A stretch of DNA of 64,000 nt from Sulfurovaceae bacterium (GTDB lineage Bacteria; Campylobacterota; Campylobacteria; Campylobacterales; Sulfurovaceae), in assembly GCA_028715055.1 (NCBI GenBank), contig JAQTLE010000004.1:1-64000 (forward strand), in the 5' to 3' direction. Below, piece by piece: positions 1 to 64,000 of this stretch. Position numbers and translations under genes: made by a program. Numbering within the stretch: position 1 is the stretch's first letter; each line of letters opens with the position of its first letter. The notes under the pieces are model-generated. The model was not told where the DNA came from, searched no databases, and saw only the letters and a program-made list of their open reading frames with translations.

Positions 1-2
1 AC

Positions 3-437
3 CCGTCATTTGGATATGGCGGTTATTGTTTGCCAAAAGATACTAAACAATTATTGGCCAATTATGCTGACGTACCAAGCAACATCATACGTGCGATTGT
101 AGATGCAAATAGCACAAGAAAAGATTTCATAAGCGAAAGCATATTGAAAAAAAACCCTAAAATAGTAGGAATTTATCGCCTAGTCATGAAAGCAGGATCA
201 GATAATTTTCGTTCTTCTGCAATACAAGGGATTATGAAGCGAATTAAGGCCAAAGGGATCGAAGTAGTCATTTATGAACCTACACTGCATGAAGATGAGT
301 TTTTCCACTCTCGCGTTATTAGTGATCTAGAAGAGTTTAAAAAACTATCAAATGTTATTATAGCTAACCGCCATGCCGATATTTTAGATGATGTAAATGA
401 AAAAGTTTATACAAGAGATCTTTTTGGGAATGATTAA
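3..437 (+). CDS. ugd: UDP-glucose 6-dehydrogenase, C-terminal part (5'-truncated by window edge)
   Basis: The reading frame is open from base 3, upstream of the ATG in the ORF track, so only the last 144 residues are visible. They begin with [13 protein letters not shown], which carries the catalytic cysteine of UDP-glucose/GDP-mannose dehydrogenases, and continue through the UDP-binding domain ([13 protein letters not shown], then YEP). The enzyme makes UDP-glucuronate, a precursor of acidic surface polysaccharides, which fits the flippase and transferases downstream. The gene ends 14 bases before the flippase start. The substrate could be another UDP-sugar, such as UDP-N-acetylmannosamine, because the N-terminal half is not visible. 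The family call is secure. Confidence 0.92.
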
Positions 438-451
438 GGGTAGTTTATAGC

Positions 452-1978
452 ATGACCCAACACCACAAACGAATAGCAAAAAACACTATGTTTCTATACT
501 TCCGTATGATTGTTATCATGGCGGTTAGTTTTTATACGGTTAGAGTTGTTCTAGATACACTTGGTGTGACAGACTTTGGTCTTTATAATCTTGTGGCTAG
601 TTTTGTTATTCTTATGGCAGTTTTGAATAGTACTTTAACAGGAGGGACTCAAAGGTTTTTGACTTTTGAGATAGGTAAGGGCGACTTAGTTAAACTAAAA
701 CAGACTTTTTCAACTGCTATAGTTATACATATCGCCTTAGCTTTTTTCATTCTATTTTTAGGTGAGACAATAGGTCTTTGGTTTTTGTATGAAAAGATGA
801 ATATCCCAGTAGATAGATTTGATGTTGTGTTTTGGGTGTATCAGTTTGCTATAGCCTCAATGATGGTTACAGTTATGCAAGTACCTTATAACGCACTAAT
901 CATAGCTCATGAGAGGATGCATATATTTGCTTATGTAAGTATAGTTGAGGCTATTTTAAAACTTCTTGTGGTTTATTTATTGTTAGTTATCTCATTTGAC
1001 AAGCTGATAGTTTATGGTGTTTTAATGTTTTTGGTTTCTTTATCAATGGCTATGTTTTATAGAATTTATGTGATGAGAAACTATGAAGAGTCCCATTTTT
1101 CACTCACATTTGATAAAGAGATAGTCAAATTCATGCTTCAATTTTCAGGTTGGAATCTATTTGGAACATTAGGTGCATTGCTCTCTAATCAAGGGATCAA
1201 TATCATTTTAAATATCTTTTTTGGTCCAGTTGCTGTTGCTGCACATGCTATTTCGATGCAAGTAAGTAATGGATTAAATCAATTTGTAAACAGTTTCCAA
1301 ACAGCTATAACACCTCAAATAACAAAGCTATACGCAGCAAATAGAATAGATGAACTAAATAACTTTTTATATCAAAATACTAAATATGCATTTTTGTTGC
1401 TCTGGATAGTTGTATTGCCGGTTTTTTTAAAGTTGGACTATGTTTTATCGGTTTGGTTGTCACAGATACCTCAAAATACAATTATCTTTACAAAATTGCT
1501 TATGATATATGGTCTAATGTATTCTTTTATACGTCCAATGGTGATGGCGATACAAGCTACTGGAAAAGTTAAAGGTATTCAAATGAGTGCAGGTATATTA
1601 TTAATTTTAGTTTTGCCGATTTCATGGGTTTTGTTAGAAAATAATTTTCCTATATATTCTCCATTTGTCGTGATGTTGTGTATGTGGTTTTTTCATATTT
1701 TATTGGAAATATTTTTCTTAAAAAGATTAATAAATTTTTCAGCAATAACTTTTCTAAGAATATCCGTAGCTCCTCTTTTAATCATGATAAGCATATCTTT
1801 AATATCATTAAATTATTTATCCTATGTGATAGAAAATAATATCTATCAAATATTACTTTTTTTTGTAGTGTCAATGTTTGTGAATTTTGTTTTGATCTAT
1901 TTTATAGGTATAGATTTACATACAAGAGAAAAAATAAAGCTCATGTTAGTAAATAAGTATAAACAACAAAGGAAATAG
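452..1978 (+). CDS. Wzx-type polysaccharide/O-antigen flippase (MOP superfamily)
   Basis: This 508-residue, very hydrophobic protein has about 12-14 predicted membrane segments spread over its whole length, the layout of Wzx-like flippases of the MOP/MATE fold. Such proteins move undecaprenyl-diphosphate-linked oligosaccharides across the inner membrane. The N-terminus (KRIAKNTMFLYFRM, then SFYTVRVVLDTLGV) is typical of the polysaccharide biosynthesis transporter family. It lies between ugd and an F420 hydrogenase-like gene, and its TAG stop is followed directly by the next ATG. Codons are strongly AT-rich, as is common in O-antigen loci. The transported unit cannot be inferred. Confidence 0.85.
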   Translation: MTQHHKRIAKNTMFLYFRMIVIMAVSFYTVRVVLDTLGVTDFGLYNLVASFVILMAVLNSTLTGGTQRFLTFEIGKGDLVKLKQTFSTAIVIHIALAFFILFLGETIGLWFLYEKMNIPVDRFDVVFWVYQFAIASMMVTVMQVPYNALIIAHERMHIFAYVSIVEAILKLLVVYLLLVISFDKLIVYGVLMFLVSLSMAMFYRIYVMRNYEESHFSLTFDKEIVKFMLQFSGWNLFGTLGALLSNQGINIILNIFFGPVAVAAHAISMQVSNGLNQFVNSFQTAITPQITKLYAANRIDELNNFLYQNTKYAFLLLWIVVLPVFLKLDYVLSVWLSQIPQNTIIFTKLLMIYGLMYSFIRPMVMAIQATGKVKGIQMSAGILLILVLPISWVLLENNFPIYSPFVVMLCMWFFHILLEIFFLKRLINFSAITFLRISVAPLLIMISISLISLNYLSYVIENNIYQILLFFVVSMFVNFVLIYFIGIDLHTREKIKLMLVNKYKQQRK

Positions 1979-3277
1979 ATGAGTTTCAATATTATCCAAA
2001 CAACTGTGCTAAAAGATCAATGTATCGGTTGTGGAACTTGTGATGCTGTTTGCCCTGTAGATGTTTTAAAAATGGATTTTAATTCAATTGGTATGTATGA
2101 ACCTGTTGAATCAGAAGGTTGTTTAGATAAATGCACACTTTGTATGGATGCTTGTCCTTTTGTAGAAGAAAATAAAGATGAAAAAGAGTTAGCAAAAAAT
2201 ATCTATGAAAATGAAGATAATATACTTTTTCATAAAGATTTGGGTTATTTTGTAAATACTTATGAAGTACATAAAAAAGATACTGCCGAAAGATTGAAAT
2301 CAGCATCAGGTGGTGCAGGGCATTCAATATTGAAAAATTTACTTGAGCAACAATTTGTTGATACTGTATTAACAGTTGAATCAAACAATGATCCCGATAA
2401 GCTTTTTAAATTTTCTTATTTTAAAGAGATGAAAGAGTTGGAAAAAATAAGAGGGTCGGTATATTATCCTACCGAGATGTCTGAAGTACTAGACTATGTG
2501 ATAAAAAATGATGGAAAATATGCGATAACCACACTTCCATGTTTTGCAAAAGCCATCAGACTTGCACAAGAGAAAAATAGTAAATTACGAAAAAGAATAA
2601 AGTTTGTAATAGGCCTTGTTTGTGGACAAATGAAAACAAAAGAGTTTATACATACTTTGGCAAAGAATGCAATAGGTACAGATAGACTGAAAACTGTAAA
2701 TTTTAGAGTGAAACAAGAAAATAGATCAGCTATCAATTTTGCTTTTGAGTTTAAAAGTATTGATGAAGAGAAAGTGAATAGACTTTCGAATGCGGATATG
2801 CCTTCTAAATTATGGGGAAGCAGAGCCTTTACTCCCAACGCTTGTAATAGCTGTACTGATGTCTTTGCACATTGTGCAGATATAGTACTTATGGATGCAT
2901 GGCTTCCTGAATATACAAAAGATTATAAAGGGCATACTTTAGTTGTAGCTCGTACAAATGAAATAGTAAATATTTTAGAAAACTCTTTAGATATTGAACT
3001 AAAAAAGATAGATTACAAAAAAGTTTTTTTATCTCAAAAACCTGTTGTAGATAATAAAAATGCTATTTTTTATGGGAGTAAAAATATTTTTATTCATAAT
3101 ATAAATAAGCATAAATTACAAATTCAAAAATTATCAAATGAAAACTATGAACTTAATAAACCTGTTATAAATATACTTTTTAATAAAATAAGACAAATAC
3201 AAAAAATACACAGTTTTGTAATCTTACCTAAAAGAGTAGTTTTAAAAGTTTTTAGAATCCTAAAAGGAAGTAGATGA
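1979..3277 (+). CDS. FrhB/FdhB-like (coenzyme F420 hydrogenase beta family) iron-sulfur protein of the polysaccharide locus
   Basis: The 432-residue protein opens with two ferredoxin-like [4Fe-4S] motifs: CIGCGTCDAVCP (Cys 15, 18, 21, 25) and CLDKCTLCMDACP (Cys 48, 52, 55, 59). An FrhB_FdhB N- and C-terminal region follows, with further cysteines in ACNSCTDVFAHCAD. In methanogens this family handles F420, but many copies sit in bacterial exopolysaccharide clusters next to pyruvyl transferases, as here (4-base overlap with the next gene). A redox role on a sugar or pyruvyl precursor is inference; no F420 biosynthesis gene is visible in the window. It starts immediately after the flippase stop. 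Confidence 0.82.
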   Translation: MSFNIIQTTVLKDQCIGCGTCDAVCPVDVLKMDFNSIGMYEPVESEGCLDKCTLCMDACPFVEENKDEKELAKNIYENEDNILFHKDLGYFVNTYEVHKKDTAERLKSASGGAGHSILKNLLEQQFVDTVLTVESNNDPDKLFKFSYFKEMKELEKIRGSVYYPTEMSEVLDYVIKNDGKYAITTLPCFAKAIRLAQEKNSKLRKRIKFVIGLVCGQMKTKEFIHTLAKNAIGTDRLKTVNFRVKQENRSAINFAFEFKSIDEEKVNRLSNADMPSKLWGSRAFTPNACNSCTDVFAHCADIVLMDAWLPEYTKDYKGHTLVVARTNEIVNILENSLDIELKKIDYKKVFLSQKPVVDNKNAIFYGSKNIFIHNINKHKLQIQKLSNENYELNKPVINILFNKIRQIQKIHSFVILPKRVVLKVFRILKGSR

Positions 3278-4395
3278 AAATAGGCATCCTCACCCTCCCT
3301 ATAGCTGAAAACTACGGCGGTATTTTACAGGCTATTGCACTATATAGACTTTTGCACACCCAGGGGCATGAAGTGGTTTTGATCTATAAAAAGCATTATA
3401 GTAAATATGTATTATTGAAAAAAGTAATTAAAACAATGTTATTAAATATCCCATTTCATAATTTTAAAAATATTAAAACAAATTATAAACTAAATCAAGA
3501 AAGATTAGAAAGAAAAGCATTCCATCGACCTTTTGTTGAAAAAGAGATATTTAATATTAGTGAAGATTTATATACTAAAAAAGATTTAGAAGAGTTTGCA
3601 AAAAAAGAAAACTTTGATGCAGTTATAGTAGGAAGTGATCAGGTATGGAGAAAAGCTTATATAGATGATAAATATTATAAAAGCTATTTTCTGGATTTTG
3701 TCGATGGCAACAAAACAAAAAAGATAGCATGTGCGGCCTCTTTTGGAAAAGACTACTGGGAAGGTGAAGGCGATAGTGAGGATATAGCTAGACTGCTAAA
3801 AGATTTTACGGCTATATCTACCCGAGAGGCTTTGGGTGTGGATATATGCAAAAGTAGTTTTAGTTATAACGAAGCAAAACATGTATTGGATCCTACGCTT
3901 TTGATAGGCAAAGCGTTTTATATAGATGAGATCATCTCAAAGTATGATACTTCAAACATACCAAAAGGCGGGCTTGTTACTTATGTACTTGATGAAGCCA
4001 ACGAAAAAAAAGAGATCATAGAGTTTGTACAAAAAAGAAAAGAGCTAAAAGGTTTGCATCACCTCAAAGGTTTTAATACTTCTGATGTAACCTTTTCGGT
4101 GCCACAGTGGGTTGCATCGTTTTCTAATGCTGATTTTATAGTGACAGATTCATTTCACGGGATGGTTTTCTCTATTATCTTTGAAAAAGAGTTTATAGTG
4201 ATTGGAAATCCTAAAAGGGGTTTAGATAGATTTATATCGCTGCTTTCTTTGCTTGGTCTGGAAGATAGACTTGTTTTCAGTGTAAATGATTTGAATGATA
4301 AAAAACTAGAGAGTATTGACTATAGTAGAGTTAATAAGATTTTAGAAGATGAAAAGAAAAAGTCGTTGGAATTTTTGATGGGAGCCGTTGGATGA
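3274..4395 (+). CDS. Polysaccharide pyruvyl transferase family protein
   Basis: This 373-residue protein matches the polysaccharide pyruvyl transferase family (PF04230 type). Its N-terminus MKIGILTLPIAENYGGILQ contains the conserved N-[YF]-GG region, an AVIVGSDQVWR segment follows, and the C-terminal third has the ADFIVTDSFHGMVFS signature. Characterised members transfer pyruvate from phosphoenolpyruvate to a sugar as a ketal, adding negative charge to surface glycans; others have unrelated or unknown acceptors. It overlaps both neighbours by 4 bases (ATGA), so it is translationally coupled to the iron-sulfur protein and the GT2 gene. Parts of the gene use more G and C than the flippase, hinting at mosaic origin. 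Confidence 0.85.
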   Translation: MKIGILTLPIAENYGGILQAIALYRLLHTQGHEVVLIYKKHYSKYVLLKKVIKTMLLNIPFHNFKNIKTNYKLNQERLERKAFHRPFVEKEIFNISEDLYTKKDLEEFAKKENFDAVIVGSDQVWRKAYIDDKYYKSYFLDFVDGNKTKKIACAASFGKDYWEGEGDSEDIARLLKDFTAISTREALGVDICKSSFSYNEAKHVLDPTLLIGKAFYIDEIISKYDTSNIPKGGLVTYVLDEANEKKEIIEFVQKRKELKGLHHLKGFNTSDVTFSVPQWVASFSNADFIVTDSFHGMVFSIIFEKEFIVIGNPKRGLDRFISLLSLLGLEDRLVFSVNDLNDKKLESIDYSRVNKILEDEKKKSLEFLMGAVG

Positions 4396-5333
4396 CAAGT
4401 GAAAAGCAACCATTTTTTAGTGTAGTAATTCCGCTTTACAATAAACAAAATCATGTAAAAGAGACCATCAAATCCGTTCTGGGACAATCATTTCAGAATT
4501 TTGAAATAGTGGTGGTCAATGACGGCTCAACCGATGAGAGTACTAAAGTTGTTGAATCGATAGAAGATGATCGCATTCGACTTATTCACCAAGAAAATGC
4601 AGGAGTATCAGTAGCAAGAAATAGAGGCATAAGAGAAGCAAAATCAGAATATATCGCATTTTTGGATGCTGATGATATTTGGTTACCAGAGTTTTTAGAA
4701 ACTATATATGAACTTATAAAAAAGTTTCCAAATGCTGGACTTTATGCTACGGCATTTAAAAAAAGAAAAGCAAATGGCGAAGAGAGTGCTATAAATATTC
4801 AAGGCTTACCGTCAAAGGACTATGTAGGACTAATTCCAAACTATTTTGAATCAATTGTAAAAGGAGACCTTTTAGTGTGTGCATCCGCTATATGTATTCC
4901 AAAAAAAGTATTTATAGGAAATGATATTTTGTTTCCTCCTGGTGAAAAGTATGGAGAAGATCAATATATTTGGGCTAGAGTTGCTCTTGAAAAAAAAATT
5001 GCTTATGATACTAATGTATGCGCGGTGTATTGTATAGATGCTGAAAATAATACTCAAACTGGTATAAATAAACTTAAAGACCCAAGAAGTTTTATTTTGC
5101 AACTAAAACACCATATGAAATTACAAGATGATAGAGAATTTAATTATTGGTTTAGTAAATATATTGAAAAACAAGTTTTTCGAGTTATAACAAGAAATAT
5201 AAACAATGGGTATAGAATGTACGCTTTAAAACAGTTATTTAAATATAAACTTTCATTTATAAATACTTTAAAGCTAAGCATTAGACTTGCTATTCCACAG
5301 TTTTTAATAAGTCATTTAAAAAGGTTAAAGTAG
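4392..5333 (+). CDS. Glycosyltransferase family 2
   Basis: The 313-residue protein is a GT-A fold transferase. The N-terminus FFSVVIPLYNKQNHVKETI is the nucleotide-binding strand, VVVNDGSTDES binds the nucleotide, and FLDADDIW near residue 93 is the DXD metal site. It should add one sugar to the lipid-linked repeat unit on the cytoplasmic face of the membrane. The C-terminal 100 residues are AT-rich and poorly conserved. It overlaps the pyruvyl transferase gene by 4 bases, and its stop codon abuts the ATG of the acyltransferase. Donor and acceptor cannot be predicted. Confidence 0.9.
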   Translation: MTSEKQPFFSVVIPLYNKQNHVKETIKSVLGQSFQNFEIVVVNDGSTDESTKVVESIEDDRIRLIHQENAGVSVARNRGIREAKSEYIAFLDADDIWLPEFLETIYELIKKFPNAGLYATAFKKRKANGEESAINIQGLPSKDYVGLIPNYFESIVKGDLLVCASAICIPKKVFIGNDILFPPGEKYGEDQYIWARVALEKKIAYDTNVCAVYCIDAENNTQTGINKLKDPRSFILQLKHHMKLQDDREFNYWFSKYIEKQVFRVITRNINNGYRMYALKQLFKYKLSFINTLKLSIRLAIPQFLISHLKRLK

Positions 5334-5798
5334 ATGATTGAAAATCATATCCTAAATTGCTACAAAAAAATAAACAAACTGAAAAAATCTAACTTTATTC
5401 TTACAAAAATAGTTAAAGTACTATTAATTAAGTATTATAATTTTATATTAAAATATTTCTTTGGTTCATTTATTTCGCACGATGCTAAGCTCGGTAATGG
5501 TATTAAGTTTCAACACTCTTTTCACGGAATATTTATATCTCAAAGTGCAGTAATTGGTAATAATGTAACAATTCTTCATCATAGTACTATTGGGTCAAAC
5601 ATATCAAAAATAGGGGGGAAGATGGAAGCACCAACTATTGAAGATGATGTATTTATAGGATGTAATGCTTGTATTATTGGAAAAACAACTATAGGAAAAG
5701 GCTCTAAAGTGGGAGCTGGGGTAGTGATTACTAATAAAAAGATTAAACCAAATTCAACTGTATATGTAAATAATTTAACTATTTTGGAGCAAAAATGA
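5334..5798 (+). CDS. Left-handed beta-helix acyltransferase (serine O-acetyltransferase-like)
   Basis: The 154-residue protein has a short helical N-terminus (about 45 residues) and then hexapeptide repeats with isoleucine/valine at regular spacing: ISQSAVIGNNVTI, then APTIEDDVFIGCNACIIGKTTIGKG. This is the left-handed beta-helix of the LbH_SAT/sugar O-acetyltransferase group. HSFHGIFI and LHHSTIG supply histidines at likely catalytic positions. In this locus it most likely O-acetylates a glycan residue rather than serine, though that is inferred from context only. It abuts the GT2 stop and overlaps the ATP-grasp gene by 4 bases. Confidence 0.82.
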   Translation: MIENHILNCYKKINKLKKSNFILTKIVKVLLIKYYNFILKYFFGSFISHDAKLGNGIKFQHSFHGIFISQSAVIGNNVTILHHSTIGSNISKIGGKMEAPTIEDDVFIGCNACIIGKTTIGKGSKVGAGVVITNKKIKPNSTVYVNNLTILEQK

Positions 5799-6823
5799 TC
5801 GCGATTCACCACAGAAAAACAGGCTTTTCAGAAAAGTGGATAGAGTATTGTAAAAACAAGAATATAGCATACAAGATAGTTAATTGCTATGACAATGATA
5901 TTATCGAACAACTAAAAGGGTGTGATGCTTTGATGTGGCATTGGCACCACACTGACTCTAAAGATATACTTTTTGCAAGACAACTTATATACTCTCTTGA
6001 AATGATGGGAAAAAAAGTTTTTCCAAATACCAAGACATCATGGCACTTTGATGATAAGCTTGGTCAAAAGTATTTATTAGAAGCTGTAGATTCTCCATTG
6101 ATAAACAGTTATGTATATTATGATAAACACAGTGCACTCAACTGGATAGAAAAGACAACTTTTCCAAAAGTTTTTAAACTTCGAGGAGGTGCTGGAGCTG
6201 AAAATGTTAAATTAATTAATGACAAAAATGAAGCCAGAGGATATATAAAGAAAGCTTTTGGAAAGGGATTTGGGTTAAACAGGTTTGCCCCATTAAAAGA
6301 AAGAGTATGGCATTTCGAAAGAGACAAAAGTTTGAAGTCATTCATAAATATAGGCAGGGGTTTAGGTAGGGTCTTGCTTCCCAATAAAATCAAAAAAAAC
6401 CTACCTGTTCAAAAACATTATATGTATGCTCAAGACTTTATTCCCGATAATGATAGTGATATCAGAGTTATAGTCATTGGCCAAAGAGCATTTGCCATTA
6501 AAAGAATGATTAGAAAAAATGATTTCAGAGCATCTGGAAGTGGAAATATTATTTATGATCCTAAACAGATACCATTAGAGTGCGTAAAGTTGGCTTTTGA
6601 TACAACAAGAAAATTACAAGCCCAATGTATAGCATATGATTTTGTATTTTTGAAAGGCATTCCTAAAATAATTGAGATTAGCTATGCATTTAATAGAGAG
6701 GTTTACCTTGATTGTCCTGGTTATTGGAATAGTTCACTAGGGTGGATAGAAGGTAAGTTTTATCCAGAGTTTTTTATGGTTGAAGATATGATTGATATAC
6801 TGCAAAATGAAATGGACAACTGA
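5795..6823 (+). CDS. ATP-grasp (RimK-like) ligase in polysaccharide locus
   Basis: This 342-residue protein looks like an ATP-grasp enzyme. The central part has FPKVFKLRGGAGAENVKLI (ATP-grasp subdomain with lysine and glycine-rich loop), then YAQDFIPDNDSDIRVIVIG, and the C-terminal CIAYDFVFLKGIPKIIEIS carries the acidic residues that bind Mg-ATP. Family members ligate a carboxylate to an amine through an acyl phosphate. Within a glycan locus it may attach an amino acid or similar group to a uronic acid, a possible use for the ugd product. That role is inference. It overlaps the acyltransferase gene by 4 bases and lies 2 bases before the polymerase gene. Confidence 0.75.
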   Translation: MIAIHHRKTGFSEKWIEYCKNKNIAYKIVNCYDNDIIEQLKGCDALMWHWHHTDSKDILFARQLIYSLEMMGKKVFPNTKTSWHFDDKLGQKYLLEAVDSPLINSYVYYDKHSALNWIEKTTFPKVFKLRGGAGAENVKLINDKNEARGYIKKAFGKGFGLNRFAPLKERVWHFERDKSLKSFINIGRGLGRVLLPNKIKKNLPVQKHYMYAQDFIPDNDSDIRVIVIGQRAFAIKRMIRKNDFRASGSGNIIYDPKQIPLECVKLAFDTTRKLQAQCIAYDFVFLKGIPKIIEISYAFNREVYLDCPGYWNSSLGWIEGKFYPEFFMVEDMIDILQNEMDN

Positions 6824-6825
6824 TT

Positions 6826-8025
6826 ATGTTCAAACTGTTTTCGGGTAAGACATTTTATTTATTTATTATTGTTTTTGTCGCAAGTCAAATAATATTTCCA
6901 TTATCTAATAATGTATACATAAGTAATTTAATTAATATCTTTTTATTAATATACTTTTCAAGTTATTTGATAATTAAAAAAGAGATCAAACTGTCATATA
7001 ATTATATTATTTTGGCCTATGGGGTATTTGTTCTACTTGCTTATATGAGCTTTTTCTGGACAGATTATATGGAAGACTCACAAATAATTAGCTTTAGTCT
7101 TTTAGTAATACTAATAGACTTAATTCTTATTTATAACTTGATTAGAAAATTTAATATTTCTGAAAGTGTACTGTACGGTGTTGTAATTGGTAATATTCCT
7201 AATTTATTAATCGCATTAGGTATATTTAGTTATGATACTGGTTATAAGTATAGCATGGTGCGTTTTGTGGGGACTGCTGCAAACCCCAATATAACTGCAA
7301 TTTTTTTATTATTTTCTCTTTTTTCTTCTTTAATGCTTTTGGCGAATATCAAAAACTCTTTTGTTAAAGCTATTCTATCTATGAATCTTGTCTTGACAAT
7401 ATACACTATTGCTTTAACCGTTTCTAAAAAAGGTATATTGTTTGGTGTATTTATGATTTTAGCTTACTATTCAAGATATTTCTTTACAAAAAAATTCTTA
7501 ATTGTAATAGTGTCAACTCTTGCTTTGGTTGTTATGCTCTGGGGAATCATAAAAGATAGTGCTTTTACTGATCAGAAATTTGACTTAATAATAAAAAGAT
7601 TTGATGAGTTTGTGTATGTTGTATCAAGTGGTAATACTGCCGGGACGAGCACCGGTTACAGGTTAAAATTTATTTCAATAGGAGAAGATCTTATTGGCGA
7701 CAAACCTCTTCTGGGGTATGGTGTAGGATCATTTAGCGAGGTTTCAGGCACTGGAGAGTATGCGCATAATAATTTTATAGAAGTAGCCGTTGGGTTAGGT
7801 ATTATTGGTTTCTTTATCTATTATTCAATCTATTTTGTGTTGTTTTATAAACTTTATTTTTGCAAAAATAAAGAAAAATATCTTGTTGTCATTTTTGTAT
7901 TCATATTATTATTAATGGATGCTGCCTTAGTTTCTTATAGCTTGAAATTATTATTAATTATGCTTCTATATTGTTATTGGTTTGTTGATCAGCATTGTGA
8001 GGGTAAAAAATGCAAGGTGAAATAA
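6826..8025 (+). CDS. O-antigen polymerase/ligase (Wzy_C-type membrane protein)
   Basis: The 399-residue protein has around 10-12 hydrophobic segments and one large periplasmic loop (around residues 250-310) containing GTSTGYRLKFISIGEDLIG and YGVGSFSEVSGTGEYAHNNFIE. The [YF]G-x-G ... HNNFIE arrangement before the last helices is the hallmark of the O-antigen ligase/Wzy_C family. It would polymerise the repeat unit or attach it to lipid A-core. Which of the two (Wzy or WaaL) cannot be told from sequence alone; position among unit-assembly genes favours Wzy. The truncated glycosyltransferase reading frame at 8010 overlaps its last 16 bases. Confidence 0.82.
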   Translation: MFKLFSGKTFYLFIIVFVASQIIFPLSNNVYISNLINIFLLIYFSSYLIIKKEIKLSYNYIILAYGVFVLLAYMSFFWTDYMEDSQIISFSLLVILIDLILIYNLIRKFNISESVLYGVVIGNIPNLLIALGIFSYDTGYKYSMVRFVGTAANPNITAIFLLFSLFSSLMLLANIKNSFVKAILSMNLVLTIYTIALTVSKKGILFGVFMILAYYSRYFFTKKFLIVIVSTLALVVMLWGIIKDSAFTDQKFDLIIKRFDEFVYVVSSGNTAGTSTGYRLKFISIGEDLIGDKPLLGYGVGSFSEVSGTGEYAHNNFIEVAVGLGIIGFFIYYSIYFVLFYKLYFCKNKEKYLVVIFVFILLLMDAALVSYSLKLLLIMLLYCYWFVDQHCEGKKCKVK

Positions 8026-8279
8026 CATTTTTCATTGGTTCATTAAGTAGTAGTGTAAAAGGTGTTTGTGTTAATGTTGCAAATGGACTTACTGATAGAG
8101 GATGGGATGTAAATTTAGTTTGCATGAATCTTAAGCGCAAAGAGCGTCTTGCTAGCGTTTCCGAGAAGATTAATTTGGTTGACCTTAATATCAGTCATTT
8201 TGCTTTTGGTTTTATACCTTTGTTAAAATATTTAAAGCAGAATAAAGTTAAAAATATTGTTAGCTTAAATAGAATCTGA
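8010..8279 (+). pseudogene. Truncated glycosyltransferase (GT4-like N-terminal fragment)
   Basis: The 89-codon frame resembles only the first quarter of a GT4 glycosyltransferase: a Rossmann start (GEITFFIGSLSSSVKGVCVN) and ANGLTDRGWDVNLVCMNL, ending at a TGA after FIPLLKYLKQNKVKNIVSL. Intact members are about 350-370 residues, and the nucleotide-sugar-binding half is absent. The usual glycine-rich GGxER loop reads SSSVKG, another sign of decay. The next transferase starts 12 bases downstream, so the rest of the gene was probably lost by deletion or recombination. A functional 89-aa protein is possible but unlikely. Confidence 0.72.
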
Positions 8280-8290
8280 GAGGGTATAAA

Positions 8291-9373
8291 TTGAGAATAA
8301 ACATATTATTTATCGTTCCCTCTATGAGAGGAGGAGGTGCGGAAAGAGTGATTTCCACTTTATTACAGCATCTAGATTATGATCGTTTTGACCTAAGCCT
8401 CGCATTAATTACCAAAGAAGGAAAATTTTTAGAGGATATACCCCATCATGTCAATATTATCGATTTGGATGCTAAAAGGGTTCGGAATTCTATCTTTAAG
8501 ATCATCAAAACGATAAACACCGTTAAGCCAGATATCGTTTTTTCGACTTTAGGACATTTGAATTTACTAATATCAATTTTGCGACCTTTATTATCCAAGA
8601 GAATCATTTTTATCGGTCGTGAATCAAATACAGTAAGTGTTATCAATAAACAGAGTAAATACCCAAAAGTATTTGATTTTTTGTATAAAAACTTTTACAA
8701 CAATTTTGACCATATAGTTGCGCAAGCAGAATATATGGAAAAAGATTTGGTAGAAAACTATCAGATTAAGGGTGAAAAAATCACAGTCATCAATAATCCC
8801 ATCGATTTTGCAAAAATTGAAAAATTATCCGATCAAGCTACAGAGATATTGTTTGACACAAGCAAAATCAATCTTTTGGCGGTTGGAAGATTATCTTACC
8901 AAAAAGGGTTTGATACGCTTATTGAAATTTTTAATGAATTGGATGATCGATATGTTTTATCTATTTTGGGAGAAGGTCCAGATGAGGACAAATTAAAAGA
9001 GCTAATACAGCATTGTCATTTAGAATCAAAAGTAAAATTATTAGGATTCAAAAACAATCCATATCTTTACATGAAACAGGCAGATATTTTTGTTTTGAGC
9101 AGTAGGTTTGAAGGTTTCCCAAATGTAGTACTGGAGGCAAACGCGTGCGGTACTCCTGTCGTCGCTTTTGATTGTCCGGGAGGAACCGGTGAGATCATCG
9201 TAAATGGGCAAAACGGCTATTTGGCGAAGTGTCAAGATAAAAATGATTTTATTGCGAAATTAAAAAGTACCGATTTTAAAAAAAGGATAGAAAAAGAATA
9301 TCTCAAAAAATTTGAGGTTGGAGAAATCATAAATCAATATGAAGCACTTTTTGAGAAGGTAATAAATGATTAA
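8291..9373 (+). CDS. Glycosyltransferase family 4 (GT-B)
   Basis: The 360-residue protein starts with TTG preceded by GAGAGGG. The N-terminal domain has FIVPSMRGGGAERVISTLLQ, the acceptor-binding glycine loop. The C-terminal domain has LLAVGRLSYQKGFDTLI and SRFEGFPNVVLEANACGTP, with the EX7E-type nucleotide-sugar site of GT4 retaining transferases. It should add a sugar to the lipid-linked glycan at the inner face of the cytoplasmic membrane. It overlaps the following transferase by 8 bases. Specificity is unknown. Confidence 0.9.
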   Translation: MRINILFIVPSMRGGGAERVISTLLQHLDYDRFDLSLALITKEGKFLEDIPHHVNIIDLDAKRVRNSIFKIIKTINTVKPDIVFSTLGHLNLLISILRPLLSKRIIFIGRESNTVSVINKQSKYPKVFDFLYKNFYNNFDHIVAQAEYMEKDLVENYQIKGEKITVINNPIDFAKIEKLSDQATEILFDTSKINLLAVGRLSYQKGFDTLIEIFNELDDRYVLSILGEGPDEDKLKELIQHCHLESKVKLLGFKNNPYLYMKQADIFVLSSRFEGFPNVVLEANACGTPVVAFDCPGGTGEIIVNGQNGYLAKCQDKNDFIAKLKSTDFKKRIEKEYLKKFEVGEIINQYEALFEKVIND

Positions 9374-10523
9374 AAACGCATTTTTAATTAATTCTTTGAC
9401 TTCCGGCGGTGCAGAAAAGATCGTTGTAACTCTGTTAAATAAGCTGATTGAAGAAAACATAGATATTGAATTGATTTGTTTAGAAAACAACAACTTTTAC
9501 GAAGTGCAAAAGAATCTGAAAGTTACTTATTTATCAAATGTTGACGGTAATCATGGTGGAATAAAAAAACTTTTACTTATCCCTTATTTTGCGTATAAAC
9601 TAAAAAAATACGTAACTGATAATAATATAGATATAGTTCAAAGTCATTTGTACAGGGCAAACTATATTAATGTATTTTCTCAATTATTGGGTTCAAAACA
9701 TAAATCCCAGATAGTCAATCATGGTATTGCTAGCAGATATAAAACCAAAGGTATTTTGGGAAAAATCAATCTATTTTTAATAAAAAATTTATACTCGAAA
9801 GCAGATAAAATCATACTCATTTCTCAAGCGATGAAGAAAGATTTAAATGAATTACATAATTTTAAAAATGAGCAGTTGGTCATAAATAACCCATACGATA
9901 TAAATCACATTTTAGATTTGAAAAAAGAAACGGTTTCTGATTTTTATTTTACAAAAGACAAAAGATATTTGATAACAATGGGCAGATTGATATCTTTGAA
10001 AAGATATCAAGATGTAATACGCTCGTTATCTTTTTTGCACAATGATATTGAGCTTGTCATGTTGGGGGATGGAAATCTAAAAGGTGAACTGATTGATTTG
10101 GCTAAATCTCTTCATTTGGAAAATAGGGTTCATTTTTTGGGAAATATTCTTAATCCGTTTAAGTATTTATCGAAAGCCGACATATTTATTCTCTCTTCTG
10201 AAACAGAAGGCTTTCCAAACTCTTTGATAGAAGCGTTGGCTTGTAATTTACCTGTAATTTCAACGGATTGCATTAGTGGTCCGAGAGAAATTCTTGCACC
10301 TGCAACAAACATATATCGGCAACTTTCGGATGATATAGAAATAGCTGAATACGGTATTCTATATCCTGTCGGCAAAGTGGAACAACTGACAAAAGCTATA
10401 AATATATTACTTGAAAATGATGATTTGAAAAATAATTTTATAAATAAGTCACTTGATAGAGCGAAAAACTTTTCTATAGAAAAAATAATTATAGACTACA
10501 AAAAGGTATTAGAAATTGACTAA
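9366..10523 (+). CDS. Glycosyltransferase family 4 (GT-B)
   Basis: The 385-residue GT4 enzyme shows the N-terminal loop NSLTSGGAEKIVVTLLNKL and the C-terminal LITMGRLISLKRYQDVI and SSETEGFPNSLIEALACNLPV motifs of the nucleotide-sugar domain. The end of the protein keeps a normal GT4 tail (AKNFSIEKIIIDYKKVLE). It overlaps both the preceding and the following transferase genes by 8 bases, so the three GT4 genes are likely translated together. It is AT-rich like most of the locus. The transferred sugar is not predictable. Confidence 0.9.
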   Translation: MIKNAFLINSLTSGGAEKIVVTLLNKLIEENIDIELICLENNNFYEVQKNLKVTYLSNVDGNHGGIKKLLLIPYFAYKLKKYVTDNNIDIVQSHLYRANYINVFSQLLGSKHKSQIVNHGIASRYKTKGILGKINLFLIKNLYSKADKIILISQAMKKDLNELHNFKNEQLVINNPYDINHILDLKKETVSDFYFTKDKRYLITMGRLISLKRYQDVIRSLSFLHNDIELVMLGDGNLKGELIDLAKSLHLENRVHFLGNILNPFKYLSKADIFILSSETEGFPNSLIEALACNLPVISTDCISGPREILAPATNIYRQLSDDIEIAEYGILYPVGKVEQLTKAINILLENDDLKNNFINKSLDRAKNFSIEKIIIDYKKVLEID

Positions 10524-11631
10524 AAAAATTACGATCGTATCCAACACCTCATGGAGCTTGTACAACTTTAGGCTGGAACTCGCGAGAAACATTAAAAACG
10601 CCGGATACGAGGTGGTCTTGATCGCTCCTCGTGACGAGTACAGCGATAGATTGAGCCAAGAGTTCGAATACCATGACGTATGGATGAATAACAAAGGGAC
10701 AAACCCGAAAGAAGATATCAAGACAACCGTACAGTTTTACAAACTCTATAAACAAATAAAGCCTGATGCCGTACTGCATTACACCATCAAACCAAATATC
10801 TACGGGACGATAGCCTGCGATCTTCTGGGGATCAAAACGGTCAATAATATCGCGGGGCTCGGTACGCTTTTTATAAAACAAAATTTTGTGACCAAAATCG
10901 CTAAAGGGCTCTATAAATACTCGCAAAGCAAAGCCAATAAAATCTTTTTTCAAAACAACGATGACTATGAGATGTTTACAAGTGAGAGGTTGGTAGAACG
11001 GCATAAATGCGACGTATTGCCGGGCAGCGGAGTGGATACCCTCAGGTTTGAGGCGATAGAGCATCACAGAGAGGATGACACGTTTAGGTTTTTACTTATC
11101 GCACGTATGCTCTGGGACAAAGGCGTCGGCGAGTACGTAGAGGCTGCACGGATCATTAAAATGAATTATCCAAATATCCAATTCCAACTATTGGGTTTTT
11201 TGGACGTTGCCAATAACAGCGCTATTTCAAAAGAACAAATGCAAGAATGGGTAGATGAAGGATTGATTAATTATCTTGGTGTAAGCGATAATGTAAAAAA
11301 TGAGATTGCCAAGGCGGATTGTATCGTACTGCCGTCATTTTACAGAGAAGGGACCCCTAGGACATTGCTGGAAGCGGCGAGCATGGCAAAACCGATCATC
11401 ACGACGGATAATGTAGGATGCCGCGACGTAGTGGATGATAGCGTCAACGGGTATCTGTGCGAAGTAAGAAATGCGGCAGATTTGGCTGATAGGATGGAAA
11501 AAATAATCAATCTCAGCGAAGATGAGAGAGCAGCTATGGGACAGGCTGGCCGAAGAAAAATGATAAATGAGTTCGACGAAAAGATCGTCATTGACAAATA
11601 TATCGAAGCAATCGAAGAGATCCTCACGTAA
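10516..11631 (+). CDS. Glycosyltransferase family 4, PglA/galactosyltransferase-like
   Basis: The 371-residue protein starts with TTG inside the previous gene. It carries ITIVSNTSWSLYNFRLELARN at the N-terminus and FLLIARMLWDKGVGEYVEAA and SFYREGTPRTLLEAASMAKPI in the C-terminal domain, the pattern of GT4 enzymes related to Campylobacter PglA. Its first half has clearly more G and C than the neighbouring transferases, suggesting a different origin. The TAA stop is immediately followed by the motif AGCAGGGTCAGAGGTTTAC, which recurs at 15463 and, degenerate, at 13858. It is the last intact transferase of the locus. Confidence 0.88.
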   Translation: MTKKITIVSNTSWSLYNFRLELARNIKNAGYEVVLIAPRDEYSDRLSQEFEYHDVWMNNKGTNPKEDIKTTVQFYKLYKQIKPDAVLHYTIKPNIYGTIACDLLGIKTVNNIAGLGTLFIKQNFVTKIAKGLYKYSQSKANKIFFQNNDDYEMFTSERLVERHKCDVLPGSGVDTLRFEAIEHHREDDTFRFLLIARMLWDKGVGEYVEAARIIKMNYPNIQFQLLGFLDVANNSAISKEQMQEWVDEGLINYLGVSDNVKNEIAKADCIVLPSFYREGTPRTLLEAASMAKPIITTDNVGCRDVVDDSVNGYLCEVRNAADLADRMEKIINLSEDERAAMGQAGRRKMINEFDEKIVIDKYIEAIEEILT

Positions 11632-11632
11632 A

Positions 11633-11651
11633 GCAGGGTCAGAGGTTTACT
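11633..11651 (+). repeat. Short dispersed repeat 'gcagggtcagaggttta', copy 1
   Basis: AGCAGGGTCAGAGGTTTAC sits directly behind the GT4 stop codon. The same string occurs at 15463-15481 behind the HepT-like stop, and a diverged form (AGCAGGGCTAGAGGCTTGC) at 13858 behind the outer-membrane protein. All three mark the left border of repeat-filled DNA, so they may be element ends. The mobilising enzyme, if any, is not in the window. Confidence 0.6.
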
Positions 11652-11669
11652 TTACATGAGGGGGGGTAG

Positions 11670-11825
11670 TTTGATGTCTATTGTGGCCTCAAAAAACGGG
11701 CACCGAAAATATTTTTAGATTTGCACTTAGAATGGTTTTATCGTCTATTAAAAGAGCCTACTCGAATCGGTCGCCAGATGGTACTGGTAAAATTTTTATT
11801 GTTATTGATGTTAAGAAGATTATGA
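11670..11825 (+). pseudogene. WecG/TagA/CpsF-family glycosyltransferase, C-terminal remnant
   Basis: An open stretch of 51 codons between TAG (11667) and TGA encodes FDVYCGLKKRAPKIF, then LEWFYRLLKEPTRIGRQ. This matches the C-terminal signature of WecG/TagA/CpsF transferases (FDvxxGxxkRAPxxxxxxgLEWlyRLxxePxRxxRR), which add ManNAc(A) to undecaprenyl-linked GlcNAc. The rest of the roughly 240-residue gene is missing; upstream is a G7 run and the repeat at 11633. It has no start codon and is too short for the ORF track. The overlapping 74-aa frame at 11681 in the track is a shadow of this remnant. Confidence 0.8.
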
Positions 11826-11894
11826 ATATCAGTATTTTTAATAGAGTTGATTGGCAAAATCCGAAGAATATATATATTGATTTAAAGGAAAAAA

Positions 11895-12233
11895 ATGGAC
11901 ACTAAAGCAATGGCAGATTTGATTGATTTCACACCTCTATTTCAGATAGGATTTATCTCAATTGCATACTGGTTTGTAGCGATTGCTACAAGTGTAATGT
12001 GGGGAATTTATGGTATAAATGAAGAAAACCAAAAAACATGTCTTAAAAAGACCGGGGTGTTTGTTTCAGAGTTTTTCGGATCTATGTTCGGATGGAGCTC
12101 CCTTTATCTTTTAATTGATAGGATTATGATGGGTCATGGCGATAATTTTGAGATATTTTTAGGGATTGTTGCTATTACCGGAATAGGTGGTTATGCATAT
12201 CGTTTGGCAGATTGGCTTAGTAAAAGATCATGA
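11895..12233 (+). CDS. Small membrane protein of unknown function, three predicted TM segments
   Basis: I do not recognise this 112-residue protein. An ATG follows AAAGGAAAAAA, a fair ribosome-binding site. Three hydrophobic stretches are visible: about residues 14-40 (FQIGFISIAYWFVAIATSVM), 57-75 (FFGSMFGWSSLYLLI) and 85-102 (EIFLGIVAITGIGGYAY), with a charged C-terminus. Size and layout recall phage holins or small accessory membrane proteins, but no motif proves it. It lies between two glycosyltransferase remnants and its stop overlaps the second remnant as ATGA. It seems intact, unlike its neighbours. Confidence 0.6.
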   Translation: MDTKAMADLIDFTPLFQIGFISIAYWFVAIATSVMWGIYGINEENQKTCLKKTGVFVSEFFGSMFGWSSLYLLIDRIMMGHGDNFEIFLGIVAITGIGGYAYRLADWLSKRS

Positions 12234-12325
12234 CAGTTAAAACTATTGCAACGAATATGTATAGCATTGCAAAAGAAAATTATACATGGAAAAAAATATC
12301 ATCTCAGTATGCCGAATTATTTTAA
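12230..12325 (+). pseudogene. GT4 glycosyltransferase, C-terminal tail remnant
   Basis: The 31-codon frame starting at the ATGA overlap encodes MYSIAKENYTWKKISSQYAELF before TAA. This matches the very end of many GT4 transferases (xxiAkexYtWexIxxxYxxLf). No upstream catalytic domain exists in this frame; a TAA lies two codons before the ATG. It is best read as a recombination scar left by loss of a transferase gene. It is absent from the ORF track because of its length. Confidence 0.65.
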
Positions 12326-12346
12326 TTAAACAAGAGGAGTTTGTAC

Positions 12347-13846
12347 ATGCAAAGTAAATTTTCGGCATTATTATTGGCAGCAGGGAGTATAGCGTATGCT
12401 TCAGATTATCCTATATCACTGGATCACAACAATCTACGTCTCACCTATGAGAATGTGAAACTCCCAGGAGATGAGGATATGGGGCTTGTGGGATTGAACT
12501 ATCAGATGCAATTGGGTGAGTATGGCTATGGTGGACTTGGAGTCTATGGTGCTGCGACTGGAGAACGTGGAGGCTTTTTCGTCGGTGGGTTTGAAGGAGG
12601 GTTGCGTTATCCGCTAAGTGAGCGTATCGAAGCCGAAGCAGGGTTGTTTGTCGGAGGTGGCGGTGGTGGCGCAGCTCCGCAAGGCGGAGGGCTGATGCTC
12701 CGTCCTCATGTAGGGTTAAGCTATGAGATTGAAAATATTCATGCGGGTGTGCAGCTCTCTCGCATTGAATTTCCAAACGGTGACATCAGCAGCACCCAGA
12801 TCGTAGGGGTTATCGATATACCTTTCGAGTCGTTTAGATTGGATGGGGATTATGCAGGGGACCTACGGAATGTTGGACAAGAGATCGGCTCGTCATTGCA
12901 CCGGTCACTGGATGGCAAAGTGGCCAGGCTCGGCATAGAAGTGCAGCATTATGAGCCTGCAGGAGATGTCCGCGCAACAGATGGTGCAGAGCAAAAATCA
13001 TTTGAGACGGTAGGTGTGCGATATGAGCAGGCATTTGACGAACATTTCTCATGGCATATCACTACTGCCGGGGCTATGGGCGGTGAAAGTGACGGCTATG
13101 CTGAAGTATATGCTGGCACTGGGTGGCGTCAGCATATACTGGATACTCCTTTTTATTTGACAGCAGAAGGCTCAGTAGGCTTGGCTGGCGGAGGGCGTGT
13201 CTATACCGGTGGAGGGTCAATGATACGGGCTAAAGCAGGGATAGAGTGGATGATAGCACCAGCGTGGTCCATTGAAGCGCAAGGTGGGATAGTTGACTCC
13301 ATCGATGGCGATTTCAAAGCTAGTACATTAGAAGTGGCGCTGGAACACAGCTTCGGTATCCTTGTCCCATCTCAGCAGCCAGATCTGTTTACAGGGGCTA
13401 TTTCTCGCAGTGATTGGCGGCTGCAAACAGTGTATGAGAACTATTTTGATGCAGCCAGAAAGTCTCATAATGATGCTTCGGCAGGGCTGATAGGTTTGCA
13501 GGCGCAGAGCCTACAGGATGGATGGTATCTCTATGCCCGTGCAATGGGTGCCGTGAGCGGCGATGCAGGAGGATATGTAAGCGGAAGCTTGGGAGCAGGT
13601 GCTGAATATCCTCTAAGTGATACTATAGCATTATATGCCCAAGCAGGGCTTGGCGCTGCAGGAGGCGGCGGGATCGATGTGGGAGACGGCGCTATCGCTG
13701 AGGCTGAGGCAGGAATACGGTTTGGCGTAACGAAAAATATAGACCTCACCCTCTCAGGCGGAGCGATACGCAGCCTTAATGGTGGGCTTGAGAGTCCGAC
13801 GATCTCGGCAGGAGTGGAGTATAAGTTCGGAACGCTTAATTGGTGA
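12347..13846 (+). CDS. Outer-membrane beta-barrel protein built from three related ~150-residue repeats
   Basis: The start is ATG 12347, 7 bases after GAGGAG; the track's TTG at 12341 is less likely. A signal peptide (MQSKFSALLLAAGSIAYA) precedes about 480 residues rich in glycine and alternating hydrophobic residues, typical of beta-barrel strands. Three segments resemble each other: roughly residues 20-165, 190-345 and 355-499. Each has a tyrosine/glutamate-containing first strand, a YxSGS/YAEVYAG-type glycine strand, a second Gly-rich strand followed by a GGxxxxGGG turn, and a last strand such as VALEHSFG or SAGVEYKFG. The function is unknown. Base composition is much richer in G+C than the glycan locus just upstream. 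Confidence 0.75.
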   Translation: MQSKFSALLLAAGSIAYASDYPISLDHNNLRLTYENVKLPGDEDMGLVGLNYQMQLGEYGYGGLGVYGAATGERGGFFVGGFEGGLRYPLSERIEAEAGLFVGGGGGGAAPQGGGLMLRPHVGLSYEIENIHAGVQLSRIEFPNGDISSTQIVGVIDIPFESFRLDGDYAGDLRNVGQEIGSSLHRSLDGKVARLGIEVQHYEPAGDVRATDGAEQKSFETVGVRYEQAFDEHFSWHITTAGAMGGESDGYAEVYAGTGWRQHILDTPFYLTAEGSVGLAGGGRVYTGGGSMIRAKAGIEWMIAPAWSIEAQGGIVDSIDGDFKASTLEVALEHSFGILVPSQQPDLFTGAISRSDWRLQTVYENYFDAARKSHNDASAGLIGLQAQSLQDGWYLYARAMGAVSGDAGGYVSGSLGAGAEYPLSDTIALYAQAGLGAAGGGGIDVGDGAIAEAEAGIRFGVTKNIDLTLSGGAIRSLNGGLESPTISAGVEYKFGTLNW

Positions 13847-13894
13847 TTAGTGAAAAAGCAGGGCTAGAGGCTTGCGTTTAAATTTATTATTTGT

Positions 13895-13920
13895 GGATTC
13901 TGGATCAAGTTCGGAATGAC
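13895..13920 (+). repeat. REP-like palindrome (TGGATTC...GAATGAC family)
   Basis: GGATTCTGGATCAAGTTCGGAATGAC is one of about a dozen copies of a roughly 26-base imperfect palindrome with conserved outer bases (GGAT and ATGAC) and variable but complementary stems. Other copies lie at 14307-14331, 14342-14368, 15884-15908, 15919-15944, 16082-16107, 16120-16147, 16167-16191, 16571-16596 (reverse), 16757-16782, 17500-17525 and 17569-17595. All lie between genes, except 16571 which encodes the end of the VanZ-like protein. Confidence 0.85.
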
Positions 13921-14017
13921 GGATTGTCGTCACTGCGAGACTTTGTAAAAGTCGCTGCAGTTTACTATTTATGGATCGCCACATTTCGTTTGCGATGACG
14001 AAAAAAGATCTATTAAA

Positions 14018-14218
14018 TCAGCACCCCTGACTCTCCATGCCAAGCTGTAGTTCCTCGATAGCGCGGCGGTGTTCTGCGATCTCATTTTTGATATCTTCGC
14101 TGTCACTTTCCTGGGCATCCGGTGTACCTACATATACTTCCAGCTCTTTGCGTAGTCTACTAATCGCTTCTTGGTGTTCTTTGATCTCTTTACGTAATTG
14201 TTCACAGATATCTGGCAT
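14018..14218 (-). CDS. 66-aa coiled-coil protein of unknown function (paralogue A)
   Basis: The reading frame has a good ribosome-binding site (AGGAG, 7 bases before ATG). The 66 residues are nearly all helical and charged, with heptad-like spacing: CEQLRKEIKEHQEAISRLRKEL, a central acidic linker (GTPDAQESDSED), then IKNEIAEHRRAIEELQ. It ends in Cys, with another Cys at position 5. I do not recognise the family. The paralogue at 15595 differs at 3 residues although about 20 bases differ, so most changes are silent. That argues for a real, selected protein. It lies at the low-coordinate end of duplicated segment A. Confidence 0.65.
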   Translation of the reverse strand: MPDICEQLRKEIKEHQEAISRLRKELEVYVGTPDAQESDSEDIKNEIAEHRRAIEELQLGMESQGC

Positions 14219-14244
14219 GTTTAACTCCTGTAAGTAGATAGTTT

Positions 14245-14250
14245 ATTATA
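14245..14250 (-). promoter_or_regulatory. Predicted -10 box for the 66-aa gene (copy A)
   Basis: On the minus strand CATATAATAAACTATC gives a TATAAT box about 26 bases upstream of the ATG. It lies in the stretch that is identical in copy B (15819-15824 region). A convincing -35 is not obvious, which is usual for Campylobacterota sigma70 promoters. Confidence 0.45.
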
Positions 14251-14385
14251 TGATGTTATTTTTGAAGAGTTTCTGAATGGAGATTTCAATCAAAGCTATT
14301 ATTTGTGGATCCCCGCCTTCGCGAGGATGACGGATATTGATGGATTCCGTGTCGTAGCACGGAATGACGTTATATATATAAAATA

Positions 14386-14500
14386 ATGTCATTTGAACGT
14401 TCCTTGAAAGCCACGCTTGTGGCAGTAGTGCAAAAGCGAGCGTGTGCGATTCGCGAAAATGACGCTTTTTGCGCTACTTTTATAAAAAAGTAGTAAAAGA
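14386..14500 (-). repeat. Composite structured repeat, copy 1
   Basis: Read on the minus strand it comprises a hairpin (CTACTTTT at 14474-14481 with AAAAGTAG at 14486-14493), then an outer stem pairing GTCATTT and AAATGAC (14388-14394 with 14457-14463), and an inner stem CACGCT/AGCGTG (14412-14417 with 14439-14444). Stem sequences differ from other copies but stay complementary. REP-like sequence follows on the far side. Confidence 0.75.
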
Positions 14501-14555
14501 AAACTCACAAGATACTGAAATAAATTTAGTGTGACAGTTTAGTTTATGTATTTTT

Positions 14556-14678
14556 ATACCTTTCTTTTTACAAAGAAAGGTAACCAAAGAAAATCGTCAC
14601 CACTCACGAACCGTAACGCAATATTTCTGCGACATATGCTCAAAATATTTTTACTCTCCCTGCGTTCGGGCGACAGTA
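14556..14678 (+). repeat. Composite structured repeat, copy 2
   Basis: The leading hairpin is CCTTTCTTT/AAAGAAAGG (14559-14567 with 14572-14580), and the inner stem is AATATTT/AAATATT (14620-14626 with 14643-14649). The core CACTCACGAACCGTAACGC and TGCGACATATGCTC match copy 5. The right part (TTTACTCTCCCTGCGTTCGGGCGAC) is diverged, so the outer stem is imperfect (GTCAC against GCGAC). It ends about 50 bases before the antitoxin gene. The 62-aa frame at 14546 in the ORF track is just this repeat read through. Confidence 0.72.
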
Positions 14679-14697
14679 TATATTTTTTATGGATTTA

Positions 14698-14706
14698 TGG
14701 TAAAAT
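14698..14706 (+). promoter_or_regulatory. Extended -10 promoter of the MntA/HepT pair
   Basis: TGGTAAAAT fits an extended -10 (TGnTAtaAT) element 24 bases before the ATG at 14731. The start codon is preceded by AAAGGAG at 6 bases. No -35 hexamer is evident. Confidence 0.5.
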
Positions 14707-14730
14707 TTGTTTAGTTTTAAAGGAGAAGCT

Positions 14731-15027
14731 ATGAGATTAGAACCATATGAGATAAAAGCCATACAAGATAGCTTCATAAACAATTTTCATAGTGGAAAAA
14801 TCTATCTTTTTGGCAGTCGTGTAGATGATAGCAAAAAAGGTGGAGATATAGATCTTTATATTGAACCCATAGAAACCCAAAAGCTTGCGAATAAAAAAAT
14901 TGATTTTTTGGTTGACCTCAAATCAAAAATAGGTGATCAAAAGATAGATGTAGTCATCAATAGAGGTAAAAATGAGTTGATCGATCTGATAGCCAAACAG
15001 CAAGGAGTATTATTGTGGAAGAGCTAA
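14731..15027 (+). CDS. MntA-like minimal nucleotidyltransferase (antitoxin of type VII TA pair)
   Basis: The start is ATG 14731 behind AAAGGAG; the track's TTG at 14707 is upstream of that site. The 98-residue protein has the nucleotidyltransferase fold signature IYLFGSRVDDSKKGGDIDLYI, i.e. GSx(10)DxD with the two catalytic aspartates, and a third acidic residue in KIDVVI. MNT proteins of this size pair with HEPN partners. The characterised MntA antitoxin AMPylates a tyrosine of the HepT RNase and so silences it. It overlaps the HepT gene by 13 bases. The pair sits between the two copies of a duplicated segment. Confidence 0.85.
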   Translation: MRLEPYEIKAIQDSFINNFHSGKIYLFGSRVDDSKKGGDIDLYIEPIETQKLANKKIDFLVDLKSKIGDQKIDVVINRGKNELIDLIAKQQGVLLWKS

Positions 15028-15458
15028 AAGAGATTTTTAGAATAATAGATACTATGATGATAGGCTGTGATATTGATTATAAAGAATTAAAAACTAAGTT
15101 GATCGATGCGAAATTTTTTGACGATCATCAAAATGTGAGAATAGTAAATAGTTTTTTGTTTAATTACTCTAAAATACAAGATAAGATCGGCGCTAAGCTG
15201 CTCAAAAAAGTGTTGTATGTGCAAAAAGAGATCGATAATGAAAATATAAGCATGAAAGATGCTTTGAATCTTTTGGAAAAATTAGAAATAATCAAAGATA
15301 GCCATGCTTGGGACAGATTGAGGGAAATCCGAAATAATCTATCGCATGAATATCCGTACTGTATAGAAGAAAGGATAGAAAATATCAGTTTGGCAATGGA
15401 AGGGTACAAGATACTAACTGAGATATACTCAAATCTGAAAAAGTATTGCGAAATATAG
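15015..15458 (+). CDS. HepT-like HEPN-domain RNase (toxin of type VII TA pair)
   Basis: A GTG start (15015) follows AAGGAG by 7 bases and lies inside the nucleotidyltransferase gene. The 147-residue helical protein carries RNNLSHEYP around residue 113, the RX4HXY motif of HepT toxins, where R and H form the RNase active site and Y is the target of AMPylation by the partner. Family knowledge therefore predicts a ribonuclease kept inactive by MntA. Some HEPN/MNT pairs of the HI0073/HI0074 type are less well characterised, so activity is inference. It is followed by the GCAGGGTCAGAGGTTTA repeat. Confidence 0.83.
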   Translation: MEELKEIFRIIDTMMIGCDIDYKELKTKLIDAKFFDDHQNVRIVNSFLFNYSKIQDKIGAKLLKKVLYVQKEIDNENISMKDALNLLEKLEIIKDSHAWDRLREIRNNLSHEYPYCIEERIENISLAMEGYKILTEIYSNLKKYCEI

Positions 15459-15594
15459 GAAAAGCAGGGTCAGAGGTTTAGTCGTTGGTTTTTAGCGGCT
15501 CCGTCACTGCGAGACCTAAGGTGGTCGTGGCAGTCCACTCTCTATGTATCGCCACACTTCGTTCGCGATGACGAAAAAAGACATAAAGATTAAA

Positions 15595-15795
15595 CTAGCA
15601 CCCCTGGCTCTCCATGCCCATCTGCAGTTCTTCAATAGCTCTGCGGTGTTCTGCGATCTCATTTTTGATATCTTCGCTGTCACTTTCCTGTGCATCGGGT
15701 GTACCGACATAAACCTCTAACTCTTTGCGTAGTCTGCTGATCTCTTCTTGGTGCTTTTTGATCTCTTTACGTAATTGTTCACAGATATCTGGCAT
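15595..15795 (-). CDS. 66-aa coiled-coil protein of unknown function (paralogue B)
   Basis: This is a near-identical relative of the protein at 14018 (3 differences: E14K, A18E, L59M). It has the same ribosome-binding site (AGGAG, 7 bases before ATG), the same helical halves around GTPDAQESDSED, and conserved cysteines at positions 5 and 66. Conservation of protein over DNA between copies supports a functional product. No known family is recognised. It could be a small cytoplasmic coiled-coil adaptor or a protein linked to the repeat element itself; neither is demonstrated. Confidence 0.65.
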   Translation of the reverse strand: MPDICEQLRKEIKKHQEEISRLRKELEVYVGTPDAQESDSEDIKNEIAEHRRAIEELQMGMESQGC

Positions 15796-15961
15796 ATTTC
15801 ACTCCTGAATGTAGATAGTTTATTATATGATGTTATTTTTGAAGAGTTTCTGAATGGAGATTTCAATCAAAGCTATTATTTGTGGATCCTCGCCTTCGCG
15901 AGGATGACAGATATTGATGGATTCCGGATCAAGTCCGGTATGACGTTATATATATAAAATA

Positions 15962-16075
15962 ATGTCATTTGAACGTTCCTTGAAAGCCACGCTTGTGGCA
16001 GTAGTGCAAAAGCGAGCGTGTGCGATTCGCGAAAATGACGATTTTGGAGCTACCTTTTTAAAAAGGTAGTAAAAA
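15962..16075 (-). repeat. Composite structured repeat, copy 3
   Basis: The outer stem is GTCATTT/AAATGAC (15964-15970 with 16033-16039). The inner part is the same as copy 1. The hairpin is a perfect palindrome CTACCTTTTTAAAAAGGTAG (16050-16069), which differs from CTACTTTTATAAAAAAGTAG in copy 1 by paired changes. Confidence 0.75.
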
Positions 16076-16081
16076 GAATAT

Positions 16082-16191
16082 GGATTCCGGATCAAGTCCG
16101 GAATGACGGATCCGAATATGGATCCCAGGGTCAAGCCCGAGGATGACGGAGTGGTTATCTTTTTGTGGATCGCCACCTTCGCGAGGATGAC
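16082..16191 (+). repeat. Cluster of three REP-like palindromes
   Basis: Three tandem copies: GGATTCCGGATCAAGTCCGGAATGAC (16082), GGATCCCAGGGTCAAGCCCGAGGATGAC (16120) and GGATCGCCACCTTCGCGAGGATGAC (16167). Loops and stems vary while the flanking GGAT and ATGAC are kept. They fill the space upstream of the VanZ-like gene. Confidence 0.85.
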
Positions 16192-16219
16192 GGATATTGA
16201 TGGATGACAAGTGTACATA

Positions 16220-16228
16220 TGCTACAAT
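16220..16228 (+). promoter_or_regulatory. Extended -10 promoter of the VanZ-like gene
   Basis: TGCTACAAT fits a TGnTAnaAT extended -10 element 20 bases before the GTG start at 16249. It directly follows the REP cluster. Confidence 0.45.
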
Positions 16229-16248
16229 AAATAAAAAAAGAGCGAATC

Positions 16249-16599
16249 GTGAGATACATCTATATAATATCTTTTTTTGTGACAATATTTGTCATAGAAT
16301 TTTTAGCTACAGCCACTAGAGGTGTAGAGTCTATAACTCTAGGATGGGATAAATTAAACCATTTTTTTGCATTTATGGTGTTGTATATATTGCTCTCGCT
16401 GGCTTTTCGAGATCTAAAAACGGTTTATAAAGTTTTGTTGCTTTTTGCTTTTGGATTGCAGATAGAGATAGTGCAGTCGTTTTTGCCATCTAGAGAATTT
16501 TCATATCTGGATATATCAGCCGATATAGTGGGCATTATGTTTGGACTTTTGATATACCATACATTGGTTCGTCATTCCGTGCTGCGACACGGAATCTAA
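16249..16599 (+). CDS. VanZ-like family membrane protein with repeat-encoded C-terminus
   Basis: The 116-residue protein begins at GTG. It has a membrane segment at the N-terminus (YIISFFVTIFVIEFLATA), then GWDKLNHFFAFMVLYILLSLAF, LLLFAFGLQIEIVQSFLPSREFSYLDISADIVG and a last helix. KLNHFxAF and EIxQxFxPxRxxSxxDxxAD are the typical VanZ-family features. Its function is unknown outside glycopeptide resistance; many bacteria carry such small versions. The last residues VRHSVLRHGI are encoded by a REP-like palindrome (16571-16596) that also provides the stop codon region, so the original C-terminus was replaced or extended. Confidence 0.8.
   Translation: MRYIYIISFFVTIFVIEFLATATRGVESITLGWDKLNHFFAFMVLYILLSLAFRDLKTVYKVLLLFAFGLQIEIVQSFLPSREFSYLDISADIVGIMFGLLIYHTLVRHSVLRHGI
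16571..16596 (-). repeat. REP-like palindrome inside the VanZ-like coding end
   Basis: GTCATTCCGTGCTGCGACACGGAATC is the reverse orientation of the dispersed palindrome family, nearly the reverse complement of the copy at 14342-14368. It forms the last codons of the VanZ-like gene. Confidence 0.8.
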
Positions 16600-16611
16600 A
16601 AAAAGTTATTT

Positions 16612-16750
16612 ATTTGATACTTTTTTCTCACAGAGAATGCAAGCACAAGAGAAAAGTATCACAAAAGCGTCACACTCACAAACCGCGACGCATAATCTCT
16701 GCGAAGCCTACCTAGATTATGCTGCTTTTCGAGTGTTCGTATGACAATAT
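16612..16750 (+). repeat. Composite structured repeat, copy 4
   Basis: The hairpin arms GATACTTTTTTCTC (16616-16629) and GAGAAAAGTATC (16649-16660) flank a longer loop than in other copies. The outer stem is GTCACAC with GTATGAC (16669-16675, 16739-16745; one mismatch), and the inner stem is ATAATCT/AGATTAT (16692-16698 with 16714-16720). Together with the REP at 16757 and the pseudogene at 16826 it fills the gap between the VanZ-like gene and the lipoprotein. Confidence 0.75.
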
Positions 16751-16825
16751 ATTTGTGGATTCCGGATCAAGTCCCCAATGACAAGTTTCGGGAATTGCTT
16801 CGTTTTTCACAATGACGTTGAAGGA

Positions 16826-16932
16826 CTAGAAGAAGTAATACTGCTCACGCCTTATTCATTTTCTTCGAGATTCAAGCGTCCTTTTCCTTCTATCATAAAT
16901 TGAAAAGAGTCATTTATAGGCATTTCGATAAT
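16826..16932 (-). pseudogene. Decayed C-terminal fragment of an outer-membrane beta-barrel gene
   Basis: Read on the minus strand, MPINDSFQFMIEGKGRLNLEENE followed by a stop matches MPMYDSFQFIMEGKARWNLEKDE of the intact protein at 17609-18118. The sequence then continues with a shifted frame to a YYFF-stop end like the NYFF end of the intact gene. Nothing homologous remains upstream. The fragment is therefore the remnant of a second gene copy, presumably truncated when repeats accumulated around it. It is too short for the ORF track. Confidence 0.78.
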
Positions 16933-17022
16933 GAAAAAAATTGATTTTTCGATTAAAAATATTACACAAAAACTACACACATAAATATCATAATATGCGA
17001 TATATCAATTAAAGGAGATATT

Positions 17023-17412
17023 ATGAGTCAAATACAAATAAAACATTTAGGCGCCATAGGTATTATTTCAGGTATATTATTGTTAACAGGATGTGTGGAC
17101 AATCAAGTGCCATATTATTATTCAGATGCAGGTGTTAATGATGTTATAGGCGTATATGATACTCCTATATATATTGATAGACCTTATTATCATCATAGAA
17201 ACAAATACTATTATGGCGGACAACATCATCATGATGGGAGCTATGATTATAAAGGCACTACATTGCAAGGCGGAGAATATCACGATGGACAAAATGGTGG
17301 AAGCAACAATTATCAAGGTAATACATTGCAAAGCGGACAATATAATGGTGGAAGCAATAATTATCAAGGCAATACATTGCAAGATGGACAACATAGCATA
17401 AGAAACCATTAA
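17023..17412 (+). CDS. Small His/Tyr/Gly/Asn-rich lipoprotein with tandem 17-residue repeats
   Basis: The 129-residue protein starts at ATG 6 bases after AAAGGAG. A signal peptide ends in the lipobox LLLTGC (Cys around 24), so it should be lipidated and anchored in a membrane. The mature part has PYYHHRNKYYYGGQHHHDG, then a 17-residue unit NGGSNNYQGNTLQxGQx repeated twice after a diverged first unit (YDYKGTTLQGGEYHDGQ). Histidine clusters could bind metal, but that is speculation. No family is recognised. It is flanked by repeats and by outer-membrane protein sequence on both sides. Confidence 0.75.
   Translation: MSQIQIKHLGAIGIISGILLLTGCVDNQVPYYYSDAGVNDVIGVYDTPIYIDRPYYHHRNKYYYGGQHHHDGSYDYKGTTLQGGEYHDGQNGGSNNYQGNTLQSGQYNGGSNNYQGNTLQDGQHSIRNH
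17293..17394 (+). repeat. Two tandem 51-base coding repeats
   Basis: Units 17293-17343 and 17344-17394 (AATGGTGGAAGCAAYAATTATCAAGG...) differ at only a few bases and are exact multiples of three. A diverged earlier unit precedes them. Such arrays can change copy number by slippage. Confidence 0.8.
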
Positions 17413-17499
17413 ATCTTTATACTTATTTAATCTCGTTCCCATGCAGGAGTGAATCAACTCTTGCAATTGAACTTAATTAGGTATTTATTTATTATTTAT

Positions 17500-17595
17500 G
17501 GATTCCGGATCAAGTCCGGAATGACTAGTTTCGTGAATTGCTTTGCCACTTCATGGCTCGCAATGATTGGATTCCTGTTTTTTCACAGGAATGAC
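17500..17595 (+). repeat. Two REP-like palindromes and a second short repeat
   Basis: GGATTCCGGATCAAGTCCGGAATGAC (17500-17525) and GGATTCCTGTTTTTTCACAGGAATGAC (17569-17595) flank CGTGAATTGCTTTGCCACTTCATGGCTCGCAATGA, a second palindromic repeat type related to 16787-16816. They lie between the lipoprotein and the convergent outer-membrane protein gene. Confidence 0.8.
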
Positions 17596-17608
17596 ATAGA
17601 CTAAAGGA

Positions 17609-18118
17609 CTAGAAGAAGTAGTTTACCCCAACTGTACCAAGCATGCCTTGCTCATCTTTTTCAAGATTCCAGCGTGCTTTTCCTTCCATTATAAATTGGA
17701 AAGAGTCATACATTGGTATTTTGAGTCCAGCACCTAATAACATATTCCAATCATCGCGATTTGAAACATCGCTTATAGTACGATATCCAAGCCCTAGATC
17801 AGCAAATGGGATAACAGAATTGATGGGACTAAAATCATAACCAACACTGCCGATATAATCAACAACATTAACTTTTTGAGAGCCATAATCCGGATTTGTA
17901 TATAATACTTCGCCTATGGCAGACCATTTATCCGTAAAATGGTAACCTACTCGCAACCCGGCACCTGGAAAATAATTGTCAAGAGCATCACCGCTTCCAC
18001 CTTCAAAAATTGCTACACCTGACAAACCGACTTCCCATGGCTTTGCAATGGCATCCGCTTGTCCATAAACAGCACCACTCATTACTAACAAGGTGACTAA
18101 TGATATTTTTTTTAACAT
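17609..18118 (-). CDS. Outer-membrane beta-barrel (OmpA-like/porin-fold) protein
   Basis: The start is the second methionine of the track frame (18118), behind AAGGAG. The 169-residue product has a signal peptide (MLKKISLVTLLVMSGAVYGQ) and then an eight-strand-like barrel pattern: WEVGLSGVAIFEG, LRVGYHFTDKWSAIGEVLY, YIGSVGYDFSP, FADLGLGYR, LLGAGLKIP, and the terminal VGVNYFF with the C-terminal phenylalanine that the BAM machinery recognises. It fits the outer membrane beta-barrel domain family. The role is unknown. A decayed relative lies 0.7 kb away at 16826. Confidence 0.8.
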   Translation of the reverse strand: MLKKISLVTLLVMSGAVYGQADAIAKPWEVGLSGVAIFEGGSGDALDNYFPGAGLRVGYHFTDKWSAIGEVLYTNPDYGSQKVNVVDYIGSVGYDFSPINSVIPFADLGLGYRTISDVSNRDDWNMLLGAGLKIPMYDSFQFIMEGKARWNLEKDEQGMLGTVGVNYFF

Positions 18119-18223
18119 AATATTCTCCTTCAATTTCAATGATTCTTTTTAATATTAAAACACATTAAATATTTAACCAAACTTAAAATGATTGCTTAAA
18201 ATATAAATTTTTTTAAAATAAAT

Positions 18224-18649
18224 TTATAATCTTCGGTGTTCTATTTTTGTGCATTTGCTTTGTACGACTTTTATGCCACTTTCTTGTGCTTTTGCGGCAG
18301 CTTCATTGTTCACAAGTCCTAGCTGAGTCCATACACAATACACATCACCTCTTGCTATGGCTTCATCTATCACTGAGGCTATCACTTCTGGTTTGCGAAA
18401 AATATCAACCATATCTATCTTGCATGGAATTTCGCTCAAGCTCCTATATACTTTTTCGCCTAGTATGGTCTCTTCTTTTGGATATACCGGTATTATAGTA
18501 AAGCCCGCGTTTTTGAGATATCGTGCAACCATATTACTGGCTTTCCTCTCATCGGGCGAGCATCCTATGATCGCGATTGTTTTAGTCTTGTCAAAAATAT
18601 CTTTCATTTGTGCTTGGTCAGTATTGACAGTAGGAAATTCGCATTCCAT
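18224..18649 (-). CDS. CoA-binding domain protein (YccU-type)
   Basis: The start chosen is the internal ATG at 18649, preceded by AAGGAAG; the longer frame to 18718 would be translated from an inserted repeat. The 141-residue protein is a single Rossmann-fold CoA-binding domain: IAIIGCSPDERKASNMVARYLKNAG, then IIPVYPKEETILGEKVYRSL, and VWTQLGLVNNEAA near the end. Members of this small family bind CoA and have no firmly known role. It is divergent from ilvA across the inverted-repeat element. Confidence 0.85.
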   Translation of the reverse strand: MECEFPTVNTDQAQMKDIFDKTKTIAIIGCSPDERKASNMVARYLKNAGFTIIPVYPKEETILGEKVYRSLSEIPCKIDMVDIFRKPEVIASVIDEAIARGDVYCVWTQLGLVNNEAAAKAQESGIKVVQSKCTKIEHRRL

Positions 18650-18680
18650 TATTTTACTTCCTTGTTTGTAGGTTGGTCTG

Positions 18681-18951
18681 TTACCCCAATTAGGCACATA
18701 CCTAAATTTTGAGAGCATCAGGGATAGTAAGATTTGGATAAAAAAAGTTAAAGGACTACCCCAAAGGTAATTCGAGACTTTTTTTGTTCAAAGATTGCTT
18801 GTCTTTCATGCTCCCAATAGGGTACAATGCTTTTGCACATACTCATCGTTAAAACTTCTCAACGTAGCTTTGGGCTATGCTTTCAAAGTTTCGCCTTGAT
18901 TATGCACAAAATCATTTGTATCAAAACTTAGGTATGTATCTAATGGGGTAA
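18681..18951. mobile_element. MITE/BIME-like ~270-bp element with inverted-repeat ends
   Basis: The left end TTACCCCAATTAGGCACATACCTAAATTTTGA (18681 onward) is matched in inverted orientation by the right end TCAAAACTTAGGTATGTATCTAATGGGGTAA (18921-18951), with a few mismatches and one indel. Each end also holds its own small palindrome (TTAGG...CCTAA). The interior has no reading frame. This fits a nonautonomous miniature element or a pair of inverted REP units. The target duplication is unclear. Its right end touches the ilvA promoter, and its left end forms the spurious 5' extension of the CoA-binding gene. Confidence 0.6.
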
Positions 18952-18953
18952 TA

Positions 18954-18962
18954 TGTTATAAT
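18954..18962 (+). promoter_or_regulatory. Extended -10 promoter of ilvA
   Basis: TGTTATAAT is a perfect extended -10 element 30 bases before the ilvA ATG. Any -35 contact would fall inside the right inverted repeat of the element at 18681-18951. Confidence 0.6.
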
Positions 18963-18992
18963 TGTATCCAATTATGGCAACAGGAAAATTAA

Positions 18993-20204
18993 ATGTTAAA
19001 TCTTGATACTATCAAAAAAGCAGCAAAAAGGATAGAAAAAGTTGCACATCATACACCTTTTTCTTATGCTCCTGTTTTGAGCAATTTAAGCGGTTATGAC
19101 GTATATCTCAAAAATGAAAATCTTCAACGCACAGGGTCATTCAAACTTCGTGGAGCTTTCAATAAAATTGCAGCACTCGCAGAAGAGGGTAACACAAAAG
19201 GTGTGGTAGCAGCAAGTGCAGGAAATCATGCACAAGGAGTAGCGCTTGGCGCGGCACATTTTGGGCTTCTGGCCGCCATCGTTATGCCAGAATCAACACC
19301 GCTCAATAAGATACAAGGCGTAAAAGATTTTGGCGCAGAAGTCATATTGCATGGCTCTAATTATGATGAAGCTTATGCCTATGCCATAGATTACGCCAAA
19401 AACAACGATGCGAGTTTTGTGCATCCGTTTGCCGATGATGATGTTATGGCAGGACAAGGCACAATAGCATTGGAAATGCTCCAAGATATAAGCGATCTGG
19501 ATGTGATCATCGTTCCGGTTGGCGGCGGCGGACTTATAAGCGGAGTCGCTACAGCAGCCAAAGCCATAAATCCGAAGATCAAAGTAATAGGAGTAGCTGC
19601 CAAAGGCGCTCCGGCAATGAAACAATCATTTGATGCCAAAAAACCTATAGATTCACTGCATGTCAAAACTATTGCAGATGGAATTGCCGTGAGAGATACT
19701 TCGCCCGTGACATTGGAATATATATTAAATAATGTAGATGATATAGTTTTGGTGCGCGAAGATGAGATAGCCAATGCGATTTTATTTTTGCTCGAAAAAC
19801 AAAAAATACTTGTAGAAGGCGCTGGCGCTGTTGGAGTAGCTGCACTCATACATCATAAGTTGAAATTGCCTAAAAATAGCAAAATAGGCATAGTAGTCAG
19901 CGGCGGCAACATAGATGTAACTATGCTCTCTCTCATAATCGAAAAAGGGCTTATGAAATCAGCGAGAAAAATGAAGCTAATGGTAACGCTTGTAGATAAG
20001 CCCGGAGCATTGATGAGATTTACCGAGATACTAAGAAGTGTCGGAGCCAATATAGTACAGATCGGTTATGACAGGACTTCTATTGATCTTGAATTTGGCG
20101 ATGCGCATGTATCTGTATCGTTAGAAACCAAAGGCGAAGCACATCAGGAAGAAATAAGAACCAAACTAAAACAAAACGGTTTTGTATTTAGCGAAGCGCA
20201 CTAA
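18993..20204 (+). CDS. ilvA: Threonine ammonia-lyase (threonine dehydratase), with C-terminal ACT domain
   Basis: The 403-residue protein is a fold-type II PLP enzyme: KNENLQRTGSFKLRGAFNK contains the PLP lysine, VAASAGNHAQGVALGA the substrate loop, and VPVGGGGLISGVATA the phosphate-binding glycine loop. From about residue 330, LMVTLVDKPGALMRFTEIL starts an ACT domain. It converts threonine to 2-oxobutanoate, the first step to isoleucine. The length and single ACT domain fit the roughly 400-residue class. The next gene starts directly after its stop. Confidence 0.93.
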   Translation: MLNLDTIKKAAKRIEKVAHHTPFSYAPVLSNLSGYDVYLKNENLQRTGSFKLRGAFNKIAALAEEGNTKGVVAASAGNHAQGVALGAAHFGLLAAIVMPESTPLNKIQGVKDFGAEVILHGSNYDEAYAYAIDYAKNNDASFVHPFADDDVMAGQGTIALEMLQDISDLDVIIVPVGGGGLISGVATAAKAINPKIKVIGVAAKGAPAMKQSFDAKKPIDSLHVKTIADGIAVRDTSPVTLEYILNNVDDIVLVREDEIANAILFLLEKQKILVEGAGAVGVAALIHHKLKLPKNSKIGIVVSGGNIDVTMLSLIIEKGLMKSARKMKLMVTLVDKPGALMRFTEILRSVGANIVQIGYDRTSIDLEFGDAHVSVSLETKGEAHQEEIRTKLKQNGFVFSEAH

Positions 20205-21110
20205 ATGATAGCTATTGATCTGGGTTCAAATACCTTGCGTGTATTGCAGATGGATTGTAGCAGCGGGGAATTTTTGTATGAGTATCAAAAAATTGTAAGA
20301 ACTGCTGATAATCTCATTCACACCGGAGTGATCTCACTAGAGGCAAAAGACAGGATAATATGTGCTATCAATGAAGCGGCGTCGCATATCGATTTTACAA
20401 AAGATAAGATCAAAGCCGTTACCACGCAAGCCATGAGGGCAGCAAAAAACAGTTCCGAGATATTGGAAGAAATTTATAAAGAAACCGGAGTAAGATTTGA
20501 GATAATTGACGGATATACTGAAGCCAGACTTACTATATCGGCAGTTTTAAAACGTCTAGATATATTAGGCATCATGCCTAAAAATGGGTTTGCAATGATC
20601 GATATAGGCGGCGCATCTACCGAGATCGCTTTTGTATATGATGATGACATCGTAGCTCAAAGTTTTCCGATCGGCATAGTGACTTTGTCTCAAACTTATC
20701 CTAGCCTAGATAGATTAGAAAATATTTTGCCCGGTAAGATCAAAATAATAAACGACTATATACAAAACATTATAAGTCAAAAAGGTAAAGTTGATATGGT
20801 TGTAGCCACAGCAGGTACCCCAACCACAGTAGCTGCTATGAAAATAGGTTTGGATTTTGATACTTATGAGGCTTCCAAGATAAACGGCATGAAGCTTGAT
20901 CTTTCTGATATGGATGAGCAACTTGAGAGATTACTCCATATGAGTGAAAATATGCGCCAGATTGCAGTAGGTACCGATAGGAGCGATCTTATAGCCACTG
21001 GGATAGTGTTGTTTAAATCACTATTAAAATTGCTTGGTAAAAACGAATGTGTCGTCGTCGATGACGGACTCAGAGAGGGCGTAGCTCTAGAAGGATGCAA
21101 AGCTATATGA
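20205..21110 (+). CDS. Ppx/GppA phosphatase family protein (short form)
   Basis: The 301-residue protein has the ASKHA-fold signatures of the exopolyphosphatase/guanosine pentaphosphatase family: MIAIDLGSNTLRVLQMD at the start, TQAMRAAKNSSEIL, FEIIDGYTEA, and AMIDIGGASTEIAF in the phosphate-binding domain. It lacks the C-terminal HD-like domain of longer members such as the 499-residue paralogue at 42316. It probably hydrolyses polyphosphate or (p)ppGpp, though the exact substrate is not predictable. Its ATG directly follows the ilvA stop, so the two are likely cotranscribed. Confidence 0.87.
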   Translation: MIAIDLGSNTLRVLQMDCSSGEFLYEYQKIVRTADNLIHTGVISLEAKDRIICAINEAASHIDFTKDKIKAVTTQAMRAAKNSSEILEEIYKETGVRFEIIDGYTEARLTISAVLKRLDILGIMPKNGFAMIDIGGASTEIAFVYDDDIVAQSFPIGIVTLSQTYPSLDRLENILPGKIKIINDYIQNIISQKGKVDMVVATAGTPTTVAAMKIGLDFDTYEASKINGMKLDLSDMDEQLERLLHMSENMRQIAVGTDRSDLIATGIVLFKSLLKLLGKNECVVVDDGLREGVALEGCKAI

Positions 21111-21112
21111 TG

Positions 21113-21300
21113 TCATACTGGATTTATTTCAGTATCTCTAATTTGTTTTTTCTTTACTACCTTTTTAGAAAAGGTAGCCCCAAAATCGTCACACTCACAA
21201 ACCGCAACGCTAGATTTTTGCGGCATATGCTCAAAATCTAGCTGCTTTTCGAATGCTCGTGTGACATTATTTTATATATGTAACGTCATTCCTGCATAGG
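21113..21300 (+). repeat. Composite structured repeat, copy 5 (most complete)
   Basis: The order is: a REP-like hairpin (GTCATACTG...CAGTATC), the hairpin CTACCTTTT/AAAAGGTAG (21157-21165 with 21169-21177), an outer stem GTCACAC/GTGTGAC (21188-21194 with 21259-21265) enclosing an inner stem TAGATTTT/AAAATCTA (21211-21218 with 21233-21240), then ATTATTTTATATATGTAACGTCATTCC. Copies 1 and 3 share the same outer parts in reverse orientation. It occupies most of the gap between ppx and ilvB; a further palindrome CCCACGGAGACCGTGGG lies near 21333. Confidence 0.78.
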
Positions 21301-21406
21301 AGTGTGTATTTATCTTTTGTGATTAAGTATGCATCCCACGGAGACCGTGGGAACGAGATTTAATAATAGGTTTCACCTGCAAATTTGCTGATTTCTAAAC
21401 TTTTTT

Positions 21407-21415
21407 TGCTATAAT
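21407..21415 (+). promoter_or_regulatory. Extended -10 promoter of ilvB-ilvH
   Basis: TGCTATAAT lies 33 bases before the ilvB ATG (21449). A T-rich stretch precedes it in place of a clear -35. GGAGAAGAG before the ATG is the ribosome-binding site. No leader peptide or attenuator is evident. Confidence 0.6.
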
Positions 21416-21448
21416 CAATCCCAAAACTATATCTTTGGAGAAGAGACC

Positions 21449-23143
21449 ATGAAAATGAGTGGAGCACAAATGGTGTGCGAAGCACTCATCGCCGAGGGAG
21501 TTACAACCGTTTTTGGTTACCCCGGCGGTGCTATTATGAACGTATATGACGCAATCTATAAACAAAACGGATTTGAGCACATACTCAATCGCCATGAGCA
21601 AGCTGCAGTTCATGCAGCTGATGGTTATGCTAGAGCTACAGGTAAAGTCGGAGTTGCAATGGTGACAAGCGGACCTGGGTTTACTAATGCTATAACAGGT
21701 CTGGCAACTGCTTATATGGACTCTATACCTATGGTTGTCATATCCGGACAGGTTCCACTTTCTCTAATAGGCACAGACGGATTTCAAGAAGTAGATGCAG
21801 TAGGAATATCCAGATCTTGTACAAAGCACAATTATTTGGTAGGAAGCATAGAAGATCTGCCTCGTATAATCAAAGAAGCATTTTATATTGCCAATTCGGG
21901 TAGACCGGGTCCTGTACTTGTAGATATCCCAAAAGATATAACAGCAGAATATGGTGTATTTAATTATCCTGCCGAAGTAAATATTCCAACTTATCGTCCT
22001 GTTTCCAAAGGCAATGATAGACAGATCAAAAAAGCAGTCGATGCTATATTGGAATCAAAAAAACCACTTTTATATGTCGGTGGTGGAGTAGTTCTAGGCA
22101 ATGCAAGTGATTTGGTGCGAGAATTTGCAAAATTAACTCAAATTCCGGCTGTTGAAACTTTGATGGCAAGAGGTGTTATGGGAAGCGATAATCCATTGTT
22201 GCTTGGTATGATAGGAATGCATGGAAATTACGCTTCAAATATGGCCATGAGCGAAACTGATTTGATCATATCACTTGGTGCTAGATTTGATGACAGGGTT
22301 ACCGGAAAGCTCAGTGAATTTGCTAAGTATGCGCAAATAATACATATAGATATAGATCCTGCAAACATAGGAAAAATTGTAGATGTAGATTATCCTATAG
22401 TAGGTGATGTAAACGATGTATTGCAAAAAATGACTTCTCAATTGGTCGGAACTGTAAATCCGGATAGATATCAAGCTTGGAGAGAAATATTAGCAAGGTA
22501 TGACGAGCTTCATCCGCTTAGTTATAACGATAGCGATGAGGTCATAAAACCACAATGGGCGATTCAGAGAATCGGAGAGATGCTAGGAAAAAAAGCTATC
22601 ATCACATCTGATGTTGGACAACACCAGATGTGGGCAGCACAATTTTATCCATTCGATAGACCGCGGCAATGGATAAACTCCGGCGGTCTTGGTACTATGG
22701 GCTTTGGTTTCCCTGCAGCCTTAGGCGCTAAACGCGGCGTACCTGAAAAAACAGTTGTTAATATAACAGGCGATGGATCAATACTCATGAATATGCAAGA
22801 ACTTATAACAGCAGCTGAGTATAATATCCCGGTAATCAATGTTATTCTTAATAATAACTTTTTGGGAATGGTAAGACAATGGCAGACATTCTTTTATGAC
22901 AAGAGATATTCTGCGACTGATTTGAGTTTTCAGCCAAATTTCAAAGCCTTGGCTGAAGCATGCGGTGGTATAGGCTATGATGTAGCAACAAAAAAAGAGT
23001 TTGATGAAGCTATAAACGATGCCATCAAACAAAATAAAGTTTGTTTTGTGAATGTGGCTGTACATCGCTTCGAGAATGTACTACCTATGGTGCCGGCAGG
23101 TGGTGCATTGTATAATATGTTATTAGAGCACAAGGACCAATAA
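21449..23143 (+). CDS. ilvB: Acetolactate synthase (AHAS), large catalytic subunit
   Basis: The 564-residue ThDP enzyme shows the N-terminal GAQMVCEALIAEGVTTVFGYPGG with downstream HEQAAVHAADGYARATG (catalytic glutamate region), the FAD-binding middle domain (ARFDDRVTGKLSEFA) and the ThDP/Mg motif GDGSILMNMQELITAAEYNI. It condenses two pyruvates, or pyruvate with 2-oxobutanoate from IlvA, for branched-chain amino acids. The regulatory subunit gene starts at TAATG, overlapping by one base, so subunit synthesis is coupled. Length matches the family. Confidence 0.96.
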   Translation: MKMSGAQMVCEALIAEGVTTVFGYPGGAIMNVYDAIYKQNGFEHILNRHEQAAVHAADGYARATGKVGVAMVTSGPGFTNAITGLATAYMDSIPMVVISGQVPLSLIGTDGFQEVDAVGISRSCTKHNYLVGSIEDLPRIIKEAFYIANSGRPGPVLVDIPKDITAEYGVFNYPAEVNIPTYRPVSKGNDRQIKKAVDAILESKKPLLYVGGGVVLGNASDLVREFAKLTQIPAVETLMARGVMGSDNPLLLGMIGMHGNYASNMAMSETDLIISLGARFDDRVTGKLSEFAKYAQIIHIDIDPANIGKIVDVDYPIVGDVNDVLQKMTSQLVGTVNPDRYQAWREILARYDELHPLSYNDSDEVIKPQWAIQRIGEMLGKKAIITSDVGQHQMWAAQFYPFDRPRQWINSGGLGTMGFGFPAALGAKRGVPEKTVVNITGDGSILMNMQELITAAEYNIPVINVILNNNFLGMVRQWQTFFYDKRYSATDLSFQPNFKALAEACGGIGYDVATKKEFDEAINDAIKQNKVCFVNVAVHRFENVLPMVPAGGALYNMLLEHKDQ

Positions 23144-23613
23144 TGCAAGAAGTCAGAAGAGTTATATCAGCTATCGTTATGAATGAAAGCTCAGTATTGG
23201 CAAGGGTTTCCGGGCTTTTTGCCGGACGCGGCTACAATATAGAATCACTTACAGTTGCTCCGATCCCAAATAGTGATCTTTCGCGTATCACTATAGTTAC
23301 AAAAGGCAACCAAAGAATTATAGAACAAATTACAAAACAGCTTAATAAACTTATCTCTACGCTTAAAGTAATTGAGCATGAAGAGATGGTAGAAAAAGAG
23401 ATGGTGTTGATCAAGTTTCCGGCTAGTGAGCATCTCTCAGATATTCAAGCACTTTGCCATGCTTATAATGGCGGAATCGTAAATGCCGGTGAAAATATTA
23501 TAATAGCTATGGCTGCAGATGAATCTAAACGAATAGAACATTTTATAGAAGCATCACAAAGATACAATCCGCTTGAAATCGTACGAGGCGGCATTGTAGC
23601 CATAGAAAGGTAA
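23143..23613 (+). CDS. ilvH: Acetolactate synthase, small regulatory subunit
   Basis: The 156-residue protein starts with RRVISAIVMNESSVLARVSGLFAGRGYNIESLTV, an ACT domain that binds valine in characterised IlvH/IlvN proteins. The second half (FIEASQRYNPLEIVRGGIVAIER) activates the catalytic subunit. It overlaps ilvB by one base and is followed 6 bases later by lpxD, an order that is also found in Campylobacter. Family and partner are secure. Confidence 0.95.
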   Translation: MQEVRRVISAIVMNESSVLARVSGLFAGRGYNIESLTVAPIPNSDLSRITIVTKGNQRIIEQITKQLNKLISTLKVIEHEEMVEKEMVLIKFPASEHLSDIQALCHAYNGGIVNAGENIIIAMAADESKRIEHFIEASQRYNPLEIVRGGIVAIER

Positions 23614-23619
23614 GTGTAG

Positions 23620-24573
23620 ATGTTACTTAGTGATATCATAGATAATATTGGTCTGTCTTTTGATGGCATAGATAAAGAGATCGTCGGCATTCACACATTA
23701 AGTGAAGCCGGCTCTAACCAGCTTAGCTTTTTTAATAACGATAAATATAAAGATGAACTCTCATCTACAAAGGCCGGCGCAGTTCTAATCGAAGAGAAAT
23801 ATGCACATTTATTGCCGCAAAATACCATAGCTATTATAACAAATGAACCGTATCTTAAACTCGCCCTTGCATCAAAACTTTTTGCATATAAGTTATCTAC
23901 AAAAACCATTAAGCCTATTTTGGGCGATGAATGCGATATAGATAAAAGCGTGGTTTTTGGAACCAATGTAACAATAGGCGATCGTGTTACCATACTTGGC
24001 GGATGTTATATCGGAGATAATGTTACGATTGGTTCTGATACTTTGCTCCATCCAAATGTTACAATTTATCATCATACTATACTTGGTGACAAATGCATCA
24101 TACATAGCGGCACGGTGATCGGAAGCGATGGATTTGGATTTGCACATACGCGAATGGGAGAGCATGTCAAAATATATCAAAACGGCAATGTCATCATAGA
24201 AAATGATGTAGAAATAGGTGCTAATTGTACGATCGATAGAGCCGTATTTGGTAGCACTTTTATAAGAAATGGTACCAAGATGGATAATCTTATCCAAGTG
24301 GGTCATAATTGTGATATAGGTGCATATAGTATAATTACAGGTCAAGTGGGGCTATCTGGTTCTTCTATATTAGGAAGAAATGTTGTAATGGGCGGACAAA
24401 GCGCAACTACGGGGCATTTGAAGATCGGTGATTTTGCTACAATTGCAGGTAGAGGCGTAGCGACCAAATCGCTTGAAGGCGGTAAAACATATGGCGGCTT
24501 CCCTGCTATAGAGCATAGTGTTTGGCTGCGCTCGCAAGCAAAATTAGCATCCTTGCTCAAAAAATCAAAATAG
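23620..24573 (+). CDS. lpxD: UDP-3-O-acylglucosamine N-acyltransferase
   Basis: The 317-residue protein has the N-terminal uridine-binding domain (residues 1-95), then a left-handed beta-helix of hexapeptide repeats from about 105 ([18 protein letters not shown]). The catalytic region [11 protein letters not shown] and [14 protein letters not shown] contain the expected histidines. It transfers a second hydroxyacyl chain to UDP-3-acyl-glucosamine in lipid A synthesis. lpxC is also present in the window (49137), but lpxA and lpxB are not. It is the third gene of the ilvB-ilvH-lpxD run. Confidence 0.94.
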
Positions 24574-24576
24574 TGA

Positions 24577-24582
24577 TATAAT
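24577..24582 (+). promoter_or_regulatory. -10 box upstream of the 76-aa gene
   Basis: TGATATAAT (TATAAT at 24577-24582) begins just after the lpxD stop. With a transcription start near 24589, the ATG at 24605 behind GGAGC is a better start than the ATG at 24593. Confidence 0.5.
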
Positions 24583-24604
24583 ATTTTAAAAAATGGAGCA
24601 AACT

Positions 24605-24835
24605 ATGGGTCAAATAATTAGAATAATCCAAGAAATTGATCTAGAAGGTACAACCAATGGATGTATAACAGTAGGTATTATAGCTGAGCCATATGGGATA
24701 GAAAGCCAAAGCGTAGCAAGTATAGGCGTTGCACTTCAAGGTAGTGCAAACGAGCCTGATTGGAAGGTTCATATTCCAAAAGAGAACATTGATGCAGTAA
24801 TATCAGCATTGCAAGAGGCCAAAAAAAATTTATAA
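24605..24835 (+). CDS. Conserved-looking small protein of unknown function
   Basis: The 76-residue protein from MGQIIRIIQEIDLEG is chosen because GGAGC lies 5 bases before this ATG; the track starts 4 codons earlier. It contains beta strands and two helices (ITVGIIAEPYGIESQSVASIGVAL, and WKVHIPKENIDAVISALQEAKKNL), looks soluble and has no obvious catalytic motif. I do not recognise it. It has its own promoter-like -10 box and stands between lpxD and leuS, so its role cannot be deduced from operon partners. Confidence 0.65.
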   Translation: MGQIIRIIQEIDLEGTTNGCITVGIIAEPYGIESQSVASIGVALQGSANEPDWKVHIPKENIDAVISALQEAKKNL

Positions 24836-24878
24836 CAATCATAGCCAAAAACAATTTACCGCCTCTTTAGTCTCACTC

Positions 24879-24887
24879 TGGTATAAT
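24879..24887 (+). promoter_or_regulatory. Extended -10 promoter of the leuS operon
   Basis: TGGTATAAT lies 28 bases before the leuS ATG, with TTTGGAGTAAAG as the ribosome-binding site. It probably drives leuS-lptE-folC-M23-bactofilin-mfd, whose genes overlap or nearly abut. Confidence 0.6.
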
Positions 24888-24915
24888 CATTGATATTTTA
24901 TTTTTTGGAGTAAAG

Positions 24916-27369
24916 ATGAGTTACAGGCCTCATGATATAGAATCTAAATGGCAAAATTATTGGCTGGAGCATAAAAGTTTTGAACCAAGCGAAGATTTTA
25001 CATTAGATAAAAAATACATATTAAGTATGTTTCCATTTCCTAGTGGAAGACTTCATATGGGGCATGTAAGAAACTATACTCTAAGCGATACATTTGCTAG
25101 ATATTATCGTCAACAAGGTTTCAATGTACTTCATCCGATCGGTTTTGATAGCTTCGGCATGCCTGCAGAAAATGCAGCCATAAAGAACGGTTCTCATCCA
25201 AAAACATGGACTTATGATAATATAGATTATATGAAACGCGAGTTCGCTTCTTTGGGGTTCTCGTTTTCGCAAGACAGACAATTGGCCACTAGCGATGAAT
25301 TGTATACCAAATTCGAGCAAGGCTTCATCATTGACATGTATGAAAAAGGTTTGCTTTATCGCAAAGAAGGTCTTCTTAATTGGTGTCCGAATGATTTGAC
25401 AGTCCTAGCCAATGAACAAGTAGTAGATGGATGCTGTTGGAGATGTGATACGCCTATAGTCAAAAAAGAGATGAACCAATATTATTTCAAGATCACTCAG
25501 TATGCTGATGAGCTTCTAGAGGATCTCGCTAGTCTTGAAGGCGGTTGGCCTAAGCAAGTTCTCACTATGCAGGAAAATTGGATAGGAAAATCAAACGGCT
25601 TATCATTCGATCTGTTTTTTGATGAAGCAAGCAAAACAAAACTAAATAACAAATTTGATAGCTTTGATGTATTTACGACACGTCCTGATACGATTTACGG
25701 AGTATCTTATACTGCACTCGCGCCCGAACATCCGATAGTTTCATATATGATAGAAAATTCTCTTTTGAGTGAGGATGTGATCTCTCAAATACAAGAGATG
25801 AAAAACAGCTCATCGATAGATAGACAAAAAGAAAAAATCGGTGTGCCTTTAGGGATTTATGTTGTTCATCCTCTGACTGGAGAAAAAGTACCGGTTTGGG
25901 TGGCCAATTTCGTACTTATGGATTACGGCAGCGGTGCTGTGATGGCAGTACCTGCTCATGATGATAGAGATTTTGATTTTGCAAAGAAATACAACCTTCC
26001 TGTAAATGCTGTTATTAAGCCGCTTAGTGGTGAACTTAGCTTGGACCATGCTTATACGGAAGCCGGAATATTATTTAATTCAGCACAGTTTGACGGACTG
26101 AACTCTAAAGATGCTCAAGCTAAAATAATAGAATTTTTTGAGAATAAAAATATAGGCAAGAAAACTACCAATTACAAGTTGAAAGATTGGGGAGTGTCGC
26201 GTCAAAGATACTGGGGTGCTCCGATACCATTTGTGCATTGTGAATGTTGTGGGCTGGTAATGGAGAAAAAAGAAAATCTTCCTATCGCGCTGCCAGAAGA
26301 TATAGAGATAACAGGAGAGGGCAATCCTCTAGAAAAGCATCCTACCTGGAAATATTGCAAATGTCCAAAATGTGGAGGAGATGCGATTAGAGAAACAGAT
26401 ACTATGGATACATTTGTAGAGTCTAGTTGGTATTTTCTTCGTTTTTGCGCATCACCAAGCAATTGGTTGCAAGAACCGTTTTCTAAAGAACAATTAAAAT
26501 ATTGGATGGGGGTCGACCATTACATAGGTGGTATAGAACATGCCGTGTTGCATCTTTTGTATGCTAGATTTTTCACTAAAGTTTTTAGAGATCTGGGATA
26601 TTTGGATTTCGATGAGCCATTCGATAGACTTTTAACTCAAGGTATGGTATTAAAAGACGGTGCTAAAATGAGTAAATCCAAGGGAAATACAGTTGATCCT
26701 GATGCATTGATAGAACAATATGGTGCCGATACGGCTAGATTGTTTATACTTTTTGCTGCTCCTCCGACTCAAGAACTTGAATGGAATGATAGTGCAGTCG
26801 AAGGTGCATTTAAATTTATCAAGAGATTTTATGACAGAAGCGTCAATATTATTCCATGCGAAACAAAGCCGGTTATTGAGCATGATAAATTGTCAAAAGA
26901 TGAAAAATTTGCTAGAAAAAAAGTTTATGAGGCACTTGTCAGAGCAAATGATGTTTACAATGAAAGATATACCTTTAATACCATGATAGCCGGCGTAATG
27001 GAAGCCATGAATGCGCTTAATGCTCAGGACAATAAGAGTGTTTGGAGCGAAGGGTATTGGGTGCTTTGTTCAATCATGGAACCTGTCATTCCTCATGTAG
27101 TAAGCGAAATTAGCCAAAAATACTTTGGTCTTAAAAATCTCGCACCTCAAGATATAGTGAGTGAAGTTTTTGTAGCCGATAACATTACTTACGGCATCTC
27201 TATCAATGGCAAAAACAGAGGAGAAATAGAAGTGGCGCTGAGCGTTCCAAGCGAAGAAATCATATCGCTTGCCAAAGAAGCGGTAGCAAAATGGTTGGAT
27301 GGCATGAGCATAGTAAAAGAGATCGTTGTGCCCAATAAACTTGTAAATTTGGTAGTAAAACCATGCTGA
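24916..27369 (+). CDS. leuS: Leucyl-tRNA synthetase
   Basis: The 817-residue class I synthetase has the HIGH motif in [17 protein letters not shown] (about residue 38-52), the CP1 editing domain with [12 protein letters not shown] and [13 protein letters not shown], a zinc-type cluster (CKCPKCGG), and the KMSKS motif in [15 protein letters not shown]. It charges tRNA-Leu and hydrolyses mischarged products. The length matches bacterial LeuS. It is followed by lptE with a 7-base overlap, the same order as in Helicobacter pylori. Confidence 0.97.
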
Positions 27370-27875
27370 AAATATATAGATCTTTGATAACAGCTTTGTT
27401 TGTTTTGTGGTTAGCCGGATGCGGATATCAGCCATCGTCTCATATGGTAAAAAAAATATTTGATGACAGTGTTTATGTAGAGGTACAAATAGATCCGAGT
27501 GAGCCTGAAAATGCTCCTTATCTAGCAGATGAACTTAGAAGGGTCATAATAACAAGATTTAATGGCAACATTGCTCCAAAAGAGCAAGCAAACAATGTGA
27601 TCAAAGCTTCATATAAAGGCACTCAGTTCATACCATTGAGCTATGATAGATATGGATATACTACTCGTTATCAAACTATAGTCAATGTAGAATTTACCAT
27701 AATTACCAAAACAGGTAAAAAAATTGTAAAAACTATTACAACAACAGATGAAGCAGGTATAAGCGAAAGCGCTTTACAAACATCAACCATGAGAATAGCT
27801 TCTATTAAGAATGGATTGGAAAAAGCTGTCGATGCATTTATGGCATATGTCAGTGCCAAGGGCGCAATCGAATAA
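27363..27875 (+). CDS. lptE: LPS-assembly lipoprotein LptE-like
   Basis: The 170-residue protein has a signal peptide ending in the lipobox LAGC at about Cys 20 ([12 protein letters not shown]), where GYxP after the cysteine is typical of LptE. The rest is a mixed alpha/beta fold with [20 protein letters not shown]. LptE plugs LptD in the outer membrane and helps insert lipopolysaccharide. The family is divergent, so position next to leuS (as in Helicobacter and in gammaproteobacteria) is the strongest evidence. It overlaps leuS by 7 bases and folC by 1. Confidence 0.8.
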
Positions 27876-29029
27876 TGAATCCCAAACTCGATCTGTTACT
27901 TAGCACAAAACCTTTATATTATAAGCACATAGATTATAAACGTATAGGTTATGCTTTTGATATCATTGCTCCTCATATAAAAATACCAAAAGTGATACAT
28001 ATAGTAGGAACAAACGGCAAAGGAAGTACAGGACGCATGATGGCTCACATGCTATTTAATAGCGGATTTAACGTGGGCCATTACTCTTCACCTCATATAT
28101 TAAAATTCAATGAAAGATTTTGGTTAAACGGCATTGATTGCACTGATGAGTTATTGCAAGATGCACATGAACGTCTTTATATGATTTTGGGTAAGGAACA
28201 AAGTGATGGCCTAAGTTATTTTGAATATACCACATTGCTGGCACTTTTTGTTTTTGAAAAGTGTGATTATATAGTTCTTGAAGCAGGAATGGGTGGAGAG
28301 TATGATGCGACAAATGTAGCGCCTAAAGTATTGAGCATAATAACTCCAATTGATTTAGATCATCAAGCATTTTTAGGATATAATATAAACGGTATTGCAA
28401 ATACGAAATTAAAAAGTATTGATAAATTGGCAATTATTGCTCCTCAAATACACCCAGAAGTTATAGATATAGCAAATGAGATAGCATTAAAAAAAGATGC
28501 CAAAATATATTGTGTTACAAGAAAAACTTCATCGCAAATTTATGCGATAGAGCAAATTGCCAAAGAAAATCTATGGGGAGATTTTCTGATAGACAATGCT
28601 ATCACAGCATGCAAAGCACTTGATGTGCTTGGTGTTGCATATGATGTGCTTAGTTTAAAGACATGGACTATGATGGGTAGATATTTTCCTTATGCTGCCA
28701 ATATTCATATAGATGTGGGGCATAATCTATTGGCTGCAAAAGCAATATATAAATTAATAGATCGTCGGGTAAATCTTATCTATAATACATTGGAAGATAA
28801 GCCATACAAAGAAATATTGGAATTATTAAAACCAAAAATTCATAAGCTTTGGATCATAAATATAGATTCGCCTAGAGCATTACCCATTAAAACTTTAGAA
28901 AATACACTCAAAGAACTTGATATTACTTATGATTTTTTCAAAGGAATAATCGATACAAAACAAGAATATTTGGTTTTTGGTTCGTTTAGTGTAGCTGAAG
29001 CATTTTTAAAATACGAAGAATCAAAATGA
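27875..29029 (+). CDS. folC: Dihydrofolate synthase / folylpolyglutamate synthase
   Basis: The 384-residue Mur-ligase-type enzyme carries the P-loop VGTNGKGSTGRMMAHML near residue 45, the SSPHILKFNERFWLNG folate loop, and EAGMGGEYDATNV for the central domain. It adds glutamate to dihydropteroate and folates using ATP. It is somewhat short in its C-terminal domain compared with the 420-440 residues of E. coli FolC, as in other Campylobacterota. The start is a TAATG overlap with lptE and its end overlaps the M23 peptidase by 4 bases. Confidence 0.92.
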   Translation: MNPKLDLLLSTKPLYYKHIDYKRIGYAFDIIAPHIKIPKVIHIVGTNGKGSTGRMMAHMLFNSGFNVGHYSSPHILKFNERFWLNGIDCTDELLQDAHERLYMILGKEQSDGLSYFEYTTLLALFVFEKCDYIVLEAGMGGEYDATNVAPKVLSIITPIDLDHQAFLGYNINGIANTKLKSIDKLAIIAPQIHPEVIDIANEIALKKDAKIYCVTRKTSSQIYAIEQIAKENLWGDFLIDNAITACKALDVLGVAYDVLSLKTWTMMGRYFPYAANIHIDVGHNLLAAKAIYKLIDRRVNLIYNTLEDKPYKEILELLKPKIHKLWIINIDSPRALPIKTLENTLKELDITYDFFKGIIDTKQEYLVFGSFSVAEAFLKYEESK

Positions 29030-29904
29030 AACATAGAATTATAATTTCAATCTCTGATATAAGAGGTACCAGGTCATATAGCATATCTAAGCTATTTAGA
29101 AGATTTATTTTTTGGATTATTGGATTTATTGTTTTTACTGCAGTTATTGGGGCTATTATTGTACCTATTTTGACAAATAAAATTATGGAATTGGCAACTC
29201 AAAATGAAATTTATCAGCATGATCTAGAAAATAAAATAGCAGATTATGAAAAATTGGGCGATAAATTTGAAGCTTTACAAGAAAAAATTACCGCCTATGA
29301 AAAAATGAGTAATCCGCCGCCGGTAATAAAACAAGAAACTATTCTTGCTTCAAAAAAAGTACTTACGCCAGAAGAAAGATTGGCTAGTTTAAAAAATATT
29401 TTAGAGCTAAAAAGATTTGTATTACAGCATATTCCAAATGGCTCTCCAATAGGAAGAGCAAGAATAGTATCCAGTTTTGGATATAGGGTCCATCCGATAT
29501 TTAGAATTAAGAAAATGCATCTTGGTGTTGATTTGCAAGCCAATGTTGGAACACCTGTTTATGCCGCTGCCAACGGGATAGTCACTAGGGTAGTAGATAG
29601 AGATGTCGGAGGATATGGTAAGCTAATAGTAATTAGGCACAAGTACGGCTTTGGTACAGCATATGCGCATCTATCCAAGGCAAAAGTAGATATCGGTGAT
29701 ATTGTCAAAAAAGGTCAATTGATCGCATTGAGTGGCAATACCGGCACTTCAACAGGACCGCATCTACACTATGAAGTACACTATAAAGGGAATGCTATAA
29801 ACCCTAGTCCGTTTATTAGTTGGAGTATGGTAAACTACAATAAAATATTTAAACAACAAAAGGATATTCCATGGGAATCTTTGGTAAAAAGAATTCAAAG
29901 TTAA
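29026..29904 (+). CDS. M23 (LytM) peptidoglycan endopeptidase, Csd1/Csd2-like cell-shape protein
   Basis: The 292-residue protein has one N-terminal membrane anchor (about residues 24-47), a coiled coil (50-92) and a C-terminal LytM domain. Zinc ligands are present in KMHLGVDLQA (HxxxD) and GPHLHYEVH (HxH), so it should be active as a DD-endopeptidase in the periplasm. In Helicobacter this position is held by two genes, csd2 and csd1, followed by ccmA; here there is a single gene. It overlaps the bactofilin gene by 34 bases, indicating coupling. A role in cell curvature is inferred from this context. Confidence 0.88.
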   Translation: MKHRIIISISDIRGTRSYSISKLFRRFIFWIIGFIVFTAVIGAIIVPILTNKIMELATQNEIYQHDLENKIADYEKLGDKFEALQEKITAYEKMSNPPPVIKQETILASKKVLTPEERLASLKNILELKRFVLQHIPNGSPIGRARIVSSFGYRVHPIFRIKKMHLGVDLQANVGTPVYAAANGIVTRVVDRDVGGYGKLIVIRHKYGFGTAYAHLSKAKVDIGDIVKKGQLIALSGNTGTSTGPHLHYEVHYKGNAINPSPFISWSMVNYNKIFKQQKDIPWESLVKRIQS

Positions 29905-30320
29905 GCTCATACAATGCAACAATAATAGCTGATGATTGTAATATAGTAGGCGGTATTACATCTCAAAGCGATGTTGTTATAAACGGAAAATTTGAGGGCG
30001 TTATATCATCAAATCAAACCATAACAGTAGGGGAAAAGGGAGAGTTATACGGAGAGGTCAAAACAGATACTATCGTCATAGGCGGACTGGTTGATGGTAT
30101 TATTGATGCGACCATGATTCATATACTTTCCACAGGCAAGGCAGTAGGTCAATTGATATATTCAAAGATCACCATAGAAGAGAATGGCTTCTTTGATGGG
30201 AAAACTGCAGTAAAAGGAAACTCTCTTCAAAGTCGATATACCGAAATAGAAAATAAGTACCATAATCTTATCGATACTAAAATAGTTCATACCGACATTC
30301 CTCATGAAAATCACAAATAG
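29871..30320 (+). CDS. ccmA: Bactofilin (CcmA-like)
   Basis: The 149-residue protein consists of a short N-terminal tail (MGIFGKKNSKLSSYNA) and a right-handed beta-helix bactofilin domain (about residues 17-125) with regular hydrophobic strands: TIIADDCNIVGGITSQSDVVINGKFEGVI, TVGEKGELYGEV, TIVIGGLVDGII. Bactofilins polymerise into filaments without nucleotide and organise cell-wall enzymes. Its start lies inside the M23 gene, the partner it likely positions. The gene order M23-bactofilin-mfd matches Helicobacter. Confidence 0.92.
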   Translation: MGIFGKKNSKLSSYNATIIADDCNIVGGITSQSDVVINGKFEGVISSNQTITVGEKGELYGEVKTDTIVIGGLVDGIIDATMIHILSTGKAVGQLIYSKITIEENGFFDGKTAVKGNSLQSRYTEIENKYHNLIDTKIVHTDIPHENHK

Positions 30321-30337
30321 GAAATATTGCCAATTTT

Positions 30338-33277
30338 ATGTATTCTAGTGCCATTTATGATTTTCTAATCTCTTTACCAAAGAGACAAAATTCTCCTCTG
30401 GTACTATTGTGTAATGATGATAAAGAAGCGTTACAGATAAGCCACATAGCTGCCCTAGCTCATATTGATGCATTTGTATTGCCGTCTCTTCGTATATCTT
30501 TAGGCGAAGACCTGCGTCCATACCAAGAAGAGCTAGGCAGTTTGCTTGTACAGCTCGATTCATATTATCGTTCAAATAATCCAAAAGTACTTATTGTTCC
30601 GGCTCGTACACTTATATTACCTTTTCCAAAACAAGATTATTTTGACATTTTTACTATAGCTTTTGGGGACAAGGTAAGTTCTTCTGCAAAAGAGATATTT
30701 TATAGTTGGGGTTATCATTTTGTAGATATCGTTACAGGCAAGGGCGAAGTTTCTTTTCGAGGCGATATACTAGATGTCTATCCTCTTGATGCTGATATGC
30801 CTTATCGTATATCTCTTTTTGGAGATGAAGTAGAAAGCATTAGAAGATTTGATGTATCGACTCAAAAAAGCAATAAAGATGAACTCGAAGAGATAGTGAT
30901 CCATCCTGCATTTTTGGCACTTAATTCTACGCAGTATGAGGCTTTAAAAAATAGAGCCCAGACAGTCTCATATGAAACATTCGTAAAAGATATAGATTCC
31001 ATGGGTTGGTGGGTATTGGATGATCTGGGCTATAAACCGTTAGATGTTTTTCAACCTATTGCTATGACGCATTTGGATGAAGAAATTAGTTTGGAAAATA
31101 TCCAAATCGTATCCGAATCAAAAAAATACCGTGATATAGAAGTAACTGATATAAATAAACTTCTTGCTACTCACAAAGAAAAGAAAATCACGGTAATTGC
31201 AAAGAATGAGAGTGTTGTTCGTGGCAGCATGCTTGATTCATTTGATGGATTAAATTTTGTTTATCAAGACGGTATCATAAATATTTTAAGTTCTGACGAG
31301 CTGATAGTTTCATTAAATACACCCATAAAGCCAAAAAGAGTAAAAAAAAGCATACTTGTTCTTGATGAATTAAAGCCTGGGGAATATGTAGTACATGAAA
31401 CACACGGTGTCGGTCTTTTCAAAGCCATAGAAAAGCGGGAAGTTTTAGGCGCAGTACGTGAGTTTGTAGTTATTGCATATCAAAATGAAGATTTGCTTTT
31501 GGTTCCCGTGGAAAACCTGGATGTTATTGACAGGTATGTAGCCGAAGGCGGGGCATTACCGGCTATCGATAGACTGGGCAAGATGAGCTTTAGAAATCTC
31601 AAAGAAAAAGTTAGAGAGAAATTATTTGCCATTGCTTCAGACATAGTTAATTTATCGGCCAAACGGCATCTTTCTAAAGGTATTAAAATCACGCTTGACG
31701 GGTCATTGTATGCTGACTTTATGAACAAGGCAGGTTTTATTCATACCGAAGATCAAGAAGAGGCGATCAGTTCTATACTAGCAGAGATGTCAAGCGGACA
31801 AATGATGGACAGATTGCTTAGTGCGGATGTTGGATTTGGCAAAACTGAAGTGGCAATGTGCGCGATATTCGCGGTTGTTAAAAGCGGTTATCAAGCTTGT
31901 ATGATAGCCCCGACCACATTACTTAGTTCTCAACATTTCAAAAGTCTAAAAGAAAGATTATCCCCATATGGTATAAGTGTTGCAAAACTCGATAGATTTT
32001 GCACTTCCAAAGAAAAAAATGCGACCATCAAGGGACTTAAAGAAGGAGTTATAGATGTGGTTGTGGGGACCCATGCTCTTCTGGGGGCTGAATTTGAACG
32101 ACTAGCCCTTGTCGTAATAGATGAAGAACATAAGTTCGGTGTCAAACAAAAAGAGAGCCTCAAAGAGATGGCTAGCAATGTGCATCTGCTCAGTATGAGC
32201 GCTACGCCTATCCCAAGAAGCCTTAATCTGGCACTATCAAGTGTAAAAACGTTTAGCGAGATTCTTACTCCTCCTTTGGAGCGTGTAGGAGTGCGTACAT
32301 TTGTCAAGAGTTATGATGAGAAACTTTTAAAAGAAGCATTTTTGCGAGAGATCAGAAGAGGCGGACAGATATTTTATGTATATAATTCCATTGCATCTAT
32401 AGACTCAAAAAAGAAAGAATTGCTTAATATTTTACCAAGTTTGCGTATAGCAGTTCTTCATTCTCAAATAAGCGCCAAAGAAACAGAAGATGAGATGATG
32501 AAATTCGAAGCAGGTGAATATGATGTGTTGCTTTCAACTTCTATAGTAGAATCAGGAATACATATGCCGCATGCCAACACTATGATAGTTGACGGTGCAG
32601 AGAATTTCGGGATGGCTGATCTCCATCAACTCAGGGGTAGAGTGGGGCGTGGAGCAAAAGAAGGATATTGTTATTTCGTAGTAGCAGACAAAATGAGACT
32701 CACTGACCTTGCTAAACGTCGGCTTCTTGCTCTTGAGTCGCATTCTGATCTTGGCAGTGGAGCAGTGCTTGCATTCCATGATCTGGAGATCAGGGGTGGC
32801 GGCAATATCATCGGAGAAGCCCAAAGCGGACATATAAAACAGATAGGATACGGATTGTATCTAAGAATGTTGGAAGAGGCCATCAAACAACTTAGTGGCA
32901 TTCAACAAGAAAAAAGAAAAAGCGTTGAGGTCAAACTGGCAGTTGATGCTTATCTGAATGAAGAACTTATCAGTGAAGATAGACTTAGACTTGAGCTTTA
33001 TCGCAGACTTGCACTTAGTGAAAATATAGGTGATGTATATGAAATTGCCAGCGAAATAGAAGATAGATTTGGAAGACTTGATACTATGAGTAGACAATTT
33101 ATAGATATTATGGCTATTAAATTGCTAGCAAGCAAAAAAGGTATATCAAAAGTCTCTAGTTACGGAGAAAATGTATTTATAGAGTTTGAAGACGAAAATA
33201 AAGCCAGACTAACTCTAAAATCCCCTAGCAAAGATGACGATGATATCATAGCCACTGCTTTTGGATATTTGAGATAG
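30338..33277 (+). CDS. mfd: Transcription-repair coupling factor
   Basis: The 979-residue protein has an N-terminal UvrB-like half, an RNA-polymerase-interacting domain (LKPGEYVVHETHGVGLFKAIEKREV) and a RecG-like helicase: Walker A in DVGFGKTEVAMCAIF, Walker B DEEH in VVIDEEHKFGVKQ, and QLRGRVGRG in motif VI. A TRCF domain ends the protein. It removes stalled RNA polymerase and recruits UvrA. It is shorter than E. coli Mfd (1148), as expected for Campylobacterota. It closes the leuS operon. Confidence 0.96.
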   Translation: MYSSAIYDFLISLPKRQNSPLVLLCNDDKEALQISHIAALAHIDAFVLPSLRISLGEDLRPYQEELGSLLVQLDSYYRSNNPKVLIVPARTLILPFPKQDYFDIFTIAFGDKVSSSAKEIFYSWGYHFVDIVTGKGEVSFRGDILDVYPLDADMPYRISLFGDEVESIRRFDVSTQKSNKDELEEIVIHPAFLALNSTQYEALKNRAQTVSYETFVKDIDSMGWWVLDDLGYKPLDVFQPIAMTHLDEEISLENIQIVSESKKYRDIEVTDINKLLATHKEKKITVIAKNESVVRGSMLDSFDGLNFVYQDGIINILSSDELIVSLNTPIKPKRVKKSILVLDELKPGEYVVHETHGVGLFKAIEKREVLGAVREFVVIAYQNEDLLLVPVENLDVIDRYVAEGGALPAIDRLGKMSFRNLKEKVREKLFAIASDIVNLSAKRHLSKGIKITLDGSLYADFMNKAGFIHTEDQEEAISSILAEMSSGQMMDRLLSADVGFGKTEVAMCAIFAVVKSGYQACMIAPTTLLSSQHFKSLKERLSPYGISVAKLDRFCTSKEKNATIKGLKEGVIDVVVGTHALLGAEFERLALVVIDEEHKFGVKQKESLKEMASNVHLLSMSATPIPRSLNLALSSVKTFSEILTPPLERVGVRTFVKSYDEKLLKEAFLREIRRGGQIFYVYNSIASIDSKKKELLNILPSLRIAVLHSQISAKETEDEMMKFEAGEYDVLLSTSIVESGIHMPHANTMIVDGAENFGMADLHQLRGRVGRGAKEGYCYFVVADKMRLTDLAKRRLLALESHSDLGSGAVLAFHDLEIRGGGNIIGEAQSGHIKQIGYGLYLRMLEEAIKQLSGIQQEKRKSVEVKLAVDAYLNEELISEDRLRLELYRRLALSENIGDVYEIASEIEDRFGRLDTMSRQFIDIMAIKLLASKKGISKVSSYGENVFIEFEDENKARLTLKSPSKDDDDIIATAFGYLR

Positions 33278-33338
33278 TTAATTTTCTATTAAATTCAAAA
33301 CTATATACTTATATCAACATTTATACAGGGGAGATCAA

Positions 33339-34295
33339 GTGACTAATAACCAAAATATTATAAATTCTATCAAGCAAGAGATAGGCAAAGCAGTAGTTGG
33401 CCAGGAAAAGATGATAGAAGCATTGCTTGTGGGGTTATTATGCAGAGGCCACATATTGCTTGAAGGTGTACCCGGACTTGCCAAGACCACTACCGTTAAT
33501 GCACTTGCACAGTGCCTTGGACTGCATTTCAGCAGGGTACAGTTCACTCCGGATCTTTTACCGAGTGACATCATAGGTACACAGATCTATGATCCGTCCA
33601 ATAATTCTTTTAAGATAAAAAAAGGCCCCGTTTTTACAAATTTGTTACTAGCTGATGAGATAAACAGAGCCCCTGCAAAGGTACAATCGGCACTTTTAGA
33701 AGTTATGCAAGAAAAACAAGTAACTATAGCCGATGAAAGCTTCAAGCTTTCTCCCCCGTTTCTTGTAATGGCTACGCAAAATCCTATAGAACATGAAGGT
33801 GCATATGCACTTCCAGAAGCGCAACTTGATAGATTTATGATGAAGGTAGTAGTAGGTTACAATACCAAAGAAGAAGAACTCCAGATCGCTAGACGAGTGG
33901 CAAATTCTACTTTTGAAAAAGTAAATCAAGTCGTGGATATGTCAAAACTTGAAAGTGTAACCAAAGAGATGATGGAGGTACATTTAGATCCTGAGATAGA
34001 AGCGTATATGGTTGATATCGTTATGGCTACAAGAGAACCGAAATCTTATGGGCTGGATGATTTGCAACCTTTGATAGAATTTGGTGCATCTCCAAGAGCA
34101 AGCATAGATCTTTATAAAGCATCAAGAGCCGTGGCCTATCTAAAAGGTCAATCTTATGTATCTCCTGTCGAGATAGCATATATAGCAAAAGAAGTGCTGA
34201 GACATCGCATTATTTTGAGTTATGAGGCACAAGCAAGCGGCATTGACCAAGATTATATAGTATCAAAGATCTTAGCCGGCATTCCAACCCCATAA
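33339..34295 (+). CDS. moxR: MoxR-family AAA+ ATPase
   Basis: A GTG start follows AGGGGAG. The 318-residue ATPase has Walker A EGVPGLAKTTTVNALAQ, Walker B LLADEINRAPAKVQSALLEVMQE with sensor-like MATQNPIEHEGAYALPEAQ, and the C-terminal lid. MoxR ATPases are chaperone-like and typically work with VWA-domain proteins encoded beside them. Here the following genes are DUF58 and Bat proteins, the usual 'aerotolerance' arrangement. It probably heads that operon. Confidence 0.92.
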   Translation: MTNNQNIINSIKQEIGKAVVGQEKMIEALLVGLLCRGHILLEGVPGLAKTTTVNALAQCLGLHFSRVQFTPDLLPSDIIGTQIYDPSNNSFKIKKGPVFTNLLLADEINRAPAKVQSALLEVMQEKQVTIADESFKLSPPFLVMATQNPIEHEGAYALPEAQLDRFMMKVVVGYNTKEEELQIARRVANSTFEKVNQVVDMSKLESVTKEMMEVHLDPEIEAYMVDIVMATREPKSYGLDDLQPLIEFGASPRASIDLYKASRAVAYLKGQSYVSPVEIAYIAKEVLRHRIILSYEAQASGIDQDYIVSKILAGIPTP

Positions 34296-34306
34296 ATGAT
34301 ATTTTT

Positions 34307-35134
34307 ATGCATTTAGATACCAAAAAATTATTGCTTAAGACCCAAAAACAAGTCTATTCTGAAAGACTTGGCAATCACATATCCAAATTTTATGGCGAGG
34401 GGTTTGAATTTAGTGAATTGCGCGAATATGAATACGGCGACGACGTACGTAGAATAGACTGGAAAACGACGGCAAAAATAGGCAAGCCATATGTCAAATT
34501 ATATTTCGAGGAGAGGGAGCTTAATGTTGTCATCGCCACTATGATGGGAGGATCCAGTTATTTTGGCACCTTTAGGCAAAAATGCGATGTTATGCGCGAA
34601 ATTACGGCTCTTATCGGCATTAGTGCAATAAGCGAAAACGATAGGTTTTCACACTTTTTGTTCGCTGATAAACTTATAGAATGGAGTAAGCCAAGCAAAC
34701 AGAGATTTTCATTATATCAAGCATTAGAACAGATGAATAGTTTTGAAATGCTCGGCAAAGTAAGTAACTATCCTGGAATGGTGCAAACATTGTGGACTTA
34801 TTTAAACAAAAAGGCACTTTTGTATATTATAAGCGACGGCATCGGGGATATTGATCTTGGGAGATTATCAAAAAAACATGATGTGGTACTGATCATAGTT
34901 AGAGACAGATTCGAAGAAGATCCGCAAGAACTCGGTTTTTTGCGTCTTGTTGATATGGAAAGCACTCAAAGCTATTTAGGTAATATGGATAATGATGCTG
35001 TTTATAATTATAAAAAAGCATTAGCAATGAACGATGCAAAATTAATTGCAAATTGTAAAAAATACGGTATTCGTATTCTTAAAGTATATACCCATGAAAA
35101 TATATATCTCAAATTGTTGCAAAGTATGAGATAG
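34307..35134 (+). CDS. DUF58 domain protein of the MoxR/Bat operon
   Basis: The 275-residue protein has the DUF58 signature FEFSELREYEYGDDVRRIDWKTTAKIGKPYVK near residues 30-60, followed by a VWA-like region (LYIISDGIGDIDL). Members lie next to MoxR in most bacteria and are thought to be clients or adaptors; biochemical function is not established. It has no membrane segment. It stands 11 bases after moxR and 3 bases before the next gene. Confidence 0.88.
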   Translation: MHLDTKKLLLKTQKQVYSERLGNHISKFYGEGFEFSELREYEYGDDVRRIDWKTTAKIGKPYVKLYFEERELNVVIATMMGGSSYFGTFRQKCDVMREITALIGISAISENDRFSHFLFADKLIEWSKPSKQRFSLYQALEQMNSFEMLGKVSNYPGMVQTLWTYLNKKALLYIISDGIGDIDLGRLSKKHDVVLIIVRDRFEEDPQELGFLRLVDMESTQSYLGNMDNDAVYNYKKALAMNDAKLIANCKKYGIRILKVYTHENIYLKLLQSMR

Positions 35135-35137
35135 ACA

Positions 35138-35521
35138 ATGAGTCAGCTTAGAGATATCAAACCGTATTTGGCTTATAATGAATGGCTTTATTGGACCATG
35201 ACAATTTTGGGTATGTTAGCTCTATTGATATTTATAGGCATTGTTTGGTGGAGCATATCAAAATGGCTCTTGAGCAGAGAACATAATATTAGAAAAAAAT
35301 ATTTTCAAGCTATCAAAAGTGTTGATTGGTCAAATCCCAAAAGAGCAGCTTATAGCATAACATATTATGGAAGATTATTAGCAAAAGATGCTAGAAGTGC
35401 AGAGATATTTGATCAACTTGAACCAATGCTGCAGGAATATAAATACAAAAAAGATGTGCCATCAGTTAATGATGAGACTTTGAGTCATTATAATCTTTTT
35501 ATTCAGGTGCTTGATGTTTAG
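35138..35521 (+). CDS. Small membrane protein of the Bat operon (DUF4381-like)
   Basis: The 127-residue protein starts with LRDIKPYLAYNEWLYW, has one strong membrane helix (about residues 18-43, TMTILGMLALLIFIGIVWWSI) and a cytoplasmic helical tail. Position between DUF58 and the first VWA protein, topology and the N-terminal RDI motif resemble DUF4381 members of such operons; the match is not strong enough to be sure. It overlaps the next gene by 8 bases. Confidence 0.65.
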   Translation: MSQLRDIKPYLAYNEWLYWTMTILGMLALLIFIGIVWWSISKWLLSREHNIRKKYFQAIKSVDWSNPKRAAYSITYYGRLLAKDARSAEIFDQLEPMLQEYKYKKDVPSVNDETLSHYNLFIQVLDV

Positions 35522-36419
35522 TTTTGAATATCCATGGGCATTGGCTCTTATTTTTATCTTTATCATATGTGATATATGGTGCAAAGAACGAAATGATGCT
35601 ATATTTTTTCCTCATGTATCTTTTTTGTTTTTAAAAAAAAGCAATAAAACGCCTATTTTAAATATTTTTAAATGGGTCGGGATATCATCAGCTATTATTG
35701 CTCTAGCCTCTCCGGTAATTACTGATCATCAAAATTTTGATATAAAAGATAGTAAAGATATAGTGTTTGTACTTGATGCCGGAGAATCAATGAGAGAGAA
35801 TGTTATTGATGCTTTTGGATCAAAACAGAACAGATTTGAAATAGCCAAAAAAACAATCAATGACTTTATATCTAAGCGAACAAATGATCGCATGGGACTT
35901 GTAGTATTTGGAGATACAGCACTTATTGCATCTCCGCTTACATTTGATGCCGAACTTTTGAAATCTATATTGAATCTTCAAGAGATCGGAGAAGCAGGTC
36001 AAAAAACTGCGATCAATGACGCGATCATGCAAAGTTATGGCATGCTTTCTAGAAGCGATACAAAATCTAAAATAGTTATTTTGCTTACAGGTGGCATAGA
36101 CAATCAAAGTGAAGTTAGTAAAGATGAATTATTATCAATCATATCCAAATACAAAAATACACTCTATACTATTGGTTTTGGCAATAAATATGATGCTGCT
36201 TATCTACAAGAATTGGCAAAAGCCGGTCATGGAATGGCATTTGAAGCTAGGAATAAATTAATGTTATCTAAAATATACAGTGAGATAAACAAAAAAGAAA
36301 CCAAAATGCTCGATACAAAACCCAAAAAGCATTATGTATATTTGTATCTATATCCTCTTTTTATAAGTTGGTTGAGTTTGCTTTTTTGGATATATTTTCG
36401 TAACGTAAAGGGTATATAA
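35514..36419 (+). CDS. BatA-like VWA-domain membrane protein with degenerate MIDAS
   Basis: ATG 35514 is preferred over the TTG at 35511. The 301-residue protein has two N-terminal helices (around 7-22 and 48-66), a VWA domain (80-250) and a C-terminal helix, as in BatA. The MIDAS motif usually reads DxSxS, but here it is VLDAGESMRE, so the first serine is glycine. The later LLTDG is LLTGG, losing the aspartate, while the middle threonine (TAINDA) is kept. It may therefore bind no metal, or bind it weakly. The gene is followed one base later by the canonical BatB-like gene. Confidence 0.85.
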   Translation: MFSFEYPWALALIFIFIICDIWCKERNDAIFFPHVSFLFLKKSNKTPILNIFKWVGISSAIIALASPVITDHQNFDIKDSKDIVFVLDAGESMRENVIDAFGSKQNRFEIAKKTINDFISKRTNDRMGLVVFGDTALIASPLTFDAELLKSILNLQEIGEAGQKTAINDAIMQSYGMLSRSDTKSKIVILLTGGIDNQSEVSKDELLSIISKYKNTLYTIGFGNKYDAAYLQELAKAGHGMAFEARNKLMLSKIYSEINKKETKMLDTKPKKHYVYLYLYPLFISWLSLLFWIYFRNVKGI

Positions 36420-36420
36420 G

Positions 36421-37395
36421 ATGGTGCATTTTGTATACCCTTATCTATTTTGGATCTTGGTCATTCCTTTTGCAGTTTTTGCTTTTCTCGTAACGACAAA
36501 TAAAAGCAAAATCGATAGATTATTTGATCCGCAAGTCCTTGAAAAAATTCGTGTTGATGCAAATAATGTCCCCCAAGTGATGAGGAATGTATTATTTTTT
36601 ATAGCGTTATTTTTTATGATAGTCGCAATGGCAAGACCGGTTATAGATAGAGGTGAAATAAAAACACCCATAAATGGATCAAAAGTTGTGTTGGCTATTG
36701 ATATCTCAGGTTCCATGAGAAGCAGAGATAATTATCCAAATCGCTTAGAATTTGCCAAGCGAAAGGTAAAAGCATTACTTCAAGAGATGAATGGTGATGA
36801 GGTGGCATTGGTAGCATTTGCCGATAACTCATTTTTGGCAGCTCCATTTACTACGGATATTGTTGCTTTGCAAAATATACTTGATGGCATAAATATTAAC
36901 CCAGCGAATATCGGTTCTACAAATTTTACATCCTTTGGAGAAATGATAGCTTTTTTGACAAATGACAAGCAAAACAAAACAGCTATCGTTATTAGTGATG
37001 GAGGAGACGAAAGGGATTTGATGGATTTCGAAAGCTTGCTACGCAAAAATAATATTAAACTATTTGTTCTTTTGGTCGGCAGTAAAAACGGTTCAGCGGT
37101 TTTGGATGCTAATAGTAAACCTTTTATATTGCCGAACGGTAAAATAGCTTTTACAAATAGAAATGATGCACTAGGAAGTATCGCATTACAGCAAAACGGC
37201 GCATATATGATAGCTTCACATGATGATAAAGATATAAAAGAATTAGCAGATATTTTACACAGATCTAACATAATTGAAAATAATTCGTCTGATACCATAA
37301 GGGATCGGCAGGAACTATTTTATTATCCGGTCGGTATTTCTCTTGTTTTATTGTTATTTGCATGGAGCTCGATACCCGTAAGGACAAAAAAATGA
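36421..37395 (+). CDS. BatB-like VWA-domain membrane protein
   Basis: The 324-residue protein has N-terminal helices (HFVYPYLFWILVIPFAVFAFL; about 55-73), a VWA domain with a complete MIDAS (LAIDISGSMRSRD, threonine in GSTNFTSF, VISDGGDE) and a C-terminal membrane helix (YYPVGISLVLLLFAW). BatA and BatB are thought to form a periplasm-facing or membrane complex with BatC and BatD; the cellular role is unresolved. It overlaps batC by 4 bases (ATGA). Confidence 0.9.
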   Translation: MVHFVYPYLFWILVIPFAVFAFLVTTNKSKIDRLFDPQVLEKIRVDANNVPQVMRNVLFFIALFFMIVAMARPVIDRGEIKTPINGSKVVLAIDISGSMRSRDNYPNRLEFAKRKVKALLQEMNGDEVALVAFADNSFLAAPFTTDIVALQNILDGININPANIGSTNFTSFGEMIAFLTNDKQNKTAIVISDGGDERDLMDFESLLRKNNIKLFVLLVGSKNGSAVLDANSKPFILPNGKIAFTNRNDALGSIALQQNGAYMIASHDDKDIKELADILHRSNIIENNSSDTIRDRQELFYYPVGISLVLLLFAWSSIPVRTKK

Positions 37396-37964
37396 AAAAA
37401 ATTGTCCGTATATTTTTATTTTTATCTGTAGTAACCTATGCAGGTTTTCTTGATTTTTTAGATAGGCATAATGCTTGGATCGCATATAAAAATAAAGAAT
37501 ATCATAAAAGCACAAGCATTTTATATTCACTCGATAAAACACAGCAAGATTGGTATAACTTAGGAAATAGCTACTACAAAGAAGGAAAATACAAAGAAGC
37601 CATAAATGCATATGAAAAAGCGCAAAACAGTGTTAACAAATATTATAATATCGGCAATAGTTATTTTAAATTAGAAGATTTTGATAGTTCGATAAAATCA
37701 TACGAACAAGCACTTAAAGTTCAAAAAGATCAAGATGCACAACATAATTTAGAACTTGCAAAAATACAACAAAAGAAAAGCCGTCAAAAACAAGATCAAA
37801 AATCTAAACAAGCAGAAAAACGATTGCAAAACAACAAGCAAGACAACATACAGCAAAATAAGTTAAAATATATGTTAGAAGAACTAAAAAATAAAAAGAT
37901 CCCGACTATTATGTATGTGATCAATCCAACCCAAAGGAATCAAAATGATGCAAAACCTTGGTAA
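37392..37964 (+). CDS. BatC-like TPR protein
   Basis: The start is the internal ATG (37392), which overlaps the batB stop and follows AAGGA. The 190-residue protein has a signal peptide (KKIVRIFLFLSVVTYA) and TPR motifs around residues 45-115 (WYNLGNSYYKEGKYKEAINAYEKAQ, YYNIGNSYFKLEDFDSSIKSYEQAL). A lysine/glutamine-rich coiled tail follows (QQKKSRQKQDQKSKQAEKRL). This matches BatC of Bat operons. It overlaps batD by 20 bases. Confidence 0.85.
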   Translation: MKKIVRIFLFLSVVTYAGFLDFLDRHNAWIAYKNKEYHKSTSILYSLDKTQQDWYNLGNSYYKEGKYKEAINAYEKAQNSVNKYYNIGNSYFKLEDFDSSIKSYEQALKVQKDQDAQHNLELAKIQQKKSRQKQDQKSKQAEKRLQNNKQDNIQQNKLKYMLEELKNKKIPTIMYVINPTQRNQNDAKPW

Positions 37965-38877
37965 AATTTTTATTTTATTTCTTTTCTTTGTAAGTTTTTC
38001 AAACGCAAATGCTTCCATAGAAATGATAGCCGGTAAAAAATCCTTGAATTTGGGAGAATCGTTGGTCGTATCTGTGATAATTACAAAAAGTGCAGATATA
38101 GACAGACAGTCTATAAAATATATCCAGCCATCTTTTGATGGTTTTATCTCAAAAGAAATAAGCAAAAAAATCACACTCAAAAGAGATGCATATGAAATTA
38201 CACAAATTGACTATTTGCTTATCGCACAAAAACCGGGAAACTATATCATAGATCCTGCAAATGTGACTGTTGTCACAAAAAATAACGGCTTGCGCAGATT
38301 TTTTGATCTGTTGTTTAATCGTAAACCCGCCGTTCAAAAAATTAGTTCGAATATGTTATCTATTACCATAAAACCTTTGTTAAATTCAGTACAATTAGTT
38401 GGCGATTTCAATATAACTACTCAACTAAATACTATGAACACAAAAGCAAATATGCCTGTTGTGCTATCTTTGAAGATCTCCGGCATCGGCGCTGTTGATG
38501 ATTTTGGTGGACTCGATTATAATATCGATGGTATAACAATTTATTCTAAAAAGCCTAAAATTACACAAAATATTATAGGTACCGATATACACTCTAGCTA
38601 TACAAAAGAATATGTTTTTATGGGCGATCATGATTTCACTATTCCATCTCGCAATATCATGATATATGATACTAAGACAAACAAGGTTGAGACTACAATT
38701 ATACCATCCTATGATATTAAAGTGATAGACTCTAAGCGATCTATTGTTTCACGGTTTATTGAAAATTATAATTCCAAAGAGAATATGCCATCTAAATTTT
38801 GGGTTGGTTTTTTGATAGGAGTGTTTTGTATGGTTTTTATATGGTTTGCAATTTACAAAAGAAGAAATGCCAAATAG
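37945..38877 (+). CDS. BatD-like protein
   Basis: The 310-residue protein has a signal peptide (FILFLFFVSFSNANA), a long beta-rich periplasmic region starting with SIEMIAGKKSLNLGESLVVSVII as in the BatD/oxygen-tolerance family, and one C-terminal membrane helix (WVGFLIGVFCMVFIWFAIY). It is shorter than the 400-600 residue BatD proteins of Bacteroides. It ends the moxR-bat operon and converges with tyrA, leaving 5 bases between stops. Confidence 0.8.
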   Translation: MMQNLGKIFILFLFFVSFSNANASIEMIAGKKSLNLGESLVVSVIITKSADIDRQSIKYIQPSFDGFISKEISKKITLKRDAYEITQIDYLLIAQKPGNYIIDPANVTVVTKNNGLRRFFDLLFNRKPAVQKISSNMLSITIKPLLNSVQLVGDFNITTQLNTMNTKANMPVVLSLKISGIGAVDDFGGLDYNIDGITIYSKKPKITQNIIGTDIHSSYTKEYVFMGDHDFTIPSRNIMIYDTKTNKVETTIIPSYDIKVIDSKRSIVSRFIENYNSKENMPSKFWVGFLIGVFCMVFIWFAIYKRRNAK

Positions 38878-38882
38878 AACAA

Positions 38883-39722
38883 TTATAAAATATCGTGTAA
38901 GCTATTGGCATCAGTCATCCACTTTTTAATCCCGTCCCAATTTTCATCATTAAGCATTTTTTCAAAAGCGTCAAGTTCTTGTTTGAAATGCTTGACAGAA
39001 TCAAGTACATTTATTCTGTTTTGTCTAAATATACTTTCCCACATAACAGGAGAGCTTTTGGCAATTCTGCTCATATCGCGAAATCCTCCGCCAGCAAGCG
39101 CTACAATGCTTTTTGGATCTTCTTGGCGCATGACCGTATTTGCCAATGCGTAGCTGATAGCATGCGGCATGTGAGAAATAAAAGCAGCATGTTGGTCATG
39201 AGAAGTGCTATCCATATATATAATATTCATCCCGAGTGCTTCATAGAGATTTTTAACAACTTCTTGTTGATGTTCGCCGCTTTTATCTACATCACAAAGT
39301 ACAACAGTTTTTCCGTTATACAATCCATCAATTGCAGCAGTAGGCCCGCTTTTTTCAGTACCTGTCATCGGATGTGTGGCAACAAAATTTGAGCGAATTG
39401 CATCTGGAATGCTGTCACATATTAACTTTTTTGTGCTTCCCATATCAATTATTGTAGTATTTTGCGAGATATTATTTATTTGTTTTATTATTGATATTAT
39501 GCTATCTACCGGGATCGCAAGAATAGCAAGATCGCATTGCCAAATCTCTTCTATGTTATCAGCCAATCTATCAACTAGATTTAAATCTTTTGCTTCTTTA
39601 ATATGAGTCAAATTGTGGTCATAACCGACGATGCTGGTTTGGGGGTATAGTTTTTTTAGACTCAAACCTATGGAGCCTCCCATCAGCCCCAAACCAACAA
39701 TACCGATTGAACGCACACCCAT
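38883..39722 (-). CDS. tyrA: Prephenate dehydrogenase
   Basis: The 279-residue protein begins with a Rossmann NAD-binding motif VRSIGIVGLGLMGGSIGLSLKK. THPMTGTEKSGPTAA contains the catalytic histidine region, and a helical dimerisation domain follows. It oxidatively decarboxylates prephenate to 4-hydroxyphenylpyruvate for tyrosine. There is no chorismate mutase or ACT domain, as usual for this size. It is encoded opposite to the Bat operon and divergent from bamA. Confidence 0.92.
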   Translation of the reverse strand: MGVRSIGIVGLGLMGGSIGLSLKKLYPQTSIVGYDHNLTHIKEAKDLNLVDRLADNIEEIWQCDLAILAIPVDSIISIIKQINNISQNTTIIDMGSTKKLICDSIPDAIRSNFVATHPMTGTEKSGPTAAIDGLYNGKTVVLCDVDKSGEHQQEVVKNLYEALGMNIIYMDSTSHDQHAAFISHMPHAISYALANTVMRQEDPKSIVALAGGGFRDMSRIAKSSPVMWESIFRQNRINVLDSVKHFKQELDAFEKMLNDENWDGIKKWMTDANSLHDIL

Positions 39723-39880
39723 TTTTTACCTTTAACTCTAAAATAATGTCAAATTATATCATAAGGCTAAAAAAAACAGATTTATTATGAAATTTTAGGT
39801 TAAAACACGATAAACTAATGACCATATTATGCTTTGATTATTTATTAATTTAATGCTAATTTAACCAAAAAGGTATTTGT

Positions 39881-42187
39881 ATGATTAAAAAAACTTCTTT
39901 ATTATGGATGTCAATTGGCTCAATGCTAATAGCTCAGAATATCACTAAGATCGAGTATGATGGTTTACATAGCTTATCACCAAATACAATCGCTGAAATT
40001 AGCGGCATAAAAGTTGGCGACACTTTATCTGAATCGAAAATTCAAGAATCCGTTAAAAATCTTTCGGATCAAGGATATTTTAAAGATGTGCGGGTAGAAA
40101 CCAAAGATGGCGGAGTAATAGTATATCATTTTGTTGAAAAACTTGCCATTGCAAATGCACAGATCAATGGATACGGATCAGACGAAGAAAGCAATAAACT
40201 TATAGAAGAGATGGGGCTCAAAAGAGGTGAATTGCTTGATGACGCAAAAATGCAAAAAGCAAAAGAGGTACTACAAGCAAAACTAGCCAAAGACGGGATA
40301 TATGATGCTACTGTAGATGTGAAGACTGAAGCTGTCGGAGAAGGAAGCGTATCTTTGATATTTGATGTCAAAAAAGGCGAGAAGGTCAAAATAGCAAAAG
40401 TTATCTTTAACGGCATTCATGCACTTAGCAAAAGTGATTTAGAATCGAGTTTGGTTAACAAAGAAGAAGATTTTTTGGGTTGGCTACCATTTAGAAATAA
40501 TGGGGTAGCTAATTTGTCTCAGTTGGAAAATGATGTTTATAGAATAAAAGACACATACATGAAATACGGCTATATTGATGCGCAAATTAGCAAACCGAAT
40601 GTGCAGGTCGATAGTACAAATCATGCGACAATTGAATACAATATAGTTGAAGGTAACAGATACAATGTTGGAGATATTTCTATAATTCAATCTGTTGAAG
40701 GATTGGATAATAATAAACTTTCAGATGGACTTTCTCTTAAAAAAGGAAAAGTTTTTAATATAGATAAAATGCGGCATGATATCACATTTCTTCAAGAACA
40801 AACAGCTAATCTGGGATATGCCTTTGCAACTGTAGTCCCACAATTTGCCAAAAATGATTCAAATGATGCCGTAAATATACAATTTGTTATTACCCCTGGC
40901 ACAAAAGTAACAATAAACGATGTAATAGTTTCAGGCAATAATCAAACACAAGATAGCGTAGTTAGACGATATATATATCTAGCTCCCGGAGATTTATTTA
41001 GTCAGACTGATTTAAAAGACAGTAAAAATGCACTTGGCAGAACAGGGTTTTTTGAAAAATATGATATTGTGCCGCAAAAATTAAGTGAAGACAAAATGAA
41101 TTTATTGGTAAATGTCAAAGAAGCACCTACCGGTTCTTTTGCAATTGGGGGCGGATACGGCAGTTATGAAGGGGCAATGATAAATGCAAGTGTCTCTGAT
41201 AGCAATATTTTTGGGACAGGAATTGATACAAGTTTCGGAGTCGATTATTCTAAAGTATCAACCAATTTCAATCTGCATCTTGCAAACCCGAGAGTTTGGG
41301 ATTCATTGTACAGCTTGTCATTGGATTTAAGCAAGAAAAAGTACGATTTTACTGACTATTCACTTGATCAATCAAGCGGTTCTTTGACTGCCGGCAGACA
41401 GTTTCTGAGAAATTTTTACGCATATGGAGGAATTACATATTCAGACAATCAATCTGAAATTATCAATCCGGATAACGTAGATCCAATTTATAGACTTTTA
41501 TATAATGACAAATATAAAAAAGCAGCCGGCATTTTGGGTATCAAATTTGATAATACAGACGATTATTATACACCAAGAAACGGTTTTATAGCCAGTCTTA
41601 ATGCCGAGATTGCTGCATTGGACGGTACATTAAATGAGGATCATAAATTGCCTGAAAATGGAGGATATACTGATTTTGGCGATTTTGTAAAATTTAATGC
41701 CAAATTTGGAGCTTATTATGGTTTACAAGATGCGATCGATTATGATCTGATCTTAAGATATAAAGCTAGAGTAGGTTATCTTAGCTCAACTGACGGTTAT
41801 GTACCGGTAGCTGAAAGATTATTTTTGGGCGGCGTAGGAAGTCTTAGAGGTTATGATTCATATTCTGTTTCTCCAACAATAGAAAATGCTACCGGCACTA
41901 TAAGCAGAGTAGGCGGTACTAAATCATTTTCAAATAGCATAGAAGCCAGCATTCCTGTTTCTGAAGAAGCAAAAATTCGCTTGACCTTCTTTGCAGATTA
42001 CGGCATTATAGGTTCAGATGATTTTTATGGGCATAGTTACGATAACATAAACAGAAGTTCTGCCGGAGCTGTGGTAGAATGGATTTCGCCATTTGGACCT
42101 ATAAATTTTGTATTTGCCAAAGCTATTAATCCTAAAGACGGTGATATGACTTCAAGCTTTGAATTTAGTATGGGATCTAAATTTTAG
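39881..42187 (+). CDS. bamA: Outer-membrane protein assembly factor BamA
   Basis: The 768-residue Omp85 protein has a short signal peptide (MIKKTSLLWMSIGSMLIAQ), five POTRA-type repeats (about residues 20-410; for example ITKIEYDGLHSLSPNTIAEISGIKVGD and VIVSGNNQTQDSVVRRYIYLAPGD), and a 16-strand barrel with FLGGVGSLRGYDSYSVSP, which carries the conserved RGY-type loop-6 signature. It ends in SMGSKF with the terminal phenylalanine. It folds beta-barrel proteins such as those at 12347 and 17609. It is followed by a strong hairpin. Confidence 0.95.
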   Translation: MIKKTSLLWMSIGSMLIAQNITKIEYDGLHSLSPNTIAEISGIKVGDTLSESKIQESVKNLSDQGYFKDVRVETKDGGVIVYHFVEKLAIANAQINGYGSDEESNKLIEEMGLKRGELLDDAKMQKAKEVLQAKLAKDGIYDATVDVKTEAVGEGSVSLIFDVKKGEKVKIAKVIFNGIHALSKSDLESSLVNKEEDFLGWLPFRNNGVANLSQLENDVYRIKDTYMKYGYIDAQISKPNVQVDSTNHATIEYNIVEGNRYNVGDISIIQSVEGLDNNKLSDGLSLKKGKVFNIDKMRHDITFLQEQTANLGYAFATVVPQFAKNDSNDAVNIQFVITPGTKVTINDVIVSGNNQTQDSVVRRYIYLAPGDLFSQTDLKDSKNALGRTGFFEKYDIVPQKLSEDKMNLLVNVKEAPTGSFAIGGGYGSYEGAMINASVSDSNIFGTGIDTSFGVDYSKVSTNFNLHLANPRVWDSLYSLSLDLSKKKYDFTDYSLDQSSGSLTAGRQFLRNFYAYGGITYSDNQSEIINPDNVDPIYRLLYNDKYKKAAGILGIKFDNTDDYYTPRNGFIASLNAEIAALDGTLNEDHKLPENGGYTDFGDFVKFNAKFGAYYGLQDAIDYDLILRYKARVGYLSSTDGYVPVAERLFLGGVGSLRGYDSYSVSPTIENATGTISRVGGTKSFSNSIEASIPVSEEAKIRLTFFADYGIIGSDDFYGHSYDNINRSSAGAVVEWISPFGPINFVFAKAINPKDGDMTSSFEFSMGSKF

Positions 42188-42194
42188 TATTTTA

Positions 42195-42232
42195 ATATAT
42201 TGCAAAGGTTATGCCAAGCCTTTGCAATATAT
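42195..42232. terminator. Strong hairpin between convergent bamA and ppx
   Basis: ATATATTGCAAAGG (42195-42208) pairs perfectly over 14 bases with CCTTTGCAATATAT (42219-42232) around a 10-base loop. It begins 8 bases after the bamA stop. There is no long T-run, so termination efficiency is uncertain, but the location suits a bidirectional terminator. Confidence 0.7.
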
Positions 42233-42315
42233 CAATCAACTTTAAATCAATAATCTACAATTATTTATTTAATAATTCAATATACGATTTTAATAGTCTT
42301 TAGCAATAAAAAGGA

Positions 42316-43815
42316 TTAAATAAAAGAGATTTGTGATGGGATATGCTGTGTATCTTTTATGATAATTGCAAAACTTGTAGGTTTACGGATCTCTTTAATT
42401 GCTTCTTTGATCAGATATAATGGTTTATCAGAATATATGGTGAGTGTTTGATTATCATATGTAAATCCAATTTTTGCTTCATGCGAATACTCTATTATCA
42501 ATAATGAAAGTATAAAAATAAAGCTATACCATTTCATAGTTTTTTTGCTTGGCAGAAGATCATTGTATTTTTTATATAAAGATTTTTTGATTTTAGCACT
42601 TTTTCCAGCCCTTAGCAGTGTAGCTATAAAAATCATTTGTTTGTGCGTAAATCCATAATTTAATTCTTGCAAAGCAATATAAAATGAGTGTCTATTTGCT
42701 TTATATATGTTAAGATTTTTGCCAATATCACTCAAACTCAAAGCTGATAAAAGTTCATTTTTGTATTCTGTTTCAAATTCAAAATGTTCTATACATAGGT
42801 CATATAGTTTTTTAGCAACTTGTTTTTTTAGTTGTAACGTTTTTGAGCTTGGATCGAATCTGTCTAAAATATTTTGTAAGCTGGGATTTGTATCTTTAGG
42901 AAATATAAAATTATTATTTTTTAGTAATCTAGTTAAAAAAACACCTTCTCTAACTCCAACGCCGCTTGTCATTATTATTTTAGTCTGCATATGTGCAATA
43001 ATTTCCAAGAAAATAATAGTACCTTCTCTAATGGTATCATATCTATCTTTTTTGAGTGCAAAATATTTAAGACCTTTTGCACTGCTTTTTGTTATATTTT
43101 CCAGATATTCTTGATATGTTTCAAGGTCATATACAAATCCGTGAAGTTTATTTATTGGATACATGGATTCTTGCATAATGGCATCAGCAATGGCTCTTGT
43201 TGTTCCTCCGATGCCGATAACTAAGTCATGTTTGAAATTATCAGGCAGGCTAAATAATTCATTTTTAATAAACTCTTTTGCGTCATCAATTGGTCTATTG
43301 TTGTCGAAAAAAAGTTCTTTTATTCTAACTGTACCTATATTTAAAGAATAGGTATCTATGATCTTACCATTCTTGATCAACGTCAAATCAGATGATCCGC
43401 CACCGATATCTAGAGTTATACCATTTTCGCATGGAAGTAGATTTGCGACTGCAATTCCGCCATATAAAGCTTCTTGCTTGCCGTCTATTATTTTTATTTG
43501 TATGCCAAGTTCATTTTTGATGAGAGATATAAATTCTTTTGCATTCGGGGCATCTCTCAGAGCAGAAGTTGCAACGCAAATGACATTATTTGTAGAAAAT
43601 TTTTGGATCGTTTGAGCAAAGGCGCTAAGAGCTAAAAATGCTCTTTTTATGCCAATAGGCTGCAAGTAACCGTTATTGCTATAAGCACCTTCGCCTATAC
43701 GAACCTTGCTTTTTTGTTCGCATATCAATCTAAAGCCAAAACGGCTACTGCGTTCAAAGATAACGAGTCTTGCTGAGTTTGACCCTATATCTATGATAGC
43801 AGTTCGTTTTGCCAT
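42316..43815 (-). CDS. ppx: Ppx/GppA exopolyphosphatase family protein (long form)
   Basis: The 499-residue protein has the two ASKHA subdomains (RTAIIDIGSNSARLVIFE; GITLDIGGGSSDLTLI) and a C-terminal HD-like helical domain (from about 310, LFDLCIEHFEFETEY-like helices). This is the full Ppx/GppA architecture. It should degrade polyphosphate and/or pppGpp. The neighbouring ferredoxin gene lies 7 bases upstream, the same pair as in Helicobacter pylori. A shorter paralogue is at 20205. Confidence 0.88.
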   Translation of the reverse strand: MAKRTAIIDIGSNSARLVIFERSSRFGFRLICEQKSKVRIGEGAYSNNGYLQPIGIKRAFLALSAFAQTIQKFSTNNVICVATSALRDAPNAKEFISLIKNELGIQIKIIDGKQEALYGGIAVANLLPCENGITLDIGGGSSDLTLIKNGKIIDTYSLNIGTVRIKELFFDNNRPIDDAKEFIKNELFSLPDNFKHDLVIGIGGTTRAIADAIMQESMYPINKLHGFVYDLETYQEYLENITKSSAKGLKYFALKKDRYDTIREGTIIFLEIIAHMQTKIIMTSGVGVREGVFLTRLLKNNNFIFPKDTNPSLQNILDRFDPSSKTLQLKKQVAKKLYDLCIEHFEFETEYKNELLSALSLSDIGKNLNIYKANRHSFYIALQELNYGFTHKQMIFIATLLRAGKSAKIKKSLYKKYNDLLPSKKTMKWYSFIFILSLLIIEYSHEAKIGFTYDNQTLTIYSDKPLYLIKEAIKEIRKPTSFAIIIKDTQHIPSQISFI

Positions 43816-43822
43816 AATGAAG

Positions 43823-44074
43823 TTATTCTTCGTTTTGTAGCTGCTCGTACTTGAACATCAATTCGTCAGTATTTTCTATATTATTTGGATCTGGTATTAT
43901 GCAGTCGACAGGACATACTGCAATACATGAAGGTTCATCATAATATCCAACACATTCTGTACAACGATCTGGATCTATGAAATATACCGGTTCACTTTCT
44001 TCAATTGCTTCATTTGGACACTCTTCACGGCATGCGTCACATGCAATACACTCATCACCAATCATTAAAGCCAT
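43823..44074 (-). CDS. fdxA: 2[4Fe-4S] ferredoxin (YfhL/Alvin type)
   Basis: The 83-residue protein has two cluster motifs: CIACDACREECP and CTECVGYYDEPSCIAVCP. The second has the 8-residue insertion between its second and third cysteines that defines the Allochromatium-type ferredoxins, and an additional C-terminal extension follows. These proteins carry low-potential electrons. It is transcribed with ppx. Confidence 0.93.
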   Translation of the reverse strand: MALMIGDECIACDACREECPNEAIEESEPVYFIDPDRCTECVGYYDEPSCIAVCPVDCIIPDPNNIENTDELMFKYEQLQNEE

Positions 44075-44151
44075 ATATAATTCCTCGTATAATAAATTTT
44101 AAGAGTTATAACCCATTAAAGCTTATTATTTATTTAAAATTAAAAAATGTT

Positions 44152-45468
44152 TTATTTTTTCGTCATTTCAACAGGAAGGATCAATGACGCTATGGCACCA
44201 TTTCCTTTTGTTCTATTTTTGAGTGATATGGTAGCTCTTAATGCTTGTGCTGCACTTTGAGCCAAGAAAAGCCCAAGTCCAACGCCTTGAGATTCTTTTG
44301 TTCTTACAAATGGTGCAAATAAATCTTTGCTTTCATCTATGCCGCAACCTTCGTCTATAACCTCGATAATAAAATCATGTTTTTTCAATTTGCTTTTAAG
44401 TAAGACGTTTTTTCCTTCAGGAGTAAATTTGAGAGCATTTTGAACAAAATTTTGAACAATTTGGGTAAGTAGTAATGGTTGGATCGTTACCATAAGACTT
44501 TTTGGCGATAGTTCATAAGAGAAATGTTTTTTTTGACTTTGAGCCAATATATTAAAACCATCCATTTTTTGATACAAAAATGAGATAATATCAATATTTT
44601 GCGGTGTTTCTAGCTGTGCTCCTTCTGCGCGTCCAAATTCCAATATCGAAGATACTGTTTTATTCATTTCGTCAATAGAAGTAATGTTTTGCGCTAAAGC
44701 CTCTTTTAGCATTTCAATCGTGCTATCTTTTTTTAGCAGTGTAACTTGATTTTTAGTTTTCATAACTGCAAGCGGGGTTTTTAATTCATGTGCACTTCCG
44801 ATAAAAAGCTCTTTTTTGTATTTAATAAAATTTTGAATGCGCAATAATAAACGGTTGAGTGTTTTACCAAGAGGTTGAAATTCACTTGGAAGAGATGAGA
44901 GATCTATGCTTTGAAGCATATTTTCATCCATTTTTGATAATTTGTTATTTAATGTTTTTATAGGATTTAAAAGCATATTTGACAAGAAAAAAGCATAAAT
45001 GATGATTATAACCATAGTAATAGCGCTCAAAAAAAGGATAGCCCTATAAACTTCAGCTTGTAATTTCTTCGCTTGAGTAACATCTGTTTTTATGATAAGG
45101 TAGCTTTCTGCTCCAGTAATCGTATGAGTGCGATATGGAATACGCATCTCCATAATATGATGTCCTTGATTGTCTTTGTATCTTATGATGTCTGTTACTG
45201 AAGGATTGTCACTTTTTATTGTTACTATATTTGCTTCGATATTGAGTGTTTGTCTTAAAACTTCTTGTTGGGTCGATACGGTTTGTTCAATGTCAGGATA
45301 TGTAGCAAAAAGATAATTTGCATGTTTGATAATGCTGTCTTCAAGTTGTTTATCTGTACTATAACTGATATACGCATAAAGAATAGTAGAAAAGAAGACT
45401 AGAAGCGTTGCCATGGCAACGCTAAGTTGTAGTAAAAAATGAACCCTTATACTTTTTTTGGAAAACAA
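44152..45468 (-). CDS. Sensor histidine kinase (membrane)
   Basis: The 438-residue protein has two membrane helices (about residues 10-35 and 140-165) flanking a periplasmic sensor of about 100 residues, then the HisKA H-box GSAHELKTPLAVMKTK near residue 225, and HATPase N/G1/G2 boxes (NFVQNALKF; VIDEGCGID; GVGLGLFLAQSAA). It should phosphorylate the response regulator whose gene overlaps its own by 22 bases. The signal sensed cannot be inferred. Confidence 0.92.
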   Translation of the reverse strand: MFSKKSIRVHFLLQLSVAMATLLVFFSTILYAYISYSTDKQLEDSIIKHANYLFATYPDIEQTVSTQQEVLRQTLNIEANIVTIKSDNPSVTDIIRYKDNQGHHIMEMRIPYRTHTITGAESYLIIKTDVTQAKKLQAEVYRAILFLSAITMVIIIIYAFFLSNMLLNPIKTLNNKLSKMDENMLQSIDLSSLPSEFQPLGKTLNRLLLRIQNFIKYKKELFIGSAHELKTPLAVMKTKNQVTLLKKDSTIEMLKEALAQNITSIDEMNKTVSSILEFGRAEGAQLETPQNIDIISFLYQKMDGFNILAQSQKKHFSYELSPKSLMVTIQPLLLTQIVQNFVQNALKFTPEGKNVLLKSKLKKHDFIIEVIDEGCGIDESKDLFAPFVRTKESQGVGLGLFLAQSAAQALRATISLKNRTKGNGAIASLILPVEMTKK

Positions 45469-46118
45469 AACCTATAGCCTCTTCTGCGTACTGTTTCAAT
45501 TGTTGTTATGCCAAGTGGTTTATCCATTTTTTGGCGAATTTGATTTATAGCAACTTCTATTACGTTTGGAGTAACAAGCTCCGGCTCTTCCCAGATGGCA
45601 TCAAGAAGCTGTTCTTTTGATACGATCTGATCTTTGTGCATTGCCAAATGAGTTAGAACTTCAAAAGGTTTACCTTTTAATTCTATTTCTTTGCCGTCGT
45701 ATATGATTTTTTCTTCTTCAGGATTAATTACAAGATTGCCTATCTCCAAAATATTGGAACCACCGAAACGTAGTTTAGCTTCTATTCTGACCAATAAAAC
45801 TTCAAAATCAAACGGTTTTTTAATATAATCATCTGCTCCGGCTCGCAATGCTTCGATTTCGCTTTCTCTGTCATCTCTGGCTGAAAGCATGATAATAGAA
45901 GTTTTGGGAGAACTGGATTTTATATCTTTGATTATATCCATACCATTTCCATCCGGCAACATCCAATCTAACAGTACTAAATCATAATTTCTGATACCCA
46001 AATAATATTTGCCGTCATTCAGATTTTCTGCAACATCGTTTTGGTACCCAAACTCTTTGAGTCCATCGGAGAGTGTTTTGCTTAGTGTTACTTCATCTTC
46101 GATAATTAATATTCTCAT
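45447..46118 (-). CDS. OmpR-family response regulator
   Basis: ATG 46118 is chosen because GGAG lies 6 bases upstream; the track begins 4 codons earlier. The 223-residue protein has a receiver domain (MRILIIEDEVTLSK, the phospho-acceptor in DLVLLDWMLPDGNG, lysine in DYIKKPFDFEVL) and a winged-helix trans-activator domain (RRRGYRFCFP near the end). With the kinase downstream it forms a two-component pair. The target genes are unknown. Confidence 0.93.
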   Translation of the reverse strand: MRILIIEDEVTLSKTLSDGLKEFGYQNDVAENLNDGKYYLGIRNYDLVLLDWMLPDGNGMDIIKDIKSSSPKTSIIMLSARDDRESEIEALRAGADDYIKKPFDFEVLLVRIEAKLRFGGSNILEIGNLVINPEEEKIIYDGKEIELKGKPFEVLTHLAMHKDQIVSKEQLLDAIWEEPELVTPNVIEVAINQIRQKMDKPLGITTIETVRRRGYRFCFPKKV

Positions 46119-46187
46119 ACTAGACTCCATTCTGGGTTTAAGTTTTTTTTAATTATAGCAAAAAAATAGAGTTTTGTATGTAATTTT

Positions 46188-46517
46188 TTAAAAAATCCAC
46201 TCTTGGCTTATGCCGACATGACAATTTGATAATATATCCGGTTTTGTTAATTCGATAAAAAGTTTATCTATTTTAGGAAAATTATTATGTATTATATTTT
46301 TTAGCCCAATTAACGCATCTTCAAGCAAGCCATATTGTTTTGATGTAAGCTCGACAGTTATGAGATCGGTCATATCCGCATAATTTACAAAAGATCGATC
46401 TTCCTTGTAGTCATAGGATGCTTCTAAGTCTATCATTAGTCTTTGGGCGATATTTCTTTCATGCTCGAGTATGCCTATAATGACATTGATTTCAAGTTTT
46501 TTGATATGGATTGTCAT
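46188..46517 (-). CDS. folB: Dihydroneopterin aldolase
   Basis: The 109-residue protein shows KLEINVIIGILEHERNIAQRLMIDLE at its N-terminus, matching FolB (normally GxxxxERxxxQxxxxDl), and IELTKPDIL near the end with the conserved lysine. It cleaves dihydroneopterin in folate synthesis. The start codon overlaps the plsY stop by one base. It is one of two folate genes in the window, with folC. Confidence 0.87.
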   Translation of the reverse strand: MTIHIKKLEINVIIGILEHERNIAQRLMIDLEASYDYKEDRSFVNYADMTDLITVELTSKQYGLLEDALIGLKNIIHNNFPKIDKLFIELTKPDILSNCHVGISQEWIF

Positions 46518-47128
46518 CAGACAACTTTGCCTTCTTCTTTTTTCAAAAGTCTCATAATATTTGGAATATGTTTATAAAGAACTATCCAAGCAATGATCCA
46601 AACTGGTGCATGAGGAATTTGCGGAGTAATTATATAACTAGCAATCAATAGTGCAATTAAGGCTATCAAAGATGATAATGATGAAATTTTAAGAAATTTA
46701 GCGCTGATAAACCAAACTACAAAAGCAACAATGGTCGGTAGCGGTATCATAACAGCAAAAACTCCTAAAGCCGTAGCAACTCCCTTGCCTCCTTCGAATC
46801 CCAAAAAAGGTGAAAAGCAATGTCCAATCACACTAAGCAATGCTATTGTCCATAGTATGTCTTCATCGGCACCATATAGCATAGCTATTAGAAGTATTAT
46901 TGCTCCCTTGAGAGCATCAAGAGCTAGGGTTGCAGCTCCTAATTTTTTGGCTAATGACGGATTAGTTTCTTTAACAACTCTGAGTACATTGGTAGCGCCA
47001 ATATTTCTGCTGCCGGCACTTTTGATATCAACTCCGGCAAATTGTTTTGCCAGAATGTATCCAAACGGAATCCCCCCAATAATATAAGCAAGAAAATAAA
47101 AAAGTAAATTTTGATTTATAAAGTCCAT
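46517..47128 (-). CDS. plsY: Acyl-phosphate:glycerol-3-phosphate acyltransferase
   Basis: The 203-residue protein has five membrane helices and the three PlsY motifs: GGIPFGYILAK with SAGSRNIGATNVLR, LDALKGAI, and GHCFSPFLGFEGGKGVATALGV. It makes lysophosphatidate from acyl phosphate at the membrane. It is divergent from nadA, with 100 bases between, and is cotranscribed with folB. Confidence 0.95.
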   Translation of the reverse strand: MDFINQNLLFYFLAYIIGGIPFGYILAKQFAGVDIKSAGSRNIGATNVLRVVKETNPSLAKKLGAATLALDALKGAIILLIAMLYGADEDILWTIALLSVIGHCFSPFLGFEGGKGVATALGVFAVMIPLPTIVAFVVWFISAKFLKISSLSSLIALIALLIASYIITPQIPHAPVWIIAWIVLYKHIPNIMRLLKKEEGKVV

Positions 47129-47230
47129 GGTCGCTCCAGATGTTATGTTAATGCAATTTTATCCGATTTTAGATAAAATAGCTCCAATTTTATACTAGTT
47201 GGTATCCAAAAGATAACAAAAAGGGCAAAT

Positions 47231-48220
47231 ATGGATTATAAAAAAGAAATAGAAAGGCTTAAAGCTGCATTACCGGTTACAATAGTGGCTCATTATTATC
47301 AAAGAGATGAAGTTTTTGAAGCTGCAGATATTATAGGGGATTCATTGGAGCTTGCCAGAAAATGTCAAAATGATCCAAATGAATGGATAGTGTTTTGCGG
47401 CGTAGGTTTTATGGGTCAAAGTGTTAAGATTATTGCCCCAGAAAAAAGAGTCCTTATGCCCAAAGTCGCTTGTTGCGCAATGGCGAAAATGATTGATGGT
47501 AGTGATTTTGATAAAAGCGTAGCTTACATGATAGAACACGAGATATCAAAAGAAAATATTTTACCTATAACATATATAAATTCCGATGCAAGTGTCAAGG
47601 CAAAAGTAGGAGAAATGGGAGGCATGGTATGCACAAGTGCGAATGCTTATAAAATAATAAACAAAGGATTAGAGAGCGGCAAAAAGATATTATTCGTTCC
47701 TGATCGTTGTCTGGGGCAAAATTTTGCTATTCAGATGGGGCTTCGTTCCTGTGTTATCGGAGAAGGTAAATGCGATCCAAAAGAAAACGACATCATTTGT
47801 TTTAACGGTTTTTGTTCGGTTCATCAGCTATTTACCCCTGAGGATGTAGAGTTTTATCGCAAAAAATATCCCGGTATTAAAATAGCAGTTCATCCTGAAT
47901 GCGATCCAAAAGTAACAGCATTGGCTGATTTTGTCGGATCAACTTCGCAGCTTATCAAATATGTAAATGAACTTGATATTGATCAAAAAGTTGCCGTCGG
48001 AACCGAGTATAATCTTGTAAATCGAATGAGAAAAGCCAATACATATGTTTTATCTTCTACTAAGCCGGAGTGTCCTACAATGAATGAGACAACACTAGAA
48101 GATTTATACCGCACTCTAAAATCTATAGAAGACGGCAATCCGATAAATGAAATTTTTGTAGATGAGCATACCAGTAAATATGCCAAATTAGCACTGACAA
48201 GAATGCTTGAAGTACAATAA
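47231..48220 (+). CDS. nadA: Quinolinate synthase
   Basis: The 329-residue protein has the NadA N-terminus VTIVAHYYQRDEVFEAADIIGDSLELAR and cysteines for a [4Fe-4S] cluster in VACCAMAK, SANAYK-adjacent MVCTSA and KPECPTMNETT, plus VHPECDPKV. It condenses iminoaspartate with dihydroxyacetone phosphate to quinolinate. nadC follows directly. nadB was not seen in the window. Confidence 0.95.
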   Translation: MDYKKEIERLKAALPVTIVAHYYQRDEVFEAADIIGDSLELARKCQNDPNEWIVFCGVGFMGQSVKIIAPEKRVLMPKVACCAMAKMIDGSDFDKSVAYMIEHEISKENILPITYINSDASVKAKVGEMGGMVCTSANAYKIINKGLESGKKILFVPDRCLGQNFAIQMGLRSCVIGEGKCDPKENDIICFNGFCSVHQLFTPEDVEFYRKKYPGIKIAVHPECDPKVTALADFVGSTSQLIKYVNELDIDQKVAVGTEYNLVNRMRKANTYVLSSTKPECPTMNETTLEDLYRTLKSIEDGNPINEIFVDEHTSKYAKLALTRMLEVQ

Positions 48221-48230
48221 GGGAGTCATG

Positions 48231-49052
48231 ATGCACAAAGAGTCTTTTGTTAGAACCGTAGTTGCCGAAGATGTTGGCAGAGGAGATTTGTTCTCATTTT
48301 TTGGAGAATCTAAAAATATTACGGCTTATATCGTTTCAAAAAGCAACGGCGTATTTGCCGGAAGAGAATACATAGATGTATTTTCAAATCTTTATTCAAT
48401 TGATATTAAGTGGAACATAGATGACAAAGAAGAATTTTTTGCCGGAAACAAGCTATTTTTTATCAAAGGGGACAATAAAACAATATTGTCTCTTGAGAGG
48501 TCGATTCTCAATATTGTATTGCATGCGAGTTCAATTGCTACGCTAACATCAAAATACGTTAAAGCACTCGAAGACACAGGTGTTAAACTCTTAGATACTC
48601 GCAAAACAAGACCAATGCTTCGTGTTTTTGAAAAGTATGCAGTCAGATGCGGCGGCGGCATAAATCATCGTATGGGATTAGATGATGCGCTTATGCTAAA
48701 AGATACTCATTTGGCTACTATAAATGATTTGCCCGGATACATTAAACAGGCCCGTAAAAGTATACCGTTTACAACTGCAATAGAAATAGAGTCAGAGAGC
48801 GTAGAAATGGCGCAAAAGGCAATGGCCGCAGGTGCCGATATCGTGATGTGCGACAATATGAGCATAGAACAAATGAAAGAGGTAGTCGGCTTTAGAAATG
48901 CCAATTATTCTAATGTATTGCTTGAAGCAAGCGGCAATATTACGCTTGACACTATCAAAAATGTCGCCTTATCAGGAGTTGATGCTATTTCAACAGGCAG
49001 CATAGTACACCAGGCAAACTGGATTGATCTTTCCATGAAAATAGAAAGCTAA
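48231..49052 (+). CDS. nadC: Quinolinate phosphoribosyltransferase (decarboxylating)
   Basis: ATG 48231 is preferred because GGGAG lies 5 bases upstream; the track starts at a TTG inside nadA. The 273-residue enzyme has LLDTRKTRPMLRVFEKYAVRCGGGINHR and LMLKDTHL, the QPRTase signature, and VMCDNMSIEQMKEVV near the C-terminus. It produces nicotinate mononucleotide from the NadA product. The pair is as in Helicobacter. Confidence 0.95.
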   Translation: MHKESFVRTVVAEDVGRGDLFSFFGESKNITAYIVSKSNGVFAGREYIDVFSNLYSIDIKWNIDDKEEFFAGNKLFFIKGDNKTILSLERSILNIVLHASSIATLTSKYVKALEDTGVKLLDTRKTRPMLRVFEKYAVRCGGGINHRMGLDDALMLKDTHLATINDLPGYIKQARKSIPFTTAIEIESESVEMAQKAMAAGADIVMCDNMSIEQMKEVVGFRNANYSNVLLEASGNITLDTIKNVALSGVDAISTGSIVHQANWIDLSMKIES

Positions 49053-49136
49053 TGAAAAATATGTGAGTTTATAGTATAATTCATTTATTATAATACAAGC
49101 AAGAATAATTAATTATTTATAAAAAGAAAGGCCGAA

Positions 49137-50027
49137 ATGCAACAAAGAACCATTAAAAAACCTGTGGAAGCAGTCGGTATCGGTTTGCATAAAGGTGAGC
49201 CTATTAGATTAAGATTGGAGCCAATGGGAGCTAATAGCGGTATAATATTTTATCGTGAAGATATAGCTCTTACTATTCCTTTGAAACCATCTAGTGTTAT
49301 AGATACTCAAATGGCAACAGTAATAGGAAACGAACAAGGGTTTATATCTACAGTAGAGCATTTTTTGTCAGCTATATATGCTTACGGCATAGACAATCTT
49401 AGAGTTATAGTAGATGGCAATGAGATGCCGATCATGGATGGTTCGGCTATTTCGTTTTGTTTGCTGCTTGATGAAGCCGGTATACAAACGCTCGATGTTC
49501 CTAAAAAGATAATGCGAATTTTGAAACCTGTTGAAGTTAGAGATGGAGACAAATTTGTACGTTTTATTCCGAGCGATAAAGCAACTTTTGATTTTAAAAT
49601 ATATTTTGAACACCCTGCGATAGCAGAACAATCATACTCTTTTACTCTCAGTACTAAGAGTTTTATAGATCAAATAGCAAGAGCAAGAACTTTTGGATTT
49701 GCAAAAGATATACAATATCTACAAAGTAAAAATCTTGCTTTGGGCGCAAATCTTCAAAATGCAATAGGATTGGATGAGCACAAGATCCTCAATCCTGAAG
49801 GTTTGCGTTTTGATAATGAATTTGTAAGACATAAAATATTGGATGCTATGGGTGATATGATGGTTGGAGGATGCGCGATACTTGGTGCTTATGAGTCCTT
49901 TGCCGGAAGTCACAAGCTAAATGCACAGCTCATAGCAAAACTTAAAGAAGAGAGCTATAATTATGAAATGGTGGGCGTAGATGCAGTACAAAGCAGAGAA
50001 TTTGAAAAAAGCTTCGCAACAGCATAA
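49137..50027 (+). CDS. lpxC: UDP-3-O-acyl-N-acetylglucosamine deacetylase
   Basis: The 296-residue zinc enzyme has QRTIKKPVEAVGIGLHKGEPIRL at the N-terminus, TVEHFLSAIYAYGIDNLRV with a zinc histidine, RARTFGFAKDI, and FVRHKILDAMGDM with the other histidine and aspartate. It catalyses the committed step of lipid A synthesis. Its last 47 bases overlap the TsaB-like gene. Two TATAAT-like boxes lie about 45 and 60 bases upstream. Confidence 0.96.
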   Translation: MQQRTIKKPVEAVGIGLHKGEPIRLRLEPMGANSGIIFYREDIALTIPLKPSSVIDTQMATVIGNEQGFISTVEHFLSAIYAYGIDNLRVIVDGNEMPIMDGSAISFCLLLDEAGIQTLDVPKKIMRILKPVEVRDGDKFVRFIPSDKATFDFKIYFEHPAIAEQSYSFTLSTKSFIDQIARARTFGFAKDIQYLQSKNLALGANLQNAIGLDEHKILNPEGLRFDNEFVRHKILDAMGDMMVGGCAILGAYESFAGSHKLNAQLIAKLKEESYNYEMVGVDAVQSREFEKSFATA

Positions 50028-50469
50028 TATCCTGATCATACCAATTGCTTCTCCATTTTTGATCGGACTTTACTGTGATGGAAAATTGATGCAAGAATGG
50101 AGTTCAGAAGGGAAAATTTCAGATACTCTTTTGCCATTGCTAGTGCCGATATTGGATAGCTATGATATAAAATCGATTATATATACCAATGGCCCGGGAA
50201 GTCATATGGCAACAAAACTCACATTTGTAACACTAAAAACTATAGAAATTGCAAAAGGTATACCTTGCATAGGATGCAGTGGTTTTGATTGCAACGATAA
50301 CGGTCCAATAAAAGCCGTAGGCAATCTATACTTTGTCAAAGAAAAAGAGACTATAATAACAAAAAAATTTGACAAGGTGCCAAATGTGTCCTTTGCATTG
50401 CCTAAAAAACTTCAAGATATTAAACTTGATTTTTATGCTATGCCATTGCATGTTTTGCCGGCAGTATAA
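49981..50469 (+). CDS. tsaB: Short TsaB-like protein (tRNA t6A synthesis)
   Basis: The 162-residue protein has IIPIASPFLIGLYCDGKLMQEWSSEGKISDTLLP and YTNGPGSHMATKLTFVTLKTIEIAKGIP, the ASKHA half and GPGSxTGxR-like loop of TsaB. Typical TsaB is 220-230 residues; here the second subdomain is truncated, as I recall for Campylobacterota. TsaB supports TsaD in forming threonylcarbamoyladenosine on tRNA. The start lies 47 bases inside lpxC; a TTG at 50002 is an alternative. Gene order lpxC-tsaB-thrB is as in Helicobacter. Confidence 0.75.
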   Translation: MQYKAENLKKASQQHNILIIPIASPFLIGLYCDGKLMQEWSSEGKISDTLLPLLVPILDSYDIKSIIYTNGPGSHMATKLTFVTLKTIEIAKGIPCIGCSGFDCNDNGPIKAVGNLYFVKEKETIITKKFDKVPNVSFALPKKLQDIKLDFYAMPLHVLPAV

Positions 50470-50479
50470 AGGGTAAAAT

Positions 50480-51361
50480 TTGTTTGTAAGTGTTCCTGCT
50501 ACTAGCGCTAATCTCGGTCCAGGATTTGATTCATTAGGCTTGGCAATAGATTTACGCAATGAGGTGATCATCAAACCGTCAACATTTCTAAGTCTGGCTA
50601 CTCACGGGGAAGGAGCTGATAATGTTAAAATTCGTAAAAATCTTCTTTTTTTAGATATATTTTCCACTCACTATAAGAGATTAACAAACAAAGAAGACGT
50701 ATTTCGTTTTGAATTTTTAAATCGTATTCCTATATCAAGAGGACTTGGAAGTTCTTCGGCTGTTATTGTAGCAGCATTAGCATGTGCATATACAGCAGCA
50801 GGTGCTTCTTATACTAAAAGAGAGCTGTTAAACTTGGCTCTTACATATGAAAAACATCCGGATAATATTACGCCTGCGGTAATGGGCGGGTTTAATGTCG
50901 CTTGTGTAGAAGATGGTCGTGTGTATAGCAAAAAAAGACGTTTGCCGGATTATTTAAAAGCTGTGCTTGTTGTTCCTAATAGGACAATATCTACAGCCAA
51001 ATCTCGTACAGCGCTTCCAAAAGCTTATTCAAAAGACGATGCGGTATATTCTCTGTCAAGATCATCTTATATGACCGCACTTTTTATGAGTGAATCATGG
51101 GATTTGCTTCGTATAGCATCTAAAGATAAGTTGCATCAAACTAGACGAATGAAGATGATGCCTGAACTTTTTGAAGTTCAAAAAATCGCTCTCAAGGAAG
51201 GTGCTTTGATGAGTACGCTTTCTGGAAGCGGATCTACGTTTTTTAATTTATGCTATGACTCTGATACCAAAAAAATTTCACAAGCTCTGCAAAACAGCTT
51301 CCCGGAATTTAGAGTATTTGTCTGTGGTTTAGACAATTACGGCGTTATAGCAAAGAGTTAA
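50480..51361 (+). CDS. thrB: Homoserine kinase (GHMP family)
   Basis: The 293-residue protein begins at TTG with [21 protein letters not shown], the N-terminal GHMP motif, followed by the ATP loop [17 protein letters not shown] and the C-terminal [13 protein letters not shown]. It phosphorylates homoserine on the way to threonine, the substrate of IlvA elsewhere in this window. It lies 10 bases after tsaB and 23 before ylxR. Confidence 0.94.
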
Positions 51362-51384
51362 ACTCTTTTTAGGTATAATACACG

Positions 51385-51621
51385 ATGTCAAAAAGAGAAC
51401 CTATAAGAATGTGTATCGCTTGTAGACAAAGGGCTTCTCAGCATACTCTCATAAGATTAAAGCATAAAGAGACTGATATTGTTTCATACGATGGTAGCGG
51501 TAGAAGCTTTTATCTTTGCAATATATGCGCACAAGATAAAAAAAAGAAAAAAGGGTTAGCAAAACGCTTCAAAATAAATGAAGCCGATGTTGACAAGTTA
51601 TTAAAGGAGATTGATGGATAA
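51385..51621 (+). CDS. ylxR: YlxR-like (DUF448) nucleic-acid-binding protein
   Basis: The 78-residue basic protein contains EPIRMCIACRQRASQHTLIRL and GRSFYLCNICAQD, the CxxCR and GR-x-x-Y/WxC motifs of the YlxR family. Members lie in nusA-infB operons and are thought to bind RNA. The 3' end overlaps the infB start by 8 bases. A TATAAT sits only 6 bases before the ATG and is probably fortuitous. Confidence 0.9.
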   Translation: MSKREPIRMCIACRQRASQHTLIRLKHKETDIVSYDGSGRSFYLCNICAQDKKKKKGLAKRFKINEADVDKLLKEIDG

Positions 51622-54133
51622 GGTTAAAATCCAAGATGTTGCTGCCGAAGTAGGGCTTTCGAATGCTGAAGTATTAGACAAGGCAATAGAATTAGGCTTT
51701 GCAGTTAAGGTGGCTTCCAGCCCTATTAGCATGGAAAACGCAGAAGTATTGTTTAATTATATCGTTAGCGGTGAATTGCCAAAAGAATTTAAAAAACCGG
51801 CTAAAAAATCAGCTAGCATTAAAAGTGAAAAAATAGAAGAAGAATCTGTTCCAGCTGATATTGCCAAAGAAGAAGAAAAGCCAGAGGCTAAAGCTGCAGT
51901 AAAAGAAAAAGCAAAACCTTCTATGATTTCAAGCTCGATCAAAGTAACTCCAAAAGCAACAGCGCAAGAGTTACAAGATAAAGAGACAAATATACTTGCA
52001 GGCATGACAATAGTCAAACAAAAAACACAAACACCAGCGGCTACAAAGCAAATAGCTACAGCTATTCAAGAAGCTCCTAAAAAGAAAAAACCAAAAAAAG
52101 TTATTAATTCAAAAGAAAGCGGTTCAAAACTAGATATCGAAGATAGAGAATTTATGGGTAGCGGTTTTGAGCTTTTTGATGAGCAAGAAGTAGTATTGTT
52201 GGATTTCTCTGATAAAAATATTTATGAAGAGATGAAACGACAAGAGCAAAAAAGAAAAGAAGAACAAGAAAAACGACCTACACGCTTTTCGCAAGTTTTT
52301 AATCAACAGACTACTATGAGACGAGGCGGTAAAAAACGCAAAAGATATATAAAATCTGATGACAACCAAGAGCAAGTAACTGCGATCGAGATACCGGAAA
52401 ATGTCAGAGTTTATGAGTTCGCAGAAAAAGTAGGCAAAAGTGTAGGAGAAGTCGTAAAAGTTCTTTTTGCCTTAGGTAAAATGGTTACTAAAAATGACTT
52501 TTTGGACAAAGATGATATTGAGATATTATCAGACGAATTTGGTGTAGAAGTAACTACTATTAATCCACTAGATGCTCTTGATTATGTAGGTGCATACGAT
52601 GAGATACAAGATGAAAATATAGCGGAGAGACCGCCAGTAATTACAATCATGGGACACGTTGACCATGGTAAAACTTCACTTTTGGATAAAATTCGTTCAA
52701 CAAAAGTAGCCGCCAAAGAAGCAGGCGGGATCACTCAGCATGTTGGTGCATATCAAATAGAGAAAAATGGCAAAAAAATTACCTTTATAGATACTCCGGG
52801 CCACGAAGCATTTACAGAGATGCGTTCTCGTGGAGCACAAGCAACAGATATCGTTATTATAGTCGTAGCTGCCGATGATGGTGTAATGCCTCAAACCAAA
52901 GAAGCTATAAATCACGCCAAAGCAGCCGGTGTTCCTATCATTGTAGCTATAACAAAAATGGACAAAGAGAGTGCAAATCCTGATATGGTAAAAGCTCAAT
53001 TATCTGAACTTGCTATTACTCCGGTCGATTGGGGCGGCGATTATGAATTTGTCCCAGTTTCATCACATACCGGACTTGGAATTGAAGAGCTTTTAGATGT
53101 AATTTTGCTACAAGCTGAAATAATGGAACTAACTGCTGATCCATCTAGAAACGCCAAAGCAATCGTTGTTGAAAGTTCTTTGGAAAAAGGTTTTGGACCG
53201 GTAGCAAATATCATAGTAAAAAATGGAACACTTCGAGTTGGTGATAATGTAATTGTCGGTAAAACGTATGGTCGTATAAAAGCTATCAAGCTTGATAATG
53301 GGGCTGATGCTAAAGAGATCGGACCAAGCACACCAGCTGCAATAGTAGGCTTAAATGAAGTTCCTGGAGCAGGTGATATTCTTGTGGCTATGGATAGCGA
53401 AAAAGAAGTTAGAGAATTAGCAACCAAAAGAGCAGAATATGACAGGGCAAAACAATTGTCTAAGAGTACAAAAGCATCTTTGGATGATCTGACAGCGCTT
53501 ATTACCGAAGGTCAGCTAAAAGCATTACCAATAATATTAAAAGCCGATGTTCAAGGGTCTCTTGAAGCAATTAAAGGCAGCCTTGAAAAACTTAGAAATG
53601 AAGAAGTTAAAGTTAATATAATTCACGAAGGTGTAGGTGGAATTACGGAGAGTGATGTTACACTAGCAAGTGCCGGTGGGCATGTGGTAATACTCGGATT
53701 TAATGTCAAAGCTAATAGCAGCGTAGGACAAAAAGCAAAAGAGTTAGGCGTAGAGATCAGAACATATTCTGTAATTTATCAATTATTGGATGATGTTAGG
53801 GATTTACTAGGCGGAATGATGAGTCCTGTAATTAGTGAAGAAGCTACTGGACAAGCAGAAGTTAGAGAAACTTTCACTGTAGCCAAAGTAGGTACTATTG
53901 CCGGTTGTAAAGTAATAAGCGGCAGTATAAAACGTGGAAGTAAGGCTAGAGTGTTAAGAGGCGATAATGTTATTTATGAAGGAACAATATCTTCACTTAA
54001 ACGATTCAGCGATGATGTTAGAGAAGTTAAAAACGGATATGAATGCGGTATTATGTTTGATGGATTTAATGATATGCAAGCCGGAGATATTATAGAATCA
54101 TTTAAAAACGTTGAGGAACAAGCGACGCTATGA
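51614..54133 (+). CDS. infB: Translation initiation factor IF-2
   Basis: ATG 51614 after AAAGGAGA is chosen over the TTG at 51611. The 839-residue GTPase has a short IF2N motif at the start ([21 protein letters not shown]), a charged variable linker (residues 60-240), a second IF2N ([23 protein letters not shown]), the G domain with [22 protein letters not shown] and ITKMDK, and C-terminal domains II-IV. It positions initiator tRNA on the 30S subunit. It overlaps rbfA by 4 bases. Confidence 0.97.
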
Positions 54134-54501
54134 CGCAAGAAGAGATCAAAAGACATAGAGTAGAATCTATTCTAAAAGAGATTATACCGGAGGCTTTAGG
54201 CACCCTGGATGATCCTTTGCTAAATACATTAGGTGTTACAGATGTGGTTTGTTCCAAAGGCCGCAGTGATGCCAAAGTTTATTTGGATAAATCTGTATTA
54301 AGTGCAGATGAACAAAAAATAATATTAAAAAAACTTCATTCTCTTTCAAACTATATTCAAAATCATTGCAAACAAACTGAAGGATGGTTCAAATCGCCGC
54401 ATATGACATTTGAATTTGATGAACAGCCGGATAAAATTGATCATTTAGAAAAATTATTTGCTAAAATTCACAAAGAGATAGAGGGTGATGATGAAAAATG
54501 A
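54130..54501 (+). CDS. rbfA: Ribosome-binding factor A
   Basis: The 123-residue KH-fold protein has KRHRVESILKEIIPEALGTLDDPLL at the N-terminus and VTDVVCSKGRSDAKVYLD, the RbfA pattern. It assists late 30S maturation. It overlaps infB by 4 bases and rimP by 11-17 bases, the usual translation-related operon. Confidence 0.9.
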   Translation: MTQEEIKRHRVESILKEIIPEALGTLDDPLLNTLGVTDVVCSKGRSDAKVYLDKSVLSADEQKIILKKLHSLSNYIQNHCKQTEGWFKSPHMTFEFDEQPDKIDHLEKLFAKIHKEIEGDDEK

Positions 54502-54925
54502 GATTAGAGATTCTATTGCAAAGATAGTCGATTCTTTTGGCGCAAAATTATATGATATAGAAACAGTTACTGAATTTGATGATACTATTTTGCGAGTAAT
54601 GATCATAAAAGAAGGCGGTGTTAATCTAGATCTTTGTGCTGACATATCTCGTGAACTTTCACTGTTTTTAGATGTAAATCCACCAATGGAACAAGCATAT
54701 AGATTGGAAGTCAGCTCTCCTGGAATTGAAAGAAGACTTACAAAACCATATCATTTTCAGAACTCTATCGGAGAAAAAGTAAAGCTTAAAATAACCGATG
54801 AAGGGCAAATTATCGGTATGCTAAAAAACGTCGATGATATAGGAATAGTTATCGAGGTTGATGGTGTTGATAGAAAGATAAATTATTCTCAAATCAACAA
54901 AGCACGAACATATTTTGAGTGGTAA
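54491..54925 (+). CDS. rimP: Ribosome maturation factor RimP
   Basis: The 144-residue protein has the RimP N-terminal domain (IAKIVDSFGAKLYDIETVTEFDDTILRVMI, then LDLCADISRELSLFLD) and YRLEVSSPGIERRLTKPYHF, a highly conserved signature. It is required for 30S assembly. Several starts are possible (GTG 54485, ATG 54488, ATG 54491); the last has the best spacing from GAGGG. Confidence 0.93.
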   Translation: MKNEIRDSIAKIVDSFGAKLYDIETVTEFDDTILRVMIIKEGGVNLDLCADISRELSLFLDVNPPMEQAYRLEVSSPGIERRLTKPYHFQNSIGEKVKLKITDEGQIIGMLKNVDDIGIVIEVDGVDRKINYSQINKARTYFEW

Positions 54926-54934
54926 AGGCAAGAT

Positions 54935-55933
54935 GTGGATGAGCTATATATGCGCCTTGCTTTACAGGCTGGATGGGAATATCAAGGATTAGCATATCCA
55001 AATCCCGGTGTTGGTGCAGTAATAACCAAGAATGGGAAATTACTTTGCATTGCTGCTCATGAAAAATCGGGAAGTTCTCATGCGGAAGTATTGGCACTTC
55101 TAGGTGCTTATGAATACATAAGCGGTAAAACAATAGAATTTGACAGACAAAATGCTTTTCTTGCTCATCAATTTTTACGTTCTTTGCCAAACAGTTTTTT
55201 TAAAGATTGTACAGCCTATGTAACTCTTGAGCCTTGCAATCATACAGGCAAAACTACATCATGTGCTACTTTGCTCATTGATTTAAAAATCAAATCCGTT
55301 TATATTGCAACGATTGACCCTGTTCCTAGTCATTCAGGCGGTGCAAAAAGAATGCAAGAAAGTGGTATCGATGTGCATATCGGACTATTGCAAAAAGAAG
55401 CCGATGAACTTATAGAACCATTTTCTATTTGGCAAAAAAGGGCTTTTGTACTGTTCAAATTGGCACAAACCACAAATGGCAGGATCACTAATGGAGTGAT
55501 TAGTTCTGAAGTCTCCAGGATACATACCCATAAACTTCGCAGCGTTGCTTCTAAATTAGCAATTGGCGGCAATACTGTCAGAGTAGATAGGCCCACGCTT
55601 GATTGCAGAATGATAGACGCCAAGGCACCTGATCTGTTTATTTATACAACAGATAAGGATAATATTGACAAAAATATTCCCCTGTTTAACATTCAAAATA
55701 GAAATGTTAGTTTAGGCGACAATTTGGATTTTCTTCAAACCCCATCTTTTGTATTAGTCGAGGGCGGAGAAGGCATGTTAAAAGCTTGGCAAGATAAGAT
55801 AGATTGGCTTTTGATATATCAAGCACCAATGTTAGATTCTAAACGTTTATCGTATAATATAGATATGAAACTAAAAACCTTACACCATAAAAATATAGGA
55901 GACGATTTGATAATATGGAGCAAAAAGATATGA
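54935..55933 (+). CDS. ribD: Riboflavin biosynthesis deaminase/reductase
   Basis: A GTG start follows AAAGG. The 332-residue protein has an N-terminal cytidine-deaminase-like domain with zinc ligands in GSSHAEVLAL and LEPCNHTGKTTSCATLL, and a C-terminal reductase half (ALVEGGEGMLKAW-like segment near the end: VLVEGGEGMLKAW). It converts diaminohydroxyribosylamino-pyrimidinone phosphate to ribitylamino product in two steps. An insertion of about 20 residues after HAEVLALLGAY is seen in this protein. Its 3' end overlaps ubiE's region. Confidence 0.92.
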   Translation: MDELYMRLALQAGWEYQGLAYPNPGVGAVITKNGKLLCIAAHEKSGSSHAEVLALLGAYEYISGKTIEFDRQNAFLAHQFLRSLPNSFFKDCTAYVTLEPCNHTGKTTSCATLLIDLKIKSVYIATIDPVPSHSGGAKRMQESGIDVHIGLLQKEADELIEPFSIWQKRAFVLFKLAQTTNGRITNGVISSEVSRIHTHKLRSVASKLAIGGNTVRVDRPTLDCRMIDAKAPDLFIYTTDKDNIDKNIPLFNIQNRNVSLGDNLDFLQTPSFVLVEGGEGMLKAWQDKIDWLLIYQAPMLDSKRLSYNIDMKLKTLHHKNIGDDLIIWSKKI

Positions 55934-56658
55934 GTAACAACACAGATAAACAACAAAAAATTATAGGGATGTTTGACGATATTGCTCCAACATATGATAT
56001 TGCAAATAGGGTTCTTAGTTTCGGTATTGATAAACAATGGAGAAAAAAGGGTTGTGATAAAGCATATGAGATATTAGGCAAAAAAAAGATCAGCCAAATT
56101 GTAGATGTAGCTTGCGGTACAGGCGATTTATTGTTGTATTGGAAGGCTAGGGCAGATAAATTCGGTATCAGTGTCGATAAATATACAGGTGTAGACCCAT
56201 CTGTTGGAATGCTAGAAGTTGCCAAAGAAAAAGTCTCTTTTGCAAACTTTATTGAAGGGCAAGCTCAGGCACTCCCTTTTGAAGATAAAAGTTGTGATAT
56301 AGTTTCTATTTCTTACGGTATTAGAAATGTTGTGGATAGAGCTAAAGGACTTAGTGAATTTTATCGCGTACTAAATGATGGCGGCATGGTCGTTATATTG
56401 GAATTTACCAAACAAGAAAAGGGCGGTTTGATGTCTAAAATAGTGGATTTGTATATGAAAAAAATACTTCCGGCCATAGGAGGACTTGTTTCACACAATT
56501 ATGCAGCATATCGTTATTTGCCTGATTCTATAGAAGAGTTTTTGACTACGCAGATGCTGGAAAATGAACTTAAAGATACCGGTTTTGATGTGAAGTACGT
56601 AAAATCATTTTCAATGGGCATATCTACGCTTATAGTTGCGCAAAAGCCGTTAGCATAG
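55930..56658 (+). CDS. ubiE: Demethylmenaquinone methyltransferase (UbiE/MenG)
   Basis: ATG 55930 behind GGAGCAAAAAGAT is preferred to ATG 55915, which lies further inside ribD. The 242-residue SAM methyltransferase has MFDDIAPTYDIANRVLSFGIDKQWR, motif I VDVACGTGDLLLYW, and VSISYGIRNVVDRAKGLSE, the UbiE signatures. Campylobacterota use menaquinone, so the menaquinone reaction is more likely than the ubiquinone one. It is followed 10 bases later by xseA. Confidence 0.93.
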   Translation: MSNNTDKQQKIIGMFDDIAPTYDIANRVLSFGIDKQWRKKGCDKAYEILGKKKISQIVDVACGTGDLLLYWKARADKFGISVDKYTGVDPSVGMLEVAKEKVSFANFIEGQAQALPFEDKSCDIVSISYGIRNVVDRAKGLSEFYRVLNDGGMVVILEFTKQEKGGLMSKIVDLYMKKILPAIGGLVSHNYAAYRYLPDSIEEFLTTQMLENELKDTGFDVKYVKSFSMGISTLIVAQKPLA

Positions 56659-56668
56659 GATCGTTTCT

Positions 56669-57934
56669 ATGGTTTTAAATGCAATGATGAGCGTTTCATC
56701 GCTCAATAATAAAATCAAATCATTGCTAGAAACTACTTTTATGCATATATTGGTAGAAGGCGAAGTTTCATCGGCAACATATCATACAAGCGGACATCTA
56801 TATTTTACTATCAAAGACAATGATAGTTCGTTAAAATGTGTGATGTTCAAATCCGGTGCAGTTAAACTCAAATTTCGCATAGAAGTTGGCATGCATATTG
56901 TTATAGAAGGCTCGTTAGGTGTTTTTGTACCTAGAGGAGAATATCAATTTTATGCTGTTCACATAGAACCCTACGGTCAAGGAGCATTAGCTCTTGCATA
57001 TGAACAGCTCAAAGAAAAGTTGTCACAAAAAGGTTATTTTGATGTTTTAAAAAAGAAACCAATCCCAAAAATCATCAATTCATTAGCACTAGTAACAGCT
57101 AAAGAAAGTGCGGCCTTGCATGATATGCTAAAGATAATCGACAAAAGATGGCCGCTTTTAAAAGTGACTATCATAGATACTTTGGTGCAAGGTGATATGG
57201 CACCATCGCAGATAGCCAAAGCTATTAAATACGCAGATACTATTAATGTTGATGTTATTGTCGTTGGTAGGGGTGGAGGAAGTAGTGAAGACCTTTGGGC
57301 ATTTAATAGCGAAATGGTAGCTGACGCTATATTTGAAGCCAATACTCCGATAGTAAGTGCTGTCGGACATGAAATAGATGTAATGATAAGCGACTTTGTA
57401 GCAGACTTGAGAGCCCCAACTCCAAGTGCAGCGATGGAAATGATACTTCCGGATAAACAAGAAATACTGCAGGTACTAGACAATTACATAGAAGATCTTA
57501 GAAATAATATGGTTAGAAACTTCTCATTGCTTGATAAACAATCAGAAAATATACTTGAACATATACTTCGAAATTCTCCACATCATAAGATAGCCAATAT
57601 GGAACAGCAATATGGTGAAATCAAAGATGATATTATGCGCATGTCAAGATTTTTGATGAGCAATTTTGTAAAACTTCCAAACGAATTAGCATTAAATTTA
57701 AAAAAACAGTTTGCCTTGGTATTACATCAAAAAGAATATTTGCTTGAAGAGCTAAAGAAACACTATATTTTATCAAATCCGGCACTTCGTTGCACAGAAG
57801 GATGGGCACAAGTTTTAGTAGATAATCATCTAAGTAAACTTGAAAATATAAATGCCGGAGATAGATTTATATTAGAAGACAGCACGGTAAAAATGACTGT
57901 GAATTGTATAGAAAAGCAACCTATAATAAGATAG
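56669..57934 (+). CDS. xseA: Exodeoxyribonuclease VII large subunit
   Basis: The 421-residue protein has an N-terminal OB-fold (VEGEVSSATYHTSGHLYFTIKD), the catalytic region VIVVGRGGGSSEDLWAFNSE with TPIVSAVGHEIDVMI and DLRAPTPSAAME, and a coiled-coil C-terminal part. With the small subunit XseB, not seen here, it degrades single-stranded DNA. It is convergent with serS, 5 bases apart. Confidence 0.94.
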   Translation: MVLNAMMSVSSLNNKIKSLLETTFMHILVEGEVSSATYHTSGHLYFTIKDNDSSLKCVMFKSGAVKLKFRIEVGMHIVIEGSLGVFVPRGEYQFYAVHIEPYGQGALALAYEQLKEKLSQKGYFDVLKKKPIPKIINSLALVTAKESAALHDMLKIIDKRWPLLKVTIIDTLVQGDMAPSQIAKAIKYADTINVDVIVVGRGGGSSEDLWAFNSEMVADAIFEANTPIVSAVGHEIDVMISDFVADLRAPTPSAAMEMILPDKQEILQVLDNYIEDLRNNMVRNFSLLDKQSENILEHILRNSPHHKIANMEQQYGEIKDDIMRMSRFLMSNFVKLPNELALNLKKQFALVLHQKEYLLEELKKHYILSNPALRCTEGWAQVLVDNHLSKLENINAGDRFILEDSTVKMTVNCIEKQPIIR

Positions 57935-57939
57935 GATCG

Positions 57940-59184
57940 TTATAGATATTTCTCCAACACTTTTGGTATTAAAATAGTTCCATCTTCTTGTTGATAGTTT
58001 TCCATGATAGCTATCAATGTTCTTCCGACTGCAAGTGCGGAACCGTTAAGAGTGTGCACAAGATTATTTTTTCCATCTTCTTTATATCGTATCTTGGCTC
58101 TTCTTGCTTGAAAATCTCTTGTGTTTGAGATCGAAGATATTTCGCGATATTGGTTTTGACCTGGAAGCCACACTTCAATATCTACAGTTTTTGCAGCGCT
58201 AAAGCCAAGATCGCCTCCGCAAAGCATTACTAATCTGTGAGGCAACTTAAGAGCACTCAGCAGGTCAGAAGCATTTTGTACCATCATTTCGAAAATCTCA
58301 TCACTACTATTCGGATGTGATAAAGCTACCATTTCTACTTTGTCAAATTGATGCTGGCGTATCATGCCTCTTGTATCTCTTCCGGCACTTCCGGCTTCTT
58401 TTCTAAAACACGGAGTGTAAGCTGTCATCAAAATAGGTAGGTCTTTGTCATTTATGATTTCATCATTATATAGATTTGTCAATGGCACTTCAGCAGTTGG
58501 TATAAGATATAGGTCCTCATCTTCTATGCGAAATAGATCATCTTCGAATTTTGGAAGCTGACCGGTGCCTTTTAGCATAGAAGCATTATTCATTAGCGGA
58601 AGATTAAATTCTTCGAATCCGTTTTTGCGGTTAAAATCTAAAAAGAAATTGATAAGAGCTCTCTCTATTCTGGCACCTTCTCCTCTTAAAACAGAAAAAC
58701 GGCTTTTTGCTAGCTTGACTCCTCTTTCGAAATCTATCCAGCCGCAACTTGATGCTAGGTCCCAATGTTCTTTTGGAGTAAAGTTAAATGTTCTAGGCTC
58801 AAGTACTTTTTTTAATTCTATATTGTCATTTTCATCAGCACCTTCAGGCACATTATCATCAGGGAAATTCGGAACGATAAAGCTAAGTTCTTCTAGTTTG
58901 CTCTCAGCAATTCTAGCAGTTTCAAGTAGAGCAGGCAATTTTGTTTTTAATTCGTCAATTTGTGTTTTTAGTTCAGTTGTATCCAAGTTTTTTTGTTTGT
59001 ATTCGCCAAATTGTTTTGATAGTTTGTTTTGCTCTGCTTTGCTGACTTCATAAGCAGCATTTGCTTCTTTGAGTGAAGTAAATAGATTTTTTAATTCTTC
59101 GAGTGTGTCTTTACTGACACCTTTTTTGGCCAGCTTGCTACTAGCTTCTTCAAAATTATTTTGTATATATTTTAAATCTATCAT
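57940..59184 (-). CDS. serS: Seryl-tRNA synthetase
   Basis: The 414-residue class II synthetase has the N-terminal coiled-coil arm (residues 25-105) that grips tRNA-Ser, motif 2 in [21 protein letters not shown] and motif 3 in [23 protein letters not shown]. Length is normal. A TATAAT box on the minus strand (59213-59218) lies about 30 bases upstream of its ATG. Confidence 0.97.
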
Positions 59185-59212
59185 ACTTAACCTTGGTAAA
59201 ATGTTTTTTGGA

Positions 59213-59218
59213 ATTATA
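59213..59218 (-). promoter_or_regulatory. Predicted -10 box of serS
   Basis: TATAAT on the minus strand (ATTATA on plus) stands about 28 bases before the serS ATG. The tRNA-Met gene lies just upstream on the same strand and might also be cotranscribed into serS. Confidence 0.45.
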
Positions 59219-59260
59219 GTAAAAAAGTATTAGAAATGAGTTGAATTTGATGAAAATTAG

Positions 59261-59337
59261 TGGTAGCAAGAGGGGGACTCGAACCCCCGACCTCCGGCTT
59301 ATGAGACCAGCGCTCTAACCAGCTGAGCTACCTTGCC
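59261..59337 (-). tRNA. tRNA-Met (CAT), elongator type
   Basis: Read on the minus strand, GGCAAGGTAGCTCAGCTGG starts a full cloverleaf: acceptor stem GGCAAGG with TCTTGCT (G-T at both ends), D-arm GCTC/GAGC, anticodon stem CTGGT/GCCGG with loop CTCATAA (anticodon CAT), five-base variable loop, T-arm GGGGG-TTCGAGT-CCCCC, and encoded CCA at 59261-59263. Length is 77 bases. The first base pair G-T and the D-arm are unlike initiator tRNA (which has an unpaired first base). A tRNA-Ile with a lysidine-modified CAT is the other possibility, less likely. Confidence 0.93.
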
Positions 59338-59448
59338 ACACTTAAAAAGTTTTAAGAGACGGCATTTTATCTAAAGTTAACTAAATTGTCAATACTTTTA
59401 TGCTTTTTATGTACATTTTTATCTTAATTATAAAACAAATTATATTAA

Positions 59449-59469
59449 CTTGAGTCTATGTGACTCATA
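59449..59469 (+). promoter_or_regulatory. HAIR-like inverted repeat (HspR operator candidate)
   Basis: CTTGAGT-N7-ACTCATA matches the HAIR consensus CTTGAGT-N7-ACTCAAG except for the last two bases. It lies 29 bases upstream of the groES -35 box. HspR represses groESL in Helicobacter and Campylobacter through such sites. No CIRCE element is seen, and hspR itself is not in the window. Confidence 0.6.
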
Positions 59470-59497
59470 ATTATTGCATAAAATTACTAATGATATC

Positions 59498-59526
59498 TTG
59501 ACATTTATAATAAAATCAATTATAAT
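59498..59526 (+). promoter_or_regulatory. Consensus sigma70 promoter of groES-groEL
   Basis: TTGACA (59498-59503), a 17-base spacer and TATAAT (59521-59526) match the sigma70 consensus exactly, which is unusual in an AT-rich Campylobacterota genome whose promoters often lack a -35. The groES ATG is 40 bases downstream with AAAGGAATAATT as the ribosome-binding site. Confidence 0.8.
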
Positions 59527-59565
59527 TCATTTCGTAAAAATAAAAATATATTTAAAGGAATAATT

Positions 59566-59826
59566 ATGGGATTTACTCCATTAGCAAATAGAGTACTCGT
59601 CGAACGAAAAGAAGAGTCAAATACTACAGCAAGTGGTATAATCATTCCGGATAATGCAAAGGAAAAACCGCTTCAAGGAAAAGCAATTGCAGTTGGGCCT
59701 GATGCGGAAGGCATAAAAGCCGGAGACACAGTAGTTTTTGGTAAATATACAGGCACTGAGATTACTATCGATAATCAAGAGTATCTTATCTTAACGAGTG
59801 ATGATATATTAGGTCTGCTTTCATAA
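59566..59826 (+). CDS. groES: Co-chaperonin GroES
   Basis: The 86-residue protein begins [33 protein letters not shown], with the mobile-loop region [11 protein letters not shown] that contacts GroEL, and ends with [13 protein letters not shown]. It caps the GroEL cage. A strong promoter with a HAIR-like site precedes it, and a 128-base structured spacer separates it from groEL. Length is close to the 10-kDa norm, without the metal-binding extension of Helicobacter HspA. Confidence 0.96.
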
Positions 59827-59849
59827 AAAAGGTTTTTTAATCTTTTAAC

Positions 59850-59922
59850 AAAGCTAAAATCAAGTCTTAAGCTTATCTACTTAAGATCAATCGCTCTGAG
59901 ATAATTTTGATTTCGGAGCTTT
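59850..59922 (+). other. Potential RNA fold in the groES-groEL spacer
   Basis: AAAGCT (59850-59855) and AAATCAA (59857-59863) can pair with AGCTTT (59917-59922) and TTGATTT (59907-59913). Inside them TCTTAAG (59865-59871) can pair with CTTAAGA (59880-59886). The result is a long closed stem with an inner hairpin just before the groEL ribosome-binding site (AAAGGA). It could be a processing, stability or attenuation site. This was found by eye only. Confidence 0.5.
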
Positions 59923-59933
59923 ATCAAAAATAA

Positions 59934-61580
<1,647 letters not shown>

Positions 61581-61603
61581 TCTACAATTCTCCTCTCTTT
61601 TTT

Positions 61604-61619
61604 TGCCCCACTCGGGGCA
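61604..61619 (+). terminator. Hairpin after groEL
   Basis: TGCCCC-ACTC-GGGGCA forms a 6-base GC-rich stem with a 4-base loop, followed by GTTTATTATT. The T-run after the stem is short, while seven T lie before it. It is a plausible terminator for groESL. Confidence 0.65.
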
Positions 61620-61652
61620 GTTTATTATTCCAATTATGTACTTACTTTGATT

Positions 61653-62261
61653 TCACAAAACTTCAAAAATCTCTTGTATGATGCATTTGCCATCTATATA
61701 AATTTCAGCTTGAAAAATATCAGCTTTTGAGTATGTTGCCACACCTTTTGGAGTGCCGCTCATGATGATATCCCCATCTTCTAAACTCATAAAAGTTTGT
61801 ATCTCTTGCAGGATTTCAAGAGGCTTATAGATCATAAGCTCATATGTTGCATGCTGCTGTAGATGATCATTTATGTACAGCTTCATCTCTAGAGTTTCCA
61901 AGTTTCCATCTAGGGATATGAATTTACCAAGTACGCAAGAGCCGTCAAATCCTTTCGCTCTTTCCCATGGCAATCCTTTGGCTTTCAAGTGGTTTTGAAT
62001 ATCTGCTTTTGTAAGATCTAGCCCAAAACCTATTCCTTTGAGTTTTTTATCAATAATTAAAAAACATATTTCACCTTCAAATCTGCAATCATTTTGATAA
62101 AATTTTAGATTATTTGTAATTGCGGAATTCGGTTTATTAAACAACACCATATTTTCCGGTATTTCATTGCCAAGCTCATAAATATGTTCAACGTAATTTC
62201 GGCCTATGCATACTACTTTTGATGGCGTTATTGCTTTGTTATTGAATTGTACTGTTTGCAT
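61653..62261 (-). CDS. Fumarylacetoacetate hydrolase (FAH) family protein
   Basis: The 202-residue frame from MQTVQFNNKAITPSKVVCIGRNYVEH is preferred; the longer track start lies further inside the upstream gene. FAH motifs are clear: VCIGRNY, MVLFNKP, the metal-binding FEGEICF, GFGLDLT, WERAKGFDGSCVLG and IIMSGTPKGV. Small members act as acylpyruvases, oxaloacetate decarboxylases or 2-hydroxyhepta-diene-dioate isomerases, so the substrate is uncertain. It overlaps the DUF502 gene by about 23 bases and is cotranscribed with it. Confidence 0.87.
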   Translation of the reverse strand: MQTVQFNNKAITPSKVVCIGRNYVEHIYELGNEIPENMVLFNKPNSAITNNLKFYQNDCRFEGEICFLIIDKKLKGIGFGLDLTKADIQNHLKAKGLPWERAKGFDGSCVLGKFISLDGNLETLEMKLYINDHLQQHATYELMIYKPLEILQEIQTFMSLEDGDIIMSGTPKGVATYSKADIFQAEIYIDGKCIIQEIFEVL

Positions 62262-62928
62262 TATTTTTTTTGGTTTCCAGCCATTTTTCAAAAGGCAAAA
62301 GAGAATCTATAGGTTTTGGCTCTGTTTTTGATATTTCAGCAAGATTTTTAACCCCCATAGATAAAAGATATTGCAAGTGACTATCAAAAGAAGCTTCTTC
62401 TATAATGTAAATATCTTTTTTGTGGACTTCAAACATAAATCCGCCGCTTGGTACAGGTGACAATGAAAGAGAAACTGTATAGTGATCTTTAATGATACTC
62501 TCTTTTTGGGAATACATAAGCCCGATGTTGTAGCTATCATTGTTCCCAAAACCGGAAATTGCAACCACCAAAACTTTTGTATCTCCTTTTTTTGATGAGT
62601 TGAAAATCCCGATCATATCCTTAACTGTTTGATATCCTGGAATTTTAGCAACCAATCTTCCAAAAAGCATGGCAAGCCTTGTCTCTATAAGAAAACCGAA
62701 AATGTAGAGAATTAAAATAAAGATAATTACGGCAATAGCAATCCAAAAAGGCTTATTATCTCCAGGTGTAAATCCTATAGGAGTAAATACATATAAATTT
62801 ACAAAAGATTGTATAGTATTATATATCCAAAAAAGTATGACAATCACTAGTGCCGCAGGAAGGACACCAAAGAGTCCCTTGATAACTCTTTGAGTAAAAT
62901 GCGAAATTATAATATCTCGAATTTTCAT
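62239..62928 (-). CDS. DUF502 family membrane protein
   Basis: The 229-residue protein has two N-terminal membrane helices (about 18-38 and 62-84), then LIETRLAMLFGRLVAKIPGYQTVKDMIGIF and PSGGFMFEVHKKDIYII, matching the DUF502 family, whose members resemble plant LAZ1/COV proteins and have no assigned biochemical role. Its start is directly after the leuA stop, so it is probably part of a leuA-DUF502-FAH transcription unit. Confidence 0.85.
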   Translation of the reverse strand: MKIRDIIISHFTQRVIKGLFGVLPAALVIVILFWIYNTIQSFVNLYVFTPIGFTPGDNKPFWIAIAVIIFILILYIFGFLIETRLAMLFGRLVAKIPGYQTVKDMIGIFNSSKKGDTKVLVVAISGFGNNDSYNIGLMYSQKESIIKDHYTVSLSLSPVPSGGFMFEVHKKDIYIIEEASFDSHLQYLLSMGVKNLAEISKTEPKPIDSLLPFEKWLETKKNNANSTIQ

Positions 62929-64000
62929 TTATATACCACTATCATGGCAAGAATTTTTAAGAGCTAGTTTGTCTTCCATGCTAAGATAGCTATTGAGCGC
63001 TCCAATATACGCTCTTGCGCTTGCAAGCATAGTATCAAGACTTAGTCCATGACCGATTATAGCCGGTTTATTATCATTGAACATTACTTTTACAGTAACA
63101 TTTGCCAAGGCATCTTTGCCTTTTGAAACCGATGTTACTTTATAATCAAGCAATGTGCCTTGATATCCGGTTATCCTATCTATGGTTTTAAATACGGCAT
63201 CTATCGTACCTCCGCCGATCCCTGCATCCGTGATCTCTTTATTATCATGCTTGATCGTTACGGCTGCACTCGGCACTCCGCCTGTGGAATCCATTAATTG
63301 CATTGCTATAAGTTCAAAAGTCTTTTCTACATGAGTCATCTCGCTTGTGACAAGCGCTCTTATATCATCATCGTAGATTTCTTTTTTCTTGTCTGCTAAT
63401 TCTTTAAATCTGTCAAATGTGCTATTTAAGCTTTCATCGTCAAGTTCAAATCCAAGTTTTGCAAGTTTGTCTTTAAATGCTGCTCTGCCTGAATGTTTGC
63501 CAAGAACAAGCGTATCTTCCATATCAAGGCCGATATCTTCCGGACGGATGATCTCATAAGTTTGTTTGTTTTTCAACATCCCGTCTTGGTGTATGCCGCT
63601 TTCATGTGCAAAAGCGTTTTTACCTACTATTGCTTTATTTGGCTGAGGTTCTATGCCGGTTATATTTGCTATCAAACGGCTTGTTGGATATATCTCTTTT
63701 GTATTGATACGTGTATCAAGTCCTTTAAATACATCTTGACGTGTTTTTATAGCCATGACTATCTCTTCAAGAGCAGCGTTTCCTGCTCTCTCGCCAAGCC
63801 CATTGATAGTGCATTCTATCTGCCTAGCACCATTTAATATGCTTTCCAATGAATTTGCCACACCAAGGCCTAAGTCATTGTGATTATGTACAGATATGAT
63901 AGCTCTGCCTTTGGTGTATTCGCTCATCTCTTTGACTATTGCACCGATCTCAAAAGGCAATAGAAAGCCCACAGTGTCTGGCAAATTGATCGTACTGGCC
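62929..64000 (-). CDS. leuA: 2-isopropylmalate synthase, C-terminal ~70% (runs off right edge)
   Basis: The frame is open to the window end ([12 protein letters not shown] precedes the track's start), so about 356 residues are visible. The catalytic domain shows [20 protein letters not shown] (metal-binding HxH) and [20 protein letters not shown]. The linker has [16 protein letters not shown], and the C-terminal regulatory domain ([28 protein letters not shown]) binds leucine in the family. It commits 2-oxoisovalerate to leucine. The N-terminal portion lies beyond base 64000. Confidence 0.95.

Follow-up and report, generated by a model that had tools for sequence, protein, structure and literature searches.

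We class the repeats described here with REP/BIME-type mosaic repeats, as a variant for which we found no earlier description. We believe, with a little more confidence than doubt, that these non-coding, hairpin-rich mosaics of the BIME/REP kind were seeded in trans and have been rewritten at fixed sites by exchange and template switching.

Repeat copies in the genome and in the window

The family has approximately 31 intergenic copies in a 1.76-Mb Campylobacterales genome. BLAST over the genome gave 32 matches to the repeat, and a covariance model, the check proposed in the initial annotation, was built from 18 copies and gave 25 genome matches at E≤0.01. Every copy has three parts: a head hairpin rich in AT, a tail rich in A, and a two-stemmed body in which an outer stem encloses an inner one. 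The window, the whole 64-kb stretch of DNA that was analyzed, contains five full copies, and no others were found there. These are the five that the initial annotation had claimed, and the stem sequences it quoted are correct. The fifth copy had been drawn too wide: 21157-21265 belongs to the repeat, and 21113-21140 and 21267-21300 are separate CGTC-type palindromes plus flanking sequence. The features are as follows.

14388-14493, minus strand: copy 1 (head hairpin and body)
14388-14463, minus strand: body of copy 1, class B, outer stem GTCATTT/AAATGAC, inner stem CACGC/GCGTG
14474-14493, minus strand: head hairpin of copy 1, CTACTTTT-TTAT-AAAAGTAG as read on the minus strand
14510-14536, minus strand: CGTC-type palindrome upstream of copy 1
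14557-14674, plus strand: copy 2 (head hairpin and body)
14557-14582, plus strand: head hairpin of copy 2, TACCTTTCTTT-TTAC-AAAGAAAGGTA
14583-14595, plus strand: A-rich tail of copy 2, ACCAAAGAAAATC
14596-14674, plus strand: body of copy 2, class A, partly decayed, inner stem AATATTT/AAATATT
15964-16069, minus strand: copy 3 (head hairpin and body)
15964-16039, minus strand: body of copy 3, class B, duplicate of copy 1
16050-16069, minus strand: head hairpin of copy 3, CTACCTTTT-TA-AAAAGGTAG
16615-16745, plus strand: copy 4 (head hairpin and body)
16615-16661, plus strand: head hairpin of copy 4, with a long loop, TGATACTTTT...AAAAGTATCA
16669-16745, plus strand: body of copy 4, class A, inner stem GCATAATCT/AGATTATGC
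21111-21137, plus strand: CGTC-type palindrome just upstream of the copy 5 head, TGTCATACTGGATTTATTTCAGTATCT
21157-21265, plus strand: copy 5 (head hairpin and body)
21157-21177, plus strand: head hairpin of copy 5, CTAC-type, CTACCTTTTTAGAAAAGGTAG
21178-21187, plus strand: tail of copy 5, CCCCAAAATC
21188-21265, plus strand: body of copy 5, class A, outer stem GTCACAC/GTGTGAC, inner stem GCTAGATTTT/AAAATCTAGC

Over 139 nt, copies 1 and 3 share 95% identity, and they lie beside a 300-nt duplication at 91% identity. Because of this local duplication we treated them as a single data point, and the window therefore holds four independent copies.

The repeats are mosaics of exchangeable modules

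Heads in this genome are of three types (CTAC-type, GATAC-type, and TACTTTTCTTT-type), and the bodies, 74-83 nt in length, fall into several classes. The modules are found in different combinations. Three copies (L004, L006, and L008) have near-identical bodies and differing heads, another (L009) has a body with a class A center and class B ends, and in a further one (L190) a CGTC-type REP occupies the place of the body after the head. By our count by eye in this genome, CGTC-type palindromes lie upstream of most CTAC-type heads and not upstream of GATAC-type or TACTTTTCTTT-type heads. With exchanged heads, body classes, and neighboring CGTC-type REPs, the repeats show the palindromic modules, varying order, and intergenic location of a BIME-type mosaic. 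They are also clustered, with 17 neighbor pairs less than 6 kb apart versus 3.2 ± 1.6 expected. Using simple longest-ORF calls, we found the flanking genes to be in the same direction in 33 cases, convergent in 12, and divergent in 3. The strand of the repeat had no preference relative to the genes.

These properties are shared with the BIMEs and REPs of E. coli and Pseudomonas that are associated with RAYT proteins: short intergenic palindromic modules in mosaics that are multi-copy, clustered, and seldom between divergent genes (PMC2817692, PMC3116915, PMC6006769). Unlike BIMEs and REPs, the repeats here have no GTAG tag, are in a genome without a Y1 transposase, have bodies of about 79 nt with two-tier stems, and have had their sequence replaced at fixed orthologous sites. 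CGTC-tagged REPs, with an unpaired CGTC/TGTC tag, an 8-9 bp stem, a 4-5 nt loop, and a CCA tail, are a second point of comparison (PMC3733652). They are in the same genome and adjoin CTAC-type heads, the repeat body likewise starts with CGTC and usually ends with GACA (the TGTC tag reversed), and a dedicated transposase is known for neither. In contrast to the CGTC-tagged REPs, the repeat has a body of about 79 nt in which GTC is paired with GAC, and it does not qualify as a member of that family.

The initial annotation could name no described family for the repeat, and our searches agree. Rfam gave only a tRNA elsewhere in the window and nothing in the repeat region up to E 0.5, and the open-licence PMC papers held nothing relevant on the motif, on Campylobacterota REPs, or on interspersed pseudoknots. 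BLAST of copy 5 against phage and plasmid collections gave no match. At E≤1e-4 and with stricter filters, the body model matched 8 of 397 genomes, all from one family (f1), and no sampled Campylobacterota outside it.

Stem arms change together

The initial annotation had proposed compensatory change in all three stems. For the two body stems this was borne out by covariation above shuffled controls, and the arms of the head stem are complementary in nearly every copy though their sequence varies. Among the 18 copies, the covariation score was 0.219, compared to 0.108 after shuffling (0 of 500 as high) and 0.025-0.094 with the partners slid. In a set of 42 distinct bodies, drawn from eleven genomes, pairing at positions 5, 6, and 7 of the outer stem was 93, 90, and 60%, compared to 67, 56, and 42% when shuffled, and jointly these positions gave 0.821 versus 0.612 ± 0.022; in both sets of copies the shuffles leave the relatedness among copies in place. 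Two unpaired motifs, CTC.CGAA.CG and CTTTTCGAG/CTTTCAAGG, are also conserved, which suggests more than neutral upkeep.

Probable rewriting of repeats at fixed sites

Nine of the repeat sites in this genome are also occupied in sister species, and at the roughly six sites compared nucleotide by nucleotide (among them L018/L072, L014/L059, and L012/L057) the 3' junction is identical. In 12 of 13 orthologous pairs, which are not all independent, the body from this genome was closer to a paralog from the same genome (82-97%) than to its ortholog (60-82%, with one at 89%). The sole exception was L023/L062, in which 94% of the body is retained and both arms of the head have changed together. The stems at orthologous sites still pair despite the replaced sequence. 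At one locus (L005/L063), the inner hairpin of one member of the pair is the exact reverse complement of the other across 34 nt.

Arm homogenization and spacer inversion are the signature of template switching in hairpins (PMC8604942; see also PMC8794818), and template switching alone can create and maintain complementary stem arms (PMC8794818). Because a 34-nt inner hairpin was inverted exactly at one locus, the covariation cannot be read as the result of selection alone. The initial annotation had held that structure, and not sequence, is retained. Pairing does persist, including at orthologous sites, but compensatory change need not mean selection.

Based on these results, we suggest that a trans-acting enzyme, which could not be recognized in this genome, seeded the copies long ago, and that the copies have since been mostly stationary. 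Their sequence would have been rewritten through exchange between copies, and template switching within an extruded hairpin would have made the arms complementary again. The hairpin or the unpaired motifs may also be under selection, and an influence on transcript 3' ends is plausible. Repeated insertion at a hot spot could also account for what we ascribe to rewriting in place. No clean empty site or direct insertion event was seen among the sites compared. The element is absent from the ppx-ilvB site of copy 5 in the relatives read, and these are too diverged to serve as an empty site.

A similar head is present in other phyla

The head with its A-rich tail recurs, outside the window, in Bacteroidota, Selenomonadales, Clostridia, Desulfobacterota, Nitrospirota, and Lysobacter. 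In these heads, the loop covaries with bases past the A-rich tail (9.73 versus 7.48 ± 0.22, reached in 0 of 2000 permutations). The covariation was also found within a single genome (G481, 0 of 5000), and two others, each weak alone, gave 347 of 5000 (G416) and 265 of 5000 (G412). H-type pseudoknots with an A-rich third loop are a system for comparison. The head of other phyla has the same order of stem 1, short loop 1, covarying stem 2, and A-rich linker, and judged by its loop covariation it behaves as an H-type pseudoknot would. Unlike these pseudoknots, the head is an interspersed repeat, and the Campylobacterota copies show no second stem to the eye: their loops are mostly 2-5 nt (TTAT, TAG, TTAGT), with no partner visible after the tail.

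Rfam gave no credible match to the cross-phylum head elements, and the head pattern was present in only 9 IMG/VR stretches. No shared gene was found near the heads of other phyla; the neighbors are unrelated housekeeping genes. An outer stem directly after the head was not significant as a general trait of the other phyla (p = 0.06). Such a stem is clear in some Bacteroidota. It is possible, and we propose it tentatively, that the head (stem TACTTTTCTTT/AAAGAAAAGTA, with the loop pairing past an A-rich linker) is one cross-phylum pseudoknot module that has clade-specific bodies and is recognized by a widely conserved host component, and that the Campylobacterota branch lost the second stem. 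If this is true, folded repeats with this head would make up a new class that spans phyla.

Other explanations for the repeats

We considered whether the repeat is a structured RNA co-transcribed with its neighbors, as a 3'-end stabilizer, a terminator, or a protein-binding site, with the covariation reflecting selection on the RNA. The covariation of both body stems, the retention of copies at orthologous sites, their scarcity between divergent genes, and the conserved unpaired motifs are all consistent with this, as are the pseudoknot covariation and A-rich linker of the similar head in other phyla, which are typical of RNA. The minus strand was the stabler fold in 39 of 42 bodies and has a U-rich tract 3' of its hairpin. 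However, this stability is largely a matter of composition (mean z-scores against dinucleotide shuffles of -3.06 for the minus strand and -2.58 for the other). In the plus-strand reading, G-U pairs (12) were fewer than A-C pairs (23) and so do not favor a plus-strand RNA, although this asymmetry is not decisive as a guide to the RNA strand. The lack of a strand preference relative to genes, the tolerated exact inversion of the inner hairpin, and the lack of an Rfam match also argue against an RNA, and we think this explanation rather unlikely.

Movement in trans by a RAYT/TnpA-Y1 tyrosine transposase that recognizes the hairpins as single-stranded DNA, which the initial annotation had raised, is improbable. 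The REP-like hairpin size, the high copy number, and the clustered intergenic locations would fit, and Y1 genes were in 74 of 100 sampled genomes of the taxonomic family. However, this nearly complete genome, the richest in copies, lacks a Y1_Tnp gene, and members of the genus with 1-3 Y1 genes have only 0-4 copies of the repeat. In other phyla, no head lies in the Y1 loci that were retrieved from genomes rich in heads, and those read carry unrelated inverted repeats. GTAG occurs only within palindromic CTAC...GTAG head stems and is replaced by GTAT or GTAA in other copies.

The repeats are short, multi-copy, and non-coding, as would be a MITE (a deletion derivative of a DDE transposon, bounded by terminal inverted repeats), and they resemble the NEMIS, RUP, and ERIC MITEs (listed in PMC3733652) in being non-coding, in the range of 70-300 bp, and able to fold as RNA hairpins. 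Unlike in those elements, the two ends of the repeat, TTTCTTT...TAC and TGACATTATTT, do not match one another as inverted repeats, and no target-site duplication was seen beside the aligned copies, making this origin very improbable. We consider integron attC-like sites extremely unlikely. Such sites are single strands folded into hairpins that have extrahelical bases and a terminal structure that varies. The repeats recall them in their clustering and in having an outer stem, bulges that are asymmetric, and an inner stem that varies, but the consensus CACGAAC / GTTCGGG departs from the core boxes RYYYAAC / GTTRRRY (in the R-box), and copy 5 sits between ordinary chromosomal genes (ppx and ilvB).

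Compensatory change in repeats is usually taken as proof of selected structure. With hairpin inversion in place and replacement at fixed sites, this family provides a natural test of how much covariation could arise from template switching and exchange between copies in the absence of selection. The similar head in several phyla, which shows pseudoknot covariation even within single genomes, suggests that a class of folded interspersed element has so far gone undescribed.

The repeats form a coherent family of mosaic elements

The five window repeats and the layout that the initial annotation gave them were borne out, and they are a real, structurally coherent family. Every copy consists of a head (an AT-rich hairpin), a short A-rich tail with a GC or TC end, and a body of ~79 nt.

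14388-14493, minus: copy 1, body class B
14557-14674, plus: copy 2, body class A
15964-16069, minus: copy 3, body class B
16615-16745, plus: copy 4, body class A
21157-21265, plus: copy 5, body class A

Parts of the body, in order:
Outer-stem arm, GTCA..
Unpaired region, CTC.CGAA.CG
Inner stem, ~10 bp, variable in sequence
Unpaired region, CTTTTCGAG or CTTTCAAGG
Opposite outer-stem arm, ..TGAC, then usually ATTATTT

The source genome (1.76 Mb, 99.97% complete; the window is on contig 4) had 32 BLAST matches to copy 5 and 25 copies at E<=0.01 with a covariance model trained on 18 copies. Among the Campylobacterota genomes sampled, matches to the body model were found only within the family of the source genome (8/397 genomes), with 0-25 copies per genome in the genus. 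The annotators could not name a described family for the repeat, and the window repeats had no match in Rfam.

Copies 1 and 3 are the product of a local duplication. The duplication (14012-14311 and 15589-15888, with 14360-14498 and 15936-16074) holds, beside these copies, a short minus-strand gene (~66 aa, MPDICEQLRKEIKEHQEAI...), apparently intact in both stretches when read by eye. A third, longer body class follows the same head at loci L016, L019 and L030 (outer stem GTCATAATCG/CGATTATGAC at L019, for example).

Copies were clustered in the genome (17 close pairs vs 3.2 expected). Simple ORF calls placed 33 cases between co-directional genes, 12 between convergent and 3 between divergent ones, and copies had no strand preference relative to neighbouring genes. 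By eye, a CGTC-type palindrome lies upstream of most CTAC-type heads but not of the other head types. These palindromes (TGGATTCCGGATCAAGTCCGGAATGACG) are abundant (window 13888-13920, 15912-15944, 16075-16107, 16750-16782, 17493-17525 and more) and belong to a type published in PMC3733652. Window positions 14707-15458, which lie between copies 2 and 3, encode a Polbeta nucleotidyltransferase along with a HEPN-like substrate-binding partner that scored below the Pfam cut-off; the two are probably a toxin-antitoxin pair of the MntA-HepT type.

The body stems covary, and template switching may contribute

In 18 class A copies, aligned from sequence alone, the covariation score was 0.219, compared to 0.108 when shuffled and <=0.094 with partners slid. 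An alignment-free test, in which the k-th base from either end was paired in 42 distinct bodies from eleven genomes, agreed: positions 5, 6 and 7 were paired in 93, 90 and 60%, compared to 67, 56 and 42% when shuffled. In one copy both partners at position 2 were switched (GACTA/TAGTC). The controls of both tests leave kinship among copies in the figures. Judged by eye, both arms of the head stem vary as well (CTACC/GGTAG, GATAC/GTATC, GTTAC/GTAAC, TGC/GCA). Compensatory change had been taken to mean retained structure; the covariation is real for the body stems, yet is not on its own proof of selection, because hairpins can arise and persist through template switching (PMC8794818). Conserved unpaired motifs argue for some constraint in addition to template switching.

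The plus strand was not favoured as an RNA, because the body stems had 12 pairs of G-U type and 23 of A-C type (G-U on the other strand). The minus strand gave the more stable fold in 39/42 bodies, with similar mean z-scores (-3.06 minus, -2.58 plus).

The elements appear to be old in location and replaced in sequence. Nine sites in the source genome were also occupied in sister species, with flanks roughly 65-87% identical and, among alignments read base by base, an identical 3' junction at about six. Of 13 orthologous pairs (partly non-independent, as L005, L011 and L073 recur), however, 12 had an own-genome paralog that was closer (82-97%) than the ortholog (60-82%; 89% for L005/L063). The exception was L023/L062 (ortholog 94%). 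Element orientation was opposite between sites L005 and L061. Two pairs show how sequence gets replaced: in L005/L063 a 34-nt inner hairpin is the exact reverse complement between the two, and in L023/L062 the body was retained and both head arms were altered together. Template switching by DNA polymerase in inverted repeats is known to yield homogenised arms and inverted spacers (PMC8604942).

A resident RAYT, the REP-type (Y1) transposase suggested earlier as a possible partner, is disfavoured because Y1-bearing genus members hold just 0-4 copies, and the source genome has no Y1 gene. No heads were found inside the Y1 loci fetched from head-rich genomes of other phyla, where the Y1 genes read had flanking inverted repeats of their own, unrelated to the heads. 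RAYT-like Y1 genes flanked by clade-specific inverted repeats were seen at L229, L231, L238, L239, L240, L241 and L245 (Bacteroidota, Nitrospirota, Desulfobacterota).

A similar head occurs in other phyla

A genome scan for the head, with a pattern of two stem arms separated by a loop of 3-20 and followed by an A-rich tail, matched at least 120 stretches, identical at 29 bases by construction because the pattern fixes them. The matches listed were from Bacteroidota, Selenomonadales, Clostridia, Desulfobacterota, Nitrospirota, Lysobacter and Campylobacterota. In 20 genomes picked for carrying the pattern, the stem-loop recurred in 1-33 copies and the reversed pattern in none.

The loop, for which the pattern sets length alone, was complementary at its 3' end to the bases after the tail (9.73 vs 7.48 +- 0.22, 0/2000 permutations, 105 distinct heads). 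GTGTCC/GGACAC, GTGCCC/GGGCAC, CGTCC/GGACG and CGCCC/GGGCG coexist in one Selenomonadaceae genome (0/5000); two further genomes (347/5000 and 265/5000) were consistent, each weak singly. The parts come in the order seen in H-type pseudoknots whose third loop is A-rich. In Campylobacterota copies loops are short and no second stem was visible.

An outer stem after the head was clear in some Bacteroidota (e.g. L095, L109, L187) and not significant across the other phyla overall (p = 0.06). The cross-phylum heads had no neighbouring gene in common and no credible match in Rfam, and neither phages nor plasmids emerged as a consistent carrier in searches with copy 5 and the head pattern. Judged by their sequences, these heads and those of the window likely share ancestry. 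In Selenomonadaceae RUI390 (L290-L302), two alternative outer/inner hairpins come after the head, and then a last hairpin whose loop is TCC-type; this is a further mosaic of exchangeable parts. A Selenomonadaceae contig (L088, 2046-2107, minus) carries a RAGATH-18 RNA (RF03064) unrelated to the head.

We conclude that the family fits best among the REP/BIME-type mosaic elements, as a new variant that is unusual in its fixed position with rewritten sequence, in a hairpin inversion caught between species, and in a head resembling a cross-phylum module.
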